A stretch of 33,115 nt of DNA, from the NCBI GenBank assembly GCA_025935035.1, contig JAICWB010000003.1, forward strand, positions 1 through 33,115, written 5' to 3'. Position numbers and translations under genes: made by a program. The DNA comes from Terriglobales bacterium (lineage in GTDB: Bacteria > Acidobacteriota > Terriglobia > Terriglobales > Acidobacteriaceae). Shown here piece by piece: positions 1 through 33,115 of this stretch (within the stretch, counting starts at the first letter, position 1; each line of letters opens with the position of its first letter). The notes under the pieces are model-generated. The model did no database searches. It was not told the DNA's origin and saw only the letters and a list, made by a program, of their open reading frames with translations.

Positions 1-698
1 GCCCGATCTTTCGATGTGTAGGTCTCGCGCGAGAGCAGCGCGATGATGCCCATGGAGACGACCGCGGGAAATCGCGCGGCGGCCAGTGGCCAATACACCG
101 CCGAGACGCCGGCGAACTTTATGAAGATGAGGAAGAATCCGAATCCGGCGGATGCGAGCAGAGCTAGGCCGAGGCCTTTAGGTTTGCCGCGTGACGCGGT
201 ATTCGAGGCTGCGTTCAAGTGTGTGGACTGCGAGGTCGGGGGAACACTACTGTCGTCGGGGGAAGATGGTGCCGCTGCGACAATGCGCTCGGGGCGCGAG
301 ATGAGAATGATGCCGACCGCGGCGAGAGCAAATCCGTAGAGCTGGATGGTGCGCGGCAGGCCTTGGGTGACGAGTCCGTAGGACATGGGCAGCACCGCGG
401 TAAGCACCGCAGTGATAGGCGCGACGATGCCCATCTTGCCTACGGCGAGCGCGCGGTAGAGAGCGACGAGTCCGACGGTGCCGGCGGTTCCGGCAGCGAT
501 GCCCCAAAGCATCTCGCGCATGCCGGGCACGGGTTCACCGCGCAGCAGCGCGAGCACGATCATCAGCGCCATGCCGGTAGTGTGCGCAACCAGCACGACT
601 TTGTAGACGTTAGCGGTGCGGGAGGCGAGCCCGCCGCTAAAGTCGGCGACGCCCCAACAAACGGCGGAGCCGAGGCTGTAAGAGATGGGAGCTAGCAA
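1..698 (-). CDS. EamA/DMT-family permease, C-terminus truncated by window edge
   Basis: Hand translation of the reverse strand gives a continuous frame LLAPISYSLGSAVCWGVADFSGGLASRTANVYKVVLVAHTTGMALMIV...GTVGLVALYRALAVGKMGIVAPITAVLTAVLPM..., typical EamA repeats. No ATG found; TTG at 698 is a plausible start. Not in the ATG-based ORF track. Confidence 0.82.
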   Translation of the reverse strand, partial: MLAPISYSLGSAVCWGVADFSGGLASRTANVYKVVLVAHTTGMALMIVLALLRGEPVPGMREMLWGIAAGTAGTVGLVALYRALAVGKMGIVAPITAVLTAVLPMSYGLVTQGLPRTIQLYGFALAAVGIILISRPERIVAAAPSSPDDSSVPPTSQSTHLNAASNTASRGKPKGLGLALLASAGFGFFLIFIKFAGVSAVYWPLAAARFPAVVSMGIIALLSRETYTSKDR

Positions 699-708
699 GC
701 GCGTTTCA

Positions 709-746
709 CACGAAGGTACACGATGGTGGCACGAAGGAACACGATG
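709..746. repeat. Two imperfect 17-bp direct repeats CACGAAGG(T/A)ACACGATG, 21-bp period
   Basis: 709-725 cacgaaggtacacgatg and 730-746 cacgaaggaacacgatg differ at one base; between the DMT and eno genes. Confidence 0.8.
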
Positions 747-779
747 ATTTGAACAAGAGAATCAAAATCGAGTGAGAGA

Positions 780-2099
<1,320 letters not shown>

Positions 2100-2204
2100 T
2101 TATAAATGACGGAGCGTCGCTGTTATCGAACTTGGTTCTGGGTTTCTTTGGGTATTGTCCGGTTTTTGTGGGTGTCTTAACCTCAGATGTGAGAGGAGCA
2201 AAAC

Positions 2205-2948
2205 ATGACTACACTCCGCAAAGTTACCGCCATGACTGCATTGCTGGCTTTCAATCTGTCAGCAATGGCGCAACAACAGAAGCCTTCAGCGGCGAAGGCC
2301 GCACCGGAACAGCGAGAAGAAGTTACGCAGCCGCAACAGCAATCGCCAACATTGACGCAGCCGGCGCCGGCGCAACAAGGCGCGCAGAACCTGGCACTGC
2401 CGATGGGCACCGCCGTGAAGATGAAATTGGAGACCATACTTTCGACCATCGCCAACAAGGCAGGCGATCCGTTTGCCGGTCGCGTGACGGAAGATGTGAG
2501 CATGAATGGGCAGGTGGTTATCCCTGTGGGATCTTCGATCCAGGGACATGTGATACGGGTGAACAGCACGCGTCGATATAAAGGACTGCCGGCGCTGGAT
2601 CTGCGTCCGGAGAGTGTCACCACTCCTGACGGACAGAAGTACACGCTGAATGCCGTGGTAGTCGATACGGACCGGGATTCGAAAACGAAGGTGAATGACG
2701 AAGGCACGATCCAAGGCGAAGGCATGGACCGGCGCGACAAGATCGAAGTTGCCGGCGGCGCAGCGGGCGGCGCGATCATGGGCGGGCTGATGTCTGGCGC
2801 AAAAGGATCTTTGGTCGGCGCGGTTGTAGGTGGCGCTGCGGCGACGGTGTACTGGCTGTCAAAACATAAGTCAGCAACACTGCAACCGGGGACGGAAATC
2901 GTGATGGAGCTTAGCCGTCCGATGACGCTGAATGCGGCAGCAGATTGA
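2205..2948 (+). CDS. Secreted hypothetical protein with Gln/Pro-rich N-terminus and Gly/Ala-rich hydrophobic segment
   Basis: 247 aa, signal-peptide-like N-terminus MTTLRKVTAMTALLAFNLSAMAQQQ, glycine-rich GGAAGGAIMGGLMSGAKGSLVGAVVGGAAATVYW. Confidence 0.75.
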   Translation: MTTLRKVTAMTALLAFNLSAMAQQQKPSAAKAAPEQREEVTQPQQQSPTLTQPAPAQQGAQNLALPMGTAVKMKLETILSTIANKAGDPFAGRVTEDVSMNGQVVIPVGSSIQGHVIRVNSTRRYKGLPALDLRPESVTTPDGQKYTLNAVVVDTDRDSKTKVNDEGTIQGEGMDRRDKIEVAGGAAGGAIMGGLMSGAKGSLVGAVVGGAAATVYWLSKHKSATLQPGTEIVMELSRPMTLNAAAD

Positions 2949-2969
2949 TTTTGTGCGCTCGCGTGCACG

Positions 2970-2996
2970 GCGGGAGCCTCAGGCTCCCGCTTTTTT
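2970..2996 (+). terminator. Intrinsic terminator after the 2205-2948 gene
   Basis: cgggagcct-c-aggctcccg 9-bp stem (2971-2989) followed by c and tttttt (2991-2996). Confidence 0.9.
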
Positions 2997-3003
2997 GTGC
3001 GTA

Positions 3004-4065
3004 TTATTTTTGCAGTGACAGATGCGCGACGCGCTTCCCTACTTTTCCGCCAGCCTGCATACCGCCGACGATGACCAATCCGGTCTGATCTGCTGCGAGA
3101 GCGCGGGCATCAAGAGTTGGTTGGGGATCGTCAGGCAGAATCTGCCATGCGTGCTTGTCGGTGTCCCACGCGTAGGTGACGGCAGAAGGCGCGGCTGGAT
3201 GACCGTCGTGACTTATGCTGTCAAAGGTATAAGGAACTTCACTACCGCCGCTGAAGACCACGCTTTTATTCCAGGCGGCTGCAGCCATGCCGAACCTGGC
3301 TTTGCCGGGATGCGATGACATCTGCGTCCAATCAATCTTGAATGGCCCTGTTGCGACGATTCGGCCTTGCCAACATTCATCCGTAGCCGTATAGAGCGAT
3401 TTTCGCGTGGCCTCTTTGTCAGAATCCACGTACGCACCGCCGCAGTAGGCGATGGTCTTGTGGGCGATCGCACCTGCGTGCCCGAAGACAGGCTTGCCGG
3501 CGATGACGTTGCCGGGACGCCAGTGGTCATGCAAGGTGTCATAAATCTGAATGTTGGGAATGGCGCCGGTCTTTGACCATCCGGAAATCAGAAGAATAAA
3601 TCGGTTGTTGACAACGGCGGCGACGGAATCGCTCACCGGAATGGGGATCGGAATACCTTTAGCCCAGTAGCCTTGCGTGGGTTCGTCCGCGCTAGGCGTG
3701 TAGATGTCAACATCGCCGACGACGGTTTCAGTCCCCTGCTCATCCACTGTGTAGCCGCCGAGGACAAAGACTTGACCGTCAACGCTGACGGCGCTGGCGC
3801 CGAGCCGTCCACGCTTGCCGGGGACGGGAGGCAAAACGCGCCACTCCGCATGGTAGGAATCGTAGACCATGGCGTTAGTGGTGATGGCGGAGGCATTGCG
3901 CTCCTTCCCAACGCCCATGAATGAATAAATGAGCGCGCGGTCTTTGTGGACGAAACTGGCGACAGCGTTGTTGGTCACCGCGCTGGGCAGCGGTGGGAGA
4001 TCGGTCCAGCGGGAATCTGCCGGAGCAAACAGAAGTAAGAGAACGAGGAGCGGGAGTCGCATCAA
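3004..4065 (-). CDS. Secreted kelch-type beta-propeller protein
   Basis: 353 aa, signal peptide, repeated blades such as VFVLGGYTVDE, FILLISGWSK, VVFSGGSEVP, LVIVGGMQAGG. Confidence 0.8.
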   Translation of the reverse strand: MMRLPLLVLLLLFAPADSRWTDLPPLPSAVTNNAVASFVHKDRALIYSFMGVGKERNASAITTNAMVYDSYHAEWRVLPPVPGKRGRLGASAVSVDGQVFVLGGYTVDEQGTETVVGDVDIYTPSADEPTQGYWAKGIPIPIPVSDSVAAVVNNRFILLISGWSKTGAIPNIQIYDTLHDHWRPGNVIAGKPVFGHAGAIAHKTIAYCGGAYVDSDKEATRKSLYTATDECWQGRIVATGPFKIDWTQMSSHPGKARFGMAAAAWNKSVVFSGGSEVPYTFDSISHDGHPAAPSAVTYAWDTDKHAWQILPDDPQPTLDARALAADQTGLVIVGGMQAGGKVGKRVAHLSLQK

Positions 4066-4089
4066 GAAGGTTCGGCCGTCAGTAAAGAC

Positions 4090-4575
4090 TTACATCTTAT
4101 AGTGGCCGAGGTCGTCGTCATTCAAATTCTCAAGCCACTTACGCATCTCTTCACTGGTCTGCTTGCCAGTTGTGGGTGTGGATTGCTTCGACGATTTCAG
4201 GACGGATTCTTCCACGAAGATGGGGCAATCGAGGCGGAGAGCGAGCGCGAGTGCGTCTGAAGGACGAGAGTCAATGCTGATGATGTGGCCGTCACGTTCC
4301 ATCCAGATAACGGCGAAGAAGGTGTCGTCACGAAGTTCTGACACGACGACTTTACGCACGCTCGCTTCGAGGCCGGTGAGAACGTTCTTGATGAGGTCGT
4401 GGGTCTGTGGGCGAGGTAACGCTATCTTTTCGATCTCGAGCGCGATGGCGTTGGCTTCGTAAATGCCGACCCAGATGGGAAGCACACCTTCACCGGTGGC
4501 GTCCTTGAGGACGACGATGGGACTGTTGGTGACGGGGTCCATCATCAGACCGCGAATCTTCATTTCTATTTCCAT
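4090..4575 (-). CDS. Bifunctional nuclease (DUF151/BFN) family protein
   Basis: 161 aa; MEIEMKIRGLMMDPVTNSPIVVLKDATGEGVLPIWVGIYEANAIALEIE and ISIDSRPSDALALALRLDCPIFVEE are characteristic. Confidence 0.92.
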   Translation of the reverse strand: MEIEMKIRGLMMDPVTNSPIVVLKDATGEGVLPIWVGIYEANAIALEIEKIALPRPQTHDLIKNVLTGLEASVRKVVVSELRDDTFFAVIWMERDGHIISIDSRPSDALALALRLDCPIFVEESVLKSSKQSTPTTGKQTSEEMRKWLENLNDDDLGHYKM

Positions 4576-4587
4576 CGTGCCTCCTTT

Positions 4588-5982
4588 TTATACGGTGATC
4601 ATCTCGCCGACCAAACTGTTGGGCAGCGCCTTGGTGATACGCACGTCAACGTAACTGCCGATTGCGGGCTGAATGAGCGCGTTGGTTGTGAAGTTAACGG
4701 TCTTGTTTTGCGAGTGGCGGCCGAGGAGCTGTCCGCGAGCCTCGTTGCGGCCTTCGACCATTACCTGTGCGATCTCGCCGAGATGATGCTGATAATTGGC
4801 ACGCTGAATCTCGCGCTGGTGGTCGAGCACGCGGGTCAGGCGCGAAGACTTTTCTTCTTCTGTGATGCTGTCTTCCATGGTGATGGCGGGCGTGTTGGGC
4901 CGCGGCGAATATTTGAATGCGAAGACGGCGTCGTACTGGACTTCTGTCAGCAACGAAAGAGTGTGCTGGAAGTCGTCTTCGGTCTCGCCGGGGAAGCCTA
5001 CGATGATGTCCGTGGTGATGCTGATGCGGCGCTTGGAGGCTTTCATCCAGGCGATACATTCGAGATACTTTTCGCGGGTGTACTCGCGAGACATCAATTT
5101 GAGAACGCGGCTGGAGCCGCTTTGCACGGGAAGATGTACGTGGTCACAGAGTGTGGGCACGGTCTCAATGGCGGTGACGATCTCAGGGGTGAAGTCGCGC
5201 GGGTGCGAAGTGGTGAAGCGAACACGGCGGATGCCGGGGACCTTTCCGACTGCAGCGAGCAATTCCGCGAAGGACATTTCGCCGCTGGGGTCCTTGTAGG
5301 AATTTACGTTCTGGCCGAGAAGTTGAACGTCAGTGAAGCCGGCTTCTGCCATGCGGCGCGCTTCCGCGAGGACAGATTCGGATGTACGGCTGCGCTCTTT
5401 CCCGCGGGTGAAAGGAACCACGCAATAGGCGCAGAACTTGTCGCAGCCTTCAATGATGGTGATGTATCCGCGATGCTTGTTCGTGCGCGCGGTGAATTCC
5501 GTATCGAAAGTCTCGCTGGTCTGGCGGTCGTCGAGGCCGGTGACGCGAGAATTCCCTGCTTCAAGTTGGACCAGCATCTGCGGCAGATTGCGATACGACG
5601 CGGAGCCGGCGACAAGCGACACATAGGGCGCGCGCTCGAAGATCTTTTCGCCTTCCTGCTGGGCGACGCAGCCGAGCACGCCAAACTTCTTGCCTTGCTT
5701 CTGGAACTTTTTGTAGTCGTTGAGGCGGTTGAAGACTTTTTGTTCTGCTTTGTCACGGATGGAACAGGTGTTGTACAGAACCAGATCCGCTTCTTCTACG
5801 GTATCAACTTGCGCGTAGCCCTCATGCACGAGGGTACCAATGACTTTTTCTGAGTCATGGGCATTCATCTGGCAACCGAAGGTCTCCAGATAGAACTTCT
5901 TACCGGTGTTGGGCTTCTCTGGCACGGATATGCCCAGTATATCGCGTTGCAACGTGCTGGGCATGGAGGCAAGGCGGTTCAA
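4588..5982 (-). CDS. miaB: tRNA-2-methylthio-N6-dimethylallyladenosine synthase
   Basis: 464 aa; FYLETFGCQMNAHDSEKV, radical-SAM CDKFCAYCVVPFTRGKERSR, C-terminal TRAM-like region. Confidence 0.96.
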   Translation of the reverse strand: MNRLASMPSTLQRDILGISVPEKPNTGKKFYLETFGCQMNAHDSEKVIGTLVHEGYAQVDTVEEADLVLYNTCSIRDKAEQKVFNRLNDYKKFQKQGKKFGVLGCVAQQEGEKIFERAPYVSLVAGSASYRNLPQMLVQLEAGNSRVTGLDDRQTSETFDTEFTARTNKHRGYITIIEGCDKFCAYCVVPFTRGKERSRTSESVLAEARRMAEAGFTDVQLLGQNVNSYKDPSGEMSFAELLAAVGKVPGIRRVRFTTSHPRDFTPEIVTAIETVPTLCDHVHLPVQSGSSRVLKLMSREYTREKYLECIAWMKASKRRISITTDIIVGFPGETEDDFQHTLSLLTEVQYDAVFAFKYSPRPNTPAITMEDSITEEEKSSRLTRVLDHQREIQRANYQHHLGEIAQVMVEGRNEARGQLLGRHSQNKTVNFTTNALIQPAIGSYVDVRITKALPNSLVGEMITV

Positions 5983-6012
5983 AAACTGCGGACCGATTGC
6001 GTGAAAGCTGCT

Positions 6013-6038
6013 GGGGTCAGATCAGAGAAGCTGACGCC
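6013..6038. repeat. REP-like imperfect inverted repeat GGGGTCAG-N10-CTGACGCC
   Basis: 8-bp arms with one mismatch; between miaB and the 80-aa ORF. Confidence 0.55.
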
Positions 6039-6281
6039 TTACTCACTCGGTGGGGCTGGAAGAAGGTTTTTCAAACCAGCGAACCAGCGATAGACCTCAT
6101 CCATGCGGTCAATGTTCTTCGCCAGTTGGCGGCTATCTGCCGTCGTGAGCACCTGGTCCAAGTCAAAATGCTTCTTTACTTGCTGCACGATCTGGAATAG
6201 TTCACCGACTTTCGCATGCAGTATTCGAAGGTCGGTTTGCAGCTCTACGCCATCACGCGTTGCGTCCCATTTCGAACTCAT
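6039..6281 (-). CDS. Small hypothetical protein (80 aa)
   Basis: MSSKWDATRDGVELQTDLRILHAKVGELFQIVQQVKKHFDLDQVLTTADSRQLAKNIDRMDEVYRWFAGLKNLLPAPPSE; plausible helical protein between miaB and the divergent ArsR gene. Overlapping + strand ORFs look like frame artefacts. Confidence 0.6.
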   Translation of the reverse strand: MSSKWDATRDGVELQTDLRILHAKVGELFQIVQQVKKHFDLDQVLTTADSRQLAKNIDRMDEVYRWFAGLKNLLPAPPSE

Positions 6282-6319
6282 GCTGGAGCCCTGCCCCCTG
6301 GAGGGTTGATCGCAACATT

Positions 6320-6357
6320 ATATTCATTTAGTTGCTTATATAGCAATTTACGAATAT
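6320..6357. promoter_or_regulatory. Candidate operator: near-palindromic AT-rich site
   Basis: ATATTC-atttag-TTGCT-tatat-AGCAA-tttac-GAATAT: two nested inverted repeats with nearly the same centre, 13 bp upstream of the ArsR-family start codon and in the divergent intergenic region. Confidence 0.65.
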
Positions 6358-6369
6358 AGTCTGTGAGGT

Positions 6370-6711
6370 ATGACTGAGTTAAGGCGGTTTAAAGCTGATT
6401 TTTTTAAGGCACTTGCACACCCTCTGCGCATAGCGATGGTTGATGCTCTTCGCGATGGCGAGCTTGGCGTGAACGAGTTATGTTCCAAGCTCCACGTGGA
6501 ACAAAGCACTGTCTCGCAGCAGCTGGCGGTCCTTCGCAGCCGGAATATCGTGGTGGGGCGTAAAGACGGACTGAATGTTTACTACTCGGTTCGCGACATC
6601 ACCGTATTCAAGCTTTTGGATGTAGCGAAGCAGATATTCACCAATCACTTTGTGGGCATGCAGGGCATGCTGGCTGAATTAAAGGCCCCGCAAACGGGAG
6701 TTCGTCGTTGA
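6370..6711 (+). CDS. ArsR/SmtB-family winged-helix transcriptional regulator
   Basis: 113 aa; KALAHPLRIAMVDALRDGELGVNELCSKLHVEQSTVSQQLAVLRSRNIVVGRKDGLNVYYSV. Confidence 0.93.
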   Translation: MTELRRFKADFFKALAHPLRIAMVDALRDGELGVNELCSKLHVEQSTVSQQLAVLRSRNIVVGRKDGLNVYYSVRDITVFKLLDVAKQIFTNHFVGMQGMLAELKAPQTGVRR

Positions 6712-6712
6712 G

Positions 6713-8461
6713 ATGAGGGAGCTGTTTGCCGGCGCAAAGGTGATGGAGCGGCTACCTAAGTCTCTGGTTCTCTTCCGAGACTACGACCGGAAGAAGCTCG
6801 TCTCTGATGTTATTGCCGGCATAACCGTCGGGTTGGTTGCGCTTCCCCTCGCCATGGCATTCGCCATTGCATCGGGCGTGCCGCCGCAAGCTGGACTCTA
6901 CTGTGCCATCGTCGCTGGTTTTCTAATATCTGCATTGGGAGGCTCCTCTACGCAGATCGGTGGTCCCACGGGCGCATTCGTGGTTGTGGTATTTGGAATC
7001 GTTGCGAGATACGGCATTGACGGCCTTTTCATGTGTACGCTGATGGCGGGCGCGATGCTGGTCGTCATCGGAGCAACCGGACTCGGCACTGCCGTAAAGT
7101 TCATTCCACGGCCAGTCGTAGTCGGCTTCACGAATGGTATCGCCGTCATCATTGCGAGCACACAAATCAGGGACTTCTTTGGACTCAAGGTTGAAAAGGT
7201 CCCAGGGGAGTTTGTGGCTCGCATGACAATCCTGTTACATAACGCAAACACTTTTTCTGCCGCCGACACGAGCCTCGCAGTGATCTCGCTACTGTTGATC
7301 GTTGTCTTCATTCGTTATGTGAAGAAGATCCCGGGATACATCGTTGCCCTTTTTGCCGGCACGGCCCTTGTAGTCACGTTAAGACTGCCAGTGGCTACCA
7401 TCGGATCCCGCTTCGGAGGGATTCCATCTGGAATACCGGCGATGCACATCCCCACATTTCGCGCAGGTCTGTTGAGACCGCTGATCTCGCCGGCCATTAC
7501 TGTGGCAATGCTCGGCGCCATTGAATCTTTGATGTCAGCCGTAGTCTCAGACCGTATGAGCGGAGACAGACATAATCCCAATGTCGAATTAGTTGGACAA
7601 GGGATAGCGAACATCATGTCACCGCTTTTCGGTGGCTTACCCGCCACCGGCGCTATTGCTCGAACTGCGACCAACATCCGCTCGGGCGCGAAAACGCCGC
7701 TCGCGGGAATGGTCCATGCATTGACCTTATTAATGGTGATCACGTTCGTCGCTCCCATGGCGCGTTTCATACCGATGTCAGCGCTGGCGGCGATACTCCT
7801 GGTGGTGTCATACAACATGGGCGAGTGGCATGAGATACCGGAGCTGCTGAAACTTTCCCGATTGGAAGTGGGCACGTGGCTCGTGACTTTTCTGCTGACA
7901 GTATTCGCCGACCTTACCGTGGCAGTGGAAGCGGGAATGATCCTGGCTGCGCTGGTATTTATTCATAAGGTTACGGCGACGACAACGGTATCCGAAGTCA
8001 CGCAAGAATACGTGCGAGAGGGCTACGCTCATATCTTGCAGCATAAGGAAATACCGCCCTACGTAGTCATTTTCCGGATCCACGGGCCATTTTTATTTGG
8101 CGGAACGGACAAGATCCAAGAGATCCTCTCACGGCTTGGCGACTTGCCGCCCATCGTGATCCTGCGCCTGCGCAATATGACTGCGATCGATGCGACCGGC
8201 CTGCAGGCGCTAAAACATTTAGCGAATGAGATACACGCATCGAAGCGCGAGTTGATCTTATGCGGAGCACGGGAACAGCCTGCACAACTGATGCGCCAGG
8301 CTGATTTTCAAGAGCACGTGGGCTGCGGAAATGTTAGAGCCAACATTGGCGATGCATTGAACCGAGCTAAAGAACTGTATCCAAGCATGACCAAGAACAG
8401 TTCACCCGAGATGAAATGGGGCAGGAGGAGTACTGACATGCGGCCCCTCGTCTCCGGGTAA
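6713..8461 (+). CDS. SulP-family anion transporter with C-terminal STAS domain
   Basis: 582 aa; LVSDVIAGITVGLVALPLAMAFAIASGVPPQAGLYCAIVAGF, GGLPATGAIARTATNIRSGAKTPLAGMVHA, STAS segment VVIFRIHGPFLFGGTDKIQ...MTAIDATGLQAL. Start is 1 nt after the ArsR stop. Confidence 0.96.
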   Translation: MRELFAGAKVMERLPKSLVLFRDYDRKKLVSDVIAGITVGLVALPLAMAFAIASGVPPQAGLYCAIVAGFLISALGGSSTQIGGPTGAFVVVVFGIVARYGIDGLFMCTLMAGAMLVVIGATGLGTAVKFIPRPVVVGFTNGIAVIIASTQIRDFFGLKVEKVPGEFVARMTILLHNANTFSAADTSLAVISLLLIVVFIRYVKKIPGYIVALFAGTALVVTLRLPVATIGSRFGGIPSGIPAMHIPTFRAGLLRPLISPAITVAMLGAIESLMSAVVSDRMSGDRHNPNVELVGQGIANIMSPLFGGLPATGAIARTATNIRSGAKTPLAGMVHALTLLMVITFVAPMARFIPMSALAAILLVVSYNMGEWHEIPELLKLSRLEVGTWLVTFLLTVFADLTVAVEAGMILAALVFIHKVTATTTVSEVTQEYVREGYAHILQHKEIPPYVVIFRIHGPFLFGGTDKIQEILSRLGDLPPIVILRLRNMTAIDATGLQALKHLANEIHASKRELILCGAREQPAQLMRQADFQEHVGCGNVRANIGDALNRAKELYPSMTKNSSPEMKWGRRSTDMRPLVSG

Positions 8462-8479
8462 GAGCTTTTGGGAACCAGA

Positions 8480-10054
8480 TCAGGCGGCCGATTCTTCCGC
8501 GGCGGCATGCGCCTCTTCCGGCAGAAATACAGTCATGGCCGTGCCAGAAGGTTTGCCGATGCGCGAGCGAAAGCGAATATGGCCGCCTTTCTTTTCGAGC
8601 AGGTCGCGGGTGATCCAGAGGCCCAGGCCGGTGCCTACATCCTTCTTGGTGGTGTAGAAGGGTTCAAAAATCTTGTCCCGATCATGCTGTGGAATGCCGC
8701 TGCCGGTATCCGCCACAGTCAAGGAAAGAAGATTGGCGCCGGAATGGATAGTCTTCATCACGCGTGCAGTGATCAAGAGCCGGTCACTTTGACTTGATGC
8801 GTCCACGGCATTAGCGACCAGATTGAGCAGTATCTGTTTCAGCTGCCCGTGCAGGGTGAAGAAACGAAGATCAGGTTCAATGCGCGTCTCTACCCTCAGA
8901 TCCTTATAAGAAATACGACTGTGATAGATCGTGAGGACGTCATCGACTGCGGCGGCAATGTCCACGTGGACAGGTCGAGTCTGGTCGCGATAAAAGCCCA
9001 GGGTCTGCTGAGCTACGTGAGCTACGCGCGCGAGCTCATGGTCCGCAATCTTCAGATATTCCGCGACGTTCTCCGGAAGATCGGGAGCCTGGCGCGCCAG
9101 ATAGATGAAGTTGGTGACCGCCTCGAGTGGGTTGTTGATCTCGTGGGCGATGGTCGCCGCGAGACGACCGACGGATGCTAACCTTTCACTGATGTGAAGT
9201 GCGGCCTCCATCTTGCGTTGACGGGTGACGTCGCGAACGATCTTGGAAGCACCGACGATCTTTCCGCCGTCCCGAATGGGTGAGACTGTGAGCGAGACAT
9301 GAAGACGGGACCCGTTCTTGTGGAGACGGACGGTTTCAAAGTGCTCGAGCGGTTCTCCGGCGCGGATCTTGCCGAGGATCATCGGCTCATCACTATGGAG
9401 CTCAGGCGGGATGAGAAAAAGAATATTCCTTCCGATGGCCTCTTGAGCGGTATATCCGAAGATGCGCTCAGCGGCGGGGTTCCAACTGGTGACAAATCCA
9501 TTGAGGTCTTTGCTGATGATGCCGTCCTCGGATGACTCGACGACCGCAGCCAGGTGGCGAGCGGCTCGCTGATCGATCCTTTGCTGGGTGATGTCACGCG
9601 CAACTTTTGCGGCGCCGATGATGTTGCCGTTCCGGTCCCGGACGGGAGAGATGCTCAACGAGATGTTGAGCCGGGTGCCGTCTTTGCGACAACGCGCCGT
9701 CTCAAAATGGTCGATGCGCTCGCCGGCACGAATGCTATTCAGGAAGCGCGGCTCATCGCTTTGCAGCTCAGGGGGCACGATCGTAAGAATACTTTTGCCG
9801 ATGATCTCAGCGGCTGTGTACCCGAACATCTGCTCGGCGGCACGATTCCAACTGGTAATGGTGCCGTTCAAATCTTTGCTGATGATGGCGTCGTCTGAGG
9901 AGTCGATGATGGCCTGAAGCAGGTCGGGATTTTGATCAGCATCGTAAAGACGGCTAACGGACTCGGCTCGTACCTGTTGACTCTTCAGCTCTTGGGATGG
10001 AAGTGTTGATTCATCTGAGATCGCGCCAGCAAAAGCTTTTTTGGCTGAATCCAC
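8480..10054 (-). CDS. PAS-PAS sensor histidine kinase, no obvious transmembrane segment
   Basis: 524 aa; two tandem PAS/PAC units (DDAIISKDLNGTITSWNRAAEQMFGYTAAEIIGK; EDGIISKDLNGFVTSWNPAAERIFGYTAQEAIGR), HisKA ATIAHEINNPLEAVTNF, HATPase DTGSGIPQHDRDKIFEPFYTTKKDVGTGLGLWI. Confidence 0.96.
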   Translation of the reverse strand: MDSAKKAFAGAISDESTLPSQELKSQQVRAESVSRLYDADQNPDLLQAIIDSSDDAIISKDLNGTITSWNRAAEQMFGYTAAEIIGKSILTIVPPELQSDEPRFLNSIRAGERIDHFETARCRKDGTRLNISLSISPVRDRNGNIIGAAKVARDITQQRIDQRAARHLAAVVESSEDGIISKDLNGFVTSWNPAAERIFGYTAQEAIGRNILFLIPPELHSDEPMILGKIRAGEPLEHFETVRLHKNGSRLHVSLTVSPIRDGGKIVGASKIVRDVTRQRKMEAALHISERLASVGRLAATIAHEINNPLEAVTNFIYLARQAPDLPENVAEYLKIADHELARVAHVAQQTLGFYRDQTRPVHVDIAAAVDDVLTIYHSRISYKDLRVETRIEPDLRFFTLHGQLKQILLNLVANAVDASSQSDRLLITARVMKTIHSGANLLSLTVADTGSGIPQHDRDKIFEPFYTTKKDVGTGLGLWITRDLLEKKGGHIRFRSRIGKPSGTAMTVFLPEEAHAAAEESAA

Positions 10055-10160
10055 TCAATCTCCAGGAACTACTTAGGATGGGAGCAGAAGGGCAATCGTT
10101 GCACACTCTTCCCCGCGAGGTGTGATGCAAGTTCATATGGAAAGGGTTGCGAAAGCAATG

Positions 10161-12182
10161 CTAAGGAACACGTCTCTTTTTGATAGAGCCTTGTGCGGTC
10201 AATCGGCGGCTGCGTGTGGGCCGTGGCGTGTTCAGAAAGATATCGAGACCTGAACCAGCCACTGAAACCATTTGTGGACTGTTGAATGCATCATCGGTAA
10301 CGGTGATCAAGCCATTTAAAGCTCCGAGGTGAGTAGGCTTGAGGCTGATCATACAACTCATCGCCGCCGGCAGAACCATGGGGCAGTTAGTCACCTGAAA
10401 TAAACCTTCTCCGGACAGTGAAAGGCCGGAGATGTTCAAGGGCGCATTCCCGGTATTTGTAAGCGTTACGGTGGAGTTCAGGCTAAAAGTATTTAACAAC
10501 TGGCTTCCGAAGTTGATCGACGCGCGACTGAAGGTAGCAATAGGAGCGGGTGCCCCGGACTCTTGCTGGGAAAGAACGAGCAGCGTAACGCTTTGCGGCG
10601 GGACGGACAACTGCACGACACCGTTCTGTACATTGACGTCCGCTAAAGATTCAATGGAGGCGCCGAGGCCGCTTAACTGCCAGCGCTGTGCGGTGGCGGC
10701 CGCAGGAAAGTTCGCTACATTTAAAGTGACCGGGGTGTCGCCTGCGGAATATTTGTTCAGTAGAACGATCGTCACTTTGTTGTCTGCAGTGCGTTGCGCC
10801 GCAAACGCGGCCACGTTGTCAGGGTTTTCGACTGCTGCGCTGACGCTGACATCGCCAAAAGTGGATCTTTGCCCGTCGTAATTGCGATACATCTTCATCG
10901 CGTTATAGGTAGGCTTACCTTGCACGGGAGCATTGAAGCGGGTGGCGAGGTCGAGGCCCTCGCGGCCAAAAATACCGAGGACATCAGCCTCGGCGACGGC
11001 GAAAGCAATGGTGTCATTATCAACTTCGTCATTGATATCGCCCCAGTTGTATTCAGTGATGCCGATCTTCGTGCCGGGATAGTTGTCCGCAACCCATTGC
11101 TTCATGCGCGGGATAAGCATGATGTTGGTGGCGATGAAACTGTTATCAACGTAACCCGGATCCCATAATGAGCGGGTATTAACATTAATCGGGTCATTAC
11201 CCTGCGGATAGTAGTGAACCGTGAAATAGTCGAGAAGCCGCTGGCCGTTGTGAGTGTCGGCATAGGCCTTAAATTGGCTAAGAAACCACGGAAGGTAATC
11301 GCCGACTGCATCGTGATCCACGTGGTCGTTCGCAAAGTTGTGGAGTCTCCCGTCCTGGTTGTCGAACGGACTGTAGATATAGCCGAGCCATCCGGACGCC
11401 TCGGGGCCGGCGACGAAAGCACCCGAATCCTGTGCCTTGATCATGGCGGCATAATCCAGCATGGCCGAAGTGTCTTCGTCATGGTGCGGGGCGGTGGCCA
11501 CGGCATCATGATGCGTCTCAGGCCATAGGTCGTGTTCGTTATCGAGAATGTAGTACTTGAGACCACCCGTCGCGGCGCTATGGAAAACATTAAGTGTGTG
11601 CGTGACCCAATCCTGTTGGTTGGCAAGCGAGTTGGGGACGAAAGCGATATTGGGATCGGCGCCATTTATGGGTGTGCGGTCGGGCGCGAGACCATCGCCG
11701 CAATCCGGATCAGAGTCATCGCCAAACTGGAACTGATCAGGAAAAGAGCTTCGAGGGTAACTGCATGGCAGCGGCTGCTGTATGCCGGACTTCGCGATCC
11801 AAGACAGCATGGGAATGGTGACCATCGGCTCTGATGATGCGGCTTTCGTGCTGGTAATGAAATCATCAGTGCGGCGCGCCGGAATCGTTCCGGCATCGTC
11901 GGTGATGCTTTCAAAGAAGAAATCATTGCCGCGGTTGTCAGAATTCAGTTGCCAGTTGTAGGTGCTGGCGCGGTTGCCGCCGTAACGGTTAATCGGCGCG
12001 TTTAGATCTTCAAGGATGGCGGCTGTGTTTGCTGACTCAAAAAGATTCACTCCGTAGATCAGCGGGCTAATATCGTGGCGACCGGCGTGGACGTCAACGT
12101 TGACGGTGGTGGCGGGGTTTTGCGCGAACGCGCACGCGCCGAGCGACAAAACCAGCAGTTGCTTCAGCCAGAAACGAACCAT
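10161..12182 (-). CDS. Secreted glycoside hydrolase family 44-like protein with C-terminal choice-of-anchor (ASH-like) domain
   Basis: GH44-like INRYGGNRASTYNWQLNSDNRGNDFFFES, YILDNEHDLWPETHHD (candidate acid/base Glu), KIGITEYNWG (candidate nucleophile); C-terminal ASINFGSQLLNTFSLNSTVTLTNTGNAPLNISGLSLSG. The ORF track starts at 12215, but MVRFWLKQLLVLSLGACAFAQ at 12182 is the signal-peptide start. Confidence 0.85.
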   Translation of the reverse strand: MVRFWLKQLLVLSLGACAFAQNPATTVNVDVHAGRHDISPLIYGVNLFESANTAAILEDLNAPINRYGGNRASTYNWQLNSDNRGNDFFFESITDDAGTIPARRTDDFITSTKAASSEPMVTIPMLSWIAKSGIQQPLPCSYPRSSFPDQFQFGDDSDPDCGDGLAPDRTPINGADPNIAFVPNSLANQQDWVTHTLNVFHSAATGGLKYYILDNEHDLWPETHHDAVATAPHHDEDTSAMLDYAAMIKAQDSGAFVAGPEASGWLGYIYSPFDNQDGRLHNFANDHVDHDAVGDYLPWFLSQFKAYADTHNGQRLLDYFTVHYYPQGNDPINVNTRSLWDPGYVDNSFIATNIMLIPRMKQWVADNYPGTKIGITEYNWGDINDEVDNDTIAFAVAEADVLGIFGREGLDLATRFNAPVQGKPTYNAMKMYRNYDGQRSTFGDVSVSAAVENPDNVAAFAAQRTADNKVTIVLLNKYSAGDTPVTLNVANFPAAATAQRWQLSGLGASIESLADVNVQNGVVQLSVPPQSVTLLVLSQQESGAPAPIATFSRASINFGSQLLNTFSLNSTVTLTNTGNAPLNISGLSLSGEGLFQVTNCPMVLPAAMSCMISLKPTHLGALNGLITVTDDAFNSPQMVSVAGSGLDIFLNTPRPTRSRRLTAQGSIKKRRVP

Positions 12183-12194
12183 TAGATACCCCAA

Positions 12195-12233
12195 AGCCAC
12201 CTGCACTTTTATCATGCTTCAGTGCAGGTGGCT
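12195..12233. promoter_or_regulatory. Perfect 13-bp inverted repeat (potential RNA hairpin, 13-nt loop)
   Basis: AGCCACCTGCACT (12195-12207) / AGTGCAGGTGGCT (12221-12233), in the leader of the GH44-like gene. Confidence 0.85.
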
Positions 12234-12246
12234 ATGAGTTTGTTGA

Positions 12247-15200
12247 CTATTGTTCGTTCCACTCGGGCAGCCGACCCGGTGTCCACGGAGCGCCGATCTT
12301 CTCCATCTCCTGCTCGAGCTGGTCAGTCTGTTGGTAGAGTCCTTTTAGTTTGGAAAGCACTCCGCCAAAGTCCGAGGCGACGATGGCATAGTCGTCACGA
12401 TCAGTCTGCGTCGGCTTCGCTGTGGAGGTACGCTCGTCACCGACAATGCTACCGATGCGGTCATTGATGGAGGGTGCGTCATTCTCCTGGCGCTGGCGGG
12501 CGACAGCATCCCCGTTGAGCGCGCGTTCCACCTCGCGGAGCTGATCCTCGATAACTTCGGCCTTGGCGACGAGCGCAGCGGTATCCGCCGGTGTTTGCGC
12601 CAGTGCTCGCTTGATGCCATGCAGGCGCTCCGTCAATTCACGGCCGGCACCGGTTGCTCCGTTGACGGCGCGCTGCAACTTCATGACCTTCGCTTGGAAT
12701 TCCGCCAACGCGGCGCGATCATCTACTTGCATCTTGTCTGCGCCGGGAACGTACAGCGTGAAGGTTTGTGGCGAAGAAAGATCTGTGAACTTGCCATCAA
12801 TCTTCTTTGACAGTTTGACGGAATATTTCCCGGGCATCACACCGGGGCCGGCCGGACCAAACTCCCAAGGGAAAATACCTTCTTCTCCAGCTTGTTCCGG
12901 ACGCAGCGAGACCGGCGGATATTTCAAGTCCCACGCGATGCGATTGAAGCCGGCGTTATTAGGCGCGGGCAGACGGCGAACAATGTTGCCATTGGCATCG
13001 GTGACGGTCATCCAGAGGCTGGGCGCTTCCTGCTCAGCTTCTTTGCGCAATTGATCGATGCTGGGATACGGCATGGTCGCGTACGGGCCTTCTTCATTCT
13101 TTTTCGCGGCGGCTTTTTCGGCGGCATCGCGTATGTCTTTCAACGTCTTGTATTTTTCTTTAAGGAAGTACGTGAAGATGGCGCCGTTGGGAGGGTTTTC
13201 AGCCGTGTAGATCTGTTCGCCCATATGAGCTTTGCCGCGGCCACCGAATGGCAACGTGTCGACGTACATCATGGTGTTCTTCACCGGCAAGAGAACGGCT
13301 TCCTGCTTCACCGTGTCGGCAGTGAGCTGGCGAAGCGGCGTGATGTCATCGAGGATGTAGAAGCCGCGTCCATAGCTGGCGACGACAAGATCACCTTCTC
13401 GCTTCTGGATCTTCATGTCGCGGATGGCGATGGTCGGCAGGCCGCCTTTGAGCTGAATCCATTTGCCGCCGCCGTCGATGGAGAACCAGGCGCCGAATTC
13501 GGTGCCGCAGAAGAGCAGCTTGGGATTGACGTAATCTTCGGCTATGGCGAGCACGGGCCCGTTCTCAGGCAGGTTGGCGGCGATCGAAGTCCAGCTTGCG
13601 CCGGCGTCGGTCGATTTCAAGAGGTAGGGTTTGAAGTCTCCGTTCTTGTGGTTGTCAAATGAGGCGTAAACGGTCTTCTCGTCATGGTTGGAGGCGAGCA
13701 CGCGCGTGACGTAAGTCTTGTCTGGCACGCCTGGGAATTTGTCGATCGCACGCCAGTTCCCTCCGCCGTTGTCTGTGACTTGGATCAGGCCGTCATCAGT
13801 GCCGACATAAAGAAGGTTTTCATCCTTGGGTGATTCGGAGAATCCAATGATGTTGCCGTAGAGAGAGGTTGATGTGTTCTTAGCAACTGCGTCGGGTCCC
13901 CAGATCTTGCCCATGACGGGAAGTTTGTTGCGATCGATCTGGCGGGTGAGGTCGGGGCTGATGGCCTTCCATGTGTCCCCGCGATCGTCGCTACGGAAGA
14001 CTCGGTTGGCGGCGAAGTACACCCGGTTGTGATTGTGGTTGCTGACCGCGATGGGTGAATCCCAGTTCCAGCGAAGTCCGGGTTCACCTTTGCCGGGCTC
14101 AGGCTGAATGCCAAGGCGCTGTCCGGTCTTGCGGTCGTAACGGATGATGCCGCCATACTGTGATTCGGCGTAAACGGTATTCGGATCTTCGGGATCGACT
14201 TCAGAGTGGAAGCCGTCACCGCCGGCCGTGATGAACCAATCGCTATTCATGATGCCGGAGAGACTGGTAGTACGCGACGGGCCGCCGAGCGAGTTGTTGT
14301 CTTGCGTGCCGCCATAGACGTAATAAAAAGGTTCGGAGTTATCTACCGCAACATCATAGAACTGGGACACAGGCAGGTTGGCTTTCCAGGCCCAGTTTGC
14401 GCCGCGGTCATAACTTTCGAAGACGCCGCCGTCACAACCGTCAAGCATGTAGTTGGGGTCGTTGGGATCGATCCAAAGCACGTGATTGTCAACGTGCTTA
14501 TAACGCTCGCCGAGACGGCGAAGCGTGGCGCCGCCGTCATCTGAGACTTGGATAAGCGTGTTCATCAGGTAGATGCGGTCGGCATTCTTCGGATCGACCG
14601 TAATGCCGCCGTAATACATCATGCCCACGTCAAAGTTGTCTTTCTTTTCCCATGTAGCACCGTGATCGTGGGAACGGAACGTGCCGCCCTTGCGATTCGC
14701 CGCTTCGACAGTGGCGTACACGATGCTCGGATCTGATGGAGCAATGGCGAAAGTGATCTTGCCGAGGTCTTCATTCGGCAGGCCAGACTTAACTTTGTTC
14801 CATGTGTTGCCGCCGTCAGTGGAACGATAAATGGCAGATTCAGGGCCGCCGTCGATCATGGTCCACACGTGGCGTCGGCGCTGCCAGGCGCTGGCATACA
14901 TCAGATCAGGATTCGAGGGATCGATAGCGACATCGTTCACGCCGGTGTTCTCGCTGACGTCGATGACCTTCTTCCAGGTCTTGCCGCCATCGGTGGTCTT
15001 GTAGAGCCCGCGGTCTCCGCCGGGCGACCACAGCGGGCCTTGCGCTGCGACGAATACGACGTTGCTGTCACGCGGATCGATAGCGATGCGTCCGATGTGC
15101 TCGGAGTGCTTCAGGCCCATGTTCTTCCAGCTCTTGCCGCCATCGTCAGAGCGATAGACGCCGTCGCCGTATGAGACCGAGCGTTGCGCGTTGCCTTCGC

Positions 15201-15726
15201 CGGTGCCGACCCAGACGACATTCGAGTCCTTGGGATCGATCGTGATGGTGCCGATAGAGTACGAACCTTCGCCGTCAAATACCGGAGTCCAGGAAGTACC
15301 GTTGTTTTCCGTGCGCCATACGCCGCCCGAAGCGACGCCGACGAAGTAGCGCGCGCGGTCGCGCGGGTCAACCGCAATAGTGGCCACGCGGCCTGACACC
15401 ATTGCCGGACCGATGGAGCGGAACTTCAGGCCGGAGAATGTGCCCGAGGACATGGGATCGCGCGGCTTGTTCTCATCGTCGCCGCCCGGTTTCTTGGCTT
15501 CGTCCTTCTTTTCGTCTTTCTTGTCTTTGTCGGTTTTCTGCTCGGACTTAGACTTCTCTTCTTTGGCGGCGGCAGATTTCTTCGCCGAGGTGGTGTCAGT
15601 CGCTTTATCAGAGTCGGCCTTGCCGGCGGGCTTCTTAGCAGGAGTGCTCGGGGCCGATCCGTTGGATTGGGCCAGCGCGAGTATTGAAATGAGGGCGGTG
15701 ACGAAGAGAAGGCGGATGGACTTCAC
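12247..15726 (-). CDS. Large secreted BNR/sortilin(VPS10)-like beta-propeller protein
   Basis: 1159 aa; signal peptide, Lys/Asp/Glu-rich linker, repeats GVYRSDDGGKSWKN, GLYKTTDGGKTWKK, AIYRSTDGGNTWNK, RVFRSDDRGDTWKA. Confidence 0.93.
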   Translation of the reverse strand: MKSIRLLFVTALISILALAQSNGSAPSTPAKKPAGKADSDKATDTTSAKKSAAAKEEKSKSEQKTDKDKKDEKKDEAKKPGGDDENKPRDPMSSGTFSGLKFRSIGPAMVSGRVATIAVDPRDRARYFVGVASGGVWRTENNGTSWTPVFDGEGSYSIGTITIDPKDSNVVWVGTGEGNAQRSVSYGDGVYRSDDGGKSWKNMGLKHSEHIGRIAIDPRDSNVVFVAAQGPLWSPGGDRGLYKTTDGGKTWKKVIDVSENTGVNDVAIDPSNPDLMYASAWQRRRHVWTMIDGGPESAIYRSTDGGNTWNKVKSGLPNEDLGKITFAIAPSDPSIVYATVEAANRKGGTFRSHDHGATWEKKDNFDVGMMYYGGITVDPKNADRIYLMNTLIQVSDDGGATLRRLGERYKHVDNHVLWIDPNDPNYMLDGCDGGVFESYDRGANWAWKANLPVSQFYDVAVDNSEPFYYVYGGTQDNNSLGGPSRTTSLSGIMNSDWFITAGGDGFHSEVDPEDPNTVYAESQYGGIIRYDRKTGQRLGIQPEPGKGEPGLRWNWDSPIAVSNHNHNRVYFAANRVFRSDDRGDTWKAISPDLTRQIDRNKLPVMGKIWGPDAVAKNTSTSLYGNIIGFSESPKDENLLYVGTDDGLIQVTDNGGGNWRAIDKFPGVPDKTYVTRVLASNHDEKTVYASFDNHKNGDFKPYLLKSTDAGASWTSIAANLPENGPVLAIAEDYVNPKLLFCGTEFGAWFSIDGGGKWIQLKGGLPTIAIRDMKIQKREGDLVVASYGRGFYILDDITPLRQLTADTVKQEAVLLPVKNTMMYVDTLPFGGRGKAHMGEQIYTAENPPNGAIFTYFLKEKYKTLKDIRDAAEKAAAKKNEEGPYATMPYPSIDQLRKEAEQEAPSLWMTVTDANGNIVRRLPAPNNAGFNRIAWDLKYPPVSLRPEQAGEEGIFPWEFGPAGPGVMPGKYSVKLSKKIDGKFTDLSSPQTFTLYVPGADKMQVDDRAALAEFQAKVMKLQRAVNGATGAGRELTERLHGIKRALAQTPADTAALVAKAEVIEDQLREVERALNGDAVARQRQENDAPSINDRIGSIVGDERTSTAKPTQTDRDDYAIVASDFGGVLSKLKGLYQQTDQLEQEMEKIGAPWTPGRLPEWNEQ

Positions 15727-15786
15727 GTTGAACTCCTTAATATGTGGCGAGAAATGAACGGGAAAGTTATACCAGAAGAGAGACGC

Positions 15787-15821
15787 AGTTGTCGGTATTC
15801 GGTTATCGGCTGTCGGTTAGA
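15787..15821. repeat. 7-bp-period tandem repeat array (about 5 units)
   Basis: agttgtc/ggtattc/ggttatc/ggctgtc/ggttaga, immediately upstream of the thioesterase start. Confidence 0.8.
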
Positions 15822-15836
15822 ATCGAAGGAACCACG

Positions 15837-16304
15837 ATGAACAAGAAGACTTCAGGTGATGGACACAACGTCCGAGGAATCGCTCTGCCCAAGAACACCT
15901 GTTTTGGGTGTGGGAAAGACAATCCCGAAGGCATGCATTTGGAATTTCGCTTTGAGGGCAAACAGGCGGTGTGCGACTTCACGCTCCCAAAGCGATTTCA
16001 GGGGCCACCGGGACATTCGCATGGCGGGATCGTGGCGACCATCCTGGATGAAGCGATGGGGAAAGTGAACAAGCTGCGCCACGTGATCGCGCTGACAAAG
16101 TCGATGGAGATCACGTATATGAAGCCGACTCCATTGGGCAAGCCATTGACCGCGGTGGGTTGGGAGAGTGCGGTGCGCGGGCGCAAGCATTACAACAAGG
16201 CCGAGATTCGGAACGCCGCGGGCGAGGTGTTGGCCAAGAGTAAGGGCGTATTCATTGCCGTGGATGCGGCCAAGATGTTTGCTAAGTTCGCGGCGGAAGA
16301 CTAA
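15837..16304 (+). CDS. PaaI-family hotdog-fold thioesterase
   Basis: CFGCGKDNPEGMHLEFRFEGKQAVCDFTLPKRFQGPPGHSHGGIVATILDEAMGKV. ATG at 15837 preferred over ORF-track start 15744, which would translate the heptad repeat. Confidence 0.88.
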   Translation: MNKKTSGDGHNVRGIALPKNTCFGCGKDNPEGMHLEFRFEGKQAVCDFTLPKRFQGPPGHSHGGIVATILDEAMGKVNKLRHVIALTKSMEITYMKPTPLGKPLTAVGWESAVRGRKHYNKAEIRNAAGEVLAKSKGVFIAVDAAKMFAKFAAED

Positions 16305-16477
16305 GGCGACTAGTTGTGAATTCCCGCCCAATCAGTCAAAGCGCGACCGATTGGATGGTCACGAATCTGTCATTTTGTTTCTGAATCGCGCGAAAGCAAT
16401 CGTCCGTCAAAAGGACTAAAATAGAGTGTTCACCGCTACATATTTATGCAGTCGTGTGGGATAGCGTAGGAGAAGGT

Positions 16478-17458
16478 ATGTCTGAGAAAAACGGATCGAA
16501 CAATGCGTCAAGCAATTCCCTGCGGTTGAAGACCGGCCTGGCAGAGATGCTGAAGGGCGGCGTCATTATGGATGTGACCGACCCGAAGCAGGCGGAGATC
16601 GCCGAGCGGGCCGGCGCGGCGGCCGTGATGGCGCTGGAGCGAGTGCCCGCGCAGATTCGCGCCGAGGGCGGCGTCTCGCGCATGGCGAACCCGCGCATGA
16701 TCCAGAAGATCATGGACACGGTGAACATTCCCGTGATGGCAAAGTGTCGCATCGGACATTTTGCTGAAGCGCAGGTATTGGAAGCGCTGGGCGTGGATTA
16801 CATTGACGAGTCTGAAGTGCTCACGCCGGCAGACGAACTTCATCACGTGGACAAGCACGCGTTCAAGGTCCCGTTTGTTTGCGGAGCGCGCGACTTGGGC
16901 GAAGCTTTGCGGCGTATCGCAGAAGGCGCGGCGATGATACGCACGAAGGGCGAAGCCGGGACGGGGGACGTTGTGCATGCAGTGAAACACATGCGGCAGA
17001 TCGTAAAAGATATGCGGCAGCTCACGGTGATGGGCGAAGAAGAACTTTACGCAGCCGCCAAAGAACATCGCGCGCCGTATGAGTTGGTGCGCATGGTGGC
17101 GAAGACAGGCAAGCTGCCGGTTCCGAATTTTTCAGCGGGCGGCATCGCTACGCCGGCGGACGCAGCACTGATGCGGCAACTTGGCGCTGAGGCCGTCTTC
17201 GTTGGCTCAGGTATCTTCATGGGCGATAAATCGCGCTGCGAAGAATGCGCTAATGGCGAGCATCGCTATGACCGCGGATGCGCTCTGGCACAACCCGAAG
17301 TGGCGGAGGCCCGGGCGCGAGCGATAGTGCGCGCTACTACTCACTTCGATGATCCGAAAGTGCTGCTTGAGACCAGCAAAGAGGTCACGGGCGCAATGAA
17401 AGGTCTGGCCGTTGCCGGACTGCCGGATGCCGACATGCTGCAGAAGCGGGGATGGTGA
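16478..17458 (+). CDS. pdxS: Pyridoxal 5'-phosphate synthase lyase subunit
   Basis: [56 protein letters not shown] at 16478 preceded by ggagaaggt SD. Confidence 0.97.
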
Positions 17459-17463
17459 AGGGC

Positions 17464-17493
17464 AGTTGTCAGTAGCCAGTAGTCAGTTGCCAG
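17464..17493. repeat. 7-bp-period tandem repeat array (4 units plus 2 nt)
   Basis: agttgtc/agtagcc/agtagtc/agttgcc/ag between pdxS stop and pdxT start. Confidence 0.88.
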
Positions 17494-17507
17494 AAAAATC
17501 AAAAACA

Positions 17508-18098
17508 GTGGCTGCCATTCCCACCATTGGAGTACTTGCCATTCAGGGCGATTACGAGGCGCACGCGCGTCGTCTGGAAGAATCGGGTGCGAAGGCTGTC
17601 CTAGTCCGCAAACCTGAACAATTGGATCCCCTCGATGGGATCGTGATACCGGGCGGTGAGTCTTCCACCATGTTGAAATTTTTGGAGCGGGACGGCTTCC
17701 TCGAGAAGCTGGCCGAGTTCGTGCGTGTGAAACCAAGTTTTGGTACGTGCGCGGGCGCGATCTTGTTGGCGAAGAACGTGGAGAATCCTGCGCAGAAGAG
17801 TTTGGGAGCGATGGACATCACCGTCAGACGGAACGCTTACGGACGGCAGATCGATAGCCACATCCATGAGGTGGCGACGAAGCTTGCAGGCGGTCCGATG
17901 GAAATGGTGTTCATTCGGGCTCCCAAGATCAGCGGCACAGGCGCGGACGTCGATGTGCTGGCGAAAGATGGCGACGAACCTGTCTGGGTGCGTCAGGGGA
18001 AGGCGATGGCCGCGACGTTTCATCCGGAACTATCTGCTGATAAGCGTGTGCATGAGGAGTTTGTCCGCATGGTGAGAGAGACGCAAGGCGATCTGTAA
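17508..18098 (+). CDS. pdxT: Pyridoxal 5'-phosphate synthase glutaminase subunit
   Basis: IGVLAIQGDYEAHARRLEESGA, IPGGESSTM, FGTCAGAILLA, ATFHPELSADKRVHEEFV. GTG at 17508 preferred over ORF-track ATG 17412, which lies in pdxS and reads through the repeat. Confidence 0.94.
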   Translation: MAAIPTIGVLAIQGDYEAHARRLEESGAKAVLVRKPEQLDPLDGIVIPGGESSTMLKFLERDGFLEKLAEFVRVKPSFGTCAGAILLAKNVENPAQKSLGAMDITVRRNAYGRQIDSHIHEVATKLAGGPMEMVFIRAPKISGTGADVDVLAKDGDEPVWVRQGKAMAATFHPELSADKRVHEEFVRMVRETQGDL

Positions 18099-18192
18099 TT
18101 GCCAAAATTTGTAATTGAAAGTCAACAGCAAAACCCACCGCAAAAGACACCAAGCCTCAAAGAAATCTCAATTAAATGATTAAATAGCTCAC

Positions 18193-18999
18193 ATGGCTCG
18201 GGCGCTATCCGCGTTGTTGATCGCTATCATTGCCGCAACGGCGTATTTCTTTTCGCGCACTTGGCTGCCGGCGCTAGCGACTTCTTCTGGTGGCGCGATC
18301 GATCGTCAACTCACCCTGAACTTCATTCTTCTTGGCGTGGTCTTCTGCGCGACACAGATCGCGCTGGGACTGTTTGTTTGGAAGTATCGAGAGCGGGCTG
18401 ATCCGCAGGTGGTGACGAATACCGCGCAGCCCGATGCGCGCGTGGAATTGACCTGGCTGACGATCGCGGCTGCGCTTTTCTTGGGACTGAACATTGCTGG
18501 CGCGGCGATGCAATCACGTGTTCCGCAAGTCTCCGCGGAAGAGAAGCCTGTGACAGTGGAAGTGACGGGCGTGCAGTTTCGCTGGTACTTCCGGCAGCCG
18601 GGTCCCGATGGACGATTTGGGCAAACCAAGCCAAAACTGGTGGATGCGTCCGAAGGAAATCCGCTCGGAATAGACCGAAGCGATCCGGCTTCGGCGGATG
18701 ATGTGGTTTCAGCGGAGTTAGTGGTTCCAGCCGGTAAGCCGATAGAAGTCAGATTGCACGCGCAAGACGTGGTCCATAGTTTTTTTGTTCCAGCTTTGCG
18801 GATAAAGCAGGATGCGGTGCCCGGCCAGGACACTCTTGTCCATCTTCCCTCAGCTGAACCCGGCACTTATGACATCGCTTGTGCTCAACTTTGCGGTATG
18901 GGCCACTATCAGATGAACGCGAAACTTAAAGTAGTGCCTGAAGCAGAGTACCGGGCGTGGCTGGAGCAACAATCGGCAGCGCAGGTGGCGCGACGCTGA
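18193..18999 (+). CDS. coxB: Cytochrome c oxidase subunit II (CuA domain)
   Basis: 268 aa; three hydrophobic N-terminal segments, VTGVQFRWYFRQPGPDGRFG, VVHSFFVPALRIKQDAVPG, CuA-type CAQLCGMGHYQM. Confidence 0.93.
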   Translation: MARALSALLIAIIAATAYFFSRTWLPALATSSGGAIDRQLTLNFILLGVVFCATQIALGLFVWKYRERADPQVVTNTAQPDARVELTWLTIAAALFLGLNIAGAAMQSRVPQVSAEEKPVTVEVTGVQFRWYFRQPGPDGRFGQTKPKLVDASEGNPLGIDRSDPASADDVVSAELVVPAGKPIEVRLHAQDVVHSFFVPALRIKQDAVPGQDTLVHLPSAEPGTYDIACAQLCGMGHYQMNAKLKVVPEAEYRAWLEQQSAAQVARR

Positions 19000-20756
19000 T
19001 GGGGACCGCAAATAATTCCGCGCCCCGTGGTGACCACCCACCCAATGCAGCGAAGAGCTTGCCGCGTTGGATGGGGCACGAATCTTCGTTTTCTTTCAGC
19101 GCGCATCATCGCGTGATAGCACGGCAATATTTTCTTCTGTCACTCGCAGCGGTGCTGATCGGCATTGTGCTGTCGCTGCTCATGCGGCTGCATATTGTGT
19201 GGCCGGAGCTGCGGATCCCCTTCTTTGGACAGATCAAGCCGGAGCAATACCTTGCCTATATGACCATGCACGGCACACTGATGGTGTTCTTTGTGCTGAG
19301 CGTGGCGCCCCAGAATGCGTTCGGCAATCTGGTGTTGCCGGAACAGATCGGCGCGCGGGCCATGGCTTTTCCGCGGTTGAACATGTTTTCGTTTTGGACA
19401 ACTTTACTGGCCTTCATGGTGATGGTGAGTGCGTTGTTCGTGGCGGGTGGTGGGTCGATGTCCGGGTGGACGCAGTATCCGCCGCTGAGTGCGATCACCT
19501 CTGCAGGTTCTGGACAGGGGCGAGGTACAGACTTATGGATAGTCAGTATCGCGATCTTCTGCGTGGCTTCTTTAATGAGCGCCGTGAATTTCATCACCAC
19601 GGTATTGCGCGGGCGGGTGGAAGGGATGAGCCTGATGCGCATGCCGCTGACGGTCTGGTCATGGTTTGTTACGGCGATGCTGACTCTGCTCTCGTTCAGC
19701 GTTTTACTCGCGGCGGCGTTGCTGCTTTTTTCTGACCGGCATTGGGGGACCAGTTTTTATCTTCCCGCAGGACTGGTTGTGAACGGAGCGGCCGTGGCTG
19801 GCCATTCAGGGGGTTCGCCCCTATTGTGGCAACACTTGTTCTGGTTCTTCGGGCATCCGGAGGTTTACATCGCGATATTGCCGGGCATGGGGGTTACCTC
19901 TCACATGTTGAGTACGTTCTCGCGCAAGCCAGTGTATGGATATCGGGGCATGGTTTATTCCTTGCTGGCCATCGGCGTGTTGGGTTTCATGGTCTGGGGA
20001 CATCACATGTTCGTGGCGGGAATCAGTCCTTACGCGGTGCTGGCGTTCTCGACCTTGACCATGGTCATCGCAGTGCCATCGTCAGTGAAAGTGATCAATT
20101 GGCTGGGAACGTTGCGCGGCGGACGGATCCGTTTCTCTGTGCCGCTACTTTTTTCCGTGGGGTTTGTCTCGTTGTTCATCACCGGCGGATTGTCCGGCCC
20201 GATACTTGCGCAGCCCGCGGTGGACATGTATTTACATGACACGTACTTTGTAGTGGCGCACTTTCACATGATCATGGGGATGGCGGCGGTGTTCGCCATC
20301 TTTGCGGCCACGTACTTCTGGTTCCCGCTACTGTTCCCCGATCGCATGATGAATGAGACACTGGGACGCGCGCACTTCTGGCTGACCTTCATCGGCGCGT
20401 ATGCCACGTTCATGCCGATGCACTTTCTCGGGCTTGCGGGGAATCCAAGGCAGTATTCGCAGATCGCCGGCTCAGCGAAGTATCTGCAGAAGCTGCTGCC
20501 GGTGCACATGTTCATCACCATTTCGGCATTCGTGCTGGCCGCGGCTCAATTCATCTTTATATATAACCTGATGCATTCGGCGGCGCGCGGCAAGTTCAGT
20601 GGGGCGAATCCGTGGGAGGCGACCACGCTCGAATGGGAAATAGACCACGGACAAAAGCTGACCGTGCATCATGACCCATATGTATTCGGCCCGCGTGAAG
20701 ATTCGCGGCGCGACTACACCATGCAATCTGAACCGCCGTATACTTATAAAAGTTAG
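18999..20756 (+). CDS. coxA: Cytochrome c oxidase subunit I (haem-copper oxidase)
   Basis: QHLFWFFGHPEVYIAILPG, VWGHHMFVAG, VPSSVKVINWL, HDTYFVVAHFHMIMG. Start at 18999 (TGATG overlap with coxB stop) preferred over ORF-track 18957. Confidence 0.96.
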   Translation: MGTANNSAPRGDHPPNAAKSLPRWMGHESSFSFSAHHRVIARQYFLLSLAAVLIGIVLSLLMRLHIVWPELRIPFFGQIKPEQYLAYMTMHGTLMVFFVLSVAPQNAFGNLVLPEQIGARAMAFPRLNMFSFWTTLLAFMVMVSALFVAGGGSMSGWTQYPPLSAITSAGSGQGRGTDLWIVSIAIFCVASLMSAVNFITTVLRGRVEGMSLMRMPLTVWSWFVTAMLTLLSFSVLLAAALLLFSDRHWGTSFYLPAGLVVNGAAVAGHSGGSPLLWQHLFWFFGHPEVYIAILPGMGVTSHMLSTFSRKPVYGYRGMVYSLLAIGVLGFMVWGHHMFVAGISPYAVLAFSTLTMVIAVPSSVKVINWLGTLRGGRIRFSVPLLFSVGFVSLFITGGLSGPILAQPAVDMYLHDTYFVVAHFHMIMGMAAVFAIFAATYFWFPLLFPDRMMNETLGRAHFWLTFIGAYATFMPMHFLGLAGNPRQYSQIAGSAKYLQKLLPVHMFITISAFVLAAAQFIFIYNLMHSAARGKFSGANPWEATTLEWEIDHGQKLTVHHDPYVFGPREDSRRDYTMQSEPPYTYKS

Positions 20757-20771
20757 GCGCGGAGAATCCTT

Positions 20772-21524
20772 ATGCCCAAGCCTGCCGTTCTTCCTCCACA
20801 CACTACGCACGCGGAACCTAAGATCGGCGGCCGCGGGCCCAAGCCGCCGGCGTCGGTAGGGTTGGGAGGCGATGATTGGAAAAATAATCCGCCGGGACGG
20901 CGCGGTCCGCGGGAGCGCCTGAAGCGCTTTCGGGTGGCGCTGGGCTTGGTGCTGATATCGGTATTTGTTTTGTTCATCGGCCTGACCAGCGCCTACGTGG
21001 TGCGCCAAGGTGGCGGAACGCTGGATACGACCACGGGAGTCTTTACCCGGGATTGGAAACCAATCGCGGTGCCGCAGATCCTGTGGCTCAACACGCTTTT
21101 GCTGCTCTTAAGCAGCGCCACGATCGAATTTGCGCGGCGGCAGGTCTTTCGTGAACCCATGGTCACTGAAGAATGGTTGGGATTGGGCACGCCGACCCGA
21201 CGCGCTTCCCTGCCTTGGCTGGGATTGACGCTGGTACTCGGCTTTGGATTTCTGGTGGGACAGTTCGTGGCGTGGCAGCAATTGAACGCCCAGGGAATCT
21301 TCATGGCCACGAATCCGAGCAGTTCATTCTTCTTCATCCTGACCGGCGCGCACGCGCTACACTTGTTGGGCGGGATCATTGTGTTGACTTGGGCTGCGTT
21401 GGCGAGTGTGTTGTCGCGTCCATTGGAATCACGGCAGATCGCCACCGATTGCGGCGCTTGGTATTGGCACGCCATGGGCGTACTGTGGCTCTACATATTC
21501 GCGTTGCTTCTCTTTGTGAAATGA
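20772..21524 (+). CDS. coxC: Cytochrome c oxidase subunit III
   Basis: 250 aa; [55 protein letters not shown]. Confidence 0.93.
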   Translation: MPKPAVLPPHTTHAEPKIGGRGPKPPASVGLGGDDWKNNPPGRRGPRERLKRFRVALGLVLISVFVLFIGLTSAYVVRQGGGTLDTTTGVFTRDWKPIAVPQILWLNTLLLLLSSATIEFARRQVFREPMVTEEWLGLGTPTRRASLPWLGLTLVLGFGFLVGQFVAWQQLNAQGIFMATNPSSSFFFILTGAHALHLLGGIIVLTWAALASVLSRPLESRQIATDCGAWYWHAMGVLWLYIFALLLFVK

Positions 21525-21724
21525 AATTCGTGCGCCTATTCGTATTGGTGGTTTTGTTCTGCGCTCCCGCGTTTGGGCAAGGGTGCGCAATGTGCAAGGC
21601 TAGTGCGGCGCAAGCCCCCGCAGAGACACAGCGAGCGTTAAGACGCGGGATTTTAGTTTTGTTGGTGCCGTCGTTGGGGATGGTGGGTGCGTTGGGAGTA
21701 GTCGCTTGGAAGCACCGGGAATAG
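21521..21724 (+). CDS. Small CxxC membrane protein in cox operon (67 aa)
   Basis: [71 protein letters not shown] overlap with coxC stop. Signal/TM, CAMC motif, second TM. Confidence 0.8.
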
Positions 21725-21866
21725 CCTACGCGCCAGATGGTGCCGGCCATTGGCATAGCGCCCTTCGGACGCAAATCTGATCCGCAGTAGCGCGATATAA
21801 TAGAGGATTCCACACTCGCATTTTTGCTCTCTATGGCGGTGCTGAGCGTGGATGGGTCCTTTATTC

Positions 21867-24854
21867 ATGTCCATCGATAGCATTGTCGTCCGCGGTGCGC
21901 GGGTCCATAACTTAAAGAACATTGATTTTGAAATACCGCACAATGCGCTGACGGTGGTCACGGGCGTTTCCGGTTCAGGCAAGTCTTCGCTCGCATTTGA
22001 CACGATCTACGCCGAAGGACAACGGCGCTATGTGGAATCGCTGTCAGCGTATGCGCGGCAGTTCCTGGAACGAATCGAGAAACCGGACGTTGATCTGATC
22101 GATGGCATCGCGCCTGCGATCGCAATCCGGCAAAAAAATACGACGCGTAATCCGCGGTCCACGGTTGCGACTTCTACAGAGATTTACGACTACCTGCGGC
22201 TGTTGTTCGCGCGCATTGGCACCACGTATTGTCTGCAGTGCGGCGCTGAGGTCAAGAGCGACACCGTGGATGAGGTCGCTGCCGCAGTCCTCGCTCTGCC
22301 GACAGAGACCCGACTGAATGTTTTGTTTCCGGTGAAAGTGAAGGCGCCGACGGCGGAAGCATCCACGGCAGCAAAGCCGAAACGGGCGAGCAAGAAAGCG
22401 CTGAAGGCCGCGGAAGAGGCGCAAGCCGCAGCCACGATGGACGCGATGAAGCTGCGCTTGTTCGATCTGCGGAAACGCGGGTTCACGCGGCTTTATCAGA
22501 ACGGCGCTATTTACGAATTCTCCACACCTGAGTCTTTGCTGGAGATTGATTTCGCGCAGCCATTGTTCGGGTTGGTCGATCGGCTGGTTGTCTCGGCGGA
22601 TGTTCGTGCGCGGGTAGTGGACGCGACGGAGATCGCTTACCGCGAATCAGGCGAGGTGGTCTTTGAAACGGTGCCACGTGAAGAAGGCGCGAAGCGGCAG
22701 CAGTTGCGGTTCTCGCAACGCTTTGAATGCAAGACCTGTTTGATCCGCTACGAGCATCCGGAACCGCGGTTATTTTCGTTCAACAACCCTTTTGGTGCGT
22801 GCCCGCGATGCCAGGGGTTTGGGAACACTATTGATTTCGATCTCGACCTCGTCATTCCGGATAAATCGAAATCGCTTAATGCGGGCGCGATCGAACCTTG
22901 GACGAAACCGAAATACCGGTCATTGCTCACCGATTTCCGCAAGACCGCGCGCGCGCACGGCATTCCGATGGACGTGCCATGGGAAGAGATGGACGAAGAC
23001 CATCGCGAGATCGTGTTGGAGGGCGACCGCGAGACGAAGTTCCCAGGCATTAAGGGCTTCTTCGCTTATCTTGAGCGAAAAAAATACAAGCTGCACGTGC
23101 GGGTTTTCCTGAGCAGGTATCGAGGATATGCGCTGTGCCCCGATTGCCGCGGGCAAAGGTTGCGCGCGGAGGCGCGGACCGTGCGCGTTGCGGGAAAGAA
23201 CATCTGCGAGGTCTCCTCCCTGACGGTCGAAGCGGCCGCGACTTTTTTTGGGGAACTGGAATTGAAGCCGCACCAGTTGGAGATCGCGGACAAAATATTG
23301 CTGGAGATCCGCGACCGCTTGAAGTTCTTGAACAATGTTGGATTGGAATATCTGACGCTCGACCGACTGGCTTCAACACTTAGCGGCGGCGAAGCGCAAC
23401 GCATTCAGCTAGCGGCATCGCTGGCATCGCGGTTGGTGGGCGCATTGTATGTGCTGGACGAACCCTCGATTGGATTGCATTCGCGCGACACCAAGCGGCT
23501 GGTGGACATCCTCGAAGACCTGCGCGATCTGGGAAACACGATACTCGTGGTGGAGCATGATCCTGAAGTGATGGTGTCCGCAGACCGCATTTTGGACCTG
23601 GGCCCCGGAGCCGGCGAGCACGGCGGACGCGTGATGGCGCACGGAACATTTGACGAGATCAAGAAGCTGCCAACGTCTTTGACAGGAAGATATCTTTCGC
23701 AAGACTTGCGGATACAGATGCCACCGGCGCGCCGTAAGCCGGGGCCGCAAAAATTGAAACTGATCGGGGCGCGAGCGCACAACTTGAAGCGGGTGAATGT
23801 GGAGATTCCACTGGGTCTCTTGGTCGCGATCACGGGTGTCAGTGGTTCGGGGAAATCGACGCTGGTGCACGATGTGCTTTACAAGTCGCTGTCTTCGGCG
23901 CTGGGAGTGAGTGCCGGCGGGAATCTTGCCGGGGTGCTGGAACGGCTGGACGGCGCGCAGTATCTGAATGACGTTGTGCTGGTAGACCAGTCGCCTATTG
24001 GGCGTACGCCGCGGTCGAATCCAGTCACCTATATCAAAGCTTTTGACATCATCCGCGAGACGTTTGCCTCGACGCCGGAAGCGCAGAAAAAAGGATTCGG
24101 CGCGGGGCACTTCTCATTCAACATTCCCGGCGGACGCTGCGAGAACTGTTCCGGTGACGGAACGGTGATCGTGGAGATGCAGTTCCTGGCAGACGTAGAA
24201 CTTCTCTGTGAAGAATGCAAAGGCACGCGGTTCAAGCCGGCGGTACTGGATATCAAGTACCGCGGCAAGAACATTCATGAGGTTCTGAACCTTACGGTGA
24301 AAGAGGGACTGCAATTTTTCTCGGCCGTGCCAAAGCTGGTGGAAAAGATCCGCGTGCTGGAAGAAGTCGGGCTGGGATATCTGCGTTTGGGACAATCCGC
24401 AACGACCCTGAGCGGAGGCGAGGCGCAACGCATGAAGCTGGCGGCGCACCTGCAGCCGCGTAGGGAATTCACTGCTGCGGTCGCAAGCGGGAATGGCGAC
24501 GATCCGGAGCGCGGCAAGGCCAAGCGCGGAAATCGGGCTCTGTACATTTTCGATGAGCCAACGACCGGCCTACACTTCGACGACATCAGCAAACTTCTGT
24601 TCGCCTTCCGGCGGTTGCTGGACACAGGCGCATCGGTTATCGTCATCGAACACAACCTGGATGTGATCAAGACCGCAGACTGGGTCATCGACCTGGGACC
24701 TGAAGGCGGCGCGCGCGGCGGCGAGATCATGGACGCGGGCACGCCGGAAGATGTGGCCAAGAACAAAAAATCACATACTGGACAGTGGCTTGCGCGCATC
24801 TTAAGTAAAAACGGGTACTCTCAACCGAATGGCCGGAGACAGAAAGCCAAATAG
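21867..24854 (+). CDS. uvrA: Excinuclease ABC subunit A
   Basis: [105 protein letters not shown] track starts at 21852; MSIDS at 21867 is the likelier start. Confidence 0.97.
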
Positions 24855-26163
24855 CCTGCGATGGGGCGTGCTCTTGTGCGCCGTGTTATGGACTGCGTGC
24901 GCTGTCGGGCAGACGGCGCGGCACCATCGCGACGTGGTTGAGACGGACACGGTCGCGCCGCAAGTGCGACAAGCCGAGGCGGCGATCGAGAAGCAAGACT
25001 ACGCCGCTGCTGAAAAACTGTTGTTGCCGGTTGTAGCGGCGGACCCTAAAGACAGTACCGCATGGTATGACTTGGGATATGTGTACAAGGCCACCAAGCG
25101 GCGTCCTGAAGCGATTGACGCTTACCGCAAGTGTCTTGCGATAAAACCTGATATTTTTCAAGCCAATCTGAGCCTGGGATTGTTACTGGCGCAAGATGGA
25201 AAAAACGACGAAGCGGCTAAGTATGTAAAGTCCGCGCTGAAGTCGATGCCTGCCAGTACGTCTTCGGCTGACAAGGCACTGAATTGGAAGACGCTGGGCG
25301 AAATCGAGCAGAAGTCGGACCCTGCGGATGCGTTAATAGCGTTTCGCAAGGCAGCTGAATTTGCACCGAAAGACATTGCGCCACACATACTGGCGGCGAG
25401 GGTGTTGGTTTCCCAGAAAGATGTGAACGGCGCTGAGGCGGAATACAAAGCCGCGCGCGCCATCGACCCGCACGCCAAAGAACCGTTGACTGGATTGATC
25501 GACCTCTATCGCGAGTACAATCGCAGTGGCGACGCACAGGTTGCATTGAAGGAGTATGCAGCGCTGTATCCTGATGACCCCAAGGTCCATCTATTGTTGG
25601 GGCAATCACTGCTTAAGGCAGGCGATGTGGATGGCGCCGTCGCGCAGTTTGACGCGGGGTTGAAGCAATCGCCGGGCGATGTGAACCTGCTGCACGAGGT
25701 GGCGGCGATGTATGCGTCGCAAAAGAAGTTCGACCAGGCGGCTCCCCGCTATGCCGATCTGATCAAGGCCGCGCCGAATGATGCTGACTATCACTATCAA
25801 TACGGTGTGGTGCTGATGCAGTTGCACCGCTTTCCTGAGGCAGAGGAGCAACTTATCGCGGCCCTCAAACAAAATGGCCGTCTGGTTGATGCGTACGGCG
25901 ACCTGGCAGTGGCGGCCTCAGAAAATAAGCAATATCCGCTGGCCATCAACGTTCTAGATGCAAGGAGTAAGCTTGCGCCGGACACGGCCGGAACTTACTT
26001 CCTGCGGGCAACGGCGTACGATAACCTGAAGGCCTTCCCTCAGGCTTCAGAGAATTACCATAAGTTCCTGGAGGCATCTAAAGGTAAAGACCCGGAGAAC
26101 GAGTGGAAAGCACGACACCGGCTGATCGCTATTGAGCCGGAGAGCGGGAAGAAGAAAAAGTAA
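24829..26163 (+). CDS. Secreted tetratricopeptide-repeat protein
   Basis: 444 aa; signal peptide; TPR-like units such as STAWYDLGYVYKATKRRPEAIDAYRKCLAIKPD and PKVHLLLGQSLLKAGDVDGAVAQFDAGLKQSPGD. Overlaps uvrA 3' end by 26 nt. Confidence 0.92.
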   Translation: MAGDRKPNSLRWGVLLCAVLWTACAVGQTARHHRDVVETDTVAPQVRQAEAAIEKQDYAAAEKLLLPVVAADPKDSTAWYDLGYVYKATKRRPEAIDAYRKCLAIKPDIFQANLSLGLLLAQDGKNDEAAKYVKSALKSMPASTSSADKALNWKTLGEIEQKSDPADALIAFRKAAEFAPKDIAPHILAARVLVSQKDVNGAEAEYKAARAIDPHAKEPLTGLIDLYREYNRSGDAQVALKEYAALYPDDPKVHLLLGQSLLKAGDVDGAVAQFDAGLKQSPGDVNLLHEVAAMYASQKKFDQAAPRYADLIKAAPNDADYHYQYGVVLMQLHRFPEAEEQLIAALKQNGRLVDAYGDLAVAASENKQYPLAINVLDARSKLAPDTAGTYFLRATAYDNLKAFPQASENYHKFLEASKGKDPENEWKARHRLIAIEPESGKKKK

Positions 26164-26166
26164 CGC

Positions 26167-26637
26167 ATGGACACTGCGTGCAAATTCGGGTTGTTGCTAC
26201 TGATGCTGAGTCCTTGCTTTGCGCACACCACCTCTTTGCAGACGCCATCGGCAGATCCCGGCCTTGCGCATATTGCAGAACTGAAGATTAAAGCAGAACA
26301 AAAGGGCGAGGCAGACCGTGCGCGTATTTATGCAGACATAGCTCACGAGTTAGTAGAAGTGGCCAACACCCAATTCACAAACGGAGACCCCGATAAGGGC
26401 CAGGCCTCGATCCAGGACGCGGTAAGTTATGCGGAGAAGGCGGCCACCTCCGCTGAAGTAAAAGGACACAAGATAAAGAACGCGGAAATCACCCTGCGCG
26501 AGACCGCACGGCGCATAGAAGAAGTGCGAAAGACGTTGGACGTTGATAATCAGCCGCCGCTCAAAGCTGCCGTGGAACGACTGGAACAGCTTCGCAAACA
26601 ACTGTTGCAACGCATGTTTGGAGACGACAAGAAATGA
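26167..26637 (+). CDS. Secreted small helical hypothetical protein
   Basis: 156 aa, signal-like N-terminus, charged helical body; 3 nt after the TPR gene stop. Confidence 0.75.
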   Translation: MDTACKFGLLLLMLSPCFAHTTSLQTPSADPGLAHIAELKIKAEQKGEADRARIYADIAHELVEVANTQFTNGDPDKGQASIQDAVSYAEKAATSAEVKGHKIKNAEITLRETARRIEEVRKTLDVDNQPPLKAAVERLEQLRKQLLQRMFGDDKK

Positions 26638-27179
26638 GACTACGTCACATCGCGCTGTGTTTGGCTCTCCTAGCGTGCGCGCTCGGCACGTGTTCGCGGG
26701 CTTACGCGGACAAACATCGCGATCCGTTGACGAATGACGAAGTCAATAAGATCCGAGATGCGTCAGATGAACCTGACAAACGGATACTGCTTTACGTGCA
26801 ATTCGCCAAAACGCGGTTGCTCGCCATCGAACAACTGCGAGCGGACACCAAACTGAAGACCGATCGTGGGAAGCAAATCCATGACCTGCTGGAAGATTTC
26901 ACAACCATCATCGATGAGCTGGATGACAACATCGACATGTATGACCGACAACATTCCGACCTGCGGAAGGCACTTAAACCAGTGGTTGAAGCTTATACGG
27001 ATTGGCAATTGAAACTAAGGGCGATAAAAGAAGCCACCGATGTAAGCGATGAGGAGAAAAAAGCGTACGATTTCCCCCTCGATTCGGCGATAGATTCCGT
27101 GAACAGCGAACTTGATTCCGCGCGTGAGACGCTGGACAAGCAGAACAAGAACGCGGCCGAGTACAAGAAGAAAAAGTAG
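26634..27179 (+). CDS. Secreted small helical hypothetical protein
   Basis: 181 aa, signal peptide MRLRHIALCLALLACALGTCSRAYA; ATGA overlap with preceding gene. Confidence 0.75.
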   Translation: MRLRHIALCLALLACALGTCSRAYADKHRDPLTNDEVNKIRDASDEPDKRILLYVQFAKTRLLAIEQLRADTKLKTDRGKQIHDLLEDFTTIIDELDDNIDMYDRQHSDLRKALKPVVEAYTDWQLKLRAIKEATDVSDEEKKAYDFPLDSAIDSVNSELDSARETLDKQNKNAAEYKKKK

Positions 27180-27186
27180 AGAAACC

Positions 27187-27214
27187 AGTTTCTAGTTTCT
27201 CGTTTCTAGTTTCT
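27187..27214. repeat. 7-bp-period tandem repeat array (4 units)
   Basis: agtttct/agtttct/cgtttct/agtttct, 8 bp after the 27179 stop. Confidence 0.88.
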
Positions 27215-27343
27215 CGACTGAAAGCTTCGCCTGCATAGGGCTTCAGCAATCATCCGGATATTTACTGACATAGTTCTCCCACAGGGCTGCTAAACGCGGT
27301 CCGGAGACGTGTTGAAATCATATCCAGTGCTACTCTGAGAGTA

Positions 27344-28030
27344 GTGAATCCACAGCTTATTTCCCTGTTTGAAGAATGTTTTCGTGAACTGTGGCCGAAG
27401 AAGGCTAGCCCCGAGTTCCGTATCTCGTTCTACCACTTCACTAACATCAACAACACCATCCGGCTGCGCGAGGGAATCGTTATCGCGCGGTTGTCTGACC
27501 TGCTGGAGGGCGCGCCTCGACCGGTGCTGCATGCCATCGCCCATATCCTGCTGGCAAAGTTGTACAGGAAGCCGATCGACCCTGTGCAGGCGGCGAAGTA
27601 TCGGAGATACACCGCGAGTCATGACCTGGCGACAAAGGCGCACCTCATACGGCAGATTCGCGGACGAAAGAAGATCGGGTCAGCAAAAGGCCGGGTGTAT
27701 GACCTCGACGCAGTATTTGAGGAACTCAATATACGGTTCTTTCACGGTCTGATGGCGCGTCCGACGATGACATGGAGCGAGCACCATTCCCGTCAAAGCT
27801 TGGGACATTACGACCCGGCGCACAATGCCATCGTGGTAAGCCGCGTGTTTGACCGGCCAAATGTGCCTCGATATGCGATCGAGTACCTGGTGTATCACGA
27901 GATGCTGCATTTGAAGCATCCGGTGAAGCTGCGCGGGAGCAGAAGATGCGTACATTCTCGGGCGTTTCAGGACGAAGAAAAGATGTTTCCGGAACTGCAG
28001 GCGGCGCTTCGATTTTTGAAGGTGATCTAG
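27344..28030 (+). CDS. SprT-like zinc metalloprotease domain protein
   Basis: 228 aa; YLVYHEMLHLKHPVKLRGSRRCVHSRAFQDEEKMFP (HExxH plus downstream His); GTG start. Confidence 0.85.
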   Translation: MNPQLISLFEECFRELWPKKASPEFRISFYHFTNINNTIRLREGIVIARLSDLLEGAPRPVLHAIAHILLAKLYRKPIDPVQAAKYRRYTASHDLATKAHLIRQIRGRKKIGSAKGRVYDLDAVFEELNIRFFHGLMARPTMTWSEHHSRQSLGHYDPAHNAIVVSRVFDRPNVPRYAIEYLVYHEMLHLKHPVKLRGSRRCVHSRAFQDEEKMFPELQAALRFLKVI

Positions 28031-28038
28031 GCGGGCTC

Positions 28039-28986
28039 TCAGGCGGCCACGGTATTCGCCCGCGACTCGGCCAGTTCATTCGCGCAGACGCTCACGCGGT
28101 AAAGCGGCACTGAATGATTTGCCATGCGGCGTTTGTACGGTTGATCTCCGGTCATGAGGTCGCAGTCTAGACCGGATGAAAGCGATTCCCGCATCACCAG
28201 ATTCAACAGAGTACTGCCGGGAGAATGCTTGGCCCACGAGCGATCAAAGTACGTTGTGTAGAAGCGGCGCCACTGTTTGTCACGGAAGGTGACCAGCGCG
28301 GCAATGAGCGTTCCGCCGGATTCCAGCGTAAATATCTCACAGTCCTCACCGGCGCTTTGCGTCATGGAGAGCAGCATAAAAATCCGCGTTGGATCACGAA
28401 ATAGGCTGCCCGGTTCTCCGGCTTTCAATGTATAAACGTGCTTGAGAACCTGCGTGTCTCTGCCGAGATATTGCTCGCGCGTGACGCCGAGCCGCGACAG
28501 CCTTTTGAAGTTCACTTCCAGGTGCGGGTGACTTTGTGGTGAGTCTTTGGCATACGCACAGGGCGCGCTCGTGAACGGCAGGAGCGGCAAGCCGCACCAG
28601 ACAGTTGCATCTTCGCCGACGCGCAACGAGTGGAAACCGAAGCCCAGCGCATACTCCGCCGCGAAGTTCACCACTACTTCCCATGCACGCTCCACTAGAA
28701 TCGGGTCGCCCGCGCGCAGAATGTCGCGGTAATCAAAAAGCTCTTCCCCGAGGAGAGAGATTCTTTTCTGCTGGTTATCAACACACGCCGGAATGATCGC
28801 AACGCCGGAATCACTTTCAGCCATGACGACAAACGGGGATTGTCTGGCGGCGAAGGTTCGCGCGGCCAAATGATTCCACTCAAAGCTCTGAAAGATCGAA
28901 TGGTTCGGATTGCGAGCCAGTATCTCCCACCGAGGACGTAGCGCGTTCATCTCTTCCGCTGTGCGGGCAATAGCTAATCTGCTCAC
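28039..28986 (-). CDS. GNAT/BioF2-like (CelD-type) acyltransferase domain protein
   Basis: 315 aa; RPRWEILARNPNHSIFQSFEWNHLAARTF..., LESGGTLIAALVTFRDKQWRRFYTTYFDRSWAKHSPGSTLLNLVMRESL. Confidence 0.8.
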   Translation of the reverse strand: MSRLAIARTAEEMNALRPRWEILARNPNHSIFQSFEWNHLAARTFAARQSPFVVMAESDSGVAIIPACVDNQQKRISLLGEELFDYRDILRAGDPILVERAWEVVVNFAAEYALGFGFHSLRVGEDATVWCGLPLLPFTSAPCAYAKDSPQSHPHLEVNFKRLSRLGVTREQYLGRDTQVLKHVYTLKAGEPGSLFRDPTRIFMLLSMTQSAGEDCEIFTLESGGTLIAALVTFRDKQWRRFYTTYFDRSWAKHSPGSTLLNLVMRESLSSGLDCDLMTGDQPYKRRMANHSVPLYRVSVCANELAESRANTVAA

Positions 28987-29085
28987 TTGCGATTAGAGGC
29001 AAAAGCAGGCTCTCTGGATGGCGCTCGGTCCCAAAGTCAGAGCCGGCGTTTTGACCGGATGTGCCGCGGGCAATTAAAATGGATA

Positions 29086-29108
29086 TTGAAATTGAATTTC
29101 ATTTTCAA
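29086..29108. promoter_or_regulatory. Candidate Fur box
   Basis: TTGAAATTGAATTTCATTTTCAA; contains the perfect 7-1-7 palindrome TGAAATT-G-AATTTCA (29087-29101) with a second, imperfect overlapping half-site set; 20 bp upstream of the FTR1-family start codon. Confidence 0.75.
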
Positions 29109-29127
29109 TTAGGAATCTTCCTTTTAG

Positions 29128-30381
29128 ATGCTGGAAGCATTGGTCATAACTCTGCGCGAAGGCGTAGAAGCTGCGCTGATCGTCGGAATCACGCTGGCTT
29201 ACCTGAATAAGACGGGTCGAACCGGCATGCGGAAGACGGTATATATAGGGCTCATCTCCGCCTTTGTGGCAAGTATTGCCGTGGCTTTTGGAATATCCAA
29301 GACCAGTTTCAATCCTGACTTATTCGAAGGCTGGATCATGCTGGTGGCCGCGTTCTTCGTTGTGACCATGGTGTGGTTCATGGCGAAAGCGGCCAAGTCA
29401 ATGAAGGGCGACATCGAGCGCAAAGTGGGCGGCCTGGCTGAGAATGGCTCGCGTGTGGGGCTATTTCTATTCATTTTTCTGATGGTGCTGCGCGAAGGTG
29501 TGGAGACCGTTCTCATTCTCTCTGCCGTCAGCCTCACCACCACAGAATTGCTGAGTTTCATTGGCACCCTGCTGGGTGTCTTTCTCTCGATTCTGTTTGG
29601 AGTGATGTTTGTGCGCGGCAGCGTGCGCATCAACCTGGGGAAGTTTTTCAAGGTCACTACCGTCATCTTGATTTTCGTCGCATTCCAGTTGCTCATCTCG
29701 GGTTTGCATGAGCTCTCAGAGACCGGCGTCATCCCTTCCAGCAAACGTCAGATGGCGATAATCGGGCCCATCGTGCGCAATGACATTTTCTTCTTCGTGA
29801 CGATGTTGGCATTGACTGCACTCATGGTGCTTTTTGAGTCGAAGCGGCGGGCGCCGGAAGCTTCAGCGGTAACGGAATCGCCCGCTGAGCAGCGCAAGAA
29901 AGCCTGGAGCGCGCGCAAAGAAAAGTTCTGGACGACTTCCGTTTATGTGAGTTCATTCGTCTTTATCATGCTGGTGACGGCGCAATTCATTTACGCGAAG
30001 AGCAGCGCTTCCCTTTCGGAAGCGATTCCGGTGACCTTTAATGAGGGGAAGGTTTCGGTAGCCGTAGACGGGATGCAGCCGGGGGATTTGCGTCGCTACT
30101 CCGCTACGATGAACGGCAAACCAGTTCGCTTCCTCATCTATAAAAAGCCGAACGGCAAATTAGTGACCGTGATGGACGCATGCGAGATCTGCGGCGGCAT
30201 CGGTTACTACAACGGGACGCAAGGCCTTACCTGCAAGAACTGTAACGCTCCCGTCAACGGACAGACTGTAGGCGAAGGCGGCGGGTGCAATCCGATTCCG
30301 CTGACTTCTAGCATTGACGGCTCGACGGTGACCGTTTCTGAGGCTGACGTCGCGCAAAGCGCCGGAAAGATCAAGGAATAG
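29128..30381 (+). CDS. FTR1-family iron permease fused to C-terminal DUF2318-like (Cys-rich, Fe-S-like) domain
   Basis: 417 aa; two REGVE motifs (ITLREGVEAALIVG, MVLREGVETVLIL) in a polytopic membrane domain; C-terminus MDACEICGGIGYYNGTQGLTCKNCNAPVNGQTVGEGGGCNPIPL. Confidence 0.92.
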   Translation: MLEALVITLREGVEAALIVGITLAYLNKTGRTGMRKTVYIGLISAFVASIAVAFGISKTSFNPDLFEGWIMLVAAFFVVTMVWFMAKAAKSMKGDIERKVGGLAENGSRVGLFLFIFLMVLREGVETVLILSAVSLTTTELLSFIGTLLGVFLSILFGVMFVRGSVRINLGKFFKVTTVILIFVAFQLLISGLHELSETGVIPSSKRQMAIIGPIVRNDIFFFVTMLALTALMVLFESKRRAPEASAVTESPAEQRKKAWSARKEKFWTTSVYVSSFVFIMLVTAQFIYAKSSASLSEAIPVTFNEGKVSVAVDGMQPGDLRRYSATMNGKPVRFLIYKKPNGKLVTVMDACEICGGIGYYNGTQGLTCKNCNAPVNGQTVGEGGGCNPIPLTSSIDGSTVTVSEADVAQSAGKIKE

Positions 30382-30389
30382 CCTGCCCG

Positions 30390-31652
30390 ATGTTTCTTAC
30401 GCTCCTCTATCAATCGTTCATTCGGCAACGCCGCCGGAAGTTGCTGGCGGGCCTGGCCATCCTGCTGGGAATGACGGTGACCACCGCAATGATCTCCGTG
30501 GGCGTGGATGTGGGTGACAAGATGAACCAGGAGATCCGCAGTTACGGCGCGAATATTCTGGTTTATCCCCAAGCGGACACGCTCGATGTGAACGTGGGCG
30601 GCGTGCAGATGAAGCCGGCAAGCGATGGCGCTTATCTCAAGGAATCTGATCTTGTGCAGATCAAGAGCATTTTTTGGGGACACAACATCCTCGGCTACTC
30701 GCCGATGCTTTCGGTGAACGTGAAAGTGGGCGGCGTGGGATCGCCTGTCGAGATGATCGGAACGTATTTTGCGAAGGCCATTCCACTAGAGCAGGAGACG
30801 TTTGTGACGGGTGTGACGAAGACGCATCCATGGTGGAAGGTGGAGGGTGCGTGGCCGGGGGACGACAGCAACGCCGTGCTTGTGGGACAGAAGTTGGCGG
30901 CACATCTGACTGCGCACGCGGGAGACAATCTGTACATCGCGGGCAAAGAGACCAAGGTCGCGGGAATCCTGACGACGGGCGACAAGGAAGACGATGCCAT
31001 CGTCGCTCCGCTCGCAATGGTGCAGAAGATAGCCGGCCTTCCAAATGATGTGCGTCGCGTGTATGTGAGTGCGCTCACGAAGCCGGAAGATGACTTCGCG
31101 CGGCGGGATCCGGCGTCGATGTCGCCCGCGGTGCTGGAGAAATGGTCCTGCTCGCCGTACGCGAACTCGATCGCCTATCAAATCCAGGGTGCGATACCGG
31201 GTTCGCGCGCAGAGCAAGTGCGCAAGGTGGCGCAGAACGAAGGCGTTTTGCTCTCACACATTGCCGGATTGATGTGGCTGGTGACCTTGGCGGCGCTCGG
31301 CGCTGCAGCGCTCGCGGTCTCCGCTTCCATGGCAACGACAGTGTTCGAGCGGCGTAGAGAGATCGGATTAATGAAGTCGTTGGGCGCGAATAATGCGGCG
31401 ATTGTGACTCTCTTCGTGTCTGAGGGTTCGATACTGGCGATCGTCGGCGGGCTGTTGGGATTCGGGCTGGGGTTGATGATGGCGCAGCGGATGTCGAAGG
31501 CTGTCTTCAATGAGCCGCTCACCGTGCAGCCTGCGTTGTTGTGGGTCATTCTTTTTGCCGCGCTGGTGGTTACGCTCCTCGGCAGCTTGGCTTCGATACG
31601 CCGAGCGATGCGGATCGACTCCGCGATCGTCTTGCGTGGGGACGGAGCCTGA
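30390..31652 (+). CDS. ABC transporter permease, FtsX/MacB type (first of pair)
   Basis: 420 aa; N-terminal TM, periplasmic domain, three C-terminal TMs, VFERRREIGLMKSLGANNAAIVTLFVSEGSILAIVGGLLGFGLG. Confidence 0.92.
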   Translation: MFLTLLYQSFIRQRRRKLLAGLAILLGMTVTTAMISVGVDVGDKMNQEIRSYGANILVYPQADTLDVNVGGVQMKPASDGAYLKESDLVQIKSIFWGHNILGYSPMLSVNVKVGGVGSPVEMIGTYFAKAIPLEQETFVTGVTKTHPWWKVEGAWPGDDSNAVLVGQKLAAHLTAHAGDNLYIAGKETKVAGILTTGDKEDDAIVAPLAMVQKIAGLPNDVRRVYVSALTKPEDDFARRDPASMSPAVLEKWSCSPYANSIAYQIQGAIPGSRAEQVRKVAQNEGVLLSHIAGLMWLVTLAALGAAALAVSASMATTVFERRREIGLMKSLGANNAAIVTLFVSEGSILAIVGGLLGFGLGLMMAQRMSKAVFNEPLTVQPALLWVILFAALVVTLLGSLASIRRAMRIDSAIVLRGDGA

Positions 31653-32755
31653 TGCCGCTTGCACCTTCGAAAATGTTTTTCCGGTTGCTGCTGCGCGCGG
31701 CCACAGTGCGTCGCGGGCGGACGCTGACTGCGCTGCTCGCAATGGCGGTGGCCGCGACGCTGGCTACGGCATTGTTAAGCATTTACGGCGATGTAAGCGG
31801 AAAGCTAGGCGGCGATTTTAAGAAGTTCGGCGCGAACGTGATAGTCAGCGCACCGGAGGGAATGAGTGCCGCGCAGATCGCCGAGCTTGAACGAACCGCC
31901 GGCACAAGTGTGACGGGGCTTCCCTCTGCGTTTGCTGTTGCCAAGACGGCTTCCGGCAAGCCGGTAGTCGTAGTGGGAACGGATTTTATAGCGGCGCAAA
32001 AAATGGATTCGTTCTGGTCCGTAACGAAATGGCCCAGCGCTGCAGGGGAGGCCCTTATCGGTTCGCGCGCGGCAGGCGTCTTTTCCGCCGAAGCGCGGCC
32101 GAGCTTGGAGTTCAATGGCAAGCAGTATGAGGTGAAGCAAAAGTATTCGCTACATACCGGTGGCGATGAAGACAGTCGTATCTATATCTCACTCGGTGAT
32201 TTCGAAAAATGGACAGGATTGCCGCCGACGGTACTCGAGCTGGCGATACCCGGTTCGGCGGACGAGATCGGCACGGTGTTACAGAAGATGCGGGCACAGC
32301 TTCCACAAGGAACGACTGCACAGCCGGTTCGCCAGATCGTCGAAGCGCAAGCGAAGGTGATGGATAAGACGCGATTCATTCTGCTCCTCTCGGCCATCGC
32401 GATCACGCTGACGGTTGCATTATGCGTGCTGGCCACGTTGACTGCTTCTGTTCTGGAGCGCAGGAAAGATTATGCCGTCATGAAAGCGCTGGGTTCGTCA
32501 CAGGGCGCGGTAAATGCCATCTTCATCGGCGAAACACTTTCCCTGGCGATACTGGGTTCGATCTTTGGTTTCGCGGCCGGGTGTGCTCTGGCGGAGTGGA
32601 TAGGGCACACAAACTTTCATGCCGCCATTGTGCCGAACATCGGAGTGTTCCCACCTGTCTTGGCGGGCTGCGTCTTAGTGGCGCTGGTCAGCGCAGTAAT
32701 TCCTCTCACGCTGTTGCAAAAGACCGAACCCGCAGCCATGCTTAAGGGAGAGTAG
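31652..32755 (+). CDS. ABC transporter permease, FtsX/MacB type (second of pair)
   Basis: VLERRKDYAVMKALGSSQGAVNAIFIGETLSLAILGSIFGFAAG. TGATG overlap with preceding stop places the start at 31652 rather than ORF-track 31541. Confidence 0.92.
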   Translation: MPLAPSKMFFRLLLRAATVRRGRTLTALLAMAVAATLATALLSIYGDVSGKLGGDFKKFGANVIVSAPEGMSAAQIAELERTAGTSVTGLPSAFAVAKTASGKPVVVVGTDFIAAQKMDSFWSVTKWPSAAGEALIGSRAAGVFSAEARPSLEFNGKQYEVKQKYSLHTGGDEDSRIYISLGDFEKWTGLPPTVLELAIPGSADEIGTVLQKMRAQLPQGTTAQPVRQIVEAQAKVMDKTRFILLLSAIAITLTVALCVLATLTASVLERRKDYAVMKALGSSQGAVNAIFIGETLSLAILGSIFGFAAGCALAEWIGHTNFHAAIVPNIGVFPPVLAGCVLVALVSAVIPLTLLQKTEPAAMLKGE

Positions 32756-32764
32756 TCTTCGCGA

Positions 32765-33115
32765 ATGTCGATTGAAATAAAAAACGTGACCAAGAGTTAT
32801 CCTGCGCGGGAGAACAGCGACTCCGGCCGCTTGCTTGCGCTGGATGATGTCTCGCTGTCCGTCGCGAAGGGCGAATGGCTCTCCATCATGGGCCCTTCGG
32901 GCTCGGGGAAATCGACGCTGGTGAATTTGATCGGGTGTCTCGACCGCCAGGACAAGGGCGATTTGCTGATCGATGGGCAGAACCTGAAATCGCTGTCGGG
33001 AACCGAGCTGAATCGTTTTCGCGCGGAGAAGATAGGACTGATCTTCCAGCAGTTCCATCTGATCCCTTACCTCACCGCGGTTGAGAATGTCATGTTGGCG
33101 CAGTACTTCCACAGC
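32765..33115 (+). CDS. ABC transporter ATP-binding protein (LolD/MacB-like), truncated by window end
   Basis: Hand translation from ATG 32765: [117 protein letters not shown]; Walker A GPSGSGKST and Q-loop. Confidence 0.94.
   Translation, partial: MSIEIKNVTKSYPARENSDSGRLLALDDVSLSVAKGEWLSIMGPSGSGKSTLVNLIGCLDRQDKGDLLIDGQNLKSLSGTELNRFRAEKIGLIFQQFHLIPYLTAVENVMLAQYFHS

Follow-up and report, generated by a model that had tools for sequence, protein, structure and literature searches.

Four genes at the end of the window, the whole 33,115-nucleotide stretch of soil-bacterial DNA that was analysed, raise the question of which iron-uptake system they encode and how that system is controlled. A preliminary description of this DNA saw in them a rearranged ftr1-p19 locus of tightly spaced genes, with an FTR1 permease fused to a DUF2318 domain, two FtsX-type permeases and an ABC ATPase. 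This reading holds, since the locus encodes clear homologues of FetM, FetA, FetB, FetC and FetD; every part has a counterpart in the E. coli plasmid fet cluster, and to judge by sequence the locus almost certainly belongs to the Fet (fetMP-fetABCDEF) iron-uptake systems. The C-terminal half of the ATPase, which lies beyond the contig end, is a DtxR/IdeR-type iron-sensor module with its key metal ligands kept, and the presence of this module makes a different account of regulation the most likely one.

Components of the locus

The first gene (29128..30381, plus strand) encodes a single chain of 417 amino acids, the FTR1-FtrD fusion, in which a FetM-like FTR1 permease is joined to the FetA-like DUF2318 domain. 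In profile searches, residues 1-199 match PF03239 (E 2.3e-37) and residues 318-412 match PF10080 (E 1.5e-25), which places the DUF2318 domain within the region, residues ~300-417, where it had been predicted. The REGVE motif occurs twice, at residues 10 and 122. The cysteines lie in CEIC at 352 and CKNC at 369, with a fifth in GGCNP at 387; the resulting spacing, read from the sequence, is CxxC-x13-CxxC-x14-C, which is also the published spacing in C. jejuni FetA (PMC6083913). Nearly the whole length of the chain is matched in 33 of 61 genomes in the set of relatives, and no solved homologues were found for it by sequence. The permease falls short of an EfeU assignment, scoring 160 bits with the NCBIfam EfeU equivalog model against a cut-off of 255. 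Profile alignment with E. coli FetA is convincing over the DUF2318 end only. The idea that the N-terminal membrane part of E. coli FetA is a degenerate FTR1 was rejected, as Pfam finds no FTR1 there, and the YHS domain of E. coli FetA was not found in the fusion by profile search.

The next two genes encode FtsX/MacB-type permeases. The first (30390..31652, plus strand; PF02687, PF12704) shares 36% identity with FetB of the E. coli plasmid cluster (E 6e-85), and the second (31652..32755, plus strand; PF02687) shares 30% with its FetC (E 1e-44). Both contain matches to FtsX and MacB_PCD, the latter below the Pfam cut-off in the second permease, and the two are indeed paralogues, as had been noticed (24% identity, E 4e-22). 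The second permease starts at ATG 31652, overlapping the stop of the preceding gene; the start at 31541 in the open reading frame list was discarded as a mechanical long start.

The fourth gene (32765..33115, plus strand) is cut by the contig end, leaving 117 visible residues of a FetD homologue that match PF00005. As the window is a whole contig, the rest of the gene was sought elsewhere in the genome. Contig C95 overlaps the last 141 bases of the window exactly and carries the remainder (L064, 8936-9949, minus strand), to give a protein of 408 amino acids composed of an ABC ATPase and a DtxR-type module. Residues 1-219 of the joined protein are 57% identical to E. coli plasmid FetD (E 7e-90). 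The fusion in this genome is a product of two contigs joined via the 141-bp overlap; contigs from the same genus carry the ABC-DtxR gene intact. The extension past 33115 that the preliminary description had suggested completed the ATPase and revealed the module, with no P19.

Upstream of the FTR1-FtrD gene lies a perfect 7-1-7 palindrome, TGAAATTGAATTTCA (29087..29101). It is the element reported earlier, its start now placed at 29087 in place of 29086, and dinucleotide shuffling of the 120 bp upstream yields a palindrome this good with a p of about 0.003. It is closely preceded by a candidate promoter-like element, TTGACC-N17-TTAAAA (29051..29079, plus strand), read directly in the sequence; several relatives have a comparable TTGACN with a TATAAT/TATCCT-like -10 ahead of the box. 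Most of 20 relatives have an AT-rich Fur-type box at the equivalent position upstream of the same gene, and many of these boxes agree with 13-15 of 19 positions of the 19-bp Fur consensus. A Fur-family gene is present in the same genome (G000:C313). We judge the palindrome to be Fur-like, not DtxR-like.

Conservation of the operon

The order FTR1-FtrD, FtsX, FtsX, ABC-DtxR is found in 17 of 19 assessable relatives, with ABC-DtxR closing a four-gene operon. Among the best 80 of 497 database relatives, all of them acidobacterial, the ABC and DtxR parts lie in one frame in 77, the fusion gene being cut by contig ends in the remaining three, and the FTR1-FtrD chain lies upstream on the same strand in 59. 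Further acidobacterial families (L161-L166, L168, L170) have the same order. The association of FTR1 with the ABC genes, first proposed from one contig, is one that recurs in dozens of genera. There are exceptions among the relatives: L047 has a bare ATPase with no module and L049 has no ATPase gene at the locus. That a few relatives do without the module indicates that it is not indispensable. The genes that follow the operon in relatives (approx. 950 and approx. 170 amino acids) were considered as a P19 replacement or receptor with its partner and rejected; by inspection they encode isoleucyl-tRNA synthetase and signal peptidase II, and so are not part of the system.

Relation to known Fet systems

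P19 had been noted as missing from the visible part of the locus, and its absence extends well beyond it. Profile searches for P19/FetP (PF10634) found none in the genome itself, in any of 120 family genomes or in 295 of 297 phylum genomes, two having the protein, and tblastn gave no match in fused loci. A distant or displaced P19 gene is rejected by these same searches. The thioredoxins FetE and FetF likewise gave no tblastn match at the locus or in relatives. For want of P19/FetP the locus is filed as a variant rather than as a canonical fetMP system, and this compact form is a variant of a known system.

With fetMP-fetABCDEF of C. jejuni and with fetMP-fls, known from Salmonella and from E. 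coli plasmids (PMC10783030, PMC6083913, PMC7285068), the locus shares FTR1, a DUF2318 domain with the same cysteine spacing, two FtsX-type permeases, an ABC ATPase, their relative order and a Fur-type box just upstream. It differs in that FTR1 and DUF2318 form one chain, in that FetP/P19, FetE/FetF and YHS are missing and in that the ATPase is longer than the 231-amino acid E. coli FetD by the DtxR-type module. A literature search, its scope thin on subscription journals, found no pertinent papers on DtxR-ABC or FTR1-DUF2318 fusions.

The DtxR/IdeR-type module

The part of the ATPase encoded on contig C95 matches PF02742 with an E of 2e-27, and the values across fused proteins run from about 1e-25 to 1e-29. 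A fold model of the module (pLDDT 88) finds its best match in IdeR/DtxR structures (E 1.5e-8), with a TM of about 0.77-0.81 on two-domain targets; the model of the full-length protein is poor, its pLDDT of 64 being too low for domain arrangement. The IdeR ligands are known (PMC4689551, PMC10317159), and His79, Glu83, Cys102, Glu105 and His106 are all kept in 24 of 24 fused copies with a readable motif, while the position of His98 is mostly Glu. Cysteine rather than glutamate at position 102 is the iron-type choice (PMC10317159).

In these ligands, in the dimerisation and metal-binding domain and in its fold, the module resembles the DtxR/IdeR repressors. Unlike them, it is attached to an ABC ATPase, has no SH3/FeoA domain, has extra Cys/His motifs and has no recognisable DNA-binding domain. 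PF01325 was not found in the fused proteins tested, at E <= 1 or at E <= 0.1, whereas the same search did find it in MntR-like paralogues of related genomes (E 2e-11 and 3e-9). Lacking PF01325, the module is not classed as a DtxR transcription regulator. In the fold model, helix 2 of the helix-turn-helix appears essentially lost and the wing is predicted to be replaced, in this family, by a His/Cys-containing loop; a helix resembling the recognition helix is retained. The extra conserved residues comprise an HxHK...NxCH loop in this family and, in almost every copy, C-x4-HPxxCPHGxPIPxGxCC. In G035, whose genome is a single contig and 100% complete, in G015 and in the present genome, G000, no PF02742 protein other than the fused one occurs. 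On plasmids, the 25 best matches of the module were annotated as ordinary regulators or had no annotation, and a plasmid-borne DtxR-ABC fusion was set aside.

The closest separate relatives of the module are acidobacterial DtxR-FeoA proteins, whose genes lie directly beside feoB. They share the signature HRLAE...ACxFEH...CxFLGHPxxCPHGxPIPxGxCC and form with the fused modules one well-supported branch, separate from the MntR-like proteins. They differ in being encoded by a separate gene, in having a FeoA domain and in having a GTPase importer as neighbour. The same type of module thus adjoins another NTP-driven iron importer, FeoB.

Proposed mechanism and alternatives

We lean, on balance, towards a P19-less Fet system in which cytosolic Fe2+ acts as a post-translational brake on the ABC ATPase. 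Its four genes, for FTR1-FtrD, two FtsX permeases and ABC ATPase-DtxR, lie behind a Fur-type box. The FTR1 part would take iron through the inner membrane, beside a fused periplasmic DUF2318 domain that may handle iron or electrons. FtsX-type (type VII) ABC complexes use cytosolic ATP hydrolysis for work on the periplasmic side (PMC12646458), and the complex here would probably not be an iron importer; it would convert ATP hydrolysis in the cytosol into periplasmic movement, or work, on FTR1-FtrD. When iron is plentiful, the DtxR-type module would bind cytosolic Fe2+ and stop the ATPase by trans-inhibition. With Fur acting on transcription and the module on the protein, uptake would come under two-tier control. 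What we infer in this scheme is that the system imports iron, that the ABC complex works on FtrD, that the ligand is Fe2+ and that its effect is inhibitory. To our knowledge, an iron-gated Fet ATPase would, if real, be the first ABC ATPase gated by cytosolic iron.

Regulatory domains on ABC ATPases have precedent in the trans-inhibited MetN, with its C2 domain, and ModC, both of which have a C-terminal sensing domain (PMC10710835). The likeness is one of layout only, as these belong to methionine or molybdate importers and have other folds, whereas here an iron-sensor fold is attached to an FtsX-type ABC. The role of the FtsX-type ABC in Fet systems is an acknowledged open question (PMC10783030). 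The fused form, free of P19 and thioredoxins and bearing a sensor, is a Fet system pared to its apparent core, and the sensor on the ATPase offers a direct experimental handle, namely the addition or removal of iron against ATPase activity. Should the brake be real, iron would join the short list of substrates that directly switch off an ABC ATPase, and a repressor fold would have been reused as a transporter regulator. More tentatively, a single DtxR-type module without DNA binding might serve in the Acidobacteriota as a transplantable iron brake, on the Fet ATPase and, via DtxR-FeoA, on FeoB.

The module might instead govern how much of the complex is present or how it assembles, for instance through metal-dependent stability towards FtsH, and leave the ATPase cycle alone. 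FeoC shields FeoB from FtsH-mediated degradation (PMC10710835) and relatives of the module adjoin feoB, but fusion to the ATPase itself favours the nucleotide cycle as the point of action, and we regard stability control as rather unlikely. The chances are lower still for a membrane-tethered repressor, an iron-bound, ATPase-attached winged helix that binds the operon's own palindrome. The predicted DtxR/IdeR fold with its recognition-like helix, the existence of a palindromic site and the fused protein being the sole DtxR-type protein in some genomes would all suit such a repressor; against it stand the unrecognisable PF01325, detectable as this domain is in MntR-like paralogues, the predicted loss of helix 2 and of the wing, and a palindrome that we judge Fur-like in a genome that has Fur.

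It is a little less probable again that the module is an iron-binding acceptor, or chaperone, that receives Fe2+ at the cytosolic face of the permease. The additional Cys/His motifs could provide for this, yet what is conserved is the ligand set of a dimerising switch, and related sensors of the same fold have no known transport role. It is very improbable that the FtsX-type ABC has nothing to do with FTR1 and is a MacB/LolCDE-type exporter lying downstream of it by chance: generic FtsX/MacB profiles score well, but the curated lolCE/MacB models score far below cut-off, FetB, FetC and FetD homologues occur in the same order, this order is kept in dozens of genera and an iron sensor is attached to the ATPase.

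Canonical and fused forms in the Acidobacteriota

The fused, P19-less form coexists in its phylum with the canonical one. The acidobacterium G150 (L182) has a canonical fet cluster of the same protein families, in which FetM, FetP, FetA, FetB and FetC are separate and the ATPase is a bare protein of 240 amino acids. Its FetP is 50% identical to E. coli FetP, and the Acidobacteriota hold both forms of the Fet system.

A variant Fet operon

The FTR1 gene of the window (29128-30381) encodes a single chain of 417 residues in which an FTR1 permease (residues 1-199) is joined to an FtrD-like/DUF2318 domain (residues 318-412), in line with the fusion proposed in the preliminary description. The chain harbors two REGVE motifs and a CxxC-x13-CxxC-x14-C pattern, which is the cysteine spacing described for Campylobacter jejuni FetA, the DUF2318 protein of the Fet iron uptake system (PMC6083913). 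A domain search found no YHS domain in the fused protein, unlike E. coli FetA. The two FtsX-type permeases (30390-31652 and 31652-32755) and the ABC ATPase that had been placed behind FTR1 are also present, the N-terminal part of the ATPase starting at 32765 and running off the contig end.

P19 (FetP, PF10634), earlier reported as absent from the visible part of the locus, was not detected by profile search in the window's genome, in 120 genomes of its family or in 295 of 297 genomes of the phylum. In G150, one of the P19-bearing genomes, the cluster is canonical: FetM, FetP and FetA are separate proteins and the ATPase is bare (240 aa). Both canonical and compact forms therefore occur in the phylum. 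No FetE/FetF-like thioredoxin genes were detected in the compact loci. The earlier interpretation of a variant ftr1-p19 iron uptake system stands and is now extended; judged by gene content, the locus is a variant Fet system without P19. Short FtrD-like proteins that have no FTR1 part are encoded in three other family members (G019:C19:159128-159559, G033:C71:100790-101254 and G031:C10:1950059-1950460), and two of these members lack an FTR1-FtrD chain.

The ATPase carries a DtxR-type module

The window is a whole contig, and its end falls within the ATPase gene. When the ATPase from the same genus was searched against this genome, the continuation turned up at the end of another contig, C95, which has 141 identical bases in common with the window's end. 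The join is supported by genomes of the same genus, in which the gene is unbroken (locus L032; genome G003, with a match at C166 in a 417-aa open frame). The joined protein has 408 residues, whereas FetD of an E. coli plasmid, to which residues 1-219 are 57% identical, has just 231. The remainder contains PF02742 (E 2e-27), the domain through which iron-dependent repressors bind metal and dimerise.

An alignment profile of this module gave IdeR and DtxR structures as top matches (E 8e-18), and its predicted structure (pLDDT 88) has IdeR/DtxR as best fold match (E 1.5e-8). IdeR binds metal at two sites, formed by His79, Glu83, His98, Met10, Cys102, Glu105 and His106 together with two ligands from the SH3-like domain (PMC4689551). 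Equivalents of His79, Glu83, Cys102, Glu105 and His106 are kept in all 24 fused copies with a readable motif, in which position 98 is mostly Glu. At position 102, cysteine is the iron-type residue and Glu is what MntR proteins carry (PMC10317159); the MntR-like paralogues encoded in related genomes also have Glu there.

These paralogues also contain the DNA-binding domain PF01325, which profile search did not recover from any fused protein that was scanned. The second helix of the helix-turn-helix is almost absent from the predicted structure, and a loop bearing conserved H, HxHK, N and CH positions stands in place of the winged helix's wing in the window's family. Judged by its sequence, the protein does not classify as a DNA-binding DtxR regulator and counts only as one carrying a DtxR domain. 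The fused copy is the sole PF02742 protein in three genomes, including the complete, single-contig G035.

Conservation of the operon

Loci were taken from 20 relatives, and ATPase-DtxR is the fourth gene in 17 of the 19 that could be assessed, which bears out the expected co-occurrence of the ABC genes with FTR1. The remaining two are L047 (genome G016), where the ATPase is bare (231 aa, without the module), and L049 (genome G041), where FTR1-FtrD and the two permeases are present without an adjoining ATPase gene. A scan of a GTDB-based collection with the module confirmed 497 relatives. Among the loci of the best 80 of these 497 relatives, all from acidobacterial MAGs by title, ATPase and module share a single frame in 77, the other three being cut by contig ends, and an FTR1-FtrD chain lies upstream on the same strand in 59. 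Gene order is unchanged in other acidobacterial families (L161-L166, L168, L170), with a shorter ATPase-DtxR, mostly of about 355-367 aa. Downstream lie a convergent gene and one resembling TonB, followed by ileS and lspA, so that the operon comprises four genes. The TonB-like gene, which in the window's genome (L064, on C95, 6693-7724) and likewise in several relatives is convergent and just 3' of the operon, is possibly linked to iron uptake.

The module's nearest separate relatives are DtxR-FeoA proteins, whose genes directly adjoin feoB; FeoA was assigned by Pfam, and the feoB neighbors were recognised by inspection of the G-domain sequence. Both groups have a CPHG-PIP-CC tail and fall on one branch of a tree, separate from MntR-like proteins, although the tree leaves unsettled which form arose first and how many times fusion arose. 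In six loci of other Acidobacteriota (L167, L169, L174, L175, L178, L183) the DtxR-FeoA gene adjoins feoB and has the signature of the fused module, and Pfam recognises the DNA-binding domain weakly or not at all. The DtxR-FeoA proteins may be post-translational regulators of FeoB.

Possible role of the module

In C. jejuni, normal growth depends on each of fetM, fetP and fetA-D, and no substrate is known for the ABC part (PMC10783030). Type VII (FtsX-type) ABC complexes are reported to relay ATP-driven movement to the periplasm and not to pass substrates through (PMC12646458), from which we infer that the ABC part would act on the periplasmic DUF2318 domain, itself tethered to the permease. 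In MetN and ModC, C-terminal regulatory domains on the ABC ATPase bind the transported substrate and halt the cycle (PMC10710835). A metal-dependent dimerising module on an ATPase that works as a dimer fits this scheme, and with that precedent the most likely role of the module would be inhibition of the ATPase by Fe2+. The module might instead be a tethered repressor, control the stability of the complex or act as an iron buffer; each of these is given lower weight than inhibition by Fe2+. The ATPase-DtxR feature is specific and testable, and no description of it was found in the literature searched.

Upstream region and neighboring genes

The Fur-box palindrome reported ahead of the FTR1 gene, TGAAATTGAATTTCA (29087-29101), is perfect in its 7-1-7 symmetry, is better than expected by chance (p about 0.003 by shuffling) and is preceded by a promoter-like element, TTGACC-N17-TTAAAA. 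A Fur gene was found in the same genome. Most relatives have a Fur-type box at the equivalent position, many agreeing with the Fur consensus at 13-15 of its 19 positions. In a few (L038, L039, L040, L048) a TGCAACT-N-AGTTGCA palindrome replaces the TGAAA-type box upstream of the FTR1 gene, which perhaps reflects a lineage switch in Fur recognition.

Divergent from the operon is a GNAT-type (Acetyltransf_6) gene (28039-28986, minus strand), whose position is kept in several relatives. Elsewhere the window encodes a glycoside hydrolase family 44 protein (10161-12215, minus), cytochrome oxidase subunits I and III (18957-21524, plus) and a UvrA-like ATPase (21852-24854, plus).
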